Of a DNA stretch of 64,000 nt, positions 1-64,000 are shown in pieces. Numbering within the stretch: the first letter of the stretch is position 1; each line of letters begins with the position of its first letter. The translations under genes were made by a program, and so were the position numbers. The notes under the pieces are model-generated. The model did no database searches. It saw only the letters and a list, made by a program, of their open reading frames with translations, and was not told where the DNA came from. Origin of the DNA: Dokdonella koreensis DS-123 (GTDB lineage Bacteria > Pseudomonadota > Gammaproteobacteria > Xanthomonadales > Rhodanobacteraceae); the NCBI RefSeq assembly GCF_001632775.1, contig NZ_CP015249.1, positions 786,686 through 850,685 of the forward strand, in the 5' to 3' direction.

Positions 1-464
1 GGAGCGTCGAGGTTCCAGTTCTCGATGTGCGAGCCGAGCTGCACGCCGGACAGGCCCAGCTGCTCGATGCAGCGCTCCATTTCCTGGATCGCCAGCGTCG
101 GCGACTGCAGCGGCACGGTGCCGATGCCGGCGTAGTTGCGCGGGTAGCGGCGGCAGATCTCGGCAGTGTGGTCGTTGAGGAAGCGATGCAGTTCCAGCGC
201 CTGGCTGGGCTTGGCCCAGTAAGAAAACAGCACCGGCACGGTGGAGACCACCTGCACGTCCACGCCGAAGCGCGCGTAGTCGGCGATGCGCACCTCCGGG
301 TCGAAGGCGCTGGCCCAGACCTCGCGGAAGAACTTGCCGTCCTTGTAGATGCGGTGGTGACCGTCGCTGCGCACCATGACCGGGAAGCGGTCGTCGCCGT
401 ACTTCTCGGCGAGGTTGGGCCAGGTGTCGGGCAGGATGTGCGCGTGGGTGTCGATTTTCAGCAT
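1..464 (-). CDS. 2-amino-3-carboxymuconate-6-semialdehyde decarboxylase (ACMSD), 3' end outside window
   Basis: The first 154 codons of an amidohydrolase-superfamily protein are visible, reading leftward from an ATG at 464; the rest lies before base 1. It opens MLKIDTHAHILPD, with the metal-binding HxH (H7, H9), and continues through the DHTAEICRRYPRNYAGIGTV segment typical of ACMSD. The family converts the ring-opened product of 3-hydroxyanthranilate dioxygenase to 2-aminomuconate semialdehyde in a zinc-dependent decarboxylation. The dioxygenase and the next-but-one enzyme of the route (aminomuconate deaminase) lie upstream on the same strand, which supports this over other amidohydrolases. 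The rest of the active site cannot be checked. Confidence 0.85.
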   Translation of the reverse strand, partial: MLKIDTHAHILPDTWPNLAEKYGDDRFPVMVRSDGHHRIYKDGKFFREVWASAFDPEVRIADYARFGVDVQVVSTVPVLFSYWAKPSQALELHRFLNDHTAEICRRYPRNYAGIGTVPLQSPTLAIQEMERCIEQLGLSGVQLGSHIENWNLDA

Positions 465-1011
465 GGGGCGGAGTTTACCTTTCCCGGCGGGGCGGTACTG
501 CGGTCGTCGGCGCTTGTTCTGCGCCGGCAGGCCCATCTCCTTCGGAGGCGTCGCTACCTCCGCGGTTTTCGGGGAGGCATCTTCGGGGTCGCGTCCGCCT
601 GTCGGCGGCCGAGTCACTTTCTCTTGCGTGTCCACTGCGCCGCAGGAGCGGCGCGAACGGCGAAGCCGGCCCGGAGGGCGGAGCGCAGGGATGCGCGCAG
701 TCAGAGAAAGCAGTCAAAGAGAGAGGCACCCCGGAGGCGCGCCCTCCGGACTCCTGTCCTGCGGGTGCGCGAGCCGGCGCCGGGGTTCGTCGACAGCACC
801 TCCTGTGCCGACGACGAACGTGCGGACCTCCCTGCCCGCGCCTTGGGGCTGATCCGGCACCGGCCCACCGCGCCTCAGGGGCCCCATCGGGCGCGCATCC
901 TACGTGCGGAGGCGGAGGCAATGGCGCATCGGCGCAGCACCTGGAGCGGCTGGGGAGGTATCGCTTTGTGATGCGGCTGAGGTGCGATAACCGACGACCT
1001 GAAATGGCGAG
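465..1011. other. 547-bp gene-free stretch containing a degenerate interspersed repeat
   Basis: No convincing coding frame is present between the start of the ACMSD gene and the end of the FUSC gene. The middle part (611-842) is a degenerate repeat annotated separately. The overlapping open frames here are arginine- and alanine-rich GC-bias artefacts on both strands. Confidence 0.6.
611..842. repeat. degenerate Xanthomonas/Lysobacter-type intergenic repeat
   Basis: The block starts GAGTCACTTTCTCTTG and contains AGAGAAAG (703-710), the inverted partner of CTTTCTCT (617-624). It goes on with CAAAGAGAGAGGCACCCCGG and ends in short GC-rich phrases repeated with variation (CTCCTGTCCTGCGGGTGCGC, then CTCCTGTGCCGACGACGAAC, then CTCCCTGCCCGCG). 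This phrase order matches, from memory, an abundant non-coding repeat of Xanthomonas and Lysobacter intergenic DNA. The copy is decayed: the arms are short and separated by about 80 bases. Mobility class unknown. Confidence 0.5.
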
Positions 1012-3087
1012 TCAGCTGGCGGCCGGGCGCAGCAGATACGCCAGCGTATCGACGCTGTCGGCGATGCGGTCGCAGGTGTCGGCCACGGCGATCATCGCGG
1101 TTCGCGTCGCCTCGTCGCCGGCGGCGCCCGGGTCCAGCTCGACGGCCAGCAGGCGCTCCTCGCCGCGCAGGGACGGCAGCGTCAGCGGCGTATTGCGGCG
1201 CAGCGCGTCGGCGATCGCCGCCAGCGCCTGGTCGGCACGGCCGGCAAAGGCCAGCACGTGGTCGCGCTGGGGCAGGTCGGGCGCGTCCTGCAGCACGGCC
1301 TCCAGCGACATGCAGGCGCGCACCAGGCGGTTGGCATTGGCCAGCAGGGCTTCGGCCAGCACCAGCTCGCGCCGGTCGCGCTGCGGCTCGCCGCGCAGGC
1401 GGTCGATCGAGGCCTGGGCGTTGGTGCGCGCGGCGCGGGCGGCGGTGCGCGTCTCGATCATCGCCGCGTCGCGTTCGGTCAGCAGCGCGGTCGCGTAGGC
1501 GCGGTAGGCGTCGATCATCGCCGCCAGGGCGGTGCGCACGCGCAGTCGCTCCCAGGTGGGCCACAGGGCATAGGCGGCCAGCGCCAGCGCACAGCCGAGC
1601 ACGGTGGCGATGCCGCGCGGCACGATCGTGTCGGCCGGCGACAGGCCGTCGAACGACAGCAGGATGACCAGCAGGCCGGTCAGCAGCGCGACGCCGAGCC
1701 CGTAGTGCATCGTCGTCAGCAGCCGGAAGCCGAAGCAGAACACCGCCAGCAGCACGAGCCGCGCGGCCATGTCGTCCATCGCCAGGTGCGCGATCGCGGT
1801 GGTCAGCAGCAGGCCCGCCAGCGTGCCGGCCACGCGCAGCACGCCGAAGCTGAAGGTGCTGGCGAAGTCGGGCTTGAGCACGATCGCCGCCGTCATCGGG
1901 ATCCAGAAGCCGTGCGGGATCGCCAGCAGCCGCTCGAACGCGACCGCGATCGCCAGGCACACGCCGCAGCGCAGCGCGTGGCGGCAGGCCACCGAGGCGA
2001 GGTTGAGGTTGGCACGCAGCGTCGCCAGCGTGCCACGCGGCTGCAGGGCGGCCGGCAGGCGGGCCTCCATCTGCTCGGCGCGGATCTCGCCGCGGCTGCC
2101 GGCGAACTCGCTGTTGCGCACCACCGAGCGCAACTGGCCGGCCAGCCCCTGGCCGCGCGCGACCGCGATGCGCAGCAGGTAGCCGTCCACCGCGTTGGTG
2201 CGGGTGTCGGCCAGGGCGGCCACCAGCGGATCCAGCGTCGCCACCGCGGCCGCCGCGGCGGTCGGCGACTCGGCGTGCTCGAGCGCGTAGGCCAGGCCGT
2301 CCAGCACCCAGGCGGCATGTTCCAGCACGCCGCCCAGGCGCTCGCGTGCCTGCGGCTCGGCCAGGCGTTCGTGGATCTCGCACAGCGCCAGCAGCTCCAG
2401 GCGGATGCGCTCGCAGATCTCGGCGATCACGCGGAAGGCCTGCACAGCCACGCCGCGCGCGCGGTGCTGGCCGTGCAGCAGCAGGACGGCATCCTGCACC
2501 GCCTGCGTGGTCGGCGGCGCCTGGTCCGGTCCCGGATGCTGGCGTGCGGTGGCCGCCAGCTGGCGGAACACCGTCGCCAGCGCGAAGCGCTCGGGGCGGT
2601 AGCGTTGCAGCGGCCATGCCGCGATCGCCGTGGCGGTCTGCAGCAGGCCGCCTGCGAAGATCAGGGCCGCGGCGACGGCTGCCTCCTCCGGCGGCCGGTG
2701 CATGTCGGACGTGACGATCAGCAGGATCATGCTGGTCAGGCCGGTGCGCGCCTGTTCCGGCCCCAGCGCCACCAGCAGGCCGCCGCCGAAGCCCCACAGC
2801 AGCGCGGCCATCGCCAGCAGCGTGGTGTCGGCGCCCAGCGTGATGCCGGCGAACGCCGACAGGCCCGCCGCGAGTGCGGTCAGCAGCATGCGCTGCATGC
2901 GCAGCCGGTACGGCCCCGGCTGGTCCGAGAACATCGTGTTGAGCGCACCGGTGGCCATCGCCACGCCGGCGGCGGTATGGCCGGTGGCCGCCGCGATCGC
3001 CAGCGGCGCCACCACGGCCAGGGTGTTGCGCAGCGCCACCCGGTAGGGCACGTCGCGCGGCTTGAGTTGGAGCAGGGGCCGCAGCAT
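1012..3087 (-). CDS. FUSC-family (fusaric acid resistance / AaeB-like) inner membrane protein
   Basis: A 691-residue protein with the two-block architecture of the FUSC superfamily: a first group of hydrophobic segments at about residues 20-135, a long soluble alpha-helical stretch at about 150-365, a second hydrophobic group at about 370-510 beginning near CRHALRCGVCLAIAVAFERL, and a helical C-terminus. Family members such as AaeB and YccS are aromatic acid efflux proteins or efflux-like proteins. Lying between 3-hydroxyanthranilate dioxygenase and ACMSD on one strand suggests export of an aromatic or muconate-type intermediate, but that is inference. No membrane-fusion partner is visible, and the 266-bp gap to the dioxygenase leaves cotranscription uncertain. 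Confidence 0.8.
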   Translation of the reverse strand: MLRPLLQLKPRDVPYRVALRNTLAVVAPLAIAAATGHTAAGVAMATGALNTMFSDQPGPYRLRMQRMLLTALAAGLSAFAGITLGADTTLLAMAALLWGFGGGLLVALGPEQARTGLTSMILLIVTSDMHRPPEEAAVAAALIFAGGLLQTATAIAAWPLQRYRPERFALATVFRQLAATARQHPGPDQAPPTTQAVQDAVLLLHGQHRARGVAVQAFRVIAEICERIRLELLALCEIHERLAEPQARERLGGVLEHAAWVLDGLAYALEHAESPTAAAAAVATLDPLVAALADTRTNAVDGYLLRIAVARGQGLAGQLRSVVRNSEFAGSRGEIRAEQMEARLPAALQPRGTLATLRANLNLASVACRHALRCGVCLAIAVAFERLLAIPHGFWIPMTAAIVLKPDFASTFSFGVLRVAGTLAGLLLTTAIAHLAMDDMAARLVLLAVFCFGFRLLTTMHYGLGVALLTGLLVILLSFDGLSPADTIVPRGIATVLGCALALAAYALWPTWERLRVRTALAAMIDAYRAYATALLTERDAAMIETRTAARAARTNAQASIDRLRGEPQRDRRELVLAEALLANANRLVRACMSLEAVLQDAPDLPQRDHVLAFAGRADQALAAIADALRRNTPLTLPSLRGEERLLAVELDPGAAGDEATRTAMIAVADTCDRIADSVDTLAYLLRPAAS

Positions 3088-3353
3088 CAGGCCGGCATCA
3101 TCCCAGAGCGGCGCGCGCGCCGGTACCGCTGCGGGCCGCGTTCATGCGCCGGCCTTCGGTTTGCCCGCCGCAGGCCCCGAATCCGCCGCCCAGGAGCGTC
3201 GCCGGCCGCTGCCGCCAAGGGCCAGCGTTCGCGCAGTGGCCGGCGGGAGACGCGGCGGGCCGGGTGTGTCCGCTGGACGAGGAACGTGCGCGGTGCGAGT
3301 ACGGGCCGTGCCGGAGTCACCCGTGCATCGCGTGCCGTCGGTTGCGGCTGTGC

Positions 3354-3881
3354 CTAGGTTTCCGCCACGTAGCGCGCCGGCGCCGGATTGAGGTGGCCGC
3401 AGGCGCCGCAGGTGCGATGCTCGTGCGAGCGGTAGAAGCGCTCGAACACCGCGCCGAAGTCGCGCTCGATGTCCACCAGGTGGAAGTACTCCTCGTAGAT
3501 CTTGTGGTTGCAGCGCTCGCAGAACCACAGGAGCCCGTCGTCCTCGTGCGCCAGCCGCTTGCGCTCGATCACCAGGCCCACCGAGTCGGGCAGGCGCTGC
3601 GGCGAATGCGGGATGCGCGGCGGCAGGTGGAACACCTCGCCGGCGCGGATCGGGATGTCGCGCACCGCGCCGTCCTCCTGGATCTTCAGCACCATCTCGC
3701 CCTCGAGCTGGAAGAAGAACTCCGGGCCTTCCTCCCAGTGGTAGTCGGTGCGCGCGTTGGGCCCGCCGACGATCATCACGATGAAGTCGCCGTCGTAGAT
3801 GCACTTGTTGCCGACCGGCGGCTTGAGCAGGTGCCGGTGCTCGTCGATCCAGCGCTGGAGATTGATGGGCGGGGCAAGCAT
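3354..3881 (-). CDS. 3-hydroxyanthranilate 3,4-dioxygenase
   Basis: A 175-residue cupin of the length usual for bacterial HAAO. It cleaves 3-hydroxyanthranilate to 2-amino-3-carboxymuconate semialdehyde with Fe(II). The iron ligands are visible as H48 ([11 protein letters not shown]), E54 and H92 ([10 protein letters not shown]). The bacterial-type C-terminal rubredoxin-like metal site is complete: C121/C124 (CERC) and C158/C161 (CGAC). The ATG at 3881 gives the family N-terminus ([20 protein letters not shown]). It is 48 bp downstream of the aminomuconate deaminase gene on the same strand, so the two are probably cotranscribed. Very secure. Confidence 0.95.
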
Positions 3882-3929
3882 CGGTGGTCGCCTGTCGGTG
3901 TGCGAGGCGCGTAGGGTACGCCAGCGCGG

Positions 3930-4361
3930 TCACGCGCGCCGCAGCGCGGCGACGCACTTGAGCTCGATCGCGATCGGCGTCGGCAGGGCGGTGATGCCGA
4001 GCGTGGTGCGGCACGGGGCGGTGTCCACGTCCGGGAAGTGCTCGGCCCAGATGCGGTTGTAGACGGAAAAATCGCGTGCCATGTCGGTCAGGAACACGGT
4101 CACGTCCACCAGGTCTTCCCAGCGTGCGCCGCTCGCTTCCAGCACTGCCCGCACGTTGGCGAACACCTGGCGCGTCTGCGCGTCGATGTCGTAGGCGGCC
4201 AGTGTTCCGTCCGGGCCGGTGAGGTTGCCGGGAATCTGGCCGCTGCCCGGCAGGCGCGGACCCACGCCGGACAGGAACAGCAGGTCGCCCACGCGGCGGG
4301 CATGCGGGTAGGCGCCTACCGGCGCGGGTGCGCGCTCGGTGCGGATGGTGTCGAGGCTCAT
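3930..4361 (-). CDS. RidA-family 2-aminomuconate deaminase
   Basis: A 143-residue YjgF/RidA-fold protein. RidA proteins hydrolyse enamine/imine intermediates; the subgroup beside HAAO and ACMSD genes deaminates 2-aminomuconate to 4-oxalocrotonate in the 3-hydroxyanthranilate route. Visible family features are GAYPHARRVGDLLFLSGVGP near the N-terminus, the NVRAVLEASG helix, and a C-terminal CRTTLGITALPTPIAIELKC stretch with the usual proline-rich turn. Neighbours decide the substrate: HAAO follows directly. The start is 4 bp after the stop of the upstream secreted-protein gene, indicating one transcript. A generic RidA function remains possible. Confidence 0.88.
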   Translation of the reverse strand: MSLDTIRTERAPAPVGAYPHARRVGDLLFLSGVGPRLPGSGQIPGNLTGPDGTLAAYDIDAQTRQVFANVRAVLEASGARWEDLVDVTVFLTDMARDFSVYNRIWAEHFPDVDTAPCRTTLGITALPTPIAIELKCVAALRRA

Positions 4362-4365
4362 GCGG

Positions 4366-5715
4366 TCAGGATCCTTTGGCGGCGGTTGCCGTGCGCACCT
4401 CCGCGGTACGCCGGCCGAGGACGCGATTGTCGGCCGAACGCGCGCTGATGCGGTAGCGGTCCGGCCGCAGGTACAGCTCCGCGGTCGGCTCCGCGTCGGC
4501 CGAGGTGCGCACGCGGTCGCGATTGTTGCGGGCGTCGTTGGCGGGATCGAACACGACGCGGTCCGCCGGGATCGCCTCGTCCGGCTCGTTCGCGTAGCGC
4601 GCCTCCACCAGGCAGGGATACTGGTTGTCGCACAGCGCGCTGGTGACCGGGTACGGCAGGCGCTCGCCGTCCAGCGCCAGCCAGGTCGGCCGGCCGCGCC
4701 GCCAGACTTCCTGCGGGAAGAACACGCTGACGTCGTAGGCCTCTGCCCGCAGCGACCAGGCCGCGCCGGCCGCGTTGCGGAACACCACCGGCCGGTCCGT
4801 GTGCGTCGGTCCGATCACCGCCGCGTAGACCGGGTGGTCGTCCCGGGCCACGGCATGCGGCGTCATGAAGGTCTGCTCGATCGTCAGCGGATCGATGCCG
4901 GACAACTGCGCGAAATGCTGCGCCATCGCCTTGCCGTCGAAGTAGCGCCCGGCCTCCTGGATGTGGGCGTAGCCGGCGTTGACCACCAGGCGCGCATGCG
5001 GGTTCTTGTCCAGTACGCGGCGGATCAGGTTGCGCGCCTGCTCGCGCTCGCGCGCATCGGCGATCGCGTCGGACTCGGCCTCGTAGGCCACCACCGTATA
5101 GCCCAGCTTCAGCGCCGTGCGCACCATTTCCGCATAGACCGGCTCCTCGGTGTAGAAGCCGCTGGCGGACGTCGGGTAGCCGCGCTCGCCGAGCTTCTTG
5201 TCGGTGGAGTAGAGCGTTTCGGCGGCGAAATGATCGAAGCCGAGTGCGCGCAGCCGTGCCAGCATCTGCACCGTCAGCGTGCGCGTCAGCGCGTTGGAGT
5301 GGTTCTCGTTGAAGAACACCGCCTGGCGGTCCCGGGCCAGTTCCGTGATCGCCTCAACCGCCGGCGTCGCCGCGTAGCCGCCGTCCAGTGGCGAGGGGCT
5401 GTCGCCCTTCTGCGCCGTCTGCGCGATCGTGAAGGTGGTGCGCGCATCGGCGTAGTCGCCCACCCAGGTCTGGAACCAGCTCAGGTACTGGTTGAAGATC
5501 AGGCGGAACGGCACCGCCGTGCTGCCGGTGTACGCGTCGCGCATGTAGAGGTACTGCGCCAGCAGGCCCGGCCGGCGCTGTGCCTCGGCCATGATGCGTT
5601 CGGAGCGTTCCACCGCCGCGCGCTGCTGCGGGATGGCCGCTCCAGTGGGCTGCGGCGGTGCCTGGGCGGCTTGCGTGGCGATGAGGGCAGCGGCGAGCGT
5701 GGCGAGAGCGGACAT
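4366..5715 (-). CDS. exported protein of unknown function, possibly ChaN/TraB (Tiki)-like
   Basis: 449 residues from the ATG at 5715. The first 19 residues (MSALATLAAALIATQAAQA) look like a Sec signal peptide ending AQA. The central part (about residues 95-285) has an alternating helix/strand pattern with RDRQAVFFNENHSN, FDHFAAETLY and YTVVAYEAES, reminiscent of the EreA/ChaN/TraB fold, where conserved Glu and His residues line a metal site; this fold guess is weak. Cysteines lie near the C-terminus (ALCDNQYPC). The stop is 4 bp from the aminomuconate deaminase start, so it is probably the first gene of that operon. Longer in-frame starts to 6216 would run into the next gene and were rejected. 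Confidence 0.7.
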   Translation of the reverse strand: MSALATLAAALIATQAAQAPPQPTGAAIPQQRAAVERSERIMAEAQRRPGLLAQYLYMRDAYTGSTAVPFRLIFNQYLSWFQTWVGDYADARTTFTIAQTAQKGDSPSPLDGGYAATPAVEAITELARDRQAVFFNENHSNALTRTLTVQMLARLRALGFDHFAAETLYSTDKKLGERGYPTSASGFYTEEPVYAEMVRTALKLGYTVVAYEAESDAIADAREREQARNLIRRVLDKNPHARLVVNAGYAHIQEAGRYFDGKAMAQHFAQLSGIDPLTIEQTFMTPHAVARDDHPVYAAVIGPTHTDRPVVFRNAAGAAWSLRAEAYDVSVFFPQEVWRRGRPTWLALDGERLPYPVTSALCDNQYPCLVEARYANEPDEAIPADRVVFDPANDARNNRDRVRTSADAEPTAELYLRPDRYRISARSADNRVLGRRTAEVRTATAAKGS

Positions 5716-5918
5716 GACGGGCTCCTGGCGATCGGCTGGGCGGCACGGCCCGGTGTCGATTATCGGCCTGTTCCGTCCCGGCAGGGAGCGAACCGTGTGC
5801 GGCGATCGAGCACCGTGCGGACGGCGGCGAAAACCTGCGCCGCGCGCACCGGTCCGGCGAGCCCGCAAGGACCGGGGCTGCCGGCAACGGCGGCCCCGGC
5901 TGTTCTCCACCGCCCGGC

Positions 5919-6302
5919 CTAGGGATCGACCAGATTGCGTGCCCGTACGGACGTCACCGTCACTTCGCTGGTGGCGAGGTTGGTGACCGTCACGGTGACG
6001 TTGATCATCGAGCCGCTGACGGTGCTGCTGGCGATCGGCAGCACGCATTGGACCTCGTCGTCGATGCAGCCGGCGTGGTCCCAGTCCAGCGTGTAGGCCA
6101 CGCCCGCGGCCAGGTTGAACACCTCGAACACGGCCGTGGTCGTGCCCACGCTGTAGTGGCTGTCCGAACAGACCGGCCGCGTGAACTGATCCAGCGCGGG
6201 CGTTTCCACATAGCACGCGACTTCGGGCGGCAGCGCCTGTGCCGACCCGGTCCAGCCCAGGAAGGCCGCTGCTGCCGCGAGCGGGAAGCTGACTCTCTTC
6301 AT
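5919..6302 (-). CDS. small secreted protein of unknown function
   Basis: 127 residues starting at the ATG at 6302, chosen because AAGGAG lies eight bases upstream and the N-terminus is a clean signal peptide (MKRVSFPLAAAAAFLGWTGS, cut predicted after AQA at residue 23). The mature part is a beta-rich domain of about 104 residues with four cysteines (CYVET, VCSDS, GCIDDEVQC) and threonine/valine-rich strands (VNVTVTVTNLATSEVTVTSV region), which suggests an Ig-like fold with disulfides. No family recognised. It stands alone, 203 bp upstream of the secreted 449-residue protein on the same strand. Confidence 0.65.
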   Translation of the reverse strand: MKRVSFPLAAAAAFLGWTGSAQALPPEVACYVETPALDQFTRPVCSDSHYSVGTTTAVFEVFNLAAGVAYTLDWDHAGCIDDEVQCVLPIASSTVSGSMINVTVTVTNLATSEVTVTSVRARNLVDP

Positions 6303-6846
6303 CGGTGTCTCCTTACGTGATGGCGCCCCCTGCGGGTCAGAGCGTAGGGCCGTGCCGGCCATGCGGGCGTGACCGGCTTCACGCGGGCGAGCGGCGGTGG
6401 GCCGGCTGCAACATCGTGTGCCGCCCCCGCGACACCATCGGCCCGACGTGCGGACGTCGCCGGCGAAGATCGAAGATCGATGGGGCGATGACCGGGGTGG
6501 CGGCGTGCCGCCGCCACCGTCCGCACCGGCGCGTGGCGCTCTCGGGGACCAACCGCACCGCGGCATGGATCGGCCGCTCGGGCGAGCATTGAGCCGCGTC
6601 TGGATGCCGTCGATGATGGCGCGGCCGCAAGCGGGCCGTTTCACCGGCGGTGGCGGCTTCGTTGGGCCGGACACGCGCCCCTTTCCTGGGTGGATGGGGG
6701 CACGTCGATGGCGGGCGTCCCTGCAAGAGCGCCCGTTCCACCGCCGGGCAGCCGTCCCGACCCTCAGCGGGGCGGCTGCTTTTTCCGCCGAGGATCGAAC
6801 GGTCCGATGCGCCGTTGCGAGGCCGTGCGCCGACCGGTCGTGGGCC
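6303..6846. other. gene-free stretch (544 bp)
   Basis: No frame here has a ribosome site or protein-like composition; the long open frames are proline/arginine-rich shadows. It contains the promoter side of the small secreted protein and the downstream region of the alcohol dehydrogenase. A short tandem CGAAGAT CGAAGAT occurs near 6465-6480. No terminator with a T-run was found. Confidence 0.5.
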
Positions 6847-7899
6847 TCAGGCGGCCAGCGTGGCGTTGTCGATCACGAAGCGGTACTTGACATCGCTCCG
6901 GACCATGCGGTCATAGGCCTCGTCGATCTTCTGCACCGCAATCAGCTCGATGTCGGCGACGATGCCGTGCTCGGCGCAGAAATCGAGCATCTCCTGCGTT
7001 TCGGCGATGCCGCCGATCAGCGAGCCGGCGATCGCGCGGCGCTTGAAGATCAGTGGCGCCACGGCCGGCGACGGGTGCGGATGCTCCGGCACGCCCACCA
7101 GCACCAGGGTGCCGTCGCGCTTGAGCAGGGTCGAGAACGCATCCAGCGAGTGGCTGGCCGCCACCGTGTCCAGGATCAGGTCGAAGCGGCCGGCCTGCGC
7201 ACGCATGGCGTCGGTATCGCGCGAGATCACCACCTCGTGTGCACCCAGCGCGAGCGCATCCTGCCGCTTGGCCTCGGACGTGGTGAACGCCACCACCTGT
7301 GCGCCCATCGCCCGCGCGATCTTGACGCCCATGTGGCCCAGGCCGCCGATGCCGACGATGCCCACCGTCTTGCCCGGGCCCACCTGCCAGTGACGCAGCG
7401 GCGAATAGGTGGTGATGCCCGCGCACAGCAGCGGCGCCACCGCGGCCAGCTGGTCGTGCGGGTGGCGGATCGTCAGCACGAAGCCTTCGTCCACCACGAT
7501 GCGCTGTGCGTAGCCGCCCAGCGTGTGGCCCGGTGCGTCGGCCGTCGGGCCGTTGTAGGTACCGACGAAGCCGTTCTCGCAGTACTGCTCCAGCCCCTCC
7601 GCGCAGGACGCACACTGCTGGCAGCTGCCGACCAGGCAGCCCACGCCCACCGTGTCGCCCACGGCGAAGCGCGACACTTCGGCGCCCACCGCGGTCACGC
7701 GGCCGACGATCTCGTGGCCGGGCACGCACGGGTACAGCGTGCCGCCCCACTCCGAGCGCACGGTGTGCAGGTCCGAATGGCACACGCCGCAGTAGGCGAT
7801 GTCGACCTGTACGTCACGCGGACCGGGGGCACGGCGTTCGATGCTGAGGGGTTCGAGCGGTTTGTCGGCGGCATGCGCGCCGTAGGCCTTGACGTTCAT
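6847..7899 (-). CDS. NAD(P)-dependent zinc alcohol dehydrogenase (YahK/cinnamyl-alcohol dehydrogenase type)
   Basis: A 350-residue medium-chain dehydrogenase. The catalytic zinc site is visible as CGVCHSDLH (C40, H41) and PGHEIVG; the four structural zinc cysteines lie in GCLVGSCQQCASCAEGLEQY plus the next Cys. The Rossmann glycine motif is GIVGIGGLGHMGVKIARAMG. AGITTYSPL and CGVCHSDLH match the broad-specificity aldehyde reductases of the YahK/CAD subgroup, which reduce many aldehydes with NADPH. ATG 7899 gives the canonical MNVKAYGAHAADKPL start; a much longer open frame upstream is not protein-like. No operon partner. Confidence 0.92.
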   Translation of the reverse strand: MNVKAYGAHAADKPLEPLSIERRAPGPRDVQVDIAYCGVCHSDLHTVRSEWGGTLYPCVPGHEIVGRVTAVGAEVSRFAVGDTVGVGCLVGSCQQCASCAEGLEQYCENGFVGTYNGPTADAPGHTLGGYAQRIVVDEGFVLTIRHPHDQLAAVAPLLCAGITTYSPLRHWQVGPGKTVGIVGIGGLGHMGVKIARAMGAQVVAFTTSEAKRQDALALGAHEVVISRDTDAMRAQAGRFDLILDTVAASHSLDAFSTLLKRDGTLVLVGVPEHPHPSPAVAPLIFKRRAIAGSLIGGIAETQEMLDFCAEHGIVADIELIAVQKIDEAYDRMVRSDVKYRFVIDNATLAA

Positions 7900-8303
7900 G
7901 GCGGAGCGGTTTCCGTAGGGTGGGGGAGTGTGTGCATTGTCGCGGCGACCTGCGCGGTCAGTCCGGTATGGCGCGCGGCAGGGCGCCGCAGGCGCGTGGA
8001 CGGAGCCGCAGGGCAGGGCGCGAAACGCGCGAGGCAGTATCGCCGTCGCGGGGCCGGGAGCGCCAGCCATATCCTGCTCCAGGCTTGCCCGATCCTGCCA
8101 GGCAGCTCTCCGGCGGGCGCGCCGTGCGCGCGATCGGCGCTGCCGCCGGTGCAGGGATCGGCCGGAAGGCTCGCCCGCCGTGTCCCGGCCGTTCCCATCC
8201 GGCTGCTCCGGGGGGCGGTACAGTACGCCGCAGGCGCCACGATCGCCGGTGCGCACGTCGCTCCGGGCGAGCCGGGCGTGAGCATCCCCCGACGGAGTGC
8301 CGC
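7900..8303. other. divergent intergenic region (404 bp)
   Basis: This separates the leftward alcohol dehydrogenase from the rightward membrane-anchored protein at 8304 and should hold both promoters. No convincing -35/-10 pair, operator palindrome or small gene was recognised. Confidence 0.4.
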
Positions 8304-9008
8304 ATGCGCAATCTCGATTTCAGTTCCTGGCAGGCGTTGCTGACCACGGTGCTGGGGCTGGCCGTCATCACGCTGATCGGTGTCGGCATCCGCCTGGTGG
8401 TCATGCAGACCATCCAGCAGCGCCGCGAGCGCGAGAACCGCCAGATCAACGAGCGGTTGCGTACATTGATCGCCGCCTACAAGACGCTGGGCGGGTCGTT
8501 CACCGGCGACCTGCGCGTGGACCCCACGCACCTGCGAGACCTGCGCCTGCGCAGCGAGCGCATTGCCGACGCGGCCGACCCGGAAGCACCGGACAGCGCC
8601 TGGCCTGCCAGCGACCGCACGCGCCGCGTGCGCGATGCGGTCGAGGCTGCCCTTTCCGACATCCTGCTGCTGGGCACCGAGGAGCAGGTGCGCCTGGCGG
8701 CCCAGGCCGCCGCCGAGTTGGCCGCTGGCCGCCCGGTGCACACCGCGGAGCTGGTGGTGTCCCTGCGCACGTTCATCCGCCAGGTGCTGGACCTGGAGCC
8801 GGTGCCCGCGCAGCTGGCGATTCCGCGGCAGGGACCCACGCGACCGGCCGGCGGTTCCGGCAAGGGAGGTGGGGCCAAGGCCGAGGGCGCGCGCGAGGGA
8901 GGCGGCAAGGGCGGCGGCGGTGGTGGCGCCGGTGGCATGGGTATGGGCATGGGCGCTGGTGGGGCTGTGGCTCTCGGCGACGCGCACGATCCGCAGCGCG
9001 AGGCTTGA
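8304..9008 (+). CDS. membrane-anchored protein with Gly/Met-rich tail, function unknown
   Basis: 234 residues. Residues about 9-33 (WQALLTTVLGLAVITLIGVG onward) form one transmembrane helix, followed by a basic/acidic coiled segment (QQRRERENRQINERL). A soluble helical domain spans about 40-170, and the C-terminal 60 residues are low complexity: many glycines, then GGMGMGMGAGG. ATG 8304 was chosen because the hydrophobic segment follows at once and GGAGTG lies just upstream; the long open frame extending left is not protein-like. No family recognised. The Gly/Met-rich tail might bind a metal such as copper, or may just be a flexible linker. Confidence 0.7.
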   Translation: MRNLDFSSWQALLTTVLGLAVITLIGVGIRLVVMQTIQQRRERENRQINERLRTLIAAYKTLGGSFTGDLRVDPTHLRDLRLRSERIADAADPEAPDSAWPASDRTRRVRDAVEAALSDILLLGTEEQVRLAAQAAAELAAGRPVHTAELVVSLRTFIRQVLDLEPVPAQLAIPRQGPTRPAGGSGKGGGAKAEGAREGGGKGGGGGGAGGMGMGMGAGGAVALGDAHDPQREA

Positions 9009-9058
9009 GGATCGCAACCGGTACTCCAGGCCCGGTGTGCGCCGCTGCCGGGAGACGG

Positions 9059-9457
9059 TCAGCCCGGCGTGTTGATGACGGCCTCGATGCGATAGCCGTC
9101 CGGGTCGACGACGAACGCCGCATAGTAGTGCGCGCCATAGTCCGGCCGCGGCCCCGGCGGCCCGTTGTCCCGGCCGCCGTGGCGCAGTGCGGCTTCATGG
9201 AATGCATGCACGGCCGCCCGGCTCGGGGCTGCAAACGCCAGGTGAAACCCGGGGCCCGGCGCCACCTGCGCGCCGGCGCGCTGCTTCAGCGCCAGCTTGT
9301 CGCCGCCACCGGGCGGACCGTAGCCCACCGCCGCGTCCGCCGGCCCGTCGTCAAGGTCCGACCATACGCGTTCGAAGCCCAGCTTCGACAGTACGGCGTC
9401 GTAGAACGCGACCGAGCGGGCGATGTCGGTGACGCCGAGCGAGAGGTGATGCAGCAT
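9059..9457 (-). CDS. VOC-family (glyoxalase/bleomycin resistance-like) protein
   Basis: 132 residues, one vicinal-oxygen-chelate domain. The N-terminal HHLSLGVTDIARSVAFYDAV motif supplies the first metal-type His; the C-terminal half has GPGFHLAFAA and the closing FVVDPDGYRIEAVINTPG that carries the usual Glu. This subgroup is common as stand-alone genes of unknown substrate. ATG 9457 gives the standard start; 30 more residues upstream in frame are not conserved-looking. It converges with the gene ending at 9008. Substrate cannot be inferred. Confidence 0.85.
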   Translation of the reverse strand: MLHHLSLGVTDIARSVAFYDAVLSKLGFERVWSDLDDGPADAAVGYGPPGGGDKLALKQRAGAQVAPGPGFHLAFAAPSRAAVHAFHEAALRHGGRDNGPPGPRPDYGAHYYAAFVVDPDGYRIEAVINTPG

Positions 9458-10217
9458 GGTCCGGCCGTGGTGATGGGCAGTGCGGTCATCAATATCACAC
9501 CGCCGGCGCACGCCGCGGCGGGGCTGGCTGGGCATCGCGACGGGCGCCCTGCCGGACGACGCGGCCGTGCAGCGCATCTCACCCCGACGACGGTGGCACG
9601 GTTCCAGGGCCGTACGTTCCGGCGCGCGGCGCGCGTCGTGGCCGATACGCTCGGTCGGCCGTCACTTGTGGGGCACCATCCGCTGGCCTAGAGTGACCGC
9701 GCAGTCGATCCAGGGGGCAGGCGCACCGGCGCTGTGCCTGCAGGCGGGCAGCCACCGCTCAAGGCGTGTGGATGCTCGTGCCGCTCATGTCCTAGAGGCG
9801 TGGGAGACAAAGGCATGTGCAAGGCGCACGGGGAAATGCGGTTCCGCTGCCGCGCAGGCCGGCGCGGCAGCCGGCGCGCGCGACGCAGCGGAGCGGTCCC
9901 GTGTTCCATCGTGTTCATGAGGTGCATGCCGATGCAGCGCATCGCCAATCGCCTCCGGGCATCACGGAGGGCACACGAGACGTGCGCTGCACGAGCGTGT
10001 CACCCCGACGTGCCACGCCCGGTTCACCCTGGTCCCCGCTCGCATGCCGCAGGTCCTATCATCCGCACCGGTCCCGCCTCGCGGATACGGCGCCGCCGGC
10101 CGTCATTCCCGCCTTCGGTGGCGCGCCTGTCTTTGCGCGGACGCGATCGCCGCGTCTCGTCGACGCGCCGCATCGTCATCGCTGCTTCATCCCCACCCCG
10201 AGCACCCGGAGGAACAC
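9458..10217. other. long gene-free stretch (760 bp)
   Basis: Several open frames cross this stretch, but all are Arg/Pro/Ser-rich without ribosome sites, and none resembles a protein. It includes the promoter side of the VOC gene (AT-richer bases near 9475-9500, ATCAATATCACAC) and ends with a good ribosome site for the gene at 10218. A small RNA gene cannot be excluded. Confidence 0.45.
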
Positions 10218-10640
10218 ATGAACGCTCCACCCCGTTGGTTCACCGTCGTTGCCATCGTTGCGCTGCTGTGGAACCTGCTCGGTTGCGCGGCCTTCATTTC
10301 CGATCTTCGCCTCACGCCCGCCGACATCGCGCAACTGCCCGAAGCGCACCAGGCGCTCTATGCCGCCCGCCCGACCTGGGCCGTCATCGCCACCGCCATC
10401 GCCGTCTTCGGTGGCGTACTGGGCTGCATCGCACTGCTGCTGCGCAAGAAATGGGCGCTGCCCGTGTTCGTCCTGTCGCTCATCGGCATCGTGGTTCAGG
10501 ACTACGGCCTGTTCGTCCTGGCGGACGCCGCCACGCTGGCCGGACCGGTGGCGGTGGTGCTGCAGGGGCTGGTGCTGGTGATCGCGATCGGCTTGATCGT
10601 GTTGAGCCGGAAGGCGATTGCGAGAGGTTGGTTGAAGTAG
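10218..10640 (+). CDS. small four-helix inner membrane protein
   Basis: 140 residues with four predicted transmembrane helices at about 8-30, 54-76, 82-104 and 110-132. Sequence such as FTVVAIVALLWNLLGCAAF, the LPEAHQALYAARPTWAVIAT linker and GGVLGCIALLLRKKWALPVF matches a widespread proteobacterial family often labelled sugar transporter-like without experimental support. GGAGGA (about 10208) precedes the ATG at 10218 by a normal spacing. Function unknown; it stands alone. Reality of the gene is secure, activity is not. Confidence 0.82.
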   Translation: MNAPPRWFTVVAIVALLWNLLGCAAFISDLRLTPADIAQLPEAHQALYAARPTWAVIATAIAVFGGVLGCIALLLRKKWALPVFVLSLIGIVVQDYGLFVLADAATLAGPVAVVLQGLVLVIAIGLIVLSRKAIARGWLK

Positions 10641-10949
10641 CTGCAACGGAATGCCGTGATCGGATCGGCCCGGGTCGCCCGGGCGCGCTTCCGGCACGGC
10701 CTTCGGCCCCTGCGGAACAGCAAACAGCCTGATTCGGGATCCGGATCCAGGCGGCAATCACGCGCCTCTCGACCGGATCATCTCAGCGGGTGATACGCCG
10801 GGTCGGCAGACTGCTCCCCTTGGCTCGGAACCCACGGTTCCGCGCCGCCCGGCATCCCGGCGCCACCGGGACACGAAGACATCCGCCGGATCGCGCAGTG
10901 CCGCGTGCCGGGCGGATGTTTCATGCAACCAAGGAGAGAGGTGATTGCC
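10641..10949. other. intergenic region (309 bp) with one hairpin
   Basis: It lies between two rightward genes. Apart from the inverted repeat at 10879-10919 nothing recognisable was found. The stretch probably carries the promoter of the gene at 10950. Confidence 0.4.
10879..10919. repeat. inverted repeat in the leader of the 10950 gene
   Basis: ACATCCGCC (10879-10887) and GGCGGATGT (10911-10919) form a perfect 9-bp stem with a 23-base loop, ending 30 bases before the start codon of the next gene. A short TTT follows. It may be a weak terminator for the upstream gene or a leader hairpin controlling the next one. Confidence 0.45.
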
Positions 10950-11561
10950 ATGAAACAGGCGCGTGTTGCCCCCGCCATCGGCGGGATCGTGCGGTTCTCC
11001 GACAAGGTCGTCGCCAACCAGAAGCCGATGTGGCTGGGCAACTGGCCGCGCTGGATCTTTCGCGAAGCGCCGCCGCGCAAGGACCTGAAGTCCGGCATCG
11101 AGAGCGGCGAGGTGCTGCCGCTGAAGGGCTACTCGCCGTTCTTCTGCCACGCGCCGGCGATGACCGTGGCGGAGCTGGAAACCTGGGAAAAGGATCTGGT
11201 CGACGCGCGCAGCGAGCAGTCCAGGCGCCGCCGCTGGGCGATGGCCGCCCTGGTGGAGCCGGAAGACGACCTGCTGGCCGCGGTGCAGTACCCGGACGGC
11301 AAGCGGATGCTGGAAGACTGGATGGACGTGGCCGAGGAACATCACCTGGCCTGCATCGAGATGGCCGGCTACGCCTACCGGGCGCATCAGCGGCTCAAGG
11401 CGTTGTACGACGAGCTGTTCCTGGCGCCGGCTTTCAAGCGCAAGTACAAGCCCAAGCCGAAGCTCGACGCGCGCGGCCTGCCGGTGCCGGAGCCGGATGT
11501 GGAGAACGCCAAGCCGAAGCGGCAACGCAAGGCGAGGCCCGCATCCGGCGCCAAGGCGTGA
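10950..11561 (+). CDS. hypothetical protein with basic C-terminal tail
   Basis: 203 residues from the ATG at 10950, preceded by AGGAGAGAGGTG at good spacing; an upstream ATG at 10905 in frame lacks a ribosome site. No signal peptide or membrane segment. It is rich in Trp and aromatic residues (WLGNWPRWIF, LPLKGYSPFF, LEDWMDVAEEHHLACIEMAG), with a helical centre and a disordered lysine/proline/arginine-rich tail (KRKYKPKPKLDARG to the end) that could bind nucleic acid or membrane. No family recognised. Codon use is like the neighbours. Confidence 0.6.
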   Translation: MKQARVAPAIGGIVRFSDKVVANQKPMWLGNWPRWIFREAPPRKDLKSGIESGEVLPLKGYSPFFCHAPAMTVAELETWEKDLVDARSEQSRRRRWAMAALVEPEDDLLAAVQYPDGKRMLEDWMDVAEEHHLACIEMAGYAYRAHQRLKALYDELFLAPAFKRKYKPKPKLDARGLPVPEPDVENAKPKRQRKARPASGAKA

Positions 11562-11897
11562 AGCGCGCACGAGTCGGGGCGAACCTGCGTGCCGAGGCAT
11601 GCCGTCCGGCGGTATCGGCATGTGGCCGCTCGCATACGGAAGGATCAGGTTCGCGCCCGCGGCTTACGCGACATCGATCGATACGCTGATGCGCGGGGTT
11701 CACGCACCGCTCCCGGCAACGCGGTGGTGGATACGCGAGAATGCTCGACATTCCGGCGGTCGATGGTGGCTCATGCAAGACGGCCTCGTTCACGCCGTGT
11801 TCCTGTCTCGGCGCGGGTTGCTGTCGTCGGTGCGGGCCGGCCGCTTCCAGGCGCTGGCCGAGGACGGGCCGATGCCGTGCCTGCCGGGACCGGATGC
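11562..11897. other. intergenic region (336 bp), nothing recognised
   Basis: Lies between two rightward genes. The open frames crossing it are shadows without ribosome sites. It probably includes the promoter of the methyltransferase; no consensus elements were seen. Confidence 0.4.
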
Positions 11898-12461
11898 ATG
11901 AGCCCGGCGCTGCCGGATCGGATCGCCTGGGCGCTGGCGCGCCTGGAAGCGCGCGCCGACGATACCGTGCTGGAGATCGGTTGCGGTAATGGCAGGGCGA
12001 TCGAACGGTTGTGGCCGCAGCTGGCCGGCGGTCACGTCACCGGCATCGATCGCTCGGCGGCGGCGGTCGCGACGGCGGGGCGGCGCGTGGCGCCTGGTCT
12101 GGTGGCGGGCCGGGTGACGCTGCAGCAGGTCGCCCTGGCGGAGCTGGCGGTCCCCGCGGCGTGCTTCGACCGGGCCTTCGCCGTCGATGTCAACGTGTTC
12201 TGGCAGCAGCCAACGGTGGAGCTGGCGGTGCTGGCCCGCGTGCTGGTGCCGGGCGGCCGGCTATGGCTGGTGTTCGAGCCGCCTGCGGCGGCGCAGCTCG
12301 AACCGATTGCCCATGCCTGCGGGGCCCGGCTCGGCGAGGCCGGTTTCGCCGCGATCGCGGTGGTGCGCCACCCCCGGCTGCCGATCGTCGGCGTGGCCGC
12401 CCGTGCGCCGGCGGGCGCGGTTCATTCGAAGCTGGCAGCGAAGATCGCCTCGCGCCGGTAG
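11898..12461 (+). CDS. class I SAM-dependent methyltransferase
   Basis: 187 residues. The SAM-binding motif I is VLEIGCGNGRAIERLWPQL, the acidic motif II is VTGIDRSAAAVATAGRR, and the post-motif FDRAFAVDVNVFWQQPTVEL and VLVPGGRLWLVFEP segments match motifs III/IV of small class I methyltransferases. Substrate unknown; no neighbouring pathway genes. ATG 11898 starts just before the family helix (LPDRIAWALARLEARADDTV). The 3' end overlaps the convergent beta-propeller gene by 40 bp. Confidence 0.8.
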   Translation: MSPALPDRIAWALARLEARADDTVLEIGCGNGRAIERLWPQLAGGHVTGIDRSAAAVATAGRRVAPGLVAGRVTLQQVALAELAVPAACFDRAFAVDVNVFWQQPTVELAVLARVLVPGGRLWLVFEPPAAAQLEPIAHACGARLGEAGFAAIAVVRHPRLPIVGVAARAPAGAVHSKLAAKIASRR

Positions 12462-13852
12462 ACGTAGTAGCCCTCGTTCGGGCCCATGCTGCCGCCGGCC
12501 TTGATGTGGTGGACCAGCAGGTAAGCGCCGTTGGGCGAGAGCGCAACGGCCTCGTAGCTATCCCCGTCGTAGAGCGAGGTGGGCACCGGGTAGTCGGTGA
12601 TTCGCGTCAGCGCACCGTCCCGGGTCTGGACGAAGACATCCCCGCGCGTCGTGGTGGTGCCGTCCAGGACATACGCCTGGCTGGCCGTGAAGGCCACCAC
12701 CGCGGCGTGGCGCGCCAGCAGGGGCGACTCGTTGCGACAGCACGTGGCGGGTCCCTTCACCCACTGGGCGGCCACGAAAGCAAGCGGCGCGATCGTGCCG
12801 CTGGCGAGGTCGCGCAGGAAGATCGACCGGCCGGACGGGTTGGGACCGCCGGGGTCGGGTGCGGCCATCGCCAGCATGCGGCCGTCGCGGCTGAAGTCGT
12901 ACTGCACGAACGGCCCGAGCCCCAGCGCACTGCCGTCGGAACGGACGCTGGCGCGCACGGTGGTGGTGCCGCCGGGTTCGTCGAAGACGCCATTGCGGTC
13001 GCTGTCCCGGTCGCGTACGAACAGGTCGACGCCGGCGTTGCCGTCGCCGCCGACGAGATTGCCGGCGTCGGAGGTGAACGCGATGCGTGCGCCGTCGTCG
13101 CTGAGGCGGATCGGTGCCGCGAACCCGTCCGGGCTGTCGTCGTCGCCGATGACGCCGTCGGTGGACCGGCTGATCGCCACCGTGGCTGCTGCCTGGCGAT
13201 CGCGTACGTAGACGTCGGACGCGGCGTTGGTGTCGTCGCCGGCGATCGCCTGGGCGGTGGCGAATGCGATGTGCGTGCCGTGCGCGCTGACCGCCCCGGC
13301 CAGGTCGCGAACGCCGGCCGCGAGCTGCGCTTCGGTGCCGTCGACACCGACCCGCGTGATCTGGGCGGTGCCGGGCTCGTCGAAGACGCCGTTGCCGTCG
13401 GCGTCGCGGTCGAGCAGGAAGGCGTCGCGGCCGAAATTGCCGTCGCCGGGCACCAGTTGGTCGTCGATCGAGACGAAGCTCACGAAGCGCGCGTCGCCGC
13501 TGGCGGTCGGGAACGTGCTGGCGGCGCCGGTCTGGCTGCCGTCGGGCCGCAGGCTCAGGCGCCGGGTGGTCTGGTCGTGGCGATCGCGCACGAAGACGTC
13601 GGCGCGGCCGTTGCTGTCGCCGGTGACGAGATCGCTTGCCAGCGAGGCGAACACGACCCAGCGGCCGTCGTCGCTGATCGAGACGCTGGTGAGCGCGAAG
13701 CGCAGCGCGGTCGGGCTGCCATCGGGTCGCAGGTCGATGCGCTCGGCGCGGCGCCAGACTTCGGTCTGGCCGTGGGCGGCACCTGCGGCAAGCGTGGTCA
13801 CGGCGGCCAGGATGGCCATGGCGCGGAGCTGGAAAGGGTGTGCGCGCTTCAT
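12422..13852 (-). CDS. secreted TolB/WD40-like (PD40) beta-propeller protein
   Basis: 476 residues with a Sec signal peptide (cleavage near AHGQ, residues about 26-29) and several propeller blades of the form S-DDGRWVVFASLASDLVTGD-N-x-x-DVFVRDR, at roughly residues 55-95, 110-150, 185-220, 240-290, 315-345 and 385-420. Two blades carry an acidic DxDxDGNGVFDE-type insert (DRDADGNGVFDE, DRDSDRNGVFDE) resembling calcium-binding loops. The family is periplasmic or secreted, usually a protein-protein or carbohydrate-binding platform. A CC pair sits near residue 370. The 3' end overlaps the convergent methyltransferase gene. Specific role unknown. Confidence 0.78.
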   Translation of the reverse strand: MKRAHPFQLRAMAILAAVTTLAAGAAHGQTEVWRRAERIDLRPDGSPTALRFALTSVSISDDGRWVVFASLASDLVTGDSNGRADVFVRDRHDQTTRRLSLRPDGSQTGAASTFPTASGDARFVSFVSIDDQLVPGDGNFGRDAFLLDRDADGNGVFDEPGTAQITRVGVDGTEAQLAAGVRDLAGAVSAHGTHIAFATAQAIAGDDTNAASDVYVRDRQAAATVAISRSTDGVIGDDDSPDGFAAPIRLSDDGARIAFTSDAGNLVGGDGNAGVDLFVRDRDSDRNGVFDEPGGTTTVRASVRSDGSALGLGPFVQYDFSRDGRMLAMAAPDPGGPNPSGRSIFLRDLASGTIAPLAFVAAQWVKGPATCCRNESPLLARHAAVVAFTASQAYVLDGTTTTRGDVFVQTRDGALTRITDYPVPTSLYDGDSYEAVALSPNGAYLLVHHIKAGGSMGPNEGYYVYRREAIFAASFE

Positions 13853-13934
13853 CGCTCGGGTCTCCCGGAAGGTGTCCGGGATACAGGCGCAAGCGGGTGC
13901 GGTGGTGTCGCACCGCGGCCGGCGCCCACGCCGC

Positions 13935-14882
13935 TCAGGCGACGTGGGCGGCCGCTTCGGTGCTCGTGCCGGGACCGACGGCCCGCTTGCGCAACTGCGC
14001 GATGTCGCGCGCCGGCGGGGCGCCGAACACGCGGCTGTACTCGCGACTGAACTGCGAGGCGCTCTCGTAGCCGACGCGGGCGGCGGCGCTCGCGGCGTCC
14101 AGGTGCGAGTTCAGCATCAGCCAGCGCGCTTCCTGCAGGCGCAGCTGCTTCTGGTACTGCAGCGGTGCCATGCCGGTGACCGAGCGGAAATGCAGCCGGA
14201 AGCTGGACGGGCTCATATGCAGCCGCGTGGCGAGGTCGTCGATGCGCAGCGTCTGCGCGAAGTTCTGCTTCAGCCAGGCGACGGCGCGCGCCACCTGGTG
14301 CCCGCGCGAGCCGGCGGCGGCCAGCTGGCGCAGGCGTGCGCCGTCCGGGCCGATCAGCAGCCGCAGCGTGATCTCCTTTTGCACCAGCGGCGCCAGCAGC
14401 GCCATCGCGGCCGGCTGGTCGAGCAGGCGGACCAGGCGCGCCAGCGCATCCATCAGCGCATCGTCGATGCCGCCGACCAGCAAACCCCGCGGTGCGGCCT
14501 CGCGCACCGGCGGCAGGTCCGCCTCGACCGCGAGCTGCATGATCGTGCGGCTGTCCAGAGTCAGGGCGAGGCCCAGGTACGGCCGCTCCGGCGAGGCCTG
14601 GCTGATGCGCGAGATGACCGGCAGGTCGAGCGAGGTCAGCAAGGCCTGGCCGGCACGGTACTCGTAGACCTCGTCGGCCAGTTCGACGCGCTTGGCGCCC
14701 TGGGCGATCACCGCAAGGCTGGGCTCGTAGACGCAATGCGTCGGCTCGGTCGGCGTGGAGCCGCGGAAAAGCTTGAGGCCCGCGATCGGCGTCGCCCGAA
14801 GTCCGTCGACCGGCGCGAATCGCGCAATCGTGGCGGCCAGCAGACTGGCGTCGGCGAGGGGAGGGGCGGCGGGACCGGTCAT
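13935..14882 (-). CDS. AraC-family transcriptional regulator with AraC_N domain
   Basis: 315 residues. Residues about 30-190 form the AraC_N cupin-like effector domain (THCVYEPSLAVIAQGAKRVE, YRAGQALLTSLDLPV). Residues about 205-300 hold the two-helix-turn-helix AraC module, with IDDLATRLHMSPSSFRLHFR in the first and VGYESASQFSREYSRVFGAP in the second. Paralogues often sit divergently from a short-chain dehydrogenase or transporter they control; here the divergent gene is the ADOP permease 370 bp away, so regulation of it is possible but unsupported. ATG 14882 gives the full domain. Confidence 0.9.
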   Translation of the reverse strand: MTGPAAPPLADASLLAATIARFAPVDGLRATPIAGLKLFRGSTPTEPTHCVYEPSLAVIAQGAKRVELADEVYEYRAGQALLTSLDLPVISRISQASPERPYLGLALTLDSRTIMQLAVEADLPPVREAAPRGLLVGGIDDALMDALARLVRLLDQPAAMALLAPLVQKEITLRLLIGPDGARLRQLAAAGSRGHQVARAVAWLKQNFAQTLRIDDLATRLHMSPSSFRLHFRSVTGMAPLQYQKQLRLQEARWLMLNSHLDAASAAARVGYESASQFSREYSRVFGAPPARDIAQLRKRAVGPGTSTEAAAHVA

Positions 14883-15095
14883 GGGCAGGGGGCGGCAGGA
14901 CGGCGTTTCCGGACCCGGGCGATGCTAGCAGCGGTGTCGGCCCGGTAGCGGCGTCGCACCGAGCGGCCGTCGGATCGGGCAAGCATCGCGACGAATCGGG
15001 ATAGCCGCGGGAGGGGCCGGCAGCGGTGTCCGCAGCCGGTGACGGCTGTTCGGCGGCGGACAGGTCGTTTGCGGCGGTGAACACGGTGGTGCCCT

Positions 15096-15108
15096 TTGCG
15101 TGTCGCAA
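15096..15108. promoter_or_regulatory. palindrome upstream of the sigma-54 promoter, possible activator site
   Basis: TTGCG-TGT-CGCAA is a perfect 13-base inverted repeat centred 34 bp upstream of the -24 element at 15136. Sigma-54 promoters need an upstream activator site; this is the best dyad seen, though its distance is shorter than usual. No enhancer-binding protein gene lies in the window. Confidence 0.4.
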
Positions 15109-15135
15109 GCCACTGATTTTTCAGAATGGAATTGC

Positions 15136-15151
15136 TGGCATGCGGCTTGCT
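15136..15151 (+). promoter_or_regulatory. sigma-54 (-24/-12) promoter
   Basis: TGGCATGCGGCTTGCT matches the sigma-54 consensus TGGCACG-N4-TTGCW at every position but one, with the invariant GG and GC at the right spacing. It faces the ADOP permease gene, whose ATG is at 15253; transcription would start near 15163 and give a leader of about 90 bases. Confidence 0.7.
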
Positions 15152-15252
15152 GCACCCACCGGTGCCCCGCGCACCGAGCGTGGGGCGGACGGTGCGATCG
15201 CCGATCGCATCGCGTCATGGCCCGTCCCGCGACCGCGGATGAGAGAGCGACG

Positions 15253-17679
15253 ATGAACCAGTGGTTGACCGATCTACGTCAGGCGATGCGCACCTTGAAG
15301 CGCACCCCGGGGTTCACCGCGATCGCCGTGGGCATGCTGGGCCTGGCGATCGGCGCCACGGTCGGCATGTTCAGCGTGGTCAAGACGGTCCTGCTCGATC
15401 GCCTGCCGTACGCGCAGCCGGATCGGCTGGTCTACATCGCCTCCTCGGCACCGGGGTCGCAGCTGCCGGCGGAGTTCGACGCTGCGCCGGAATTCTTCAT
15501 CCAGTACCACGAGCAATCCAAGCTGCTGGAGGATGTGTCGACCTCCAACTCGTTCACCTCGACGCTGCGCGTGGGCGATCGCGCCGAACGCGTGCGCATG
15601 TCCTGGCCGACCAATTCGCTGTTCTCCACGCTGGGCGCCACGCCGGTGCTCGGCCGCCTCCCGGTGGATGCGGACGAGAGCCGCACCGTGGTCATCAGCG
15701 ATGCGCTGTGGGCGGACTGGTTCGGGCGCGACCCGGGCGTGATCGGCCGCGCGGTCTGGGCCTCGGGCGCCGAGCGCACCGTCATCGGCGTGATGGGGCC
15801 GGAGTTCCGCTACCCGAGCAGCGATACGCGGTTGTGGGTATCGAGCACGATCAAGCCGGCGGACATCAAGGAAGTGGGCGACTTCGACTATCCGCTGATC
15901 GGTCGCGTGAAGCCCGGCGTCACACCCGAGGCGCTGGCCGACGAGCTGACCGCGCTGGCGCGCCGCGCACCGGAGCGCTTCGGCGATGCGGCGCCCGGCT
16001 ATGCGCGCACGGTCGCGCTGCACCGGGCGGTGGTGCGCCCGCTGGCCGACGAACTGCTCGGCTCGATCGCGCGGCCGCTGTGGGTGTTGCTGGGTGCGGC
16101 CGCGATCGTGTTGCTGATCGCCTGCGCCAACGTGGCCAACCTGTTCCTGGTGCGTACCGAAGGTCGCCATCGCGAGCTGGCCGTGCGCAGCGCGCTGGGT
16201 GCGGCACGCGGCCAGCTGGTACGCCTGCAGCTGGCCGAGGCGATCATCGTGGCCGCACTGGCCGGCGGTGTCGCCCTGGTGCTGGCGGCCGGCGCGCTGC
16301 CGCTGTTCCTGCACGCCGCACCGCCGGGCATCCCGCGGCTGGACCTGGTGGGCATGGATCTGGGTACCCTGCTTTTCACGGCCGCGCTGGCCGGGGTGGT
16401 CGCCCTGGTCTGTGGCGGCCTGCCGGCCCTGCGCGCGGCCAGGCCGGACCTGACGCGCCTGCGCGAGGGCGGTCGCGGCATGACCCGCCGGCACCACTGG
16501 GTGCGCAACGGCCTGGTGATGGGCCAGACCGCGCTGGCCCTGGTGCTGTTGATCGGCTCGGGCCTGCTGCTGCGCAGCGCCTATGCGCTGCAGCAGGTCG
16601 ATCCGGGCTACGACACCCAGGACATCTTCACGTTCCAGTTCGCGCCGGACCGGGCGGAACTGAAGGACGCCCCTTCCTATGCGCGCTTCCACCTGGCGTT
16701 CCTGGAGCGCCTGGCGGCGCTGCCCGGCGTGCAGTCCGCCGGGTTGGTGGAGAACGTCCCGCTCGACGAGGGCACTGCCACCATGCGCGTGCGCACCGAG
16801 GCCGCGGGCGCCAATCCGGACGACCGCGCACTGATCAGCTACACCTACAGCGCCGGCGACTACTTCAAGACCATGGGCATCGCCGTGCTCGGCGGGCGCG
16901 CGTTCACCGATGCCGACCACGGCAGTACGCTCGGCAACGTCGTCGTCAGCCGGTCCGCGGCCCAGTTGCTGTGGCCGGGCGAGGACCCGGTCGGCAAGCG
17001 CTTCCAGCGCCAGAACCAGACCGGCTGGGAGACCGTGGTCGGCGTGGTCGAGGACGTGCTGCAGCAGGGTTTCCGCGCCAAGCCCGAGCCGGTGGTCTAC
17101 TTCCCGCTGGTGGACACCACCGAGAAGGGCGGCCGGCCGGTTTCCTCGCCCGGCTACGTGGTGCGCACCAGCCGCGCCGACACGATCGCGCCGGACGTGC
17201 GCGCACTGGTGCGCGAGGTGGCGCCGGAAGCGCCGATGTACCGCGTGTACACGATGGCCGGCCTGGTCGAGGGCTCGATGGTGCAGTTGACCTTCACGCT
17301 GCTGACGCTGGGGATCACCTCGATACTGGCGCTGGTGCTGGGTGCGGTGGGCCTCTACGGCGTGCTGTCCTACATCGTGGCCGAGCGCACGCGCGAGATC
17401 GGCGTACGCATGGCCCTGGGCGCGCGGGCCTCGCAGGTGCGCACCCTGGTGGTGCTGCAAGGCGCGCGCGTGGTCGGTGTCGGCGTCGGCATCGGCCTGC
17501 TCGCGGCGCTCGCGTTCACGCGCGCGCTCGGCAGCCTGCTGTACGACGTACAACCGGTGGACGCCGCCACCTTCACGACGATGCCGCTGGCGATGGTGCT
17601 GGTGGGCCTCATGGCGAGCTACCTGCCGGCGCGACGTGCCTCCAGCCTCGATCCGATGACGTCGCTACGCAAGGACTGA
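15253..17679 (+). CDS. orphan ABC transporter permease, ADOP/MacB-FtsX type
   Basis: 808 residues. The N-terminus (MNQWLTDLRQAMRTLKRTPG, then FTAIAVGMLGLAIGATVGMF) is the signature of ADOP-type permeases: a first transmembrane helix at about 20-42, a MacB-type periplasmic domain (about 55-265), an FtsX block of three helices (about 275-420), a second transmembrane helix (about 430-450) and periplasmic domain (about 455-670), and a second FtsX block (about 680-805) with RTREIGVRMALGARASQVRT. Such duplicated permeases normally need a MacB-like ATPase, but none is adjacent, hence orphan. MacB-type machines move lipoproteins, peptides or drugs to the periplasmic side. The ATG at 15253 follows GAGAGAGCG. 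The sigma-54 promoter upstream implies control by an enhancer-binding protein encoded elsewhere. Confidence 0.88.
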   Translation: MNQWLTDLRQAMRTLKRTPGFTAIAVGMLGLAIGATVGMFSVVKTVLLDRLPYAQPDRLVYIASSAPGSQLPAEFDAAPEFFIQYHEQSKLLEDVSTSNSFTSTLRVGDRAERVRMSWPTNSLFSTLGATPVLGRLPVDADESRTVVISDALWADWFGRDPGVIGRAVWASGAERTVIGVMGPEFRYPSSDTRLWVSSTIKPADIKEVGDFDYPLIGRVKPGVTPEALADELTALARRAPERFGDAAPGYARTVALHRAVVRPLADELLGSIARPLWVLLGAAAIVLLIACANVANLFLVRTEGRHRELAVRSALGAARGQLVRLQLAEAIIVAALAGGVALVLAAGALPLFLHAAPPGIPRLDLVGMDLGTLLFTAALAGVVALVCGGLPALRAARPDLTRLREGGRGMTRRHHWVRNGLVMGQTALALVLLIGSGLLLRSAYALQQVDPGYDTQDIFTFQFAPDRAELKDAPSYARFHLAFLERLAALPGVQSAGLVENVPLDEGTATMRVRTEAAGANPDDRALISYTYSAGDYFKTMGIAVLGGRAFTDADHGSTLGNVVVSRSAAQLLWPGEDPVGKRFQRQNQTGWETVVGVVEDVLQQGFRAKPEPVVYFPLVDTTEKGGRPVSSPGYVVRTSRADTIAPDVRALVREVAPEAPMYRVYTMAGLVEGSMVQLTFTLLTLGITSILALVLGAVGLYGVLSYIVAERTREIGVRMALGARASQVRTLVVLQGARVVGVGVGIGLLAALAFTRALGSLLYDVQPVDAATFTTMPLAMVLVGLMASYLPARRASSLDPMTSLRKD

Positions 17680-18018
17680 CGGCGGTCGTTTCCCAAAGCG
17701 CATTGGTGCGGCGCCGCTATTGGAAAGAATGCCGCTGTCGCGTCTCGGGAGACAGGCCGCTGGCATGATGGGTGACGAGCTTGCGCGGGGAAGAAGGACG
17801 CCAAAGCGCCTTGTGCATTTTCGTCACAAGAGTCCGCTTCCCAGGACCGACGCGTATCGGTTAAGGTCGGTCCACGCTGCAGGGAAGCCCGCAGGGGGTC
17901 ACCCCGGCGTCATCGTCAAGGCATCGGATCGGCTCTCCGTTGAGACGTTCGGGCCGGCGCGCAACGCGCCGTGCCTCATCGCCGAGAGGAATCGGTCCGG
18001 CCTGCAAAGGAGTGTTGC
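17680..18018. other. intergenic region before the RHS gene (339 bp)
   Basis: No gene is recognised. CAAAGCGCATTGGTGCGGCG and a stretch CTTGTGCATTTTCGTCACAA (about 17810-17828), the latter with a weak TTGTG/CACAA dyad, lie here and may belong to the promoter of the RHS gene. A GGGTGACGAGCTTGC at about 17768 only weakly resembles a sigma-54 site. Confidence 0.4.
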
Positions 18019-21000
18019 ATGTCCGTGCCGGACCGAGTGTTGCGTGGACTTCGTCCCTCCGGGGGACTGATCGTTGCGGTTTGGGGTCTGCTGGCACTGG
18101 CCGTGCCGGTCTTGGGCGTGGCGGCGCCGCCGGTCGGGCCGCCCGGCGCGGACGCGCCGTCAGCGGCGGTCTCCGAACGGGAATGCACCGGCGACGATGA
18201 CGACGAGGAGACCTGCGTGCGTGGCGGCGCGTACGCGTCTCCGTTCCAGGAGTACGCCGACCGCCTGCGCAGCGCGCAGGAAGTCTCGCCGCTGACCTCG
18301 GAGTTGTTGGGCGACAGCGTCAACCTGCACGACGGCCAGACCAGCTTCACCAACGTGGACATCGACGTGCCCGGCAACGGCCTGCCGGTGCAACTGCGGC
18401 GGCGCTTGAGCATCACGCGCCTGGGCGTGGGCGAACAGATCTTCGGCGGCTTCGGCAACTGGGATGTCGATGTGCCCTACATCGTGGCCACGCTGCCGGC
18501 GTCCGACGGCTGGTCGGGCCGCTGCAGTACCCCCTTCAAGCCGGTCGTCACGGGGGATATCCGGCTGGAGGACTTCTGGTCGGGCGTGTCGGTGCACGTG
18601 CCCGGCGGCATCGACAGCGAGCTGTACTACCTGCCGGGCAGCGGTTCGACGCTCCATCCGACCGACGGGACGACCTACCGCTGGACCACCAGCGACCACA
18701 GCGTCTTCCATTGCAGTGTCGGGACCAGCGGCGAGACGTTCCACATGATCACGCCGGAGGGCACGAAGTACACCTTCGACACCCTGGTCAGTCGGACCAT
18801 AACCACGCTCCGGATCCCGTGGATCACGACGTACGGGTTCACCAACCAGACCCGCCAGCGGCGCTACCTGCTGGCCTCGAAGGTGGAGGACCGCTACGGC
18901 AACCGGGTGGAATACAGCTACAACGGCAGCGGCTATCCGACCTTGATCCGCTCCTATCCGGTCGGAGAAACGACGATCCCCGATCGCCAGATCGCGCTGA
19001 CCTACACCGACAACCGCGTCACCAGCGCCACGGCGCACGGCCGCACGTGGACCTACGAGTACACGTCCGGCTTGCGGTACGTCTACCTGCCGACCGACGT
19101 GGACATTCCCACCGGCCTGCGGCCGCGCTGGAGTTACGAGTACGTCGGCGACCGGGTGATCCAGCCTCAGATCTGGGACGGCAGCACCACCAATTGCACG
19201 GGTCCGCCGAATGACACCGGTTACTACGAGGTGAAGATCGACCATCCGGGCGGTGCCCATGGGGACTTTGTATTCGACTACCACCGGCTGGCGCGGACGG
19301 GGGTCGATGTGGGCTTGGGCTGCCTCAACCCCGGCGGGCCCGTTCCCAGGTTCAAGCTGCTGATTCCGTACTTCGCGGACAACTTTGCGCTGCAGACCAA
19401 GACGCTCAGCGGCGCCGGGTTATTGCCGCTGACCTGGCAGTATTTCTATGACGCGGGCACCCCGACCGTGGGCTGGCCGGGCATGTGCAACAGCACCACG
19501 GCGCCCTGCAGTGCCCAGCCGGCCGAGCGCTGGGTGCAGGTGACCGAGCCGGACGCGACGAAGAAGCGGTACCGCTTCGGGATCAAGTACAAGGAGAACT
19601 TCGGCCGGTTGCTGGGGACCGAGACCCATGCGGCCGGCACCACCGGTACCTTGCTCGCCAGCACGGACACGGTTTACTACACCGGGACGGCCAGCCCGTT
19701 TCCGAACCGCTACGGCTTTCCCAGCGGCACCAACGAGGACATCCAGCAGTTGATCCGGCCGGTGACGTCGCGCTCGGAGACGCGCCAGGGGGTGACGTTC
19801 ACGGCGTCCACGCCGGTGGGCCAGTTCGACCGCTTCGCGCGGCCGCTGCAGGTGACCCGCGCAAGCGGCCTGGGCTACACGCGGACGGAAACGATCACCT
19901 ACGTTGACAAGACGAGCACGGCCGGTGGCGCGGCCAACGTGTGGATCCTGGGCCGCATCGGCACGAAGACGATCAGCGGGTTCGGGGCGGCTGCCGAGTC
20001 GTACACCTACCATGCCGCGACGCTGGACCGGAATACCGAGACGCGCTTCGGCACGCCGCAGCGCACGCTGGGCTGGCACGCGGACGGCATGCTGCACTGG
20101 GTGCAGGACGGCGCCAGCCAGCAGACGACGCTGACGAACTATTACCGCGGCGTGCCGCGCACGATCACCTACGCCGACGGAACCTATCAGGAAGCCACCC
20201 TCAACGCCTTCGGGCAGATCACCTCCGTCAGGAATGAGGCCGGCTACACGACCAGCTACAGCTACACCAACGACGGGCGTCTGTCGGGCATCAGCTATCC
20301 AGCCGGCGACACGGTGGCCTGGACGCCGACCACGGTCGCCTTCGTGCCGACCACCGACAGCAGCCTGGGCGTGAGCGGCACGCACTGGCGGCAGACGGTC
20401 ACGACCGGCACCGGTCGCAAGACGGTCGATCTGGACGCGTTCTGGCGGCCGGTGACGACGCTGGAAGAAGACACCAGCAATGCCTTGACCAGACGCTACG
20501 TGACGCGTGACTTCGACCATGCCGGGCGCGAGACGTTTGTTTCGTATCCGAGCACGGGCATCAGCGCGGAGGGGACGTTGACCGAGTACGACGCGCTGGG
20601 GCGGCCGCTGTTCATCCGGTCGGACAGCGAGCTGGGTCTGCTGACCCTGGTGACCAAGATCAGGTACCTGTCCGGCTTCGAGAAAGAGGTCACCAACCCG
20701 CGCGATTTCGTAACGACGACCCGGTACCAGGTATTCGACACGCCGAGCGAGGATGCCCCCTACCAGATCGATGATGCCTTTGGCACGACGACGATCAACC
20801 GCAACGTGCTGGGTGCACCGATCTCGATGGTCCGCACTGGCACCTATGCCTATCCCGTTGGCAGTGGTGGCGGCTCGGTCACCCTGAACCGCACGACCAG
20901 CTATGTCTATGACACAGCCCAGCGGCTGTGCAAGACGGTGGAGCCGGAGTCCGGCGCAACGATCATGGCTTACGATCTTGCGGACAATGTCCAGTGGCGG

Positions 21001-23007
21001 GCCACCGGCCAGACCCTGACCGGGGGCGCCTGCGACAATACAAGCCCCAGCACCCTGCCGGGCGTCGCGAACCTGACCTACGACGACCGCAACCGGCTGC
21101 AGAACACGCTCTATAGCGGCGCGTCGACACCGAACATCTTCCGCACCTACACGCCCGATGGCCTGCTGGAGACGGTGAGTTCGGACGGTTCGACACGGGC
21201 GTATACCTATAACCGGCGGCGGCTGCCGAACACCGAGCAGTTGACGCTTACGGGCCTGGCGGCCGGCAGCTGGATGATCACGCACGGCTGGCACGTCAAT
21301 GGCTATGCGGCAAGCCTGACCTATCCGGATGGCATGAAGCTGAACTACGTGCCGAACGGGCTGGGTCAGCCGACGAAGGTGGTTGATCCCGTCGGCGGTC
21401 CTGGCGGTACCGAACTCGCCTATGCGAACAACGTGACCTACCACCCGACGGGAGAGATCGCCGGCTTCACCTACGGCAACGGGGTGGCGTACAGCATGAC
21501 GCCCAACGCGCGAGGGCTGCCGCAACAGGTCAGCCACGGAATCTTCGTGAAGGACAGCTATGTCTGGGACAAGAACGGCAACCTGACGAATCTGACCGAC
21601 ACGCGCACCCCGGTGCTGCAGCCGCGCACGCGCAGCATGACCTACGACGCGCGCGACCGGGTGGAGACGACCACCTACGCCTACAACGGGCGCACGTTCA
21701 CCTACGGCTACGACCTGCTGGACAACCTGCGTACGACCCGCGAGACGCCCGTCGGCCGCAACCACCGGCACGAATACGCGGCCGACGGCCGCCTGACACG
21801 AATCGTCGATCCGGCCGCGTCTTCAACCGCCGTCATTGGCTACACCTACGACGCTCGCGGCAACGCCACCTCGCGCACCAGTGCAACCGGCTTCGTGCCG
21901 AACGCGACCTCGATCGTCGTGGATGAGGCCAGCCGGGTGCGGTCAGCAACAGTCGGTGCTGACACGGAAACCTTCACCTACGACGGGCTCGGTCGACGCA
22001 CGCGCACGACGACCGGCTTCAGCACGCAGATGCACTTCTACAGCCAGCCCGGGCAGCTGCTGCTGTGGGAGACGCCAGGCAACGAGATCAAGACGCGGCA
22101 GTACAACCTCTACCTCGGCAACCAGTGGATTGCGCGCAAGCACATGACGAGCTTGGCCTACGTGCACACCGACCACTTGGGCAGCCCGTTGTCGGAGACC
22201 ACCCCGGTGCCGGCGACGCTGGTGAACAGCAATCCGATCTGGGAGCCGTACGGTGCGCCGGCGGGTGGCGCGTTCTGGGGTGGGTTGCAGTTCACGGGTC
22301 ACTACCAGGACCGGACCACGCGGCTGACCTACATGCAGCAGCGCTACTATGACCCCTATGCCGGGCGGTTCCTGGCGGTCGATCCAGTGGCCGCGAGTCC
22401 GGGCAGCTTCAATCGGTACTGGTATGCCAACAATAATCCGTACAAATATGTTGATCCGGATGGACGGCAGGTTGAGCACAAGAGCTTGAATTGGCGGACG
22501 GTGTACGTCCCCGCCCAGGGAAGAACGACTGAACAAACCGCGAGTAGTGCCGGCACCAAAGCAACTGCTGAAGCGTTTAAGGCAGGCGGGAAGGCGGTTG
22601 CCGAAGAAGTGGTGCCGGGGCTGGGTTGCTACAACAATGGCTGCTCTGTTGGAGAAGGAATTTTCGAGGCTGCAACCTCAATCCCGGTACTGAAACCGTT
22701 GAAGGCGCTTAAAGCGCTGAAAGCCACAATGGGCACGGCAACGGAAGTCGCAGACGTTACTAAGGCAGGATCTCGATACGCAAATATTGCAGCGAAATTG
22801 ACGCCGGAAGACTTCCAAGCCAACCTTATCTCTAATGGATATAACGTCATCGGAGAAACAGTGGGCTCAAACGGCCCAGTAACCATTCTCAGCAATGGAG
22901 CGAAGACTTACACAATCTATACGGGGACGAGCACTGGAGCAGCAAGCGCTCAAGTGACCAATGCGGCCGGCGAAATTCTGAGCAAGATACGTCTTTCCGA
23001 ACCCTAG
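18019..23007 (+). CDS. exported RHS/YD-repeat protein with polymorphic C-terminal tip (probable toxin)
   Basis: 1662 residues from the ATG at 18019 (AAAGGA eight bases upstream). A hydrophobic signal-like segment (GLLALAVPVLGVAAP) is followed by an acidic DDDDEE stretch and an N-terminal domain; residues about 600-1380 carry many YD repeats (YTYDARGNATSRT, FTYGYDLLDNLRTTRE) that build the RHS shell. The RHS core ends with YVHTDHLGSPLSE (from residue 1381), RYYDPYAGRFLAVDPV and YANNNPYKYVDPDGR (near 1479). The last ~180 residues are a different tip: Ala/Lys-rich linker, a hydrophobic IPVLKPLKALKALK segment, then a Gly/Thr-rich end (ILSNGAKTYTIYTGTSTGAA). The tip family is not recognised. Codon use becomes AT-richer after about 22400. 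Family knowledge: the tip is a toxin released from the shell; the next gene should be its immunity partner. Confidence 0.88.
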   Translation: MSVPDRVLRGLRPSGGLIVAVWGLLALAVPVLGVAAPPVGPPGADAPSAAVSERECTGDDDDEETCVRGGAYASPFQEYADRLRSAQEVSPLTSELLGDSVNLHDGQTSFTNVDIDVPGNGLPVQLRRRLSITRLGVGEQIFGGFGNWDVDVPYIVATLPASDGWSGRCSTPFKPVVTGDIRLEDFWSGVSVHVPGGIDSELYYLPGSGSTLHPTDGTTYRWTTSDHSVFHCSVGTSGETFHMITPEGTKYTFDTLVSRTITTLRIPWITTYGFTNQTRQRRYLLASKVEDRYGNRVEYSYNGSGYPTLIRSYPVGETTIPDRQIALTYTDNRVTSATAHGRTWTYEYTSGLRYVYLPTDVDIPTGLRPRWSYEYVGDRVIQPQIWDGSTTNCTGPPNDTGYYEVKIDHPGGAHGDFVFDYHRLARTGVDVGLGCLNPGGPVPRFKLLIPYFADNFALQTKTLSGAGLLPLTWQYFYDAGTPTVGWPGMCNSTTAPCSAQPAERWVQVTEPDATKKRYRFGIKYKENFGRLLGTETHAAGTTGTLLASTDTVYYTGTASPFPNRYGFPSGTNEDIQQLIRPVTSRSETRQGVTFTASTPVGQFDRFARPLQVTRASGLGYTRTETITYVDKTSTAGGAANVWILGRIGTKTISGFGAAAESYTYHAATLDRNTETRFGTPQRTLGWHADGMLHWVQDGASQQTTLTNYYRGVPRTITYADGTYQEATLNAFGQITSVRNEAGYTTSYSYTNDGRLSGISYPAGDTVAWTPTTVAFVPTTDSSLGVSGTHWRQTVTTGTGRKTVDLDAFWRPVTTLEEDTSNALTRRYVTRDFDHAGRETFVSYPSTGISAEGTLTEYDALGRPLFIRSDSELGLLTLVTKIRYLSGFEKEVTNPRDFVTTTRYQVFDTPSEDAPYQIDDAFGTTTINRNVLGAPISMVRTGTYAYPVGSGGGSVTLNRTTSYVYDTAQRLCKTVEPESGATIMAYDLADNVQWRATGQTLTGGACDNTSPSTLPGVANLTYDDRNRLQNTLYSGASTPNIFRTYTPDGLLETVSSDGSTRAYTYNRRRLPNTEQLTLTGLAAGSWMITHGWHVNGYAASLTYPDGMKLNYVPNGLGQPTKVVDPVGGPGGTELAYANNVTYHPTGEIAGFTYGNGVAYSMTPNARGLPQQVSHGIFVKDSYVWDKNGNLTNLTDTRTPVLQPRTRSMTYDARDRVETTTYAYNGRTFTYGYDLLDNLRTTRETPVGRNHRHEYAADGRLTRIVDPAASSTAVIGYTYDARGNATSRTSATGFVPNATSIVVDEASRVRSATVGADTETFTYDGLGRRTRTTTGFSTQMHFYSQPGQLLLWETPGNEIKTRQYNLYLGNQWIARKHMTSLAYVHTDHLGSPLSETTPVPATLVNSNPIWEPYGAPAGGAFWGGLQFTGHYQDRTTRLTYMQQRYYDPYAGRFLAVDPVAASPGSFNRYWYANNNPYKYVDPDGRQVEHKSLNWRTVYVPAQGRTTEQTASSAGTKATAEAFKAGGKAVAEEVVPGLGCYNNGCSVGEGIFEAATSIPVLKPLKALKALKATMGTATEVADVTKAGSRYANIAAKLTPEDFQANLISNGYNVIGETVGSNGPVTILSNGAKTYTIYTGTSTGAASAQVTNAAGEILSKIRLSEP

Positions 23008-23027
23008 ACACAGATATGAGCTGACTG

Positions 23028-23615
23028 ATGGAAGAGAGCGAAATTAGTCGCAAGTGCGGAAGCGCGCTTCTGGGCGTTGATGAGTGTTTAGCGCCAGCGG
23101 TCCGCTTTCCGAGAAATGTATTCGTTGGCCCGTGGGGCTACTACTTCTTCTTTGACTCCGACCGAATATTTGAAAGCGCATTCGTAAATCAAGTGAAAAT
23201 GCTCCTTCATATCGAAGGCTCTTCGTGCGCTTGTCTGGTTAACCTAGATGCGTCGGCCGAGACAGCAAGCAGCCACCGGAGGTTCTTTATCGATCGCAGC
23301 ACGGCACCGAATTCCTATAAAGATTTTATAAAAGGAGAGCGGCCAGGGCAAGGGTGGATACACAGTATCGATCGTTTTGGTTGTGCTTCAAACCTATGTC
23401 AATGGGCTGTCTACTGCGAGCGAGGCAGTGAGATCGCCGTTATTGCCATCCGATCGCAGTTTGCATTCGACCGCTATAGCTTGCCTCTGTCGGGGCTCAA
23501 GGCGGTGCGGATCAGGGACGCTGTTAGCAAGCCGATATCGTATGGATTCTCTCCTGAAGCCTTATCGACGGAATGGCGAAATATGCTGATTCACGAATAT
23601 GACTCCGTCAAATAA
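23028..23615 (+). CDS. probable immunity protein for the RHS tip
   Basis: 195 residues, 20 bp after the RHS stop and on the same strand, which is where immunity genes of RHS toxins lie. No signal peptide or membrane segment, so it should be cytosolic. It is rich in aromatic residues (VFVGPWGYYFFFDSDRIFES) and has several cysteines (SSCACLVNLDA, GCASNLCQWAVYC). No family recognised; the immunity assignment rests on position and on the shared AT-rich composition unlike the rest of the window. The ATG at 23028 has a poor ribosome site, hinting at translational coupling. Confidence 0.65.
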   Translation: MEESEISRKCGSALLGVDECLAPAVRFPRNVFVGPWGYYFFFDSDRIFESAFVNQVKMLLHIEGSSCACLVNLDASAETASSHRRFFIDRSTAPNSYKDFIKGERPGQGWIHSIDRFGCASNLCQWAVYCERGSEIAVIAIRSQFAFDRYSLPLSGLKAVRIRDAVSKPISYGFSPEALSTEWRNMLIHEYDSVK

Positions 23616-23665
23616 GGCTCTTCGCTAAATACCGGGGAATGCCGAGCGGATTTTGAGGAAGAAGT

Positions 23666-24878
23666 GGGCACCTCGAAAAACCTCCCACATTGTCGTAGGT
23701 TCGTAGGCGAAGCCGAGGACGAGGTGCAAGTCGATGATCAGCCTGTTTGCCGGGGAAGAACGCTCGGCTAAGCGCGAGCGGCTGGGAGATCCGCTGCAGG
23801 TATTGGATCGGCACATCGACTTCGCCGCTCTAGCCAAGGCGGTCGACGCGAAGTTGGTGATCGGCGATGCCGGTCGCGGCGGACGTCCGCCGTATCCGAC
23901 GGAGCTGATGATCCGGTTGCTGGTCGTGCAGAACTTGTACAACTTGTCCGACGATGCCATGGAGTATCAGTTGCTGGATCGGGCCAGCTTCCAGCGTTTT
24001 GCCGGTCTTGAGCAAAGCGGCCGTGTGCCGGACGCCAAGACGTTGTGGGTGTGGCGCGAGCGGCTCAAGAAGCAAGATCTGATCGGCGACATCAGCGAAG
24101 CGGTAGGTGGGCAATTGGCGCAGGCAGGGTTCATTGCCCGCGGCGGCCAGATCATCGACGCGAGCATCGTGACGGTGCCGATCCAGCGTAACCGGCGCGA
24201 CGAGAACGAGGCGATCGGCCGCGGCGAGGTGCCAGCGGGCTGGAACGAGGCCAAGCGCGAGCAGAAGGATGTCGATGCGCGTTGGACGATCAAGCACGGC
24301 AAAAGCTACTACGGCTACAAACTGCACGCGAACACGGATCGGCGCTGGGGCTTCATTCGCCGCATCGAGGTGACGACCGCCTCGGCCAACGACACGACGG
24401 TGTTCGAGTCGATTCTGGATGCGACCAACACGAGTCGGGCGGTCTACGCTGATCGCGGTTACGCGAAGGCGGCGCGCGAACAGGCGCTTGGCGAGGCGGG
24501 CTATCGAGATCGGATCCAGCGCAAGGGCCAGGCGGATCGACCGCTGAGTCAAGCCCAGCAGCGTCGCAACCGACGTATTGCGCGTCAGAGGGCGTTCGGC
24601 GAGCACCCGTTTGCACGCTTGGCGCAGATGGGTGGCAAATGCATCCGCACGATCGGGTTGGCGCGAGCGCGGATGATGATCGCGTTGAAAGTAATCACGC
24701 ACAACGTGATGCATCTGGCGCGGTTGAGACAACGCAGGATCGTACCTGCGTGAGGCAGGGCCACCGCCGCATTGCGGCGGATGAGCGGCGGTGATTCACG
24801 CAGTCGCGCTCTGTGGCGCCTTACGAATCGTCGTTTCGGCGAGTTCGCACTGCCGTGAACGGGTTATTCGAGGTGCCC
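23666..24878 (+). mobile_element. complete IS5-family insertion sequence (1213 bp)
   Basis: The ends are imperfect inverted repeats: left GGGCACCTCGAAAAACCT from 23666, right end (reverse complement) GGGCACCTCGAATAACCC from 24878, 16 of 18 identical with the first 12 perfect. They enclose one intact DDE transposase. Length is typical of IS5. Flanks share only GT on each side, so a target duplication is uncertain. It sits 50 bp after the immunity gene, in the accessory block. Confidence 0.85.
23734..24753 (+). CDS. IS5-family transposase
   Basis: 339 residues, intact. An N-terminal DUF772-type helical domain (GGRPPYPTELMIRLLVVQNL, YQLLDRASFQRFAGLE) is followed by the DDE catalytic domain: first Asp in GGQIIDASIVTVP, second Asp in RAVYADRGYAKAAREQ, and the catalytic-Glu region near the C-terminal half. 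It ends with the helix IGLARARMMIALKVITHNVM common to the family. Start ATG 23734 lies 68 bp inside the left inverted repeat. It catalyses cut-and-paste transposition of the element annotated above. No frameshift is visible, so it may be active. Confidence 0.92.
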   Translation: MISLFAGEERSAKRERLGDPLQVLDRHIDFAALAKAVDAKLVIGDAGRGGRPPYPTELMIRLLVVQNLYNLSDDAMEYQLLDRASFQRFAGLEQSGRVPDAKTLWVWRERLKKQDLIGDISEAVGGQLAQAGFIARGGQIIDASIVTVPIQRNRRDENEAIGRGEVPAGWNEAKREQKDVDARWTIKHGKSYYGYKLHANTDRRWGFIRRIEVTTASANDTTVFESILDATNTSRAVYADRGYAKAAREQALGEAGYRDRIQRKGQADRPLSQAQQRRNRRIARQRAFGEHPFARLAQMGGKCIRTIGLARARMMIALKVITHNVMHLARLRQRRIVPA

Positions 24879-24959
24879 GTCTCTGGAGGCCGGACCAGCT
24901 ATCGCGTGTTCGTGCCTGCGTTAGTACCTCGTTGAGGACGAGCGTCGCTTCGACGCGCC

Positions 24960-25466
24960 TCATGCTGGCGTGGTGCCTTCGGCCTGCTGACGCACCCGGA
25001 TCGCCTGGCTGCGGCTTTCCATTTCCTGCCGCAGCGCGCGGCGCAGCTGCGCGGCCTCGAAGCGCTGGCGCTCTTCCGCATCGCGCGGAACCAGCGGCGG
25101 CACGTCCACCGGCGTGCCGCCGTCGTCGACGGCGACCATCGTGAAGTAACAGCTATTGGCGTGCCGTACGAGCTGCTTGCGGATGTCCTCGGCGACCACC
25201 TTGATGCCCACTTCCATCGAGGTGCGACCGGTGAAATTGACGGCGGCGTAGAACGTAACCAGCTCGCCGACGTGGATCGGCTGGCGGAAGATCACCTGGT
25301 CGACCGAGAGCGTGACCACGTAGCGCCCGGCGTAGCGGCTGGCGCAGGCGTAGGCGACCTGGTCGAGGTACTTCAGGATGGTTCCGCCGTGGACGTTGCC
25401 GGTGAAGTTGGCCATGTCCGGCGTCATCAGGATCGTCATCGACAGCCGATGCGGAAGGTCGTCCAT
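24960..25466 (-). CDS. acyl-CoA thioesterase, hotdog fold (YciA-like)
   Basis: 168 residues. The hotdog core and active-site loop are visible as MTPDMANFTGNVHGGTILKY followed by LDQVAYACASRYAGRYVVTL, with a catalytic-type Asp; VFRQPIHVGELVTFYAAVNF-like strands and FTMVAVDDGGTPVDVPPLVP match the YciA/BACH group. Members hydrolyse acyl-CoA esters to free acid and CoA in the cytosol. The C-terminal 40 residues (RQRFEAAQLRRALRQEMESR onward) are a helical extension common in the group. ATG 25466 starts MDDLPHRLSMTILM. Single gene, 81 bp from the IS right end. Confidence 0.9.
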   Translation of the reverse strand: MDDLPHRLSMTILMTPDMANFTGNVHGGTILKYLDQVAYACASRYAGRYVVTLSVDQVIFRQPIHVGELVTFYAAVNFTGRTSMEVGIKVVAEDIRKQLVRHANSCYFTMVAVDDGGTPVDVPPLVPRDAEERQRFEAAQLRRALRQEMESRSQAIRVRQQAEGTTPA

Positions 25467-25677
25467 CGCGCGGGTCCAGCGGGGGGAGAGGCGCCGATTG
25501 TAGGGCGTGGCGCTGGCGCCGTGCCCCGGCAGTGTTCGCAGCGCGTGAAAAGTCTTGTGCGCACGGCCGCCTAGGTGGCCGGCGTCGCACCGCCTACGCT
25601 GCCGTCCGTATCGCGGCGCAACCGGCGCCGCGGCGGTCATTCCATGACCTTCCCCCGTCCACTGCCCGGAGAAACCC

Positions 25678-26277
25678 ATGAGCAAGGTTCTGGTCCTGTA
25701 CTACTCGGCCTATGGCCATATCGAACAGATGGCCGAGGCGGTCGCCGAGGGCGCGCGTTCGGCCGGCGCCACGGTCGACATCAAGCGCGTGCCGGAGCTG
25801 GTGCCCAAGGACGTGGCGCGTGCGTCGCACTACAAGCTCGATCAGAAAGCGCCGATCGCGACGATCGCGGACCTGGAACACTACGATGCGATCATCGTCG
25901 GCACCGGTACGCGCTTCGGCCGGATGGCCTCGCAGATGGCCAACTTCCTCGACCAGGCCGGCGGCCTGTGGGCGCGCGGCGTCCTCAACGGCAAGGTCGG
26001 TGCCGCCTTCACCTCGACGGCGACCCAGCACGGCGGGCAGGAGACGACGCTGTTCTCGATCCTGACCAACCTGCTGCACTTCGGGCTGGTCACGGTCGGC
26101 CTGCCGTACAGCTACCAGCCGCAGATGACGCTGGCCGAGATCACCGGCGGCTCGCCGTACGGCGCGACCACGATCACCGGCGGCGACGGCGCGCGCCAGC
26201 CGAGCGCGATCGAGCTGGACGGCGCGCGCTTCCAGGGCCGTCACGTGGCCGAGGTGACCAACAAGCTGTTCGGCTGA
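25678..26277 (+). CDS. wrbA: NAD(P)H:quinone oxidoreductase WrbA
   Basis: 199 residues, the usual WrbA length. The flavodoxin-like FMN phosphate loop is [40 protein letters not shown] and the [20 protein letters not shown] loop are WrbA signatures. The enzyme reduces quinones by two electrons with NAD(P)H as a cytosolic tetramer, protecting against oxidative stress. A good ribosome site (GGAGAAACCC) precedes the ATG. It is a single gene, ending in a strong shared hairpin with the convergent SDR gene. Confidence 0.95.
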
Positions 26278-26293
26278 CGGACGCGAGCTGACG

Positions 26294-26332
26294 CAGCGGG
26301 GCCGGCCGGATGCCGCCGGCACGGCCCCGCTG
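26294..26332. terminator. bidirectional hairpin between wrbA and the SDR gene
   Basis: CAGCGGGGCCG (26294-26304) pairs perfectly with CGGCCCCGCTG (26322-26332), and the loop has an inner GCCGG/CCGGC pairing. It lies in the 61-bp gap between convergent genes and could stop transcription from both sides, although no T-run follows. Confidence 0.6.
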
Positions 26333-26338
26333 GCGCCG

Positions 26339-27124
26339 TCAGTCCTTCATGCGCCGGAACACGAACCACGGCAGGCTGCGCACGACCAGGGCGACCAGCC
26401 ACCACCAGCGCGGCCGGTAGTAGGTGCCCGAGCGGCTGCCGAGGCCCTGCACGACGTCGCGCGCGATCTCGGCCGGTTCGGCCAGCGGCAGCGGCAGGCG
26501 CAGGCCGTGGGTCAGGTTGCTGCGCAGGAAGCCGAGCTGATAGAGCTGCACGCGCAGCGTGCCGTCGGCGTGGCGGTGGCGCAGGCTTTCGGCGAACGAC
26601 ACCAGGCCGCGCTTGGCGGCGGCATAGACGATGTTGCGGCCGCGGCCGCGTTCGGCGGCGACACTGCCGAACAGCACCAGCGCGCCGCGGCGTTCCTGCA
26701 GCCGCGGCAGCAGCGCGTGAGCGATCGCCAGCGGCGCATGCAGGTTGATCGCGAGCAGCGGGCCGATGGCGGCGGTGTCGAGCGTGCCGTCGTCGTCGTG
26801 CCGCGACCAGCCGGCGGGGACCAGCACGGCGGCGACCGGAGGCAGCGCGTCGAGCGCGGCGATGATCGCGGCACCCGGGTCGGCGCTGCGTGCGAGATCG
26901 AGTGCCAGGCCGCGGGCCGCGATGCCGTGGCGCAGGTGCAGGTCGGCAGCGAGCGCATCGACGTCGCGGCGGTCGGACGCGACCAGCAGCAGGGCATGGC
27001 CGCGGCGTGCCAGCTCGGCCGCGAGCGCACGGCCCAGGCCGCTGGAGGCGCCGACGACGACGGCGGTCGTGGCGGTGGTGTCGGCTGGCGACGCGGTGGC
27101 GGGCACGGTGGCGGATGCGGTCAC
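26339..27124 (-). CDS. short-chain dehydrogenase, DprE2-like keto-reductase
   Basis: 261 residues starting at a GTG at 27124 that overlaps the stop of the upstream oxidase gene (GTGA), so translation is coupled. Cofactor motif AVVVGASSGLGRALAAELAR (TGxxxGxG type) and the catalytic YxxxK in NIVYAAAKRGLVSFAESLRH are present, with the C-terminal hydrophobic segment WWWLVALVVRSLPWFVF. In mycobacteria DprE1 (FAD oxidase) and DprE2 (SDR) together epimerise decaprenyl-phospho-ribose to arabinose. The partner here has the DprE1 signature motif, so this is probably the paired reductase, with the sugar and polyprenol unproven. Confidence 0.82.
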   Translation of the reverse strand: MTASATVPATASPADTTATTAVVVGASSGLGRALAAELARRGHALLLVASDRRDVDALAADLHLRHGIAARGLALDLARSADPGAAIIAALDALPPVAAVLVPAGWSRHDDDGTLDTAAIGPLLAINLHAPLAIAHALLPRLQERRGALVLFGSVAAERGRGRNIVYAAAKRGLVSFAESLRHRHADGTLRVQLYQLGFLRSNLTHGLRLPLPLAEPAEIARDVVQGLGSRSGTYYRPRWWWLVALVVRSLPWFVFRRMKD

Positions 27125-28449
27125 AGGCCCAGCCTCCGTGTCAGTTCGGACCGCAGGTGGCCGTCGGGATCCCATTGGCGCAGCCGGTCGCGGATCGCGT
27201 CGAAGCCGGGGATCGCGCGGCGCACGGTGGCGGCGTCGAGCGTGGAATCCTTGATCAGGTTGGGCCGGCCGCCGTGGGCGAGGGCCAGCTCGGTCAGCGC
27301 GTCGAGGAAGGCGCGTTGCGACGGCTCGGCCGGCGAGGGCAGGTGCAGGGCGAGCGAGATGCCGTTGCCGTCGAAGGCGAGGCCGTCGGGCTCGCCGGCG
27401 AACAGCTTGCTGGAGATCAGGCTGATGCGCGGACGGCCGCGGGCGACGGCGTTCTCCAGTCCCTCGGCGAACGCGGCGAAGCGCGTGTGCGGCACCAGCC
27501 ACTGGGCCTCGACGAAACCGGCGGCGCCGAAGCCGGCGAAATAGGGACGGGCGGCATTGAGCGGGAACAGCGTATCGGCCAGGGCCACCGCGGTCTGGCC
27601 GGGGCGGCACCAGCGCCGCTGGATCATGCCGTTGGCGACGGCGATGCCGAGCCGGTTCCAGGTCGGGATGCGCGAGGGCGCGATCACCGCCGGCAGGTCC
27701 GGCGTGCGGCCGGCCGGAGCGGCGGCGGCATCGGCGGTGTCCAGTCCGATGCGGATCACGCCACGGCCGAACCGGCCGGGCCGGCCGTCGTGCCAGCCGT
27801 AGAGCAGCGGCACGTTGACGGCGTCGCGCAGCACCTGCGCGGCCTCGGCGAGGCCGGCGACCGGGATGCGCCGCACCGCGAGCGCGGCCGGCGCGCGCGC
27901 GAGGCGCAGGGTGGCCGAGACGATCGTGCCGGTCAGGCCGAAGCCGGCACAGGTGTCGGCGAAGAGATCGCCGCCGTGATCGGGCGCGACCGTGACGCTG
28001 GCGCCGTCGCGCCACAGTTCGAGCGCGGCGACGTGCGCGCGGAACGTGCCGTCGCGCGCGGGGTTCTTGCCGTGCACGTCGGCGGCGATGCAGCCGCCGA
28101 TCGTCGCTGCCGGATGGCCGGGCGCGACCGGCAGGTACCAGCCGTGGCCCAGCGCGAAGCGCTCGACGTCGCCGATCCGCGCACCGGCCTCCACGCGCAG
28201 CAGGCCGTGCTGGCCGTCGAAGGCCAGCAGCCGGTCGAAGGCGGCCATCTCCTGGCTGACGGCGTCGACACCGAAGCTGGCGGCGACGTACGAGACGCCC
28301 GAGCCGCGCGCGATGCGCGGCGCGCCGGCCGGCAGCGCGTCGAGCAGGCGATAGCGGTCCGGCCGCTGCACGCGGCAGCGCATCGTGAACTGCCGGTCGA
28401 AGCTGGTGAGCGCCTGTTCGCCGACGGCGAACCCGCGGTTCTCCTTCAT
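27121..28449 (-). CDS. FAD-binding oxidase, DprE1-like
   Basis: 442 residues. The FAD_binding_4 (VAO-type) domain spans about 20-200; the signature PGHPAATIGGCIAADVHGKN closely parallels the DprE1 IGGAIACDIHGKN flavin-binding loop. The rest is the substrate domain with the C-terminal LRQWDPDGHLRSELTRRLGL. DprE1 oxidises a polyprenyl-phospho-pentose to the 2-keto form that DprE2 then reduces. The gene overlaps both neighbours by ATGA/GTGA: its ATG overlaps the antiporter stop, and its stop overlaps the reductase start. Outside actinobacteria the pathway product is not established, so only the pair assignment is firm. Confidence 0.85.
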   Translation of the reverse strand: MKENRGFAVGEQALTSFDRQFTMRCRVQRPDRYRLLDALPAGAPRIARGSGVSYVAASFGVDAVSQEMAAFDRLLAFDGQHGLLRVEAGARIGDVERFALGHGWYLPVAPGHPAATIGGCIAADVHGKNPARDGTFRAHVAALELWRDGASVTVAPDHGGDLFADTCAGFGLTGTIVSATLRLARAPAALAVRRIPVAGLAEAAQVLRDAVNVPLLYGWHDGRPGRFGRGVIRIGLDTADAAAAPAGRTPDLPAVIAPSRIPTWNRLGIAVANGMIQRRWCRPGQTAVALADTLFPLNAARPYFAGFGAAGFVEAQWLVPHTRFAAFAEGLENAVARGRPRISLISSKLFAGEPDGLAFDGNGISLALHLPSPAEPSQRAFLDALTELALAHGGRPNLIKDSTLDAATVRRAIPGFDAIRDRLRQWDPDGHLRSELTRRLGL

Positions 28450-30236
28450 GAAGTCTCCTTGCTGCTGTCGGCTTCGAAGAGCCGTTCGAGGTCCTCGCGG
28501 GCCTCGTTGGCGGTCTGCAGGACCGCCGCGTCGTCGTCGTAGACCAGGTGCTGCGCGCGCAGCAGGGCCTCGTCGTGCTCGCGGAACAGCCCGACGCGCC
28601 GCTCGGCCTGCTCGGCGGGCATGCCGAGCGAGGCGAGCACGTCGCGCGACAGCACCAGGCTGGAATGGAAGGTCTCGCGCACCACGTCGACGCCCAGGTC
28701 CATCAGCCGGAACACGTGCTGGCGGTTGCGCGCGCGGGCGAACACGCGCACGTGCGGAAACAGGCGCTTGACCATCCGGGCGGTGCGGATGTTGGCCTCG
28801 GGGTCGTCGGTGGCGACGACGAAGACCTCGGCCTTGTCGACCCGAACCGCGCGCAGCAGGTCGCTGCGGGTGGGGTCGCCGTAGAAGATCGGCGAGCCGA
28901 AGCGGCGCGAGAACTCGACCTGCTCGATCGAATGCTCGATCGCGGTGTACGGGATGTGGTTGGCGCGCAGTACGCGGGCCACGATCTGCCCGACGCGGCC
29001 GAAGCCGGCGATGACCACGCGCGGCGACGGCACCTCGATCGGGTCGAACGCCGGTTCGCGCTGCGGCTCGTGGCCGTCGATCCAGCGCGCGCGCGCCGAC
29101 ACCAGCAGCGGCGTCAGCGCCATCGACAGCGTGACGACGACGACCAGCAGGTCGCGCTGGGCGGCGCTGATCATGCCGTTGGCAGCCTCCAGCGTGAACA
29201 CGACGAAGGCGAACTCGCCGCCCTGGCACAGCACGGCGGCCAGCGCGGCGGCCTGGGTGTTGCCCAGCCGGGCCGGACCGCGCGCGAGGCCGAACAGCAA
29301 CGCCGCCTTGACCGCGATCAGGATCGCCAGCAGCGCCAGGACCGTGCCCGGCTGGCCGGTGACGACCTGGACGTCGGCCGACATGCCCACGCTGATGAAG
29401 AAGAGGCCGAGCAGCAGGCCCTTGAACGGGTCGATCTGCGCTTCGATCTCGTGGCGGTACTCCGAGTCGGCCAGCAGCACGCCGGCAAGGAAGGCGCCCA
29501 GCGACATCGACATGCCGGCTGCTTCCATGATCCAGGCCGTGCCCATGACCACCAGCAGCGCGCTGGCGGTGAAGACCTCGGGGATCTGCGTGGCTGCGGT
29601 GGCGCGGAACAGCGGCCGCAGCAGGTAGCGCCCGCCGACGACCACGGCCGCAATGACCAGCACGATGCGGCCGATGTCGAGCAGGTCGGCGGCCAGGCCG
29701 GCGTCGGCGGCGATCTTCTTGGCGGCCAGCACCGGAATCAGTGCCAGGATCGGGATCGCCGCGACGTCCTGGAACAGCAGGATCGAGAAGCCCAGGCGCC
29801 CGTGCTCGCTGTTGAGCTCCTTGCGCTCGGCCAGCACCTGCAGCGCGATCGCGGTGGAGGAGAGGGCCAGTCCCAGGCCGATGATCAGCGCCGGCTTCCA
29901 GGTGAGCCCGAACGCGACGGCGATGCCGCCGAGCGCGGCGGCGGTGAGCAGCAGTTGCAGGCTGCCCAGGCCGAACACCTGCCGCCGCATCACCCACAGG
30001 CGCTGCGGCGAGAGCTCCATGCCGATCACGAACAGCATCAGCACGATGCCCAGCTCGGAGATCTCGGCGATCATCGCGTTCTCGCCGAGCAGGCGCAGGC
30101 CGTCCGGCCCGATCAGCACGCCGGCGGCGAGATAGCCGACGACCGCGCCGAGCCGCCAGCGCCGCGCCAGCGGGACGGCGATGACCGCCACCAGCAGCAG
30201 CACGACGGCATATTGCAGAAACGGATGGGACGGCAC
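28446..30236 (-). CDS. CPA2-family monovalent cation:proton antiporter with RCK domain (Kef-like)
   Basis: 596 residues. About 12 transmembrane helices span residues 5-385, including the conserved LGFSILLFQDVAAIPILALI helix with the Gln-Asp of KefB/KefC-type proteins and FFISVGMSADVQVV. Residues about 410-525 are an RCK_N nucleotide-binding domain (RVVIAGFGRVGQIVARVL). Kef proteins exchange K+ for H+ and are gated by glutathione adducts through RCK_N. It starts the three-gene unit with the DprE1/DprE2-like genes: its stop overlaps the oxidase ATG. That linkage is odd for a K+ system and may just be a promoter fusion. Confidence 0.92.
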   Translation of the reverse strand: MPSHPFLQYAVVLLLVAVIAVPLARRWRLGAVVGYLAAGVLIGPDGLRLLGENAMIAEISELGIVLMLFVIGMELSPQRLWVMRRQVFGLGSLQLLLTAAALGGIAVAFGLTWKPALIIGLGLALSSTAIALQVLAERKELNSEHGRLGFSILLFQDVAAIPILALIPVLAAKKIAADAGLAADLLDIGRIVLVIAAVVVGGRYLLRPLFRATAATQIPEVFTASALLVVMGTAWIMEAAGMSMSLGAFLAGVLLADSEYRHEIEAQIDPFKGLLLGLFFISVGMSADVQVVTGQPGTVLALLAILIAVKAALLFGLARGPARLGNTQAAALAAVLCQGGEFAFVVFTLEAANGMISAAQRDLLVVVVTLSMALTPLLVSARARWIDGHEPQREPAFDPIEVPSPRVVIAGFGRVGQIVARVLRANHIPYTAIEHSIEQVEFSRRFGSPIFYGDPTRSDLLRAVRVDKAEVFVVATDDPEANIRTARMVKRLFPHVRVFARARNRQHVFRLMDLGVDVVRETFHSSLVLSRDVLASLGMPAEQAERRVGLFREHDEALLRAQHLVYDDDAAVLQTANEAREDLERLFEADSSKETS

Positions 30237-30449
30237 GCGGGCTCCAGCGGATGGCGCCGGCCGAAACGCGGCCGGGCTCGACGCGGCGGGGCACGATCGG
30301 GGAGGGCGCGCGCCGGGCCGCGATTATTGCACGCAGGTTTGCCGTGTTCCGGACGAAATGCTGAACGATCGTGACTTTTCTCAGGCGCTGAGACGTGCCG
30401 GTGCGAGGCTGGACGCTCCTGTCGGAGTGTCCTCTCGGAGGGTTTCGCC

Positions 30450-30902
30450 ATGTTGTTCGCCCCACTTCCTTTGCCGCCCCGGACCGCCGGGCCCGCGCCG
30501 GCCCGTTCGCCGATCCGCTCCGCCCGCGCCATGGCGCCGCGGCCCGTCCCGCCGGTTCTCCCGCCCATGGCTGATGCCGTTCGCCGCCGCGTCCTGATGG
30601 TCTGGCTGCTGGGCGGCCTGCTGGCGGTCGCGCTGCTGCCGGCCGTGCGCGGCGGTCCGCTGCTCGGTGGATCGTTGCCGTTCTGGCTGGTGCTGGCGCC
30701 GGCGATCAACCTGGCCTGGCTGACCCGGCATCGTTGGCTGGCGGTGCTCGGCACGCGGTTTCGCGCGGCGCGCATGCGCCGGCCGGCGGCGCGCCGCATC
30801 GCGCGGCGCGGGGCCGGGCAGCCGTCCGGTCAGCGTGCGGTGACGCGCAGCAGGCGGTCGCGCGCGGCGGCGTCCAGTCCGGACAGGTCGAGCAATTCGT
30901 AG
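30450..30902 (+). CDS. small membrane protein of unknown function
   Basis: 150 residues; GGAGGG seven bases upstream supports the ATG at 30450. A proline-rich lead (about 1-40) is followed by two transmembrane segments (VLMVWLLGGLLAVALLPAV, about 48-66, and LPFWLVLAPAINLAWL, about 76-91), then a strongly basic tail (RRPAARRIARRG). The WLLG...LLPAVRG...LPFWLV pattern looks like a small membrane protein found in Xanthomonadales. The last 73 bp overlap the convergent GT-C-like gene; a shorter start at 30567 (MADAVRRRVL) is also possible. Divergent from the Kef-like gene. Confidence 0.6.
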   Translation: MLFAPLPLPPRTAGPAPARSPIRSARAMAPRPVPPVLPPMADAVRRRVLMVWLLGGLLAVALLPAVRGGPLLGGSLPFWLVLAPAINLAWLTRHRWLAVLGTRFRAARMRRPAARRIARRGAGQPSGQRAVTRSRRSRAAASSPDRSSNS

Positions 30903-33070
30903 CGGCGGTCGACGATGCGCTGCACGCCGGGCGCCTGCGCCAGGTCCGCCGCCACCTGGGCGACGGCGGGCGGCACACGCGGCGGTTGGCGGTCGATGTC
31001 CGGCCGCGGCAGGATCAGGTAGTCGATGCCCTGGGTGTCCAGGAACCGCCGGAAGCCGTCCGCGCTGCGGATGTAGTCCGGGCGCGAGTAGCTGATCGTC
31101 CCGACGTCCTCGAACCGGGCCGGCAACCAGTTCATCGCGCTTTCCTCGACCGCGCCGGTGACGCGCGGCACGCCGTCCGCCTCGCGCAGATGGCCGCTGA
31201 TCCGGATCAGGCCGGCCCACTCGAGCTGGCCGGCGCGGCTGCGGCGCATGTCGCGCCAGCTGGTGTCGAGGTTCAGGTCGAACGCACGCGTGCCGGGTGT
31301 CCAGGCCCCGCTGATGAAGCTGTAGCCGGCCTGGAACAGCGCGAAGGCCGGCAGGCAGGCGAGCGCCACCGCGAAGGCGCGCGGTGCCGTCGCGAGCCGG
31401 CCGAACGCGGCGCCGCCGGCCAGGATGATCGCCGGCAGCAGGGCATAGAGGAAGTAGTTGCCGTCGCCGCCGCGCACGAGATAGCGGTTGCCGACGGCGA
31501 GGACGAGGCCGATCGCGACCAGCGCGAGCAGCGGCCAGGGGCGTTGCGGCACGGCTGCCACGCGCTGCCGGCCGAGCGCCGCCGCGGCCAGCGCCAGCAC
31601 GGCCAGCCAGAGCCAGACGTTGCCGGTCCACGACACCACGATGTGCGGCAGGCGCTGCGGCCGCAGCAGCCAGTCCAGCACCAGCGGCGGCACCTCGCGC
31701 CAGTCCTGGGCCTGGGTCCAGTTCAGCGTGCCGGCCGGCTCGCGCAGCTCGAAGCCGAGGGCCAGCCAGAGCTTGAACAGCGGGTCGGGACCGATCGTCG
31801 GCAGGCCGGTCAGCAGCCAGGTGCGCGCCAGCACGAATACGGCGGCGGCCAGCGCAAGGGCGAGGGTCGCGGCGGCCAGCCGCGCATCGACGGCCGGGCC
31901 GGTCGCGAGGCCCGGCGTCGCCGGGCGTGGTCGCAGTGCCGCCGCCAGCGTCGCCAGTACCAGCACGCCGGCGAACGGAATCGCGGCCATCTTGGCCGAG
32001 CAGGCCAGGGCCACCGCCGCGGCCATCAGCGCCAGCGCCGGCCAGCGCCGCGTGCGCAGCCAGTCGATGCCGAACAGCGCGCTGAGCATTACCAGCAGGG
32101 TGGCGAACACCTCCGGCTTGGCGTCGAAGGCGAAATTGGCCAGCGCCGGCAGTGTGGCGATGACCGCCAGCAGCGGCAGCTGGGCGCGCTCGGGCACCGC
32201 GACGGCGCGCATCAGCTGCCGGCAGGTCAGCAACAGCAGCACCAGCAGCAGGACGCTCATGCCGCCGACCACGCTGTTGGAGCCCAGGCCGCTCAACGGC
32301 AGCAGGAACGCCTCGTAGATCTTCGGGAAGTAGTACACCGGCGAGACCAGGCCGAGCGGCTCGAACAGCGAGTCGCCGGGCGCCAGCACGAATTCCGCGC
32401 GCAGGCCGTACCAGAGCGAGTCGTAGCCGATCGCGTAGCGGCCCCGGACGAACAGCGACAGCAGCCAGGCCAGCAGCACGGCGCCCCAGAAGCGGCCGGC
32501 GGCCGGCTGGGCGCGCAGGCGCTGCCACAGGAAGACCGTCAGCGGACGCTGGCCGCCGAACACGGCCGGCAGCGCCAGCAGCAGCGTCAGCCAGCGCAGC
32601 GCCTTGATCGACCCGAGGTCCAGTGCCGAGACGGTCCAGGCGGCCACGCTCCAGAGCGCGAAACCGCCGAGAAAGGCCAGCAGGTAGTCGGCCGAGCCGG
32701 TGGCGGCGGGAAGCCGCAGCAGCCGGCGCAGCGCCATTCCCAGGCCGATGACGATCTCGAACTGGATCAGGTCCAGCACCAGCGGGATGTCGGTGCCGTG
32801 CCGGCGCAGGACGAGCAGCGCCGGCAGGACGACCAACACCAGCAGCGCCCAGCGCCGGTTGAGGAGGACGCCGGCCACGATCAGCACGCCGAGCCCGCCC
32901 ACCTCGAGCGCGCCCTGCCAGGACGAGGGCTGGCTGATATGCCAGAGGAACGGGCCGCCACCCCAGGTCAGCTGCCAGCCGGTGATGCCGATGAAGGCCG
33001 CGGCGCCGGCGATCGCCAGCACGGTCAGCAGCAGGGAAGTCCGGGAGTCTGCGGCGTCGGTCGTCAACAT
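30830..33070 (-). CDS. large polytopic membrane protein, GT-C glycosyltransferase-like
   Basis: 746 residues from the ATG at 33070; an upstream ATG (33160) would add 30 Arg/Pro/Ser residues ahead of the first helix. About 14 hydrophobic helices cover residues 15-600, followed by a soluble domain of about 140 residues (IRISGHLREADGVPRV, FLDTQGIDYLILPRPDID). GYDSLWYGLRAEFVLAPGDS, with the Asp after the first helices, resembles the acidic loop of polyprenol-phospho-sugar-dependent GT-C enzymes (GT39/PMT-like). Family call is by architecture only. The 3' end overlaps the convergent small membrane protein. It might use the polyprenyl sugar made by the DprE-like pair nearby. Confidence 0.65.
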   Translation of the reverse strand: MLTTDAADSRTSLLLTVLAIAGAAAFIGITGWQLTWGGGPFLWHISQPSSWQGALEVGGLGVLIVAGVLLNRRWALLVLVVLPALLVLRRHGTDIPLVLDLIQFEIVIGLGMALRRLLRLPAATGSADYLLAFLGGFALWSVAAWTVSALDLGSIKALRWLTLLLALPAVFGGQRPLTVFLWQRLRAQPAAGRFWGAVLLAWLLSLFVRGRYAIGYDSLWYGLRAEFVLAPGDSLFEPLGLVSPVYYFPKIYEAFLLPLSGLGSNSVVGGMSVLLLVLLLLTCRQLMRAVAVPERAQLPLLAVIATLPALANFAFDAKPEVFATLLVMLSALFGIDWLRTRRWPALALMAAAVALACSAKMAAIPFAGVLVLATLAAALRPRPATPGLATGPAVDARLAAATLALALAAAVFVLARTWLLTGLPTIGPDPLFKLWLALGFELREPAGTLNWTQAQDWREVPPLVLDWLLRPQRLPHIVVSWTGNVWLWLAVLALAAAALGRQRVAAVPQRPWPLLALVAIGLVLAVGNRYLVRGGDGNYFLYALLPAIILAGGAAFGRLATAPRAFAVALACLPAFALFQAGYSFISGAWTPGTRAFDLNLDTSWRDMRRSRAGQLEWAGLIRISGHLREADGVPRVTGAVEESAMNWLPARFEDVGTISYSRPDYIRSADGFRRFLDTQGIDYLILPRPDIDRQPPRVPPAVAQVAADLAQAPGVQRIVDRRYELLDLSGLDAAARDRLLRVTAR

Positions 33071-33310
33071 CGATGCATCCGGCGCCTCATGCGCCTCGGG
33101 GAAGCCGGGAAGTCTGGAGCACGCTCCAGAGCGGGCTGTCGATTCTACGGGGCGCTGCATCGCGCCGGCGCGGCATGCCGCTCGGACAAGGCGCCGCGGG
33201 CCGCCGCGCCCGGCCGGCCCCGCGGGTTCCGCTGCCGCTTCGGCGCAGCGTCCTTGGGCACCCGCCGCGCGGGCGCCAACAGGGACGGCCTGCCGGCCGC
33301 GATCGTCGCG

Positions 33311-34795
33311 TCAGCCGCGCACACCGAGCCGCTTGCGCTCCATGCGGCGCAGGAACTCGGCCATGATCCGGCGGTACAGGTCCTCGCCGAGGTAGGCGTC
33401 CTCGACGCCGGCGTCGATCGAGGGATTGTCGTTGACCTCGATCAGCGCCAGGCGGTCGCCGGCCTTCTTGATGTCCACGCCGTACAGTCCGTCGCCGATC
33501 GGCGCGGTGGCCTTGAGCGCCAGCTTGACGATGTCGGCCGGCGCCTCGCGCACCGGCAGCGTCTGGAAGCCGCCGGACTTGGCGGTGCCCTTGGCGGCGT
33601 GGTTGTAGATCTGCCAGTGGCCGCGCGACATGAAGTACTTGCAGGCGTAGAGCGGCTCGCGGTTGAGCACGCCGATGCGCCAGTCGAACTCGGTGAACAT
33701 GAACTCCTGCGCCAGCACCAGGGCGGTGTGCTGGAACAGCGCATCGGCGGCCTCCTTGAGGCCGGCCGGCGTCTCGACCTTGACGATGCCGCGCGAGAAC
33801 GAGCCGTCCGGGATCTTGAGCACCAGCGGGAATTCCATGCGGCCGGCCAGTTCGTCCAGCCGCTTGGCCTCGTCGCGGTACAGGATCTCGGTGCGCGGAA
33901 TCGGCAGCTTGCGCGACAGCATCAGGTCGTGCAGGTAGATCTTGTTGGTGCACTTGAGGATCGAGCCGGGGTCGTCGATGACGACCATGTCTTCCTTCTC
34001 CGCCTTGTTGGCGAAGCGGTAGGTGTGGTTGTCCAGCGCGGTGGTCTCGCGGATGAACAGGCCGTCGTACTCGGCCAGGCGCTGGTAGTCGTTGCGGCCG
34101 ATCGCGTCGACCTCGATGCCCAGCTCGTTGCCGGCCTCGACGAACTGCTTGAGCGCGCGCTTGTTCGACGGCGGCATCGCCTCGGCCGGGTCGACGAGCA
34201 TCGCCAGGTCGAAGCGGAACTTGCGGCGCGCGCGCGGCTTGCGCCAGAGCTTGCGCGAGAACTTGTCGAGCGACTGCGCGAAGGCGTCTTCCTGCTCGTC
34301 GGACAGCGAATGCAGGCCGGTGGGCTTGATCGCGCTGATCTGCCAGACCCGCTCGCGCTCGAACTCGATGCGCAGGATCGGGCACGGGAACGTCTCGAAC
34401 AACTGGCGCGCCAGATCCTCCAGCGCCGGGTAGGAGGTCTCGCCGAAGTAGACCAGGATGCCGAAATCGGTGGTGTCGCGGCCGCCGGCCGGCAGGAACT
34501 TGCCGAGCTTGCCGTTCAGGTCCTCGATGTCCAGGCCGTACAGCGACCGGCGACGCAGGTCGTTGATCGTGCGCACCGACGGGATCACCTTGTGGCCGCG
34601 CGCCTCGGCCAGCAGCGAGACGTAGTAGCCGGTGCCCAGGTACTTGTAGCTGCGGCACAGGTTGATGACCTGCGTGCGCTCATCGTCGTCGCTGAGCGGC
34701 TGCTTCAGGTAGTCCTGTGCCGAGACCACGTTGTCCGACGGGTAGTACGAGCCCCAGTCCGAGGCTTTTTCGACGACGATGACGAGCCGGCTCAT
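33311..34795 (-). CDS. RLAN-domain RimK-type ATP-grasp protein
   Basis: 494 residues from the ATG at 34795 (MSRLVIVVEKASDW). Residues about 1-200 match the RLAN domain that precedes RimK-like ATP-grasps (DLNGKLGKFLPAGGRDTTDF, YFGETSYPALEDLARQLF). Residues about 255-480 are the ATP-grasp fold: lysine and glycine-rich ATP loop in FPLVLKIPDGSFSRGIVKVE, AQEFMFTEFDWRIGVL, and the Mg site LALIEVNDNPSID near the C-terminus. ATP-grasps of this type ligate amino acids to a carboxylate via acyl-phosphate; RLAN-RimK genes are predicted to build a peptide with a partner GNAT-peptidase. A GNAT gene is divergent 224 bp away. The substrate is unknown. Confidence 0.9.
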   Translation of the reverse strand: MSRLVIVVEKASDWGSYYPSDNVVSAQDYLKQPLSDDDERTQVINLCRSYKYLGTGYYVSLLAEARGHKVIPSVRTINDLRRRSLYGLDIEDLNGKLGKFLPAGGRDTTDFGILVYFGETSYPALEDLARQLFETFPCPILRIEFERERVWQISAIKPTGLHSLSDEQEDAFAQSLDKFSRKLWRKPRARRKFRFDLAMLVDPAEAMPPSNKRALKQFVEAGNELGIEVDAIGRNDYQRLAEYDGLFIRETTALDNHTYRFANKAEKEDMVVIDDPGSILKCTNKIYLHDLMLSRKLPIPRTEILYRDEAKRLDELAGRMEFPLVLKIPDGSFSRGIVKVETPAGLKEAADALFQHTALVLAQEFMFTEFDWRIGVLNREPLYACKYFMSRGHWQIYNHAAKGTAKSGGFQTLPVREAPADIVKLALKATAPIGDGLYGVDIKKAGDRLALIEVNDNPSIDAGVEDAYLGEDLYRRIMAEFLRRMERKRLGVRG

Positions 34796-35019
34796 GCGTG
34801 GGAGGGCCTTGGGGCCGTCGCTCGGGCGGCTGCGCGAAGTGGAAGGGAACGGGTCGGTTTCGGAGCGGCGGCGAAGTCTGACACAAGCCGGCGGCGCGCG
34901 GGAGCGGGGGCGCGGACGCCGTTCAGACCGCGGCCGGCGTGTCCGGTTCGCACACAAACCGGTTGCGCTTCGAGGGCGGCGCCCCTAGTCTGCGCGCCGT
35001 GTTCGCAAGCCCCCCTCCG

Positions 35020-35493
35020 ATGCCCCACGCCCAGTTGCGCGTCCGCCGCGCCATCGACGGTGATCTGCAGGCCCTGATCGACCTGGAGACCCGCAGTTTC
35101 GCCACCGACCGGATCAGCCCGCGCCAATGGCGCTGGCATCTGGAAAGCGACAGCGCGCGCGTGCTGGTCGCGCTGCACGAGCGCCGGCTGGTGGGTGCCT
35201 GCGTGATGTTCTTCCGCAAGGGCAGCGACCTGGCCCGCCTGTACTCGATGGCGGTAGCGGCGGAGCTGCGCGGGCAGCGCGTCGGCGAACAGCTGCTCGA
35301 AGCGGCCGAGGCCGCGGCACAGCGCAGCGGCTGCCGGCGCCTGCGCCTGGAAGTGCGCGACGGCAACGCCGCCGCCCAGCGGCTCTACGAACGCAACGGC
35401 TACCAGCGCATCGCGCGGCTGCCGGCGTACTACGCCGACGGCGAGGACGGCTGGCGCTACGAGAAGACGCTGTCGCGCGCCGGCGCCGGCTGA
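35020..35493 (+). CDS. GNAT-family N-acetyltransferase, RLAN-RimK partner type
   Basis: 157 residues. Motif A is visible in LYSMAVAAELRGQRVGEQLL (RxxGxG-type acetyl-CoA loop) and motif B in RRLRLEVRDGNAAAQRLYER, with NGYQRIARLPAYYADGEDGW at the end. GNATs beside RLAN-RimK genes are usually fused to a papain/C39-like peptidase; here the protein ends after the GNAT domain and no peptidase follows. ATG 35020 is preferred; a GTG at 34999 would add seven residues. Divergent from the RimK-type gene and probably functionally linked. Confidence 0.85.
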   Translation: MPHAQLRVRRAIDGDLQALIDLETRSFATDRISPRQWRWHLESDSARVLVALHERRLVGACVMFFRKGSDLARLYSMAVAAELRGQRVGEQLLEAAEAAAQRSGCRRLRLEVRDGNAAAQRLYERNGYQRIARLPAYYADGEDGWRYEKTLSRAGAG

Positions 35494-35500
35494 GCGGCAC

Positions 35501-36178
35501 TCACCAGCCGGCTTCGCGCAGGCGTTCTTCGGTGGCCGCATCGGCCGGGCGCGCGACCAGGCCGCCGGTCGGCGCCAGTGTCACCACGAAGCGCCCGCCG
35601 TCGACCATCGGCAGGTAGGCGGCGCTGCCGAAGTCGGCATCGATCCAGGGCAGCCAGCGCGGGTAACGGTGCTTGAGGCTCCACAGGTCCAGCGGATTGC
35701 GCGGTGCCAGGTCGACCACGGCCGGCGGCCGTTCCGTCGCCTGGGAGGCCAGCCGGTAGCGCCCGGTGAGGCGGTCGATCCGGTACAGCGGCGGCGCGCC
35801 GAGCATGACCGCGGCCGGCCGCCACTTGATCACGCGCGCATCGAGCTGCCACTGGTCGCCGGTCAGTTCGGCGGTGCGCGCGTTCCCGTCCGGCAGCTCG
35901 ATGCGCAGGGCATAACGCTGGTCGCCCAGCCGCTGCGTGGCGATCTGCGCGACCAGGGCCTCGTCGGTGAGCCGCCGGTAGCCGAGCAGGGCCAGTCCGG
36001 ACAGCAGCCCGGCCAGGCCGATGGCCAGGAACGAGACGCTCCAGACCGCCCGTGCGCCCGCCCGCAGGCGGCGCCGGGCGCTCCAGCGCCGGCGGGCGGC
36101 GACCGCCTGGCCGAGACCCAGCGCCAGGCAGACGGCGGCGATGACGAACAGCGTGACGATCAGCGGCATCAGCGACAT
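35501..36178 (-). CDS. membrane protein of unknown function
   Basis: 225 residues. Two transmembrane helices at about 5-27 and 47-66 are separated by a basic loop (AARRRWSARRRLRAGARA); the remainder (about 80-225) is a soluble domain with YALRIELPDGNARTAELTGD, WQLDARVIKWRPAAVMLGAP and a hydrophobic WSLKHRYPRWLPWIDADFGS stretch. Similar proteins in Xanthomonadales are often named multidrug transporter without evidence. It converges with the GNAT gene eight bp away. Function unknown. Confidence 0.7.
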   Translation of the reverse strand: MSLMPLIVTLFVIAAVCLALGLGQAVAARRRWSARRRLRAGARAVWSVSFLAIGLAGLLSGLALLGYRRLTDEALVAQIATQRLGDQRYALRIELPDGNARTAELTGDQWQLDARVIKWRPAAVMLGAPPLYRIDRLTGRYRLASQATERPPAVVDLAPRNPLDLWSLKHRYPRWLPWIDADFGSAAYLPMVDGGRFVVTLAPTGGLVARPADAATEERLREAGW

Positions 36179-36254
36179 CGGCGCAGCATAGCCGGTCGCG
36201 CGGCCGACGTGCCGCGCCGCCCGATCCCGACGGTGCGGTCGTGGCGCGCGCCGC

Positions 36255-36260
36255 TATACT
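36255..36260 (+). promoter_or_regulatory. candidate -10 element of the lptM-dapF promoter
   Basis: TATACT lies 31 bp before the lptM ATG in an otherwise GC-rich gap between divergent genes. No clear -35 match is present. Confidence 0.35.
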
Positions 36261-36290
36261 GGCGCCGTCTTCACGCCGCGGGTCCGTTTC

Positions 36291-36410
36291 ATGCGCAAGT
36301 CGCGCCTCATCTTCCTGCTTTCGACGTCGCTGCTGGTCCTGTGCCTGGCTGCCTGCGGCAACAAGGGCGACCTGGTGCGTCCCGGCACGCCGACGCCGGC
36401 CGCGCAATGA
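36291..36410 (+). CDS. lptM: LptM (YifL-type) small lipoprotein
   Basis: 39 residues (MRKSRLIFLLSTSLLVLCLA then ACGNKGDL...). The lipobox is LAAC with acylated Cys22, followed by the conserved CGNKGDL and proline-rich tail of LptM. LptM is an outer-membrane lipoprotein that assists LptD oxidation and assembly of the LPS translocon. It directly precedes dapF as in many gammaproteobacteria; its TGA overlaps the dapF ATG (ATGA), so the two are coupled. Short length is normal for the family. Confidence 0.9.
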   Translation: MRKSRLIFLLSTSLLVLCLAACGNKGDLVRPGTPTPAAQ

Positions 36411-37273
36411 GCGCGGCGGTGGCCGCCCCGGCGAAGGCCCGGCGCGGCCTGGCGTTCACCAAGATGCACGGCATCGGCAACGACTTCGTCCTGATCGATT
36501 GCCGCGCGGCGCCGCTGCCGTTGGACGCGGTGGCGATCCGCGCCCTCGGCGACCGCCATCGCGGCGTCGGCTTCGACCAGCTGCTGACGATCGAACCGGC
36601 GCGCGACGGCAGCTGCGCGTTCGCCTACGGCATCTGGAACAGCGACGGCACGCCGGCGCTGCAGTGCGGCAACGGCGTGCGCTGCGTCGCCGCCTGGCTG
36701 CATCGCGACGGCGCCCTGCCGGCCGGCCCGCTGCGCCTGGAAGGACCGGCCGGCCCGGTCGCCGTCGAGCGGCTGGACGACGGGCGGATCCGCGTGGACA
36801 TGGGCGAGCCACGGTTCGCGCCGGCGGCCGTCCCGCTGGCCGTGGATGCCGAGAGCGACACCTATCTGCTCGAACTGGACGGCGAGACGATCGCGCTGGG
36901 CGCGGTCTCGATGGGCAACCCGCACGCGGTGATCGAAGTGGCGGATGCCGCCGCGGCGCCGGTCGCGCGGATCGGCCCGCGGATCGCGCAGGCCCCGCTG
37001 TTTCCCAGGGATTGCAATGTCGGCTTCGCCGAGCTGCGCGGGCGCGCCGCGATCGGCCTGCGCGTCTGGGAGCGCGGGGCCGGCGAGACGCTGGCCTGCG
37101 GCTCGGGCGCCTGCGCGGCGGTCGCGGTGCTGCGCCGGCGCGGCCGGGTCGATGCCGCGGTGCGCGTGACGCTGCCGGGCGGCGAGCTCGACATCCACTG
37201 GACCGGTCCGGGCGCATCGCTGTGGATGACCGGGCCGACGGCATTCGTGTTCGACGGCGAGCTGACGCCCTGA
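36407..37273 (+). CDS. dapF: diaminopimelate epimerase
   Basis: 288 residues. It interconverts LL- and meso-diaminopimelate in lysine and peptidoglycan synthesis. Both catalytic cysteines are present: C87 in the ALQCGNGVRC motif and C231 in ETLACGSGACA. MHGIGNDFVLIDCR is the diagnostic N-terminal motif. The ATG at 36407 overlaps the lptM stop and was chosen over a longer open frame that would run through lptM; it leaves a 14-residue lead before the core. Followed by DUF484 and xerC in the order typical of Pseudomonas and Xanthomonas. Confidence 0.97.
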   Translation: MSAAVAAPAKARRGLAFTKMHGIGNDFVLIDCRAAPLPLDAVAIRALGDRHRGVGFDQLLTIEPARDGSCAFAYGIWNSDGTPALQCGNGVRCVAAWLHRDGALPAGPLRLEGPAGPVAVERLDDGRIRVDMGEPRFAPAAVPLAVDAESDTYLLELDGETIALGAVSMGNPHAVIEVADAAAAPVARIGPRIAQAPLFPRDCNVGFAELRGRAAIGLRVWERGAGETLACGSGACAAVAVLRRRGRVDAAVRVTLPGGELDIHWTGPGASLWMTGPTAFVFDGELTP

Positions 37274-37378
37274 ATCCGCCGCGCGCCCTGTCCCGCCCGA
37301 CGGCGCCCGGCATGGCTTCACGCGGGCCGGTGCCGCCACGCCCGCCCGTACCCTGCGAACAACGACGAGGAGCACGCA

Positions 37379-38065
37379 ATGTCTGAACTCAGCGTCAAGG
37401 ACGGCCTGGCCGCGATGGAGGTCGCCAGCTACCTGCGCCGCCATCCGGAGTTCCTGGCCGAGTTTCCCGACATCGCACTGGCGCTGCGGCTGCCGCGCGA
37501 GCACGGGGATGCCGCTTCGCTGGCCAGCTACCAGCTGGAGGTGCTGCGCGAGAAGAACCGCGATCTCAACCGGCGCCTGCACGAGCTGGTCGAGATCGCC
37601 CACGACAACGAGCAGCTGACCGTGCGCGTGCACATGCTGACGCTGTCGCTGATGCGTGCGACGACGCCGGCCGAGACCGTCAGCCACGTGGCCGCGAGCC
37701 TGACCGAGGACTTCCACTCCGAGCACGTGCGCCTGGTGCTGTTCCGCGCCGCCCGCGACCTGCCGGCGGTCGAGTGGCTGATCACCGAGCCGGGCGGGGC
37801 GGCCGCGCTGCCGGCCTTCGCCGAGTTCTTCAAGCGCGCCGAGCCGCTGTGCGGGCGCCTGCAGCAGGACAAGCTCGACGTGCTGTTCGGTGCCAGGGCG
37901 CCGGAGATCGCCTCGGCCGCGCTGCTGCCGATCGGCGACAGCGGCCTGCTGGCGATCGGCAGCAGCGACAGCAACCGCTTCCATCCGGGCATGGGCACGA
38001 TCTTCCTGAAGCTGATCGCCGAGGCGGTGGCGGTGTCGCTGGCGCGGTTCCCGAAGACGCCGTGA
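37379..38065 (+). CDS. DUF484 family protein
   Basis: 228 residues. The family is cytosolic with a GAF-like fold; role unknown. Visible features: N-terminal VASYLRRHPEFLAEFPDIAL, a coiled-coil at about residues 40-80 (YQLEVLREKNRDLNRRLHEL), and the GAF-like part ending LAIGSSDSNRFHPGMGTIFL. GAGGAG precedes the ATG. One base separates its stop from the xerC ATG, so they form a unit; dapF-DUF484-xerC is a conserved gene order. A role beside XerC in chromosome dimer resolution has been suggested from synteny only. Confidence 0.92.
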   Translation: MSELSVKDGLAAMEVASYLRRHPEFLAEFPDIALALRLPREHGDAASLASYQLEVLREKNRDLNRRLHELVEIAHDNEQLTVRVHMLTLSLMRATTPAETVSHVAASLTEDFHSEHVRLVLFRAARDLPAVEWLITEPGGAAALPAFAEFFKRAEPLCGRLQQDKLDVLFGARAPEIASAALLPIGDSGLLAIGSSDSNRFHPGMGTIFLKLIAEAVAVSLARFPKTP

Positions 38066-38066
38066 G

Positions 38067-38966
38067 ATGAGCGAGCCGCTGGCCCGTTGCGTCGGCCGCT
38101 TCCTCGACTACCTGCGCGTCGAGCGCCGCTACGCGCCCGGCACGATCGTCAACTACCGCGACGAACTGACGCGGCTGGAGGCGGCCATGGTCGCTTCCGG
38201 CCGGACGCGCTGGGCCGAGGCCGACACCGCGACGATCCGCAGCCTGGTCGCCGCCGAGCACCGGCGTGGACGTTCGCCGGGCTCCCTGCGCATCCTGGTG
38301 TCGGCCTGCCGCAGCTTCTTCCGCTACCTGGCGCGCGAGGGCGAGGTGACGGCCAATCCGGCGGTCGGCGTGCGCCTGCCCAAGCTCCGCCGCAAGCTGC
38401 CGCAGGTGCTCGACGCCGACGAGGTCGGCGCCCTGGTCGACGTCGCTCCCGATTCGCCCGAGGCGGTCCACGACCGCGCGCTGCTGGAGCTGCTCTATTC
38501 GAGCGGCCTGCGCGTGGCCGAGCTGGTCTCGGTGCGCTGGTGCGACCTGGACGCCGCGGAGGGGCAGCTGACCGTCGTCGGCAAGGGCTCCAAGACGCGC
38601 ATCGTGCCGGTCGGCAGCCACGCGCTGGCGGCGCTGGCCGCGCTGCGGGCGCAGGACGCCGCTCCGGCCGAGGCGACGATCTTCCACGGCCGCCACGGCC
38701 GCCCGCTGTCCACCGGCGCGGCGCGCGCGCGGGTGCGCCGCCGGGCCAAGGCGCAGGGCGTCTGGAAGCGCGTCTATCCGCATCTGCTGCGGCACTCCTG
38801 TGCCAGCCACCTGCTGGAGTCCTCGGGCGACCTGCGCGCCGTGCAGGAACTGCTCGGGCACGCCGACATCGGCACGACGCAGATCTATACGCACCTGGAT
38901 TTCCAGCACCTGGCCAAGGTCTACGACGCCGCGCATCCGCGCGCGCGGCGGCGCGCGCGCGACTGA
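38067..38966 (+). CDS. xerC: tyrosine recombinase XerC
   Basis: 299 residues. With XerD it resolves chromosome dimers at dif during division. The N-terminal SAM-like core-binding domain covers about 1-95 ([20 protein letters not shown]); the catalytic domain has the first Arg in [20 protein letters not shown], HxxR in [15 protein letters not shown], the later [13 protein letters not shown] and nucleophile Y274. Position after dapF-DUF484 identifies it as XerC rather than XerD. Start ATG 38067 lies one base after the DUF484 stop. Confidence 0.96.
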
Positions 38967-39145
38967 GCCGAAGGCGTCGCGCCCATCCTCGACCCGCGTA
39001 CGCGGCAAGGCCGCGTCGCCGGGGCGCGGATCAGAGGCCGGCGCTGCCGGCACGTGAGCGGTCCAGCCCGGGACTGCGCCAGCGGGTGGTGCCCCGGCAG
39101 TCTGGCGGCATCACGCCGTTACGTGACCGGCGCGCACCGCGCCAC

Positions 39146-39562
39146 TCAATCGCGGCAATAGCCCTCGCCGGTACGGATGACCAGGCAGTCGCGCTTGTCG
39201 GCCAGCCATTTCATGCCGGTGCCGGCGCCGTCGCTGGCGCGGATCGTCGCCTCGGTGCCGTCGCGCAGGAAGTGCAGCTCGGCATCGGCCGCGCGGCCGG
39301 CATAGGTCCGCGCCTGGTCGAGATCACGGATCGTGATGGTGTACCGGTCCGCCCCGTCGGGTGCCGGCTCGATGCGCAGGAAGGTGCCTTCCGGCCCGGT
39401 CCATTGGCCGGTCCAGGCGGCGACCGTCGCGGAGGTCACCGGTGCCGTTCCGGCGGCGGGGGGTGGGTCCGGCACGCGGGACGGCGGTGCCGCGTCGCGG
39501 CATCCGGCGATCAGTGCCACAGCGGCGAGGACGGCGAACGGCGGGAGCGATCGGGGGAGCAT
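39146..39562 (-). CDS. small lipoprotein of unknown function
   Basis: 138 residues. The N-terminus is a lipoprotein signal ([15 protein letters not shown], lipobox LIAGC, acylated Cys21) followed by a proline-rich linker; the mature domain includes [20 protein letters not shown] and ends with [16 protein letters not shown], giving a likely disulfide. The WTGQWxGPEGTFLxI pattern is a recurrent small beta-barrel-like lipoprotein motif, not functionally assigned. Divergent from hslV with 153 bp between. Confidence 0.75.
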
Positions 39563-39659
39563 AGCGGACCCTGTTCGAAACGGGAAAGGTGTCACCGTAG
39601 CGGGAAACGCCTGAACGCGCTGGGCGGCCGGCCGCAGCGGTCTGCGCGGCGCATCCCTA

Positions 39660-39686
39660 TTGGAAACCCCGTGGGGGCCCCCACGT
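39660..39686 (+). promoter_or_regulatory. possible heat-shock promoter and palindrome before hslV
   Basis: TTGGAAA (39660-39666) and CCCCACGT (39679-39686) loosely fit the sigma-32 pattern CTTGAAA/CCCCATNT, with a 12-base spacer that is short. Between and over them lies a perfect 16-base palindrome CGTGGGGGCCCCCACG (39670-39685), 30 bp before the hslV ATG. Confidence 0.35.
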
Positions 39687-39715
39687 GGACGGTTCGCGTT
39701 TTCTCGGGAAAGCCC

Positions 39716-40249
39716 ATGGAATCGTTCCACGCCACTACCATCGTTTCGGTCCGCCGCAACGGTCGCGTCGTCATCGGCGGCGACGGCCAGGTCACGCTCG
39801 GCCATACGGTCATGAAGGCCAACGCCCGCAAGATCCGCCGGCTCGGCAAGGGCGACGTGCTGGCCGGCTTCGCCGGCGCCACCGCCGACGCCTTCACGTT
39901 GTTCGAGCTGTTCGAGCAGAAGCTCGAGCGCTTCGGCGGCAACCTGACCCGCGCCGCCGTCGAGCTGACCAAGGACTGGCGCACCGATCGCCGCCTGGGC
40001 CGGCTGGAGGCGATGCTGGCGGTGGCCGACAAGGACGTATCCCTGCTGCTGTCGGGCAACGGCGACGTGGTCGAGCCCGAGCACGGCCTGATCGCGATCG
40101 GCTCCGGCGGCCCGTACGCGCAGGCCGCCGCGCGGGCGCTGCTGGAGAACACCGACCTGGACGCGCGCGGCGTGGTCGAGCAGGCGTTGAAGATCGCCGG
40201 CGACATCTGCATCTACACCAACCACAACGTGACGGTCGAGGAGCTGTAG
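39716..40249 (+). CDS. hslV: ATP-dependent protease subunit HslV (ClpQ)
   Basis: 177 residues. Proteolytic Thr-type peptidase that forms a double hexamer with HslU. The N-terminus is MESFHA then [20 protein letters not shown]; the catalytic Thr is expected right after a six-residue leader, as in xanthomonad homologues. [17 protein letters not shown] and the C-terminal HNVTVEEL match the family. The ATG at 39716 is the only sensible start. The hslU gene follows after a 90-bp gap, longer than usual. Confidence 0.97.
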
Positions 40250-40339
40250 GCGCCGACCGCCGGTCCTGCCCGCCCCGCCCCATCCGCCGCGATCCGCCGG
40301 CGAGCCCCTTCCACCGTTAGCGTGCGTCTTCCAGAGCCC

Positions 40340-41677
40340 ATGTCCGAACTGACTCCCCGCGAAATCGTCAACGAACTCGACCGCTACATCATCGGCCAGC
40401 AGGCGGCCAAGCGCGCCGTGGCCATCGCCTTGCGCAACCGCTGGCGACGCATGCAGCTCGAAGCGCCGCTGCGCGACGAGGTGACGCCGAAGAACATCCT
40501 GATGATCGGGCCGACCGGCGTCGGCAAGACCGAGATCGCCCGGCGCCTGGCGGGCCTGGCCAACGCGCCGTTCATCAAGGTCGAGGCGACCAAGTTCACC
40601 GAGGTCGGCTACGTCGGCAAGGACGTCGAGCAGATCGTGCGCGACCTGGCCGATGCGGCGTTCAAGATGGCGCGCGAGCAGGCCAAGGCGCGCGTGCGCT
40701 CGCAGGCCGAGGACCGGGCCGAGGATCGCGTGCTCGACGCGCTGCTGCCGCGCCGTCAGGGCGTGGGCTTCGCCAACGAGCCGGCCGCGGCCGACGGCCG
40801 CGACGCCGATACGCGCCAGAAGCTGCGCAAGCAGCTGCGCGAGGGCGCGCTCGACGAGCGCGAGATCGAGATCGACGTGGCGCTCAACGTCGGCCTGGAG
40901 ATCGTCGCGCCGCCCGGCATGGAGGAGATGACCAACCAGCTGCGCGGGATGTTCTCCTCGCTGGCCGGCCAGCGCAGCCAGAAGCGCAAGCTGACGGTCA
41001 AGAACGCGCTGCCGCTGCTGGTCGAGGAAGAGGCCGGCAAGCTGGTCAACGACGAGGAGATCAAGACGCAGGCGGTCACCAACTGCGAGCAGAACGGCAT
41101 CGTCTTCATCGACGAGATCGACAAGGTCGCCCAGCGCGGCGAATGGAGCGGCGCCGGCGTCTCGCGCGAGGGCGTGCAGCGCGATCTGCTGCCGCTGGTG
41201 GAAGGCTCGGCGGTGTCGACCAAGTACGGCATCGTGCGCACCGACCACATCCTGTTCATCGCGTCCGGCGCGTTCTCGCTGGCCAAGCCGTCGGACCTGA
41301 TCCCGGAGCTGCAGGGCCGCTTCCCGATCCGCGTGGAGCTGGCGGCGCTGACCGCCGAGGACTTCAAGCGCATCCTGGGCGAGCCGCACCACGCGCTGAC
41401 CAAGCAGTACGCGGCGCTGCTGGCCACCGAGGGCGTCACGGTCCAGTTCACCGACAGCGGCATCGGGCGCCTGGCCGAGACCGCCTTCGAGGTCAACGAG
41501 CGCACCGAGAACATCGGCGCGCGCCGCCTGCACACGGTGCTGGAGCGGTTGCTGGACGACATCTCGTTCGAGGCGGCCGACAAGAGCGGACAGACCTACG
41601 TGATCGACGCGGCCTACGTCGACCGGCACCTGGCCGGCCTGGTGCAGGACCAGGACCTGTCGCGCTACATCCTCTGA
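40340..41677 (+). CDS. hslU: HslU (ClpY) AAA+ ATPase
   Basis: 445 residues. It unfolds substrates and feeds them to HslV. N-terminal [20 protein letters not shown], Walker [10 protein letters not shown], the I-domain at about residues 110-230, Walker [12 protein letters not shown], a sensor 2 arginine near [20 protein letters not shown], and the C-terminal DLSRYIL that docks in HslV are all visible. ATG 40340 is chosen over a GTG 18 bp upstream because of homologues. It sits immediately after hslV and is most likely cotranscribed. Confidence 0.97.
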
Positions 41678-42106
41678 CGCAACGGACGGCGGCGGTTCGC
41701 ACGCGCAAGCACGCGTCGTCCGTCGCCAGCAGGCCCGGCCCGAGACGGCCGCCGGCGCACGTGCCCCGGGCCGCGTCACCGCGGCCGTGGACCGGCGTCC
41801 GCGCCAGCGCGCTTGCTCGTCCCGAACCTGCGCGCGAACGACACGGTGTATCCGGGGACGGACGACACGCGGACAGGATGGCCGAATCGCCCGGCGACGC
41901 GTAGGATGCGCGCTGTGCGCGGGCAGCCGGGGCCGGCGCACGACGGGTTCAGGCGCAAGGGCTGCCGCATGTCCAGACCAGCGGGAAAGCACGCACGCAA
42001 CCGGCGCGCCACGGGCGCCGGCACTCGTATCGAGGACGCCGCCGCGGCTCCGCCGCGCGCCGGCACGAAATCCGCAGCGACCACCGGCCAGTCAGGGAAA
42101 AGCGTC
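41678..42106. other. gene-free stretch (429 bp) before the GTPase operon
   Basis: It holds no recognisable gene or terminator. It should contain the promoter of the four-gene operon starting at 42107; no consensus elements were identified. Open frames crossing it are arginine-rich shadows. Confidence 0.45.
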
Positions 42107-42649
42107 ATGTCCGACACCAAGAATTCCGCCGAAGCCGACCGCAACGTCGACCAGATCCGCGACATCCTGTTCGGTGGCCAGATGCGCGACTACGAGCGTC
42201 GCTTCGTCGAGCTCGACCAGCGCCTCGCCACCGACATGGCGCGTCTCCAGGAAGCGCAGGGCGAGCAGATCAAGCGGCTGGAGCGGCGCTTGGACGAGCA
42301 GTTCGAGAAGCTCGCCCAGCAACTGCGCAAGGAGATCCAGGACCGCACCAGCGCGGTCGACGATCTCGAATCGCGCGTACAGCAGGCGGCGCGTACCGCC
42401 CGCAGCGAGATCAATGCCGGCATGGACGCGTTGCAGGGCGAGCTGGCGGCCACCGACGAGCGCCTGCGCTCGGCCCTGGCCGAACTCGAAGCCGCGCTGG
42501 CACGCCGGGCCGGCGAGATCGACACGGCGCTGGCCAAGAGCAGCGGCGACCTGCGCGCGGAAAAGGTCGGCCGCGAGGACCTGGCGGCACTGATGACCGA
42601 AGTGGCGCTGCGGCTCAAGGGCCATTTCGACCTGCCGGGCAGCAAGTAA
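42107..42649 (+). CDS. coiled-coil protein, first gene of the GTPase operon
   Basis: 180 residues without signal or membrane segment. From about residue 25 to 150 it is a nearly continuous alpha-helical coiled coil (YERRFVELDQRLATDMARLQ, LERRLDEQFEKLAQQLRKEI, RSALAELEAALARRAGEIDT). A conserved-looking end (KVGREDLAALMTEVALRLKG) closes it. No known family name assigned. It begins a tight unit, with the next start 18 bp after its stop, and is likely a cytosolic scaffold for the GTPase/kinase genes downstream. Confidence 0.8.
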   Translation: MSDTKNSAEADRNVDQIRDILFGGQMRDYERRFVELDQRLATDMARLQEAQGEQIKRLERRLDEQFEKLAQQLRKEIQDRTSAVDDLESRVQQAARTARSEINAGMDALQGELAATDERLRSALAELEAALARRAGEIDTALAKSSGDLRAEKVGREDLAALMTEVALRLKGHFDLPGSK

Positions 42650-42667
42650 ACCCGGCAGCCCAGCGCC

Positions 42668-44371
42668 GTGAACGACCTGGAGCGGCTCCGGCAGATCCTG
42701 CTCGACGGCGACCGGCGCGCGTTGGACGAAGCACGCCGCCGCATCGAGGCCGCCGAGCAACGCCAGCTCACGCTGGCCGAGCGCCTGCCGCAGGCGCTGG
42801 AAGAGGTCCAGCACGGGCCGCACGGCGAGCGCTTCGCGCGCGTGATGGCCGCGCCGGTCGCCGGCGCGCTCGGCACCGCCGTGCGCAGCAGCCGCCACCT
42901 GATCATCGACGCGCTGTTCCCGATCATCGGCCCGACCATCCGCAAGGCGGTCGGCGAAGCGATGCGCAGCCTGGTGACCGACATCAACCGCGCGCTGGAA
43001 AGCAGCTTCACGCTGCGCGGCCTGGCCTGGCGCGTGGAGGCCTGGCGCAGCGGCGTGCCGTATGCGGAAGTGGTGCTCAAGCACACGCTGGCCTGGCAGG
43101 TGGACCACCTGTTCCTGATCGAGCGCGAGTCGGGCCTGGTACTCGATCGCGCGTCGGCACCGGCGCTGCCCGCGCTCGATGCCGACGCGATCGCCGGCAT
43201 GCTGACCGCGATCGGCGACTTCGTCAGCGACTCGGTCGGCCGCGAGGGCGGCGACACGCTGGAGTCGGCCCGGGTCGGCGAACACCTGCTGTGGCTGATC
43301 CAGGGGCCGCGCGCGAACCTGGCGTGCTTCATCCGTGGCGTTCCCGGCACCGGCCTGCATGCGCGGCTGCAGGAGCGCCTCGAGCGGATCCACGCGGCCC
43401 TGGGCGCGGACGATGCCGATCCGGCGCTCGTCGCCTCGGTGTCCGCCGAGAATCTCGACCTCAAGGCCCTGACCGCCGACGCCGCCAGCGAGGAACCCCG
43501 CCGGCCGACCGCGTGGTGGCCGCTGCTGCTGATCGTGCTGGCCCTGGTCGGCGTGCTGGCCTGGTTCATGCTGCGCGACCGCGGCTGGGAAACGCGCGTG
43601 GAGGCGCTGCGCGGGCGCCTGGCCGACCACCCCGGCTTCGTGCTGACCGGCATCGACGCGGGCGACCGGCCACGGCTGGTGGTGCGTGGCCTGCTCGATC
43701 CGGACGCCGACCCGCTGCAGCCGCTGCTGCAGCCGGCGATCGCCGCAGGCGCGCAGCCGCAGCTGCTCGTGCAGGGCTACCTGTCCACGGCCGATGCGAT
43801 CGTGCAGCGCCGTGCCCAGCGCCTGCTGCAGCCGCCGCCGTCGGTCCGGATCGCGGTGACCGACGGCGTGCTCGCGCTCGACGGCGTGGCACCGGAAGCC
43901 TGGGTCGAGCAGGCCCGGCTGCGCGCGCCGCTGGTCGCCGGAGTTCGTGACCTGCGTCTCACTGTGGAAGCGTCGCAGCGGCCGGAAGCGATCGCCCGTG
44001 CTGAACTTGAGGCGTTGGTCCGTGAACTGCCCGAACTGCGGGGACGTTTCGAACGGGGCGAGGCGGCGGCGCCGGAATCGGCGGCGTTCGTCGATGCGCT
44101 GGCCGAGCGTCTGCGCGGAATCGGGCAGAAGGCGGCGACGGCCGGCGTCGGTATCGATCTGGTCGCGGTCGGCTGCAACGACGCGACCGGGGCGGACAGC
44201 ACCAATGCCGGCCTGCGCGGCCGGCGCGGTGAATGGCTGCGCGACGCGCTGATCGAGCGCGGCGTGCCGGCGGCGCTGATCCGCGTCGCCGACGATGCCG
44301 ACCCGCAGTTCCGCGACCGTCCGCTCGAGCGCAGCGTGTTCCTCCACCTGGACATTACGTCTCACCCATGA
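42668..44371 (+). CDS. single-pass membrane protein with periplasmic BON/OmpA-like C-terminus
   Basis: 567 residues from a GTG at 42668. Residues 1-275 are cytosolic and helical, with PIIGPTIRKAVGEAMRSLVT and AWQVDHLFLIERESGLVLDR. One transmembrane helix (WWPLLLIVLALVGVLAWFML, about 280-299) leads to a BON-like segment (GFVLTGIDAGDRPRLVVRGL, VRIAVTDGVLALDGVAPEAW) and an OmpA-like end whose GLRGRRGEWLRDALIERGVP resembles the NxxLSxxRAxxV helix. This is the likely envelope sensor or anchor of the operon. The stop overlaps the GTPase start (ATGA), so stoichiometric expression is expected. Confidence 0.8.
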   Translation: MNDLERLRQILLDGDRRALDEARRRIEAAEQRQLTLAERLPQALEEVQHGPHGERFARVMAAPVAGALGTAVRSSRHLIIDALFPIIGPTIRKAVGEAMRSLVTDINRALESSFTLRGLAWRVEAWRSGVPYAEVVLKHTLAWQVDHLFLIERESGLVLDRASAPALPALDADAIAGMLTAIGDFVSDSVGREGGDTLESARVGEHLLWLIQGPRANLACFIRGVPGTGLHARLQERLERIHAALGADDADPALVASVSAENLDLKALTADAASEEPRRPTAWWPLLLIVLALVGVLAWFMLRDRGWETRVEALRGRLADHPGFVLTGIDAGDRPRLVVRGLLDPDADPLQPLLQPAIAAGAQPQLLVQGYLSTADAIVQRRAQRLLQPPPSVRIAVTDGVLALDGVAPEAWVEQARLRAPLVAGVRDLRLTVEASQRPEAIARAELEALVRELPELRGRFERGEAAAPESAAFVDALAERLRGIGQKAATAGVGIDLVAVGCNDATGADSTNAGLRGRRGEWLRDALIERGVPAALIRVADDADPQFRDRPLERSVFLHLDITSHP

Positions 44372-44871
44372 TCCGCTCCTCTGCCCGCAAGATCTGCATG
44401 CTCGGCGACTTCGGCGTCGGCAAGACCAGTCTCGTTGCGCGCTTCGTCCACAACACCTTTTCCGAGAAGTACCTGACCACGGTCGGCGTCAAGGTCGACA
44501 CCTGCGAGGTCGCGCGGACCGACGGCGAACCGCGCAAGCTGGTGGTCTGGGACATGGCCGGCCGCAACGGCATCGACACGCTCGGCGCCAGCTACCTGCG
44601 CGGCGCCAGCGGCCTGCTGCTGGTGGTCGACGGCACCCGCGCCGCGACCCTGCGCACGGCACTGAACCTGCTGATGCAGGCGCGCACGGTCGTGCCCGCC
44701 GCCGCCGCGGTGCTGATGGTCAACAAGCTGGACCTGATCGAGCACTGGGAGGTCGAGCCGCTGACCGTCGCCGAGCTGCGCAACAGCCTGCCGGTCTTCG
44801 AGACCAGCGCGCTGACCGGCGACGGCGTCGTCCAGGCGTTCGCCACCCTGGCGCGGGAGATACCCGAGTGA
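44368..44871 (+). CDS. Rab/Ras-like small GTPase
   Basis: 167 residues, the length of a minimal Ras-type G domain. G1 P-loop G13-DFGVGKT-20, switch I threonine T38 (LTTVGVKVD), G3 W61-D-M-A-G65, G4 N119-KLD-122, and G5 E145-TSAL. It should bind GTP/GDP in the cytosol as a switch. Where Ras has catalytic Gln61, this protein has Arg66, so intrinsic hydrolysis may be slow or need another catalyst. No lipidation motif at the C-terminus. Bacterial Ras-like proteins of this sort (Rup type) mostly lack known partners; here the start overlaps the membrane-protein gene, and its own stop overlaps the kinase gene start. Confidence 0.9.
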   Translation: MIRSSARKICMLGDFGVGKTSLVARFVHNTFSEKYLTTVGVKVDTCEVARTDGEPRKLVVWDMAGRNGIDTLGASYLRGASGLLLVVDGTRAATLRTALNLLMQARTVVPAAAAVLMVNKLDLIEHWEVEPLTVAELRNSLPVFETSALTGDGVVQAFATLAREIPE

Positions 44872-46403
44872 GCCTGCCGACGCCGGTCGTGCACCACCTG
44901 GAGCAGGACGTGCTGGCACGGCTGCGGCCGGCCGTCTTCAGCTACGGGAGCGACGGCCGGTTCGCCGGCTGCAGCGGCGAGCCGGAAGCCTACGGCATCG
45001 CCGCGGCGGACCGGGCCGCCAGCGCCGAGCTGCTGGTCGACCTGTTCGTCGGCATGCCGGACGAGGCGGTCTGCGAGCTGCCGTTCATCGTGCTGCCGAA
45101 CGGCCGCAGCGCGCACGTGCATCGCCTGGCCGACGGCGCCGGCTTCCACATCGTGCTGCTCGACGCCAGCGACGAGCATGCGCGCCAGCAGGTGCAGCAG
45201 CAGATCGCCAACGAGGAGACGCTGGCGGGCCACGAGAAGAGCAAGGCGATCGGCCTGCTCAAGCGCATCCGCTCGGACCTGGAGACCCAGCGCAGCGAGC
45301 TGGAAGAGGCCAACGCACTGAAGTCGGCGCTGATCTCGACACTGAGCCACGAGTTCCGCACGCCGCTGACCTCGATCTTCGGCTACCTGCACCTGCTCGA
45401 GCGCATCGTCGGCCGCGATGCCGGCGGCATGCAGGCGCTGCGCGCGATCCAGCGCAACGCCACCTACCTGTTCACGCTGGCCGAGAACCTGCTCGAGTAC
45501 GGCCGCGGCGAAACCACCTCCGCGCTGCTGCATCCGGAGGAGATCGACCTGCTGTCGATGGCCAGCGACGTCGAGGCGATGATCCGGCCGCTCGCCGACG
45601 ACAAGCGGCTGGACCTGGTCTTCGACATCCGCGTGCGCGAGCAGGACCGGCCGGTCTACGACGAGGTCCGCGTCCGCCAGATCCTGATCAACCTGCTGTC
45701 CAATGCGGTGCGCTACACCGTGGCCGGCCGCATCGGCGCGGCATTGGCCTTCGCCGACGATCGCCTGACGATCGAGGTCAGCGACAGCGGGCCGGGCATC
45801 CCGCCCGAGTACCGCGAGCGGATCTTCGAGCCGTTCAACCGCGGCGGTCCCGGTGGGCGCAAGGGCGCCGGCCTGGGGCTGTCGATCGTGCGCCGGCTGG
45901 TCCAGCAGATGAACGGCGAGATCGAGCTGGAATCGGCACCCGGCCAGGGCAGCCGCTTCCGCGTGGTGCTGCCGCAGCAGGTGCCGGCCGACGGTACCGC
46001 GGAGGCGCCGCGCGAGCAGGCGGAGTTGTGGACGCGCGCGCGGACCGCGATCGTCGTCGACGACGATCCGGACATCGCGCACCTGCTCGAGTCGCTGCTG
46101 CTGGACCTGGGGTTCCGCGTCGAGGTGCACGGCACGGCGGCCGACGGCGAGGCGGCTGCGCTCAGGAGCGTGCCCGACGTGCTGCTGGTCGACGTGCACC
46201 TGCCCGGTGCCTCGGGCAATGCGCTGGTGTTCCGGCTGCGTTCGCAAGGCTACCGCGGCGCCATCGTCACGCTGTCGGCCAACGCCTCGCGCGAATCGCA
46301 CGATGCGGCGCTCAAGGCCGGCGCCAGCCTGTTCCTGACCAAGCCGATCGAGCTGTCGCGCTTCATCCACACGATCCAGCGCGCATTGCAGCAGGCCGGC
46401 TGA
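44868..46403 (+). CDS. hybrid sensor histidine kinase with C-terminal receiver domain
   Basis: 511 residues from GTG 44868, which overlaps the GTPase stop (GTGA). An N-terminal PAS-like domain (about 1-100) and a linker coiled coil (about 105-155, LLKRIRSDLETQRSELEEAN) precede HisKA with phospho-His161 in ISTLSHEFRTPLTS. HATPase motifs follow: N box INLLSNAVRY, G1 SDSGPGIPPEY, G2 GAGLGLSIVRRL. A receiver domain (about 390-510) has acidic VVDDDPDIAH, phospho-Asp442 in LLVDVHLPG, and the TKPIE lysine. No transmembrane helix or DNA-binding output is seen, so signal reception probably comes from the GTPase or membrane protein of the operon. Confidence 0.93.
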   Translation: MSLPTPVVHHLEQDVLARLRPAVFSYGSDGRFAGCSGEPEAYGIAAADRAASAELLVDLFVGMPDEAVCELPFIVLPNGRSAHVHRLADGAGFHIVLLDASDEHARQQVQQQIANEETLAGHEKSKAIGLLKRIRSDLETQRSELEEANALKSALISTLSHEFRTPLTSIFGYLHLLERIVGRDAGGMQALRAIQRNATYLFTLAENLLEYGRGETTSALLHPEEIDLLSMASDVEAMIRPLADDKRLDLVFDIRVREQDRPVYDEVRVRQILINLLSNAVRYTVAGRIGAALAFADDRLTIEVSDSGPGIPPEYRERIFEPFNRGGPGGRKGAGLGLSIVRRLVQQMNGEIELESAPGQGSRFRVVLPQQVPADGTAEAPREQAELWTRARTAIVVDDDPDIAHLLESLLLDLGFRVEVHGTAADGEAAALRSVPDVLLVDVHLPGASGNALVFRLRSQGYRGAIVTLSANASRESHDAALKAGASLFLTKPIELSRFIHTIQRALQQAG

Positions 46404-46417
46404 TCGCCGGCGGCGGC

Positions 46418-47245
46418 TCACCGCCGTTCGATCATCCGGCCGGGACGCCGCCGGCGGTCGAGCGGCACGACCAGGTCCGCGCAAGCGGGCAGCACCGCCA
46501 GCGCGTGCCGGCTGATGCGCTCGTAGTGCATCAGGAAGCGCCGCAGCGCGTCCCGGTCCATGGCATGGGGAGCGCCACGGCGGTGCAGGGCCTGTTCCTG
46601 CTCGGTGCGCCAGCGCTCGACGATGGTCCATCCGGGCGCCTGCAGCATCACCAGCCGGTCCAGCCTCGCGGCGAGCCGGGCGTAGTCGCCGGCGAGCTGC
46701 GCGTTGACGTGGCGGCGCCAGCGGCCGTCGCCGTCCTCGCGCCGTTCGAGCGCGTTGACCGGCCGTGCCAGTGCCGCCGGCGCCTGCGGCGGCACGCCGA
46801 TGCACCAGCCTTCGAGCACGACCAGCCGCGGTGCCGCGGTCACCGCCGCCCAGCGCGACGGCGGCAGGCGCGTGTCCGATCCCTTGTCGAAGCGCGGCAA
46901 CCGGGCCGGATGGGCCGGCGACGCGCGGCGCAGGGCGGCCAGCGTCCGCAGCAGCAGCGCGATGTCGTGCGTGCCGGGCACGCCGCGGGTGCACAACAGC
47001 GGATGGACCGCGCCGGCGAGATGATGGCGGTCGCGCCGGCCGAAGTAGAAATCGTCGAGGGCCAGCGCCCGCGCCGCGATGCCCCGCTGCATCGCGAGCG
47101 CGGCCAGCTGCGCGGCCAGGGTGCTCTTGCCGCTGCCTTGCAGGCCGCTGAGGCCGACCACCGTCCAGGCCCTGCGCGGCTGCGTCAACCGGTCCAGCAG
47201 CGCCCCGACGAAGGCCGCATCCCAGGTGTTAGCATCTCGCGCCAT
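46418..47245 (-). CDS. P-loop kinase, D-glycerate 3-kinase-like
   Basis: 275 residues. P-loop [20 protein letters not shown], then [16 protein letters not shown] and [14 protein letters not shown], which match the plant/yeast-type glycerate kinase (GLYK/YGR205W) group; [10 protein letters not shown] follows. The family phosphorylates D-glycerate at C3. The likely start ATG at 47245 shares the palindrome CATG with the divergent pdxH start; a start at 47266 would add seven residues and overlap pdxH. Its stop lies 14 bp from the hybrid kinase gene stop (convergent). Substrate is inferred from the family only. Confidence 0.8.
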
Positions 47246-47867
47246 GACCGAATCGCTTCCCCGCACCGACGACGATCCACTCTATCAGCAGGCGATCGCC
47301 GGCTTCGCCGACCTGCTCGCGCAGGCCGAGGCCGCCGGTGAGCCGGAGCCCACCGCGATGACGCTGGCGACCTGCGATGCCGACGGCCGGCTGTCGGCGC
47401 GCATCGTGCTGCTCAAGGGTGTCGGCGCGGATGGCTTCCGCTTCTTCACGAACTACGAAAGCGCCAAGGCGCAGCAACTGGCGGCCCATGCCCAGGCGGC
47501 GCTGTGCTTCCACTGGAAGCGCCTGCGCGATCAGGTGCAGGTGCGCGTGGAGGGGCGCGTGCAGCGGCTGCCGGCGGAGGCGTCCGATGCATACTTCGCG
47601 CGCCGGCCGCGCGGCAGCCAGCTGGGTGCCTGGGCATCGCTGCAGTCGCAGACGCTGCCGGACCGTGCGACCTTCGAGGCGCGCTACGCCGAGCTCGAGC
47701 ACCGCTACGCCGACATGCCGGTCCCGCGGCCGCCGCACTGGGGTGGCTACCGGCTGGTGCCGGACCGCATCGAGTTCTGGTTCGGCGCCCAGTACCGCCT
47801 GCACGACCGGGATCTCTACGAGCGCGGCGCCGACGGCCGCTGGTCGCGCCGCAACCTCTATCCGTGA
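47244..47867 (+). CDS. pdxH: pyridoxamine 5'-phosphate oxidase
   Basis: 207 residues. FMN enzyme that makes pyridoxal 5'-phosphate from pyridoxine/pyridoxamine phosphate, a cofactor needed by the nearby YggS- and GcvP-type proteins. Visible motifs: [51 protein letters not shown] and the C-terminal [19 protein letters not shown] typical of PdxH. ATG 47244 gives the standard lead ([20 protein letters not shown]). The stop and the next gene's start overlap by one base (TGATG). Confidence 0.96.
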
Positions 47868-48673
47868 TGGCCGGTCCGCGGCGCATCGTCTGCCTGACCG
47901 AGGAACCGACCGAGGTCCTGTACGCGATCGGCGAGCAGGACCGCATCGTCGGCATTTCCGGCTTCACCGTGCGGCCGCCGCAGGCGCGGCGCGAGAAGCC
48001 CAAGGTATCGGCGTTCACCAGCGCGAAGATCGATGCGATCCTGGCCCTCGAACCGGACCTGGCGATCGGTTTCTCCGACATCCAGGCCGACATCGCCCAG
48101 GCGCTGATCCGTGCCGGCGTCGAGGTCTGGATCAGCAACCATCGCAGCGTCGAGGGGATCGTCGACTACATCCGCCGGCTCGGCGGCCTGGTCGGTGCTG
48201 CCGCCGCGGCCGAGGCGCTGGCAGCGCGTGCCGAAGCACACATCGCGCAGGTCCGGCGGGCGGCGGCTCAGCTGCCGCGCCGGCCGCGCGTCTACTTCGA
48301 GGAATGGGACGATCCGCCGATCACCGGCATCCGCTGGGTCGCCGAGCTGATCCGCATCGCCGGCGGCGAGGACGTGTTCCCCGAGCGCGCCGAGAAGTCG
48401 CTGGCGCGCGATCGCATCCTGGCCGACCCGGCCGAGGTGATCCGCCGCGCGCCGGATCTCATCATCGGCTCGTGGTGCGGCAAGCGCTTCCGTCCCGAGC
48501 AGGTGGCAGCCCGGCCGGGCTGGGACACGATCCCGGCCGTGCGTCACGGCCGCGTGCACGAGATCAAGTCGCCGATCATCCTGCAGCCGGGCCCGGCCGC
48601 GCTGTTCGACGGCCTCGACGCCCTGCACCGGCTGATCGCGGCAGCGGCGGACGAGGGCGCACCGGCCGCGTGA
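47867..48673 (+). CDS. BtuF-like cobalamin-binding protein without signal peptide
   Basis: 268 residues with the two-lobed BtuF/FhuD-type substrate-binding fold (IVCLTEEPTEVLYAIGEQDR, IDAILALEPDLAIGFSDIQA, YFEEWDDPPITGIRWVAELI). Binding proteins of this fold work in the periplasm, but this one starts with no signal sequence ([10 protein letters not shown]), so it is predicted cytosolic; similar leaderless proteins are known to be named cobalamin-binding without transport genes nearby. Its ATG overlaps the pdxH stop, implying one transcript. The ligand (corrinoid, other cofactor or signal) is not determined. Confidence 0.82.
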   Translation: MAGPRRIVCLTEEPTEVLYAIGEQDRIVGISGFTVRPPQARREKPKVSAFTSAKIDAILALEPDLAIGFSDIQADIAQALIRAGVEVWISNHRSVEGIVDYIRRLGGLVGAAAAAEALAARAEAHIAQVRRAAAQLPRRPRVYFEEWDDPPITGIRWVAELIRIAGGEDVFPERAEKSLARDRILADPAEVIRRAPDLIIGSWCGKRFRPEQVAARPGWDTIPAVRHGRVHEIKSPIILQPGPAALFDGLDALHRLIAAAADEGAPAA

Positions 48674-48735
48674 GGGAACCTGGACGGCGCCGGAAGGTCT
48701 TTCCACGCAGGTTTTCAGCAAGCTGGGCGAATGGC

Positions 48736-50070
48736 ATGAAGTCACGGCACGACGGGGGCGGCTTCGGCGCGCCGCAAGCGGGGCGGTTCGATACGATCGA
48801 GGCGGACGTGCCTTTGGTCGGTGCCGGGGTCCAGGCGCGCAGCGGCGAGCTGGCGGCGGCCTTTGCGGCGGCGCGGCCGTTCCGTCATGCGGTGATTCCC
48901 GATTTCCTCGATCGTGCGCTCTGCGAGCGCCTGCTGGCCGACTTCCCGGACTTCGAGGCACGCCATGCCCTCAACGAGATGGGCAAGGTCGGCGGCAAGG
49001 CGGTGCGCATGGATGTGCGCGACCTGTCCGACAGCTACCGCGCGCTCGATGCGCTCCTGCAGACCGAGGCCTTCCTCGGACTGATCTCGCGCATCACCGG
49101 CATTCCGGACCTGCTCTACGATCCGGACTACATCGGTGGCGGCACGCACGAGAACCGCGACGGCCAGGGGCTCGATGCGCATGTGGACTTCAACTACCAC
49201 CCTCGCACGCGCTGGCACCGGCGGATCAACCTGATCGTCTACCTCAATCACGACTGGCACGAGGCGTGGGGCGGCGCGCTGGAACTGCATGCCGATCCGT
49301 GGGCCGAGGGCTCCGGCCAGGCCGTGCGGATCGCACCGACGTTCAATACCTGCGCGTTGTTCGAGACCACCGAGCACTCCTGGCACGGCTTCTCGGCGAT
49401 CCGGTTGCCCGAGGCGGCACGGGCGCGCTCGCGAAAATCGTTCGCGATCTACCTGTACACGCGCGAGCGGCCGGCCGAGGAGACCGCGCCGCCGCACGGG
49501 ACGATCTACGTGCCCGACGCGATGCCGGCGACGTGGGAGGTCGGGCGCCGGCTCGATGAAGCCGACGTCGGCGACGCCAGACGCCGGTTCAGCCGCCTGC
49601 GCACGCAACTGCGTTACCTCTACGATCGCGAGCGCCAGTTCGGCGCGCAGATCCAGGCGCTGGAGCGGGCGCTCGCGGAGGCGCGGGCCGCCCAGCGCCT
49701 GCCGCTGCAGGGCTATGCGACGCAGCCGCGGGGCGTCAGCGGGCTGTGGCCGGACGGCTGGGTCGGGCCGGACCTGAGCGCGGCGCTGGTACCGGTGCGG
49801 GCCGCCAAGGCGCTGGAGCTGGAGGTCTGGGCGCCGCCGCAACTGGCGCAAGGGACCGAGCTGGCGATCCGCCTGGGCGCGGAACAGCACGCGGCCACGC
49901 TGCGGCCCGGTGCGAGGACGACGCTGCGCCTGCCGTTGAAGGTGGCGACCGGCAGCGAGGCGCTGCTGGAGATCCGCAGTGTGCGCACCTGGACGCCGAG
50001 CGCCGACGGCAGCTCGGGCGACGAGCGCGCGCTGGCATTCCGCCTGCTCGACGCGCGGCTGGTGCACTGA
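48736..50070 (+). CDS. 2-oxoglutarate/Fe(II)-dependent oxygenase (prolyl 4-hydroxylase-like)
   Basis: 444 residues. The N-terminal part has a Fe(II)/2OG jelly roll: H149-x-D151 in LDAHVDFNYHP and distal H217 in EHSWHGFSAIRLP, with RKSFAIYLYTRE as the strand carrying the 2OG-binding basic residue. After about residue 285 a coiled-coil-like RRFSRLRTQLRYLYDRERQF leads into a C-terminal all-beta domain (about 345-444) resembling a carbohydrate-binding or Ig-like module. Such enzymes with accessory domains often modify surface glycans or proteins. Substrate unknown. ATG 48736 precedes the conserved core. It follows the BtuF-like gene by 62 bp. Confidence 0.82.
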   Translation: MKSRHDGGGFGAPQAGRFDTIEADVPLVGAGVQARSGELAAAFAAARPFRHAVIPDFLDRALCERLLADFPDFEARHALNEMGKVGGKAVRMDVRDLSDSYRALDALLQTEAFLGLISRITGIPDLLYDPDYIGGGTHENRDGQGLDAHVDFNYHPRTRWHRRINLIVYLNHDWHEAWGGALELHADPWAEGSGQAVRIAPTFNTCALFETTEHSWHGFSAIRLPEAARARSRKSFAIYLYTRERPAEETAPPHGTIYVPDAMPATWEVGRRLDEADVGDARRRFSRLRTQLRYLYDRERQFGAQIQALERALAEARAAQRLPLQGYATQPRGVSGLWPDGWVGPDLSAALVPVRAAKALELEVWAPPQLAQGTELAIRLGAEQHAATLRPGARTTLRLPLKVATGSEALLEIRSVRTWTPSADGSSGDERALAFRLLDARLVH

Positions 50071-50111
50071 ACCACGGCGGGCCGGTCGTCGACCCGCACG
50101 CCGCGTGGGCG

Positions 50112-50546
50112 TCAGTCGGCCGGGAATTCGCGCTGGAAGCGCACGGTCTCGGTGCTGCCGCCTTCCGGGCGTACCTGCAGCGTGAAGCGCCAGGTGTCGG
50201 GGCGGCGCAACGGGATTTCGGCGAGGTAGTCGATCGCGTCCTCGCCGCGCACTTCGCGGAAGCGCAGCGGCAGCGGTTCGCCGAGCAGGCTCTGCGCCGT
50301 GCCCTCGATCCGCGCGGGAACCGCCGGGTCGCTGCCGTCGCCCTGCGTGCGGCGCACGATGACGGTCAGCAGCGCACGCCGCTCGGAGCGTTCCACGCCG
50401 TAGCGACGTGCGACCTCCGGATGCAGGCGATCGGCCGGCAGCACGCTGTAGAGGATCGTGTAGCCGCCGGCTTCGTGCTGCTGGGCGGTGGCGGCGGCCG
50501 GCAGCAGGGCCAACAGCCACGCCGCGAGGGCGATCGTGCGCGTCAT
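50112..50546 (-). CDS. DUF4426 secreted protein
   Basis: 144 residues with a Sec signal peptide (IALAAWLLALLPAAATAQ, cleaved near residue 21). The mature beta-rich domain (GGYTILYSVLPADRLHPEVA, RALLTVIVRRTQGDGSD) matches the DUF4426 family found in the proC-yggT region of Pseudomonas and Xanthomonadales. Function unknown. It lies 4 bp downstream of yggT and belongs to the yggS-proC-yggT unit. Confidence 0.85.
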   Translation of the reverse strand: MTRTIALAAWLLALLPAAATAQQHEAGGYTILYSVLPADRLHPEVARRYGVERSERRALLTVIVRRTQGDGSDPAVPARIEGTAQSLLGEPLPLRFREVRGEDAIDYLAEIPLRRPDTWRFTLQVRPEGGSTETVRFQREFPAD

Positions 50547-50550
50547 GGCC

Positions 50551-51129
50551 TCAGCCGCCCTGCGCCAGGCGCGAGCCGAGGTCGAGCAGCGGCTGCACGA
50601 GCAGGACGCGGGCCAGCGTGATCAGCAGCCAGGCGATCATCGGCGAGAAGTCGATGCCGCCGAACGCCGGCAGCGCGCGCTGCAGCGGGCGCAGCACCGG
50701 ATCGGTCAGCTGGTAGACCAGCGGCACGATCGGATGGTGGGTGTTGCCGGCGAAGAAGCTCAGGATGATGCGGACCAGGATCAGGCCGAGGTACAGCAGC
50801 AGCACGAAACCGATCAGGTCGGCCAGCGCCATGACGGCCAGGCCCGCGATCGCCGGCGCGATGCCGGCCAGCGCGAACAGCAGCGCGAGCTTGATCGCAC
50901 ACAGCAGCCAGGCCAGTGCGATGCCGGCGATGTCGATGGTGCGCCAGGCCGGGATCAGGCGGCGCAGCGGCATCAGCACCGGATTGGTCGCCTTGTAGAG
51001 GAACTGGCAGATCGGGTTGTAGAAGTTCGCGCGGACCCATTGCAGCAGCACGCGCAGGACCACCAGGGCGATCAGCACGCCGAAGATGAAGCGGATCAGG
51101 ATCTGGCCGGCGTCGGCGAAGTAGCTCAT
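50551..51129 (-). CDS. yggT: YggT-family integral membrane protein
   Basis: 192 residues with two repeats of the YggT domain, each a pair of transmembrane helices (VLRVLLQWVRANFYNPICQF and ILSFFAGNTHHPIVPLVYQL flank the hydrophobic helices). The family is linked to osmotic/cation stress and to cell-division region genes. It sits between proC and DUF4426 with 14-bp and 4-bp gaps, the standard gamma-proteobacterial order. Confidence 0.92.
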   Translation of the reverse strand: MSYFADAGQILIRFIFGVLIALVVLRVLLQWVRANFYNPICQFLYKATNPVLMPLRRLIPAWRTIDIAGIALAWLLCAIKLALLFALAGIAPAIAGLAVMALADLIGFVLLLYLGLILVRIILSFFAGNTHHPIVPLVYQLTDPVLRPLQRALPAFGGIDFSPMIAWLLITLARVLLVQPLLDLGSRLAQGG

Positions 51130-51143
51130 GGGTCAAGGTCCGT

Positions 51144-51968
51144 TCAATGGGCGGCCGACAGCGCGCGGCCGCGCTGCACGGCGGCCTCGACCGCCTGGCC
51201 GACCAGGCGGCGGAAGTCGCCGGCGGCGAAGGCCTCGAGCGCGGCCTGGGTGGTGCCGCCCGGCGAGGTCACGCGCTCGCGCAGCGTGGCCGGCGGCTCG
51301 CCGCTCTCGACCAGCATGCGGCCGGCGCCGAGACAGGTCTGGGTCGCCAGTGCGCGTGCGGTCTCGCGCGGCAGCCCGTGGGCGACCGCGGCGTCTTCCA
51401 GCGCTTCGACCAGCAGGAAGAAATAGGCCGGCCCCGAGCCCGACAGCGCGGTCACGGCATCCATCAGGTCCTCGCGTGCGATCCAGGCGGTACGGCCGGC
51501 GGCGGTGAGCAGGGCCTCGGCCTGCGCACGCTGGTCCGCCGTGGCGGCGGCGTTGGCGATCAGGCCGGTGGCGCCCGCGCCGATCAGCGCGGGCGTATTG
51601 GGCATCGCGCGCACGATCGGGAAGCCGCCGCCGAGCCAGGTGTCGATCTGGTCGATGCGGACGCCGGCGGCGATCGAGACCAGCAGCGGCCGGCGTGCGG
51701 CGATCCTCGGACCGAGCGCGGCACAGACGGCGCCGAGCACCTGGGGCTTGACCGCGAGCACCACCAGGTCGGCACCGGCGACGGCGTCGACGGCCTCGGC
51801 ATGCACGGCGACGCCGAAGTCGCGCGCAAGCTGCGCGCGCCGGGCGGCATCGGGCTCGGCCACCTGGATCCGGGCCGGGGCCGTGCCGGTGCGGGTCATC
51901 GCCCCGATCAGGCTGTGCGCCATGTTGCCGCCGCCGACGAAGGCGACGGCCGGGTCGGTGTGGGACAT
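51144..51968 (-). CDS. proC: pyrroline-5-carboxylate reductase
   Basis: 274 residues. Last step of proline synthesis, NAD(P)H-dependent. The dinucleotide loop is AFVGGGNMAHSLIGAMTRTG; VLAVKPQVLGAV, FPIVRAMPNTPALIGAGATG, and the signature SGSGPAYFFLLVEALEDAAV followed by TSPGGTTQAALEAF are diagnostic. ATG 51968 gives MSHTDPAVAFVGGGN; the 13 upstream in-frame residues are not family-like. Upstream of yggT, downstream of yggS (93-bp gap). Confidence 0.96.
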   Translation of the reverse strand: MSHTDPAVAFVGGGNMAHSLIGAMTRTGTAPARIQVAEPDAARRAQLARDFGVAVHAEAVDAVAGADLVVLAVKPQVLGAVCAALGPRIAARRPLLVSIAAGVRIDQIDTWLGGGFPIVRAMPNTPALIGAGATGLIANAAATADQRAQAEALLTAAGRTAWIAREDLMDAVTALSGSGPAYFFLLVEALEDAAVAHGLPRETARALATQTCLGAGRMLVESGEPPATLRERVTSPGGTTQAALEAFAAGDFRRLVGQAVEAAVQRGRALSAAH

Positions 51969-52061
51969 GCGGGAGCTACCGGTCGTTGCGGAGCGCAAGG
52001 ATAGCAAGTCCGCACCGTTTCCCGTGGTCCTACGCGCCGTTCGCGCGGCCCGCCGGCGGCC

Positions 52062-52742
52062 TCACCGCCGTGCGCCGAACAGCGCCGTGCCGATGCGCAC
52101 CAGCGTCGCGCCTTCGCCGATCGCCTGCTCGAAGTCGCCGGACATGCCGAGCGAGAGCGTATCGGCGCCGGGGTGGTCCTGCCGCAGCTGCACGAACAAG
52201 GTCCGCATGCGTGCGAACGCCGCGTGGCGCCGTCCGGCATCCGGCCACGGCGCCGGGATCGCCATCAGTCCGCGCAGGCGCAGGCGCGGCTGCGCGGCGA
52301 CGGCCTGCGCCAGCGCGCCGACCTCGTCGGGCCGGCAGCCCGACTTGCTGGCCTCGGCGTCGATGTCGACCTGGATCAGCACGTTCAGCGGTGGCCGTCC
52401 GGGCGGCCGGTAGTGCGCCAGCGGCTCGACCAGCCTGGCGCGATCGAGGGTCTGCAGCCAGTCGAAGCGCTCGGCCGCTTCGCGGCACTTGTTCGACTGC
52501 AGCGCGCCGATCAGGTGCCATTCGAGGTCGAGGTCGGCGAGTACCGCCTGCTTGGCCAGGGCTTCCTGCACGTAGTTCTCGCCGAAGGCACGCTGGCCGG
52601 CGCCCGCCAGCACGCGGATCGCCGCGGCCGGCTGGCCCTTGGTCACGGCGAGCAGGCGTGCGCCGCCGGGCCGGCCGGCCGCCGTGGCGGCCTCGTCGAT
52701 GCGCCGCAGGATCGAGGCATGGGCGGTTTGGCCGTGCGTCAC
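52062..52742 (-). CDS. yggS: YggS-family pyridoxal phosphate homeostasis protein
   Basis: 226 residues from a GTG at 52742 (VTHGQTAHASILRR). PLP Schiff-base lysine is in LLAVTKGQPAAAIRVLAGAG; FGENYVQEALAKQA, WHLIGALQSNKCREAAERFD and TLSLGMSGDFEQAIGEGATL are conserved in the alanine-racemase-like fold. YggS controls free PLP and amino-acid balance and has no known catalysis. Upstream ATGs to 52838 would give a non-conserved Arg-rich lead. Divergent from pilT, the standard arrangement. Confidence 0.93.
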   Translation of the reverse strand: MTHGQTAHASILRRIDEAATAAGRPGGARLLAVTKGQPAAAIRVLAGAGQRAFGENYVQEALAKQAVLADLDLEWHLIGALQSNKCREAAERFDWLQTLDRARLVEPLAHYRPPGRPPLNVLIQVDIDAEASKSGCRPDEVGALAQAVAAQPRLRLRGLMAIPAPWPDAGRRHAAFARMRTLFVQLRQDHPGADTLSLGMSGDFEQAIGEGATLVRIGTALFGARR

Positions 52743-52842
52743 GGGCGGGCGTCCCGAGGGCGCGGACCGGCGCCGCTGGCCGGCGTGCGAAGGGCGCGGA
52801 AGGCACCGCCGCAGCGGCGGCCAAGGGGCGCAGCGCATCTCA

Positions 52843-52870
52843 TTTCAAACCTCGTGACACGCTCTATACT
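52843..52870 (+). promoter_or_regulatory. candidate pilT promoter
   Basis: TTTCAA (52843-52848) and TATACT (52865-52870) are spaced by 16 bp, 48 bp before the pilT ATG. The -10 is good, the -35 weak. Confidence 0.4.
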
Positions 52871-52918
52871 GCCGCGGCCCGGCAACCACGATTGCCGTAC
52901 CGTGCGGGGGAGTGTTCG

Positions 52919-53956
52919 ATGGACATCGCGGAACTGCTGGCATTCTCGGTCAAGAACAAGGCGTCGGACCTGCATCTTTCGGCCGGCCTGCCGCCGATGA
53001 TCCGGGTCGACGGCGATGTCCGCCGCATCAACATCCCGGCGCTGGACCACAAGCAGATCCACGGCCTGATCTACGACATCATGTCGGACAAGCAGCGCCG
53101 CGACTACGAGGAATTCCTCGAGGTCGACTTCTCGTTCGAGATCCCCGGCCTGGCGCGCTTCCGCGTCAACGCATTCAACCAGAACCGCGGCTCGGGTGCG
53201 GTGTTCCGTACGATTCCCTCGGAAGTCCTGACGCTGGAGGACCTGGGCTGCCCGAAGGTCTTCAAGGAGCTGATCGAGCAGCCGCAGGGCCTGATCCTGG
53301 TCACCGGGCCCACCGGCTCGGGCAAGTCGACCACGCTGGCGGCGATGGTCGACCACGTCAACAAGAACGAATACGCGCACATCCTCAGCGTCGAGGACCC
53401 GATCGAGTTCGTCCACACCTCGCAGAAGTGCCTGATCAACCAGCGCGAGGTGCACCGCGACACCCACGGCTTCAACGAGGCGCTGCGCTCGGCGCTGCGC
53501 GAGGACCCGGACTACATCCTGGTCGGCGAGCTGCGCGACCTGGAGACGATCCGCCTGGCGCTGACCGCGGCGGAGACCGGCCACCTGGTGTTCGCGACGC
53601 TGCACACCAGCTCCGCGGCGAAGACGATCGACCGCATCATCGACGTGTTCCCGGCCGGCGAGAAGCCGATGGTGCGCTCGATGCTGTCGGAGAGCCTGCG
53701 CGCGGTGATCTCCCAGACGCTGCTGAAGAAGGTCGGCGGCGGACGCATCGCGGCGCACGAGATCATGGTCGGCATACCGGCCATCCGCAACCTGATCCGC
53801 GAGGACAAGGTCGCCCAGATGTACTCGGCGATCCAGACCGGCCAGCAGCACGGCATGCAGACGCTCGACCAGTGCCTGCAGGACCTGGTCCGGCGCGGCC
53901 TGGTGACCCGCCAGCAGGCGATCGCGTACGCCAAGAACAAGGAAATCTTCAAGTAG
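52919..53956 (+). CDS. pilT: type IV pilus retraction ATPase PilT
   Basis: 345 residues, the usual PilT length. Powers pilus retraction and twitching motility as a hexamer at the pilus base. Walker A is [10 protein letters not shown] (residues 130-139), the Asp box [20 protein letters not shown], the His box [20 protein letters not shown], and AIRNLIRED, the PilT-specific C-terminal motif, is present. In Pseudomonas pilU usually follows; here the next gene is gcvT. Divergent from yggS. Confidence 0.97.
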
Positions 53957-53966
53957 CCGACGCCCC

Positions 53967-53990
53967 CGGCGCCGCCGGCACGGCGCCGTT
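53967..53990 (+). terminator. hairpin after pilT
   Basis: CGGCGCCG (53967-53974) pairs with CGGCGCCG (53981-53988), both self-complementary, around a 6-base loop CCGGCA, and is followed by TT. It starts 11 bp after the pilT stop and probably ends its transcript. Confidence 0.55.
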
Positions 53991-54059
53991 GTCGCGCAGG
54001 CCCTTGGCCGCAGCCGCCGTGGCGCCGATAATGCGCGCCTTCTTTTCCCGGACGCGGCG

Positions 54060-55148
54060 ATGACCCAGCAGACGATCCTCAACGCAACCCATCGCGCGCT
54101 CGGCGCCAAGATGGTCGACTTCGGCGGCTGGGACATGCCGCTGAACTACGGTTCGCAGATCGAGGAGCACCATGCGGTGCGCGGCGACGCCGGCATGTTC
54201 GACGTCTCGCACATGACGGTGGTGGACCTGCGCGGCGCGCGCGTGCGCGAGTTCCTGCGCCACCTGGTCGCCAACAGCGTCGACAAGCTCAAGGTGTCGG
54301 GCAAGGCGCTCTATACCTGCATGCTCGACGAGCGCGGCGGCGTCATCGACGACCTGATCGTCTACTACCTCGACGAAAGCTGGTTCCGCGTCGTCGTCAA
54401 CGCCGCCACGCGCGACAAGGACCTGGCCTGGATCGGACGGCAGGCGGCCGCCTTCGACGTCGCCGTCACCGAGCGCAAGGACCTGGCGATGATCGCCGTA
54501 CAGGGCCCGAACGCGCGCGAGAAGACGCTCGGGCTGCTGTCGGAGGCGACCCGCGCGAAGGCCGCCAAGATCGGCAAGTTCGTCGCCTGCGAGGGCGACG
54601 ACCTGTTCATCGCCCGCACCGGCTACACCGGCGAGGACGGCTTCGAGATCATCGTGCCGGCGGACCGGGCGGTCGACCTGTGGAACCGGCTGCTCGCCGC
54701 CGGCGTGCGGCCGGCCGGCCTCGGCGCGCGCGACACGCTGCGGCTGGAGGCCGGCATGAACCTGTACGGCCAGGACATGGACGAGAGCGTCTCGCCGTTC
54801 GAGGCCGGGCTGGCCTGGACCGTCGCGCTCGACGAGGGACGCGACTTCATCGGCCGCGGCGCGCTCGAGGCGCAGAAGGCCGCCGGTGTTCCGCGCGTGC
54901 TGATCGGGCTGGTGATGGACGAGAAGGGCGTGCTGCGCCACGGCCAGCGCGTGGCCACCACGGCCGGCGACGGCGAGATCCTTTCGGGCACGTTCTCGCC
55001 GACGCTCGGCAAGGCGATCGCGTTCGCGCGCGTGCCGGCCGGCGCCGGCAGCGAGGGCGTGCAGGTGGACATCCGCGGCCGCCTGGTGCCGGTGCGCGTC
55101 GTCAAGTATCCGTTCGTCCGCGACGGCAAGGCCGCCGAGGGCGTCTGA
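54060..55148 (+). CDS. gcvT: glycine cleavage system T protein (aminomethyltransferase)
   Basis: 362 residues. Moves the methylene of aminomethyl-lipoyl-H protein to tetrahydrofolate. Visible motifs: [20 protein letters not shown] (N-terminal folate region), [14 protein letters not shown], the [15 protein letters not shown] signature, and the C-terminal barrel ending [23 protein letters not shown] 54060 is the family start. gcvH follows after 112 bp that contain a candidate promoter, so gcvH may be transcribed on its own as well. Confidence 0.96.
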
Positions 55149-55220
55149 CCGCTGCGAAGAGCGTGTTTTCCGGGCGCCGCAGGCGGCGCTCGTTCCCTAT
55201 ACAGCTTCGCTGCGGGCCGC

Positions 55221-55229
55221 TGGTAGAAT
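55221..55229 (+). promoter_or_regulatory. extended -10 element before gcvH
   Basis: TGGTAGAAT fits the extended -10 pattern TGnTATAAT at 32 bp before the gcvH ATG. No strong -35 is seen, as usual for extended -10 promoters. Confidence 0.45.
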
Positions 55230-55260
55230 GCGCCCGCAGCCCAACCCCAGGATTCGAGCC

Positions 55261-55656
55261 ATGCAAGAGATCCCCGGCGATCTGAAGTTCATGAAGTCCC
55301 ACGAGTGGGCCCGTGTCGAGGACAACGGTACGGTGACGGTCGGCATTTCCGACCATGCCCAGGGCCTGCTCGGCGACCTGGTCTACGTCGAGCTGCCCAG
55401 CGTCGGCGACGAGGTGCAGGCCGGCAATGCCTGCGCGGTGGTCGAGTCGGTCAAGGCGGCTTCGGACGTCTATACGCCGGTGAGCGGCGAGATCGTCGCG
55501 ATCAACGAGTCGCTTGCCGACAAGCCCGAGACGATCAACGAGGACGCCTACGGCGACGGCTGGCTGTTCGTGGTCAAGCTGAGCAGCCGCGACGAGCTGC
55601 AGGAGCTGCTCGATCCCGACGCCTACGCCGAACTGGTCGAGAACGAAGAACATTGA
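55261..55656 (+). CDS. gcvH: glycine cleavage system H protein
   Basis: 131 residues. Lipoyl carrier that shuttles the aminomethyl group between P, T and L proteins. The lipoylation lysine is K65 in [20 protein letters not shown]. The rest ([40 protein letters not shown]) is the standard H-protein beta-sandwich. ATG 55261 is correct; upstream codons belong to the promoter. A strong terminator hairpin lies between it and gcvPA. Confidence 0.97.
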
Positions 55657-55680
55657 TTCCGCGCCATCGGCCTCCCCGAG

Positions 55681-55706
55681 CGGCCCGCGCCCGGCGCGGG
55701 CCGTTT
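55681..55706 (+). terminator. rho-independent terminator after gcvH
   Basis: CGGCCCGCGC (55681-55690) pairs with GCGCGGGCCG (55694-55703) around CCG, followed by TTTCC. A 10-bp GC stem with a short T-run, 25 bp after the gcvH stop and 61 bp before gcvPA, so the two genes are probably separate transcripts or the hairpin is read through in part. Confidence 0.7.
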
Positions 55707-55766
55707 CCGTTCGAGGCCTCATCGAAATCCCCTTGCGGCCTTCCGGCCTAGATCGAGAATTCCATC

Positions 55767-57131
55767 ATGCCGTTCATTCCCCACTCCGAAGCCGATGTCC
55801 GGTCGATGCTCCAGGCGATTGGTGTCGCCAGCATCGAGGACCTGTTCGACGAGATTCCGGCGTCGCTCAAGATCGCGTCGCTGGAGCGGGTGCCGGACGG
55901 CCTGAGCGAGATGGACGTGGTGCGCCTGATGAAGGAGCGCGCCGCGCAGGACGGCACGCCGCTGTGCTTCGCCGGCGCCGGTGCCTACGAGCATCACATC
56001 CCGGCGGCGGTCTGGCAGATCGTCTCGCGCGGCGAGTTCTACTCGGCCTATACGCCGTACCAGGCCGAGGCCAGCCAGGGCACGCTGCAGCTGATCTACG
56101 AATACCAGACGATGCTGACGCGGCTGACCGGCATGGACGTCAGCAACGCCTCGCTGTACGACGGCGCGACCGCGCTGGCCGAGGCGGCGCTGATGGCCGA
56201 GCGCTGCGCCCGCAAGGGACCGCGCCGGATCCTGGTGCCGCGCACCGTGCACCCGGCGTATCGCAAGACGCTCAGGACGATCGTCGAGCTGCAGGACATC
56301 GAAGTCGTGGAGTTCGACTACAGCCGCGACGGCGCCAGCGCCGGCGGCGTCGATCCGGCCTGGCTGGCCGCCCAGGACTTCGGAGCGTTCACCGCGCTGG
56401 TGATCCCGCAGCCGAACTTCTTCGGCGCGCTCGAGGACGTCGACGCGCTGACCGACTGGGCGCATGCCCGCGGCGCGCTGGTGATCGCGGTGGTCAACCC
56501 GATGTCGCTGGCGGTGCTCAAGCCGCCGCGTGAATGGGGTGCGGACGGTGCCGACATCGTCTGTGGCGACGGCCAGCCGCTGGGCGTGCCGCTGTCGTCG
56601 GGCGGTCCGTATTTCGGGATTCTCGCCTGCCGCCAGGACCTGGTGCGGCAGATGCCGGGCCGCATCGTCGGCCGCACGACCGATCTGGACGGCAAGGAAG
56701 GCTTCGCGCTGACGCTGCAGGCGCGCGAGCAGCACATCCGCCGCGCCAAGGCCACGTCGAACATCTGCACCAACCAGGGCCTGCTGGTCACCGCGGCGAC
56801 GATCTACCTGTCGTTGCTCGGACCGGAAGGTCTGCGCCGCGTCGCCTGCGCGAGCATGAACAACACGCGCGCATTGCGCGACCGGCTGAGTGCGATCGAA
56901 GGCGTCCAGGTGCTGTTCGATCGGCCGGTGTTCCACGAGGTCGCGCTGCGCCTGCCGCGGCCGGTCGCCGGCGTCGTCGATCGCCTCGCGGGCGATCACA
57001 TCGTCGCCGGATTTGCGCTCGACGAGGACTATCCGGAGCTCGGCGAAGCGCTGCTGGTCTGCGCGACCGAGACCAAGAACGAGGCCGACATCGAGCGTTT
57101 CGCCGGGGCGTTGGCCGCCGCGTTGGGGTAA
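55767..57131 (+). CDS. gcvPA: glycine decarboxylase P protein, subunit 1
   Basis: 454 residues, the length of the N-terminal half (GcvPA) of a split P protein. The PLP-binding lysine lies on the partner GcvPB, which is not in the window; the next gene is metJ-like. [99 protein letters not shown] and [20 protein letters not shown] are GcvPA hallmarks. It decarboxylates glycine with transfer to the H protein when paired with GcvPB. Confidence 0.96.
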
Positions 57132-57338
57132 TCGCGACCCGATTGCGGCCTTTCCGTTCAGACGGCAGTCAAGCTCTCGGCACCCCTGGCCGCCAGGCCA
57201 GGGGTCGTCCAACGACGTCGTACCGAGGCATTCGCGTGAGCGAAGCGACGCAGGCGCATGCGTCGCGCAGCCGCACGAAAATCGCGTATTTCCCGGTGTT
57301 TTTGCCCTAAACGACGTCACACGGCTGTCGCGCGCATG

Positions 57339-57370
57339 AGACGTATAGACGTATGGACGTCCATATGTCC
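57339..57370. promoter_or_regulatory. tandem met boxes (MetJ operator)
   Basis: Four contiguous 8-mers, AGACGTAT, AGACGTAT, GGACGTCC and ATATGTCC (57339-57370), match the met-box consensus AGACGTCT at 7, 7, 6 and 5 of 8 positions. Contiguous 8-bp repeats are how MetJ dimers bind cooperatively. They lie in the 394-bp gap between gcvPA and the metJ-H1 gene, whose start is 156 bp downstream, so autoregulation is likely. The gap (57132-57525) is otherwise AT-richer than average and holds the promoter at 57465. Confidence 0.75.
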
Positions 57371-57464
57371 GTGGACTCCATTTGGGTGCCCGAGGCATTC
57401 CGGAGGGTGGTTCGGCGCCCATTTTCGGGGTATTCCGAAGCCCTTGTTTCGCATAAAAAATCTG

Positions 57465-57493
57465 TTGACACGACTGCAAGACAGGAATAATTT
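57465..57493 (+). promoter_or_regulatory. sigma-70 type promoter of the metJ-H1 gene
   Basis: A perfect TTGACA (57465-57470) is followed by TAATTT (57488-57493, 17-bp spacer); AATAAT two bases earlier (57486-57491, 15-bp spacer) is the alternative -10. The ATG at 57526 is about 33 bases downstream. The met-box array lies 95 bp upstream of this -35, so repression at this site would need looping or a second promoter. Confidence 0.55.
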
Positions 57494-57525
57494 CTGCGCC
57501 GGTGACAACGATGATTTAAGGAATC

Positions 57526-57981
57526 ATGGCTGCATCCCGGTTCGTCGACCCCTATGTCCTTCACGGCCTCAAGTCGGGGTCGGTAAAAAAAATCACGGTG
57601 TCGATCCCGCTCCACATTCTTCAGCTTCTGTCCGACGAGCGGACTCGCCGCCAGGTCAAGAACCTGCGCCACGCCACCAACAGCGATCTGCTGTGCGAAG
57701 CATTCCTTCACGCTTTTACTGGGCAAAAACTGCCAACTGACGAGGAGCTAAGACGCGATATGGCAACTGCAAAGAAAGCCGTAAAGAAAGCCGTAAAGAA
57801 ACCCGCCAAGAAGGCCGCTGCGAAGAAGACCGCGGTCAAGAAGGCGGCCAAGAAGACCGTAGCCAAGGCCAAGTCGGCCACCGTGAAGAAGACCGCAGCC
57901 GCCAAGAAGCCGGCCGCGAAGAAGACCGCCAAGAAGACCGCCGTGAAGAAGGCAGCGGTCAAGAAGGCCGCGAAGAAGTAA
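57526..57981 (+). CDS. metJ: MetJ-type methionine repressor fused to a histone H1-like tail
   Basis: 151 residues. Residues 6-77 match MetJ closely: the [11 protein letters not shown] ribbon (DNA-contacting strand), [20 protein letters not shown] and [20 protein letters not shown], which include the ribbon-helix-helix and the SAM-binding helix region. MetJ in E. coli then has about 27 more residues; here they are replaced at Met79 by [20 protein letters not shown] and more KKAAVKK-type repeats, a lysine/alanine-rich tail like bacterial histone H1 homologues (HctA/HC1 type). It should bind met boxes with SAM as corepressor, while the tail could coat DNA. AAGGA lies just before the ATG. An internal start at Met79 (57760) with GAGGAG twelve bases upstream may give a free 73-residue H1-like peptide. 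A tandem met-box array lies upstream. Confidence 0.85.
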
Positions 57982-58452
57982 GCGGACCTGTTCGTTTCCA
58001 GAAGTACCTGCAAGACGCGGCGACAACCCTCGCGGATCGCCGCTGAAGTCGCATAAGGCTGTAAGAAAGAGCCCACCGAAATTACTCTCCCTGCGGTTGC
58101 CCAGCGCAGGGGGAGCATTTCGGAAGCGCGCCGGGCGGCATCGCCGCCACTCCTCTGTTCCACTCCCTCGATCCGCCCACGTCCTGCCGGCGCACGCTGC
58201 CCATCCGGTACGCCGGCACGTGCGTTCCATGCGGCTCCCGGCCCGAAGCGCATCGGCCGCTTCGCCGCAGGGGCCGGATCTGCTCCGTACTCGCGTTCGT
58301 GCCGGGCGTGCTCCACGTTCCGCGGGCGGCGGCGATGCATCCGCCACGCGCTACCGGTCGGGCATCGGCTGCGCGTGTTCGACCAAAGTCCAACCGCTGC
58401 CCACGGGGTCTTGCCCTAGTCTTCACGGCAGTCGCCGATACGGGAGCCGGTC
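57982..58452. other. intergenic region between metJ-H1 and prpE (471 bp)
   Basis: Contains the terminator-like hairpin at 58085-58115. No gene, met box or strong promoter was recognised in the remainder; open frames crossing it are shadows. Confidence 0.45.
58085..58115 (+). terminator. hairpin downstream of metJ-H1
   Basis: CTCTCCCTGCG (58085-58095) pairs with CGCAGGGGGAG (58105-58115): an 11-bp stem with one G-T pair and a 9-base loop, followed by CATTT. About 100 bp after the stop. Confidence 0.5.
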
Positions 58453-60348
58453 ATGCGCTACGAGGATGTCTACCGCCAGTCGATCGAGGATCCGGAGGGC
58501 TTCTGGGCCGAGCAGGCACGCGCCATCGACTGGCACGTGCCGCCGCAGCGGATACTGGAATACACCGATCCGCCGTTCCGGCGCTGGTTTGCGGGAGGGC
58601 TGACCAACCTGTGCCACAACGCGGTCGATCGCCACCTTGCCGCGCGCGGCGACCAGCTCGCCCTGGTCGCCGTGTCGTCCGAAACGGGCACGACCCGCAA
58701 GATCAGCTACCGCCAGCTGCATCGGGAAGTGAACACCTTCGCCGCGGCACTGAAGTCGCTCGGTGTCGGCCGGGGCGATCGCGTCGTCGTCTACATGCCG
58801 AACATGGCCGAGGCCGTGTTCGCGATGCTCGCCTGCGCGCGCATCGGCGCGGTGCACTCGGTCGTGTTCGGCGGCTTCGCCGCGCACAACCTCGCGCTGA
58901 GGATCGACGATGCCAAGCCGAAGCTGCTGATCGCCGCCGATGCGGGCATGCGCGGCGGTCGCGTGATCCCGTACAAGCCGCTGGTCGACCAGGCGCTGGC
59001 GGCGGCCGTATCGCCCCCGCCGCACGTGCTGATCGTCAGCCGCGGGCTCGATCCGGACCCGGCATGGGTGCAGGGGCGCGACGTCGACTACGCGCCGCTG
59101 CGCGCACGGTACGAGGACGCGGAGGTTCCGGTCGAGTGGCTCGAGTCGAACGAGCCGAGCTACCTGCTCTACACTTCCGGCACGACAGGAAAGCCCAAGG
59201 GCGTGCAACGCGACGTCGGCGGCTACGCGGTGGCGATGGCGCTGTCGATGCGCGCCGTCTACGACGTCGGTCCCGGCCAGGTCATGTTTTCCACCTCGGA
59301 CGTCGGCTGGGCGGTGGGGCATTCGTACAACGTCTACGGCCCGCTGATCGTCGGCGCCACCTCGCTGCTCTACGAGGGGCTGCCGACGAATCCGGATCCG
59401 GGCATCTGGTGGAAGCTGTGTGCCGACTACGGCGTGCGCACGATGTTCTCGTCGCCGACCGGCATCCGCGTGCTGAAGAAGCAGGATGGGGCGTGGCTGA
59501 AGAAGCACGACCTGACCGCGCTGAAGTGGCTGTTCCTGGCGGGCGAGCCGCTCGACGAGCCGACCGCGCAGTGGATCAGCGACGGGCTCGGCAAGCCGAT
59601 CATCGACAACTACTGGCAGACCGAAACCGGTTGGCCGGTGCTGACGCTGCTGCCGGGGCTGGACCTCAAGCCCGTCAAGTTCGGATCGCCGGGCCTGCCG
59701 AATCTCGGCTACAAGCTGCGCGTCATCGACGAGGTCACCGGCGCCGATGCGGCAGCCGGCCAGAAGGGCGTGCTGGTGATCGAGCCGCCGCTGCCGCCCG
59801 GCTGCATGACCACGGTCTGGAACGACGACCAGCGCTTCCTGAGCAGCTACTTCAGCCACTTCAAGGAACTGCTCTACAGCTCGCTCGACTGGGCCGTCCG
59901 CGACGAGGACGGCTACACCTTCATCCTCGGCCGCACCGACGACGTCATCAACGTGGCCGGCCACCGGCTCGGCACGCGCGAGATCGAGGAGTCGGTCGCG
60001 ACGCATCCGAGCGTCGCCGAGGCGGCTGTCGTCGGCGTGCACGACGCGCTCAAGGGCCAGGTGCCGGTCGTCTTCGCCACGCTCAGGCAGGCGACGGCCG
60101 ATACGCCGGAGAGCGCGGCCAGCGGGATGCTCCAGTGCGTCGTCGACCAGCTCGGCGGCGTGGCGCGACCGGCGCGGGTCTACGTCGTCAACGCCTTGCC
60201 CAAGACCCGCTCCGGCAAGCTGCTGCGGCGGTCGCTGCAGGCGCTGGCCGAGGATCGCGATCCGGGTGACCTGTCCACGCTGGACGATCCCGGCGCGCTC
60301 GACGAGTGCCGCCGTGCACTCGAGCGCGGACCAAGCGGCGGTGCCTAG
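58453..60348 (+). CDS. prpE: propionyl-CoA synthetase (acyl-CoA ligase)
   Basis: 631 residues. ATP-dependent activation of propionate to propionyl-CoA by adenylation then thiolation; related enzymes make acetyl-CoA. AMP-binding motif YLLYTSGTTGKPKGVQRDVG, A5 NYWQTETGWPVLTLLPGLD, and the C-terminal catalytic lysine K589 in PKTRSGKLLRR are visible; DVGWAVGHSYNVYGPLIVGA and YSSLDWAVRDEDGYTF favour PrpE over AcsA. The Lys589 is the usual acetylation site for control. It is not in a prp operon here. Start ATG 58453 is preceded by GGGAGCCGG. Confidence 0.93.
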   Translation: MRYEDVYRQSIEDPEGFWAEQARAIDWHVPPQRILEYTDPPFRRWFAGGLTNLCHNAVDRHLAARGDQLALVAVSSETGTTRKISYRQLHREVNTFAAALKSLGVGRGDRVVVYMPNMAEAVFAMLACARIGAVHSVVFGGFAAHNLALRIDDAKPKLLIAADAGMRGGRVIPYKPLVDQALAAAVSPPPHVLIVSRGLDPDPAWVQGRDVDYAPLRARYEDAEVPVEWLESNEPSYLLYTSGTTGKPKGVQRDVGGYAVAMALSMRAVYDVGPGQVMFSTSDVGWAVGHSYNVYGPLIVGATSLLYEGLPTNPDPGIWWKLCADYGVRTMFSSPTGIRVLKKQDGAWLKKHDLTALKWLFLAGEPLDEPTAQWISDGLGKPIIDNYWQTETGWPVLTLLPGLDLKPVKFGSPGLPNLGYKLRVIDEVTGADAAAGQKGVLVIEPPLPPGCMTTVWNDDQRFLSSYFSHFKELLYSSLDWAVRDEDGYTFILGRTDDVINVAGHRLGTREIEESVATHPSVAEAAVVGVHDALKGQVPVVFATLRQATADTPESAASGMLQCVVDQLGGVARPARVYVVNALPKTRSGKLLRRSLQALAEDRDPGDLSTLDDPGALDECRRALERGPSGGA

Positions 60349-60349
60349 C

Positions 60350-60621
60350 GCGTGTTGTGGACGTTGAGGTGAGCTGCGTTGAGCCGCCGCGCCATTCCGG
60401 CAAGGCGCCCGTCGCTGCCTTGGGTGGTGCCCAGGGCAAGGCGGGCAAGGTGGGCAATGCGGCCGGAGCGGTGCCGCTGCACACCCCTTCGGGAAGGCCC
60501 CTGGCGCGGCGCCCGGCGGCGTTGCCGCTCTTGGCCAGACGGCCGGTCTGACCGGCGGGCTGCGCCTTGCCGGATCACCACGCCAGAGGCCTTCGCACTC
60601 AGCCCAACGTCCACAACACGC
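60350..60621. repeat. short element with terminal inverted repeats (MITE-like, 272 bp)
   Basis: GCGTGTTGTGGACGTTGAGG from 60350 is mirrored at the right end: CCCAACGTCCACAACACGC ending at 60621. Reverse-complementing the right end gives 22 of 24 identical bases with the left, the outer 17 perfect. No open frame inside resembles a transposase, so it fits a non-autonomous miniature element. No target duplication is clear. It fills the gap between prpE (stop at 60348) and the TetR gene. Confidence 0.65.
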
Positions 60622-60669
60622 TCCAGCGTCCCGGTGCGGCGCGGCCGCGCGCCGGTGCGGCGGCCGGGA

Positions 60670-61236
60670 TCAGGAGACCAGCGCTTCGGCCGTGGCGGCG
60701 AGGATCTCGTCGGAAAGCGCCCGGTCCTCGACCGCACGCGCCAGCACGACGGCGCCGACCATGCCGGCCAGCGTCGCCAGCGCCTTGCGCCGGCGCGCGG
60801 CGGCCGAGCGGCCACGAACGGCCCGCGTGAGCAGATCGAGCAGTCCGCTCAGTCCGTGCTGGAACGCGCGGCGTACCGCCGGCGACCGGCGATGGGCCTC
60901 GGCACCGAGCGAGGACAGGGCACAGCCGTGGCCGGGGTCGTCGCGGTGGCGCGGGCTGACGTAGTGCTCGATCAGCGCCGGCAGCGGGTCCCCGCCGGCA
61001 TCGGCCAGCAGGCGCGACCAGCGCGCCTGCGCCTGGGCGAAGGCATGTTCGCAGGTCAGCGCGGCCAGGGCCTCCTTCGAAGGGAAATGGCCGTAGAAGC
61101 CACCGTGCGTCAGGCCGGCGCTCTTCATCAGGTCGGCGACGCCGATGCCGTCGAAGCCGTGCTGGCGGAACAGGTGCGAGGCGTGCTCGATGACGCGCTC
61201 GCGGTTGAGCGCGGCTTGTTCCCTGCTGACTCTCAT
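60670..61236 (-). CDS. TetR/AcrR-family transcriptional regulator
   Basis: 188 residues. Helix-turn-helix at about 10-56 (NRERVIEHASHLFRQHGFDG, SAGLTHGGFYGHFPSKEAL), followed by an all-helical effector domain of unknown ligand. Such repressors usually control the divergent transporter; the MFS gene starts 117 bp away and the intergenic dyad at 61274-61284 is a probable operator. ATG 61236 is the natural start. Similar regulators respond to electrophiles or drugs. Confidence 0.92.
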   Translation of the reverse strand: MRVSREQAALNRERVIEHASHLFRQHGFDGIGVADLMKSAGLTHGGFYGHFPSKEALAALTCEHAFAQAQARWSRLLADAGGDPLPALIEHYVSPRHRDDPGHGCALSSLGAEAHRRSPAVRRAFQHGLSGLLDLLTRAVRGRSAAARRRKALATLAGMVGAVVLARAVEDRALSDEILAATAEALVS

Positions 61237-61261
61237 GGCGGCTCCGGAGCGAACGGAAGGC

Positions 61262-61292
61262 TTGACATCTTAAATGACGGTCATCATACAAT
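61262..61292 (+). promoter_or_regulatory. MFS promoter with TetR operator dyad
   Basis: TTGACA (61262-61267) is followed by TACAAT (61287-61292, 19-bp spacer); within the spacer lies the perfect dyad ATGAC-G-GTCAT (61274-61284), placed where a TetR dimer would block RNA polymerase for the rightward gene and, being close to the tetR start (61236), repress its own gene as well. Confidence 0.6.
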
Positions 61293-61352
61293 CCAGCCGG
61301 CCCGTTACCCGCCGCGACGGCAGGTCCGGTTTCCATTCCCGCCAGGTGCGCG

Positions 61353-62603
61353 ATGAGCAGTTCCCGAACCGACTGGACCCGCAGTGCGATCGTCGCGGTG
61401 GCGGCCGCCGCATTCATCGTGACGATCAGCATGGGCGTGCGGCAGAGCTTCGGCCTGCTGCTGCAGCCGATCGGCCGCGACCTCGGCATCGCGCGCGAGA
61501 GCTTCGGCTTCGCGATCGCGGTCCAGAACCTGCTGTTCGGCCTGGTGCAGCCGTTCGTGGCGGCGCTGTCGGAGCGATTCGGCATACGGCGTACGTTGAT
61601 CGCCGGCGCGATCGTCTACATCGCGGGCCTGCTGGCCGCCTCGGCGGTGCATACCGGCGACGGGCTGGTGCTGTCGTTCGGCGTGCTGGTGGGCCTGGCG
61701 CTGAGCGGTACCACCTTCGTGATCGTGCTCGGCGCGGTCGGCCGCCTGGTGGCGCCCGAACAGCGCAGCGTGGCGTTCGGCATCGTGACGGCCGGCGGCT
61801 CGCTCGGCCAGTTCGCGGTGGTGCCGCTGGCGCAGGCGCTGATCGGCGCGTTCGGCTGGCGCTCGTCGCTGATCCTGCTGGCCGTGCTGGTCGGCAGCGT
61901 GATCGTCGCGGCGTTCGGTTTTCGCGGCGCACGCGCCGCGGCCGGCACCGCGCCGCGCGCACCCGGCGAGCCGGACTGGAGCCTCGGCGCCGCGCTCGTG
62001 CGGGCGAGCCGCCACCGGCACTACTGGCTGCTCAACGGCGGATTCTTCGTCTGCGGCTTCCACATCGCGTTCGTCGGTACCCACCTGCCGGCCTATCTGG
62101 TGGACCGTGGTATCCCCGCGGCGATCGGTGCCTGGTCGCTCGCGCTGATCGGCTTGTTCAACATCGCCGGCTCCTACCTGTTCGGCGTCTGGGGCGGCCG
62201 GCATTCGCGGCCGCGGCTGCTGGCCGGCCTGTATGCCGCGCGCGCGGTGGCGATCGCCGCCTTCGTGCTCCTGCCGCTGTCGCCGGCGAGTGCGCTGGTG
62301 TTCGCGGCGACCTTCGGCTTCCTGTGGCTCGGCACGGTGCCGCTGACCAGCGGTGCGGTGGCGTCGATGTTCGGCCTCAAGCACCTGGCGACCCTCAATG
62401 GCGTGGTCTTCCTGAGTCACCAGGTCGGTGCGTTCTTCGGCGCCTGGTGGGCCGGCCTGCTGTTCGATCGCACCGGCAGCTACGCGACGATCTGGAACGT
62501 CAGCATCGTGCTCGGCATCCTCGCCGCGGTGCTCAGCCTGGCCACCCGCGATACCGCGGCCTTTCCGCGGGCGCCGCAGGCCGCGCTCGGCGCGGCGACA
62601 TGA
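61353..62603 (+). CDS. MFS transporter (oxalate/formate antiporter-like)
   Basis: 416 residues with about 12 transmembrane helices. Signature pieces include VTISMGVRQSFGLLLQPIGR, the RRTLIAGAIVYIAGLLAASA helix, GLFNIAGSYLFGVWGGRHSR and the C-terminal HLATLNGVVFLSHQVGAFFG, where acidic and basic residues lie in the loops as in MFS antiporters. Substrate unknown. TetR is divergent with a dyad between. The ATGA overlap at the stop couples it to a 40-residue membrane peptide. Confidence 0.9.
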   Translation: MSSSRTDWTRSAIVAVAAAAFIVTISMGVRQSFGLLLQPIGRDLGIARESFGFAIAVQNLLFGLVQPFVAALSERFGIRRTLIAGAIVYIAGLLAASAVHTGDGLVLSFGVLVGLALSGTTFVIVLGAVGRLVAPEQRSVAFGIVTAGGSLGQFAVVPLAQALIGAFGWRSSLILLAVLVGSVIVAAFGFRGARAAAGTAPRAPGEPDWSLGAALVRASRHRHYWLLNGGFFVCGFHIAFVGTHLPAYLVDRGIPAAIGAWSLALIGLFNIAGSYLFGVWGGRHSRPRLLAGLYAARAVAIAAFVLLPLSPASALVFAATFGFLWLGTVPLTSGAVASMFGLKHLATLNGVVFLSHQVGAFFGAWWAGLLFDRTGSYATIWNVSIVLGILAAVLSLATRDTAAFPRAPQAALGAAT

Positions 62604-62722
62604 GCGCGCGCCGGATCGCAGTGGTCGCGGTCGTGCTGGCGGTGCTGTTGGCGTCGCTGGCGCTCTGGGCGCGGCACGGCGGGGCGATCTTCCTGTCCGG
62701 TCTCGGCGCGATGATCTGCTGA
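62600..62722 (+). CDS. 40-residue single-helix membrane peptide
   Basis: ATG 62600 overlaps the MFS stop as ATGA. The peptide is MSARRIAVVAVVLAVLLASL followed by about 20 more residues, ending GLGAMIC: one transmembrane helix (about 6-22) and a short outer segment with a terminal Cys. Translational coupling and hydrophobic composition argue it is real, a possible small subunit of the transporter. No family name known. Confidence 0.55.
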   Translation: MSARRIAVVAVVLAVLLASLALWARHGGAIFLSGLGAMIC

Positions 62723-62835
62723 TCCGCGCGCGCGGCGGGCAGCCGTTTCATCGCTGCCGGCGACGCCGCGCACGTCCGTCCGCAGGCAGGCCCGCTCACC
62801 GCTATTGCGTCGTCGTACCGGCGGGCCCGGGCCCG

Positions 62836-64000
62836 CTACGTCGCGGGATCGCCGGCCGGCGGCATCCGCCCCGTATAGCGCGCACGGGGCCGGATCAGGG
62901 CGCCCAAGGCCTGCTGCTCCAGGGCATGCGCCAGCCAGCCGGCGACGCGGCCGGCGGCGAACAGGGTCAGCGCCGCCTCGGGCGCGAGCTCGTGCACGAG
63001 GCAGATCGCGGCCAGCGTGAAGTCGATGTTCGGCGCCTGGCCGCTGGTTTCCTCGACGCAGGCGGCCAGCGCGGCCACGGAATCGAGCAGGCGCGGCCGC
63101 GGCGTGGCCGCGTGCAGCAGGGCGAGCAGCTCGCGGGCACGCGGATCGCCGTCGGGATACAGCGCATGGCCGAAGCCGGGCAGGTCGTCGCCGCGCCGCC
63201 AGCGCTCGGAGACGAAGCGCGCGACGGCGCCGGCCTGCAGCGATTCGCGGATGAAGACGTAGGCGCGCGTCGTGGCACCCCCGTGCCGCGGGCCCGACAG
63301 CGCGGCCAGGCCGGCGCAGACGGTCGCGTGCAGGTGCGCACCGGTGGAGGCGACCACGCGCGCGGCGAACGCCGAGACGTTGAGTTCGTGGTCGGCGCAG
63401 AGCACGAGCGCGGCCCGCACCAGCGTGTCCAGACGTGCGTCGCCGCGCTTCCAGCGCTGGGCCAGGACGCGATGGACCGGACGCGTGCCGGCGCGGCCGC
63501 CGACCAGCAAGGCCGCGTTCTGCCGCAACAGCAGCGCAGCGGTTTCGCGGCGGACGATCGGGGAGGCGTTGAACGAATGCGGCGACGCCAGGGCCAGCAG
63601 CGGGATCGCCGCCAGCGTGCGCTCCAGCGGCGGCAGGCGCGTGTCGGCGACGATCGCGGCGACCGATGCCGGCCAGTCCTCCGCCGGTGCATGCGAGAAC
63701 GGGTCGCGGTCGCCGCAATCCCAGAGGATGCGTGCGGCGTCCTCGAGGCCGGCGCCGTCGCGGACCAGGCCGATCGCCGACTGCCCGCGGTAGTAGGGAC
63801 CGTCGGGACGGATCAGCGAAATGCGCGTCTCCATCACCGGCAGGCCGCGGTCGAGGCTCTGCGCCGCCCCGCGCGCCGCTCCGCGCCCGGCACGCTTGCG
63901 CGATGCCAGGCGCTCCACGTCCTGGCGCCGGTAGACGCGGCTGCGATGGTCCTCGCCCGGTCGCGACTCGACCAGGCCGCGGCTGACGTAGGCATACAGC
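62836..64000 (-). CDS. citrate synthase-like protein with N-terminal HTH, 5' end outside window
   Basis: At least 388 codons, open at base 64000. The first visible part (LYAYVSRGLVESRPGEDHRS, then RVYRRQDVERL) is a MerR-like/HTH_17-type helix-turn-helix. The rest is a citrate synthase fold: FSHAPAEDWPASVAAIVADT, the SAFAARVVASTGAHLHATVC helix, catalytic-type His in LPGFGHALYPDGDPRAR, and Asp in PNIDFTLAAI. The HTH-citrate synthase architecture occurs in proteobacteria where the enzyme part may act as sensor or as a 2-methylcitrate/citrate synthase. Here prpE, a propionate activator, lies about 2.5 kb away. Enzymatic role is not certain. Confidence 0.85.
   Translation of the reverse strand, partial: LYAYVSRGLVESRPGEDHRSRVYRRQDVERLASRKRAGRGAARGAAQSLDRGLPVMETRISLIRPDGPYYRGQSAIGLVRDGAGLEDAARILWDCGDRDPFSHAPAEDWPASVAAIVADTRLPPLERTLAAIPLLALASPHSFNASPIVRRETAALLLRQNAALLVGGRAGTRPVHRVLAQRWKRGDARLDTLVRAALVLCADHELNVSAFAARVVASTGAHLHATVCAGLAALSGPRHGGATTRAYVFIRESLQAGAVARFVSERWRRGDDLPGFGHALYPDGDPRARELLALLHAATPRPRLLDSVAALAACVEETSGQAPNIDFTLAAICLVHELAPEAALTLFAAGRVAGWLAHALEQQALGALIRPRARYTGRMPPAGDPAT

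Follow-up and report, generated by a model that had tools for sequence, protein, structure and literature searches.

We found that a single open reading frame of the window (the window being the whole 64 000-nt stretch of DNA that was analyzed) joins a MetJ repressor in frame to a lysine/alanine-rich, histone H1-like tail. Signals within the joint point to separate production of the tail as well; thus, one gene would probably give two DNA-binding proteins, namely MetJ fused to H1 and the H1-like protein on its own. We put the probability of this reading at about 0.7. Several observations stand behind it: the fusion is family-wide, the joint carries an invariant element, start-site signatures are present at the junction, and free gcv-linked H1-like genes possess a related leader. 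The features concerned are as follows.

54060–55148 and 55228–55656: gcvT and gcvH, ORFs ahead of gcvPA, named from reading the sequence
55767–57131, + strand: gcvPA, an ORF named from reading the sequence, the neighbour used as synteny marker
57339–57370, + strand: four tandem MetJ-box-like octamers, AGACGTAT AGACGTAT GGACGTCC ATATGTCC, ∼95 nt upstream of the promoter
57465–57493, + strand: promoter-like TTGACA-17-TAATTT, seen by eye; a similar stretch is ahead of most free H1-like genes examined
57518–57522, + strand: Shine-Dalgarno-like AAGGA, read from the sequence as serving the metJ start
57526–57981, + strand: metJ-H1 ORF, long product of 151 aa (coordinates, frame and length rechecked)
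57526–57759, + strand: MetJ core, residues 1–78, matched by PF01340, NF003622 and PDB MetJ sequences
57712–57750, + strand: synonymously invariant element GCTTTTACTGGGCAA..CTGCCAACTGAYGAGGAGCTR, resembling the leaders found at free H1-like genes of sister families
57742–57747, + strand: Shine-Dalgarno-like GAGGAG, 12 nt ahead of the junction ATG; a similar motif precedes free H1-like genes
57760–57981, + strand: H1-like Lys/Ala tail, 73 aa (residues 79–151), and the proposed free short product from the junction ATG (evidence at the junction: start codon, AT-ending codons and weak mRNA structure)

The preliminary description of this locus had proposed an in-frame fusion with a nearly canonical MetJ core, and both claims hold. 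The frame is continuous through Met79, where the tail begins. Residues 5–91 matched PF01340 with E = 1.6e-36 (124.6 bits, cut-off 25), NCBIfam model NF003622 ‘MetJ’ scored 129.7 bits (curated cut-off 110), which places the protein among the members of this profile, and two PDB MetJ sequences aligned at residues 4–82 (E = 9e-32 and 3e-31). As the PDB match stops at residue 82, the usual C-terminal segment of MetJ is replaced by the tail, again as proposed. The tail (residues 79–151) consists of 41% K+R and 34% A, with no acidic residue. Its description as H1-like is borne out by this composition but not by profile search, since the HC2 model PF07382 scored the entire protein at 22.8 bits and the isolated tail at 16.2 bits, both below the cut-off of 40; the H1 label is, therefore, a composition-based, putative one.

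We compared 299 genomes of the order, 76 from the family of the window's genome (f1) and 223 others. In 76/76 f1 genomes MetJ was part of a single uninterrupted frame, 137 aa or longer, and the same held for 36/36 family genomes of a separate earlier draw; the fusion is thus kept among homologues throughout the family. A frameshift separating MetJ from the tail, named in the preliminary description as grounds for giving up the fusion, was seen in none of the 76 genomes. The other grounds named there were independent homologous genes with chance readthrough in the present one. Independent H1 genes do exist in sister families; still, chance readthrough does not fit, because the frame is retained in all 76 genomes and the GAGGAG-to-junction spacers of the fused loci, 12 and 9 nt only, are both multiples of three.

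Outside f1, MetJ was present in 20 of the 223 genomes (13 in f9, six in f12 and one in f8). In the loci read (those of f12 without L091) the non-fused proteins were 90–97 residues long in f9 and f8 and 79–82 in f12, and none carried a Lys/Ala (KA) tail. The free MetJ proteins of f9 and f12 (79–97 residues) are also short of much of the C-terminal segment. Those of f12 (79–82 aa; L066, L067, L090, L092 and L093) have neither this segment nor a tail; in L066 and L067, where the upstream region was read, metJ sits 3′ of a GspD-like ORF (identified by eye).

The joint was compared across 61 fused loci. Of these, 59 came from f1 genomes; the other two were L033 and L032, the latter truncated by a contig end. 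L001 and L068, being duplicates, were not included. With L032 also set aside, 59 of 60 tails contained no D or E, and the K+R content was 30–47%. Positions 22, 23 and 25, which we take from E. coli MetJ to be the beta-strand DNA-contact residues, were K/R, K and T in 61/61 loci, T25 and a basic residue at 23 being partly guaranteed by the motif that found these loci. Of the presumed SAM-site residues E39 and R42, both present in the window protein, the former was found in 47 and the latter in 46 of the 61 loci. Substitutions were E39 to Leu in 14/61 and R42 to His, Tyr, Ser or Glu in 15/61 (L060–L065, L098–L102, L104, L105 and L109; L029 for R42 too); the SAM pocket may be altered in part of f1.

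The window's genome has a single MetJ. Its box pairs with at most one mismatch gave 17 matches at seven places (10 matches in the reversed control). The regulon as defined by two-mismatch pairs was rejected: with 71 pairs versus 114 in the reversed control this search was not enriched, so only boxes with at most one mismatch were used. Five of the seven places adjoin metJ or met/cys-like genes: apart from metJ, boxes precede a cysJ-like gene by 5 nt, an aspartokinase/homoserine dehydrogenase-like gene by 27–50 nt, a metX-like gene, itself ahead of an O-succinylhomoserine lyase-like (metB) gene, by ∼230 nt, and a cysB-like regulator gene by ∼140 nt. These names are the best NCBIfam matches; only the aspartokinase exceeds a curated cut-off, and some proteins are truncated where the locus ends. 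For the two other places, close to ORFs that look S8-peptidase-like and kelch-like by eye, no link is apparent. Boxes upstream of metJ beat shuffles (p below 0.05) in 51/61 loci and were undetectable in ten fetched loci, seven of g10 and three of g17. Judged from the boxes, the MetJ of f1 looks functional, and the box-bearing genes suggest that it also controls sulfur assimilation here. The boxes by the cysJ-like and cysB-like genes were recorded in L113 and L120 (own genome, 1817292 and 1787458).

Synonymous sites hardly vary over the ∼45 nt ahead of the junction Met. This element was present in 75/76 f1 genomes and in 0/223 others; in a wider draw from f1 it was found in 224/233 genomes, or 189/192 of those of good quality, which account for three of the nine misses. 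It is not shared by non-fused MetJ genes, and no further copy within three mismatches exists in the window's genome. The excess of synonymous identity was 0.44 over the 15 codons of the block versus 0.11 over 41 codons of the metJ body. Between Ala-Phe-Thr-Gly-Gln and the junction, the near-fixed codons were ACT (61/61), GGG (60/61), CAA (59/61), the second CCA (60/61) and GAG GAG (60/60 and 61/61), and AGA served 58/58 arginines at its place; many of these fixed codons are little used in the metJ body, whose codons vary.

The codon constraint could serve another RNA role. A hairpin masking the Shine-Dalgarno-like motif (GCUUUU with AGGAGC) was predicted in some sequences; as its outer stem is broken in genus g24 and its inner stem in G024/G393, we do not claim it. 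Readings of the element as a hammerhead-like, kink-turn, sigma54 or frameshift feature, considered by eye, were dropped since variants break them. Search for known RNA families gave one sub-threshold match near the locus and, in 12 sister loci, none at gathering score. Five genomes (G342, G317, G382, G420 and G421) carry two copies of the junction element, which may reflect duplication, strain mixture or contig-end overlap.

The junction has several properties of a translation start. Its codon was ATG in 60/61 loci and GTG in one; GAGGAG was located 12 nt ahead of it in 56 loci and 9 nt ahead in four, and was missing in one. The AAA share of Lys codons was 144/367 in tail codons 1–15 versus 132/1853 later, the early share exceeding the late one in 60/61 loci. 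Folding energy of 50-nt segments was weakest at the junction (mean about −5.6, versus −11 to −17 at 42–90 nt upstream), though with an average of −7.6 at 150 nt upstream low folding is not unique to the junction. In L029 all signs fail together: this locus is without the element, GAGGAG and the codon bias, and has GTG at the junction. A like start profile was seen in 23 free H1-like genes (AAA 54/140 early versus 52/1144 later; folding −6.0 at the start). The spacing of 12 nt (56/60) is longer than usual, that of the free genes being 6–12 nt and mostly 7–8 nt. A conserved internal start accompanied by initiation signatures, as observed here, is what one would look for in a nested in-frame start. 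The preliminary description had missed this apparently separate leader, Shine-Dalgarno-like motif and start of the tail inside metJ; the tail is probably also produced as a free H1-like protein.

One could argue that only the long fusion is made, its non-specific DNA-binding arm, comparable to the arms of other DNA-binding proteins, raising affinity or spreading repression, with the element acting as an mRNA control site without initiation. The frame open in 76/76 genomes, the restriction of spacers to 12 and 9 nt, and the occurrence of KA tails on TopA-like long ORFs in some genomes are all consistent with this explanation. We consider it unlikely, however, as the junction unites a start codon, GAGGAG, AT-ending codons and a dip in structure, in a manner resembling free H1-like genes, whereas the four TopA-like tails that were compared had no codon signature. 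TopA-like long ORFs (by eye) ending in Lys/Ala tails were seen in four genomes of the order (L149, L158, L159 and L162).

The free genes came to light in two ways. First, a leader pattern matched 65/76 f1 genomes and 11 others, with 0 matches in the reversed control. Seven of the 11 proved to be free KA genes (G038, G049 and G065 of f4; G040 of f6; G048 and G057 of f3; G187 of f2); the other four (G088, G122, G205 and G224) look like chance matches. Six of the seven come after gcvH or gcvPA; in G038 the 7 kb that were read contained no match to gcv genes. Second, a search blind to the leader found a KA ORF within 1.5 kb after gcvH in 13/13 f2, 1/1 f3 and 2/3 f4 genomes, as well as in 2/3 f1 genomes, where it is the metJ fusion (more distant in G014, the remaining one), and in 0/9 genomes of f5 and f7–f12; G079 gave no gcvH match. 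KA-rich ORFs adjoin gcv genes in the examples from f3, f4 and f6. In f1, gcvH was inside the fetched locus in 41/60 cases and gcvPA in 10/61. A GcvH tree (40 rows) placed f1, f2, f3, f4 and f6 together (97/95), apart from f5 and f7–f12, with the branching within this clade unresolved. No metJ was found in sister families f2, f3, f4 and f6. A second type of free H1-like gene (MATTRKSAAKKS...) occurs in f1 genomes (L134–L136, L138, L140, L142, L146 and L153), with AGGAG 9 nt ahead of the start in 6/8 loci.

Leaders of the 23 free genes were compared with the element. With GAGGAG included, 21/23 were similar at p 0.02 or less; without it, 17/23 at p 0.05, six leaders failing. Among the 16 leaders found by gcvH synteny alone, 14 passed with GAGGAG and 10 without. 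The test with GAGGAG was favoured, since the script picking the leaders required GGAG or GGAA before ATG and seven loci (L204–L210) entered through HC2 or element-pattern matches; also, several leaders are near copies of one another and, therefore, not independent. The distance from TTGACA (sought only 100–360 nt upstream of the start) to the start was 248–354 nt in 20/23 free loci (not in L220, L221 and L224) and 248–299 nt, median 291, in 60/60 f1 loci. Promoter similarity to at least one of three f1 stretches reached p 0.05 (uncorrected) in 16/23 free loci.

The leader encodes a 15-residue peptide that matches MetJ proteins generally, and so most likely derives from metJ. The simplest history would then be an ancestral metJ-H1 overlap or fusion, with metJ decayed elsewhere: in the sister families it would have become an untranslated leader, and the H1 gene would have stayed. 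Beyond the last 45 nt, MetJ remnants are not recognizable in the free leaders; the tblastn relics are weak (E 0.017–0.38, three of nine rows at implausible places), for instance FTGQ*LPT in L209 and PTDEEL in L223, and none was found in L163. In the reversed history the free H1 gene with its leader is the older, and metJ was acquired upstream of it by the f1 ancestor. Of the five clade families four have free H1 genes without metJ, which would agree with this. We regard this order of events as improbable, given the MetJ-like residues of the leader, the weak relics in L209 and L223, and a promoter-to-start distance that is not longer in f1.

Could the free H1-like protein alone matter, with the in-frame link a by-product of overlap between the metJ 3′-end and the H1 leader? 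A related leader is indeed kept where metJ was not found, and MetJ boxes were undetectable in the ten g10 and g17 loci. Yet neither a stop nor a shift of frame interrupts the link in any of the 76 genomes, whereas 9/23 free leaders have in-frame stops and their spacers vary (6, 7, 8, 11 and 12 nt, multiples of three in four genes); moreover, the Arg codon after the element (CGA in 39/61) is one change from TGA, and Arg is nevertheless found in 61/61 loci. We hold this explanation to be very doubtful. An assembly or sequencing artefact, for which no support was found, is ruled out by the agreement of 76 separate genomes.

Returning to a gene with two products, we propose the following mechanism. 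From the promoter at 57465 an mRNA would be made whose translation from 57526 gives the MetJ core with its H1-like tail. This long product would act as a ribbon-helix-helix repressor of the SAM type, directed to MetJ boxes, its tail being a long cationic, probably disordered arm that may bind neighbouring DNA non-specifically. Ribosomes would also start at the in-frame ATG at 57760, by means of GAGGAG and the leader inside the metJ 3′-end, to yield a free 73-aa H1-like protein, a putative nucleoid component; the upstream MetJ boxes would make the output dependent on SAM. Production of both proteins, DNA binding by the tail and control by SAM are what we infer. The fuller scenario, in which the metJ 3′ coding end holds a complete H1-like translation start, one mRNA gives repressor and free tail, SAM status is coupled to nucleoid coating, and metJ of sister families decayed to a ∼250–350-nt untranslated leader still driving H1, appears moderately probable to us.

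If true, SAM levels would be linked to nucleoid structure, and the system would offer a test of how tails change the reach of a repressor. The locus may also record how a coding gene becomes the untranslated leader of another gene, with stages seen in living families. The family f1 is probably Rhodanobacteraceae, given a Rhodanobacter contig among the fused matches and a reported Rhodanobacter MetJ. Finally, if the order is Xanthomonadales, as we presume, MetJ is present where the accessible part of published regulon work lists none in four Xanthomonadales genomes (PMC4239095) and metJ is given as missing in X. campestris 8004 (PMC6230763, accessible part). In Rhodanobacter proteomics, a MetJ protein became more abundant with nitrate and four methionine enzymes less so; the portion of that article available to us does not mention histone (PMC12146267). 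Among the matches listed for literature on MetJ, Xanthomonadales, H1-like or nucleoid proteins, the available texts contain no description of a MetJ-H1 fusion.

In comparison with known systems, the protein shares with MetJ (PF01340, NF003622) the core residues and the tandem box sites near met-like genes; it differs in that the KA tail replaces the C-terminal segment and that cysJ-like and cysB-like genes are among the box-bearing ones. Genes with in-frame internal starts make a long and a short product from nested starts; here, unlike in those, the proposed short product would be of nucleoid type and nested in the gene of a metabolic repressor. Bacterial H1-like proteins (HC2, PF07382; AlgP), as portrayed in the accessible part of PMC9239181, are likewise Lys/Ala-rich, nearly without acidic residues and probably disordered, whereas the present tail stays below the HC2 cut-off and is joined to a specific repressor. 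The tails of AlgP and PhaF, in contrast, are attached to other domains. Four ‘Histone H1’ genes are tabulated for Xanthomonas campestris, two of them of 83–86 aa, in the available portion of PMC8578834; these are annotated as free H1 proteins, and it is by annotation and size that we liken them to the free H1-like protein proposed here.
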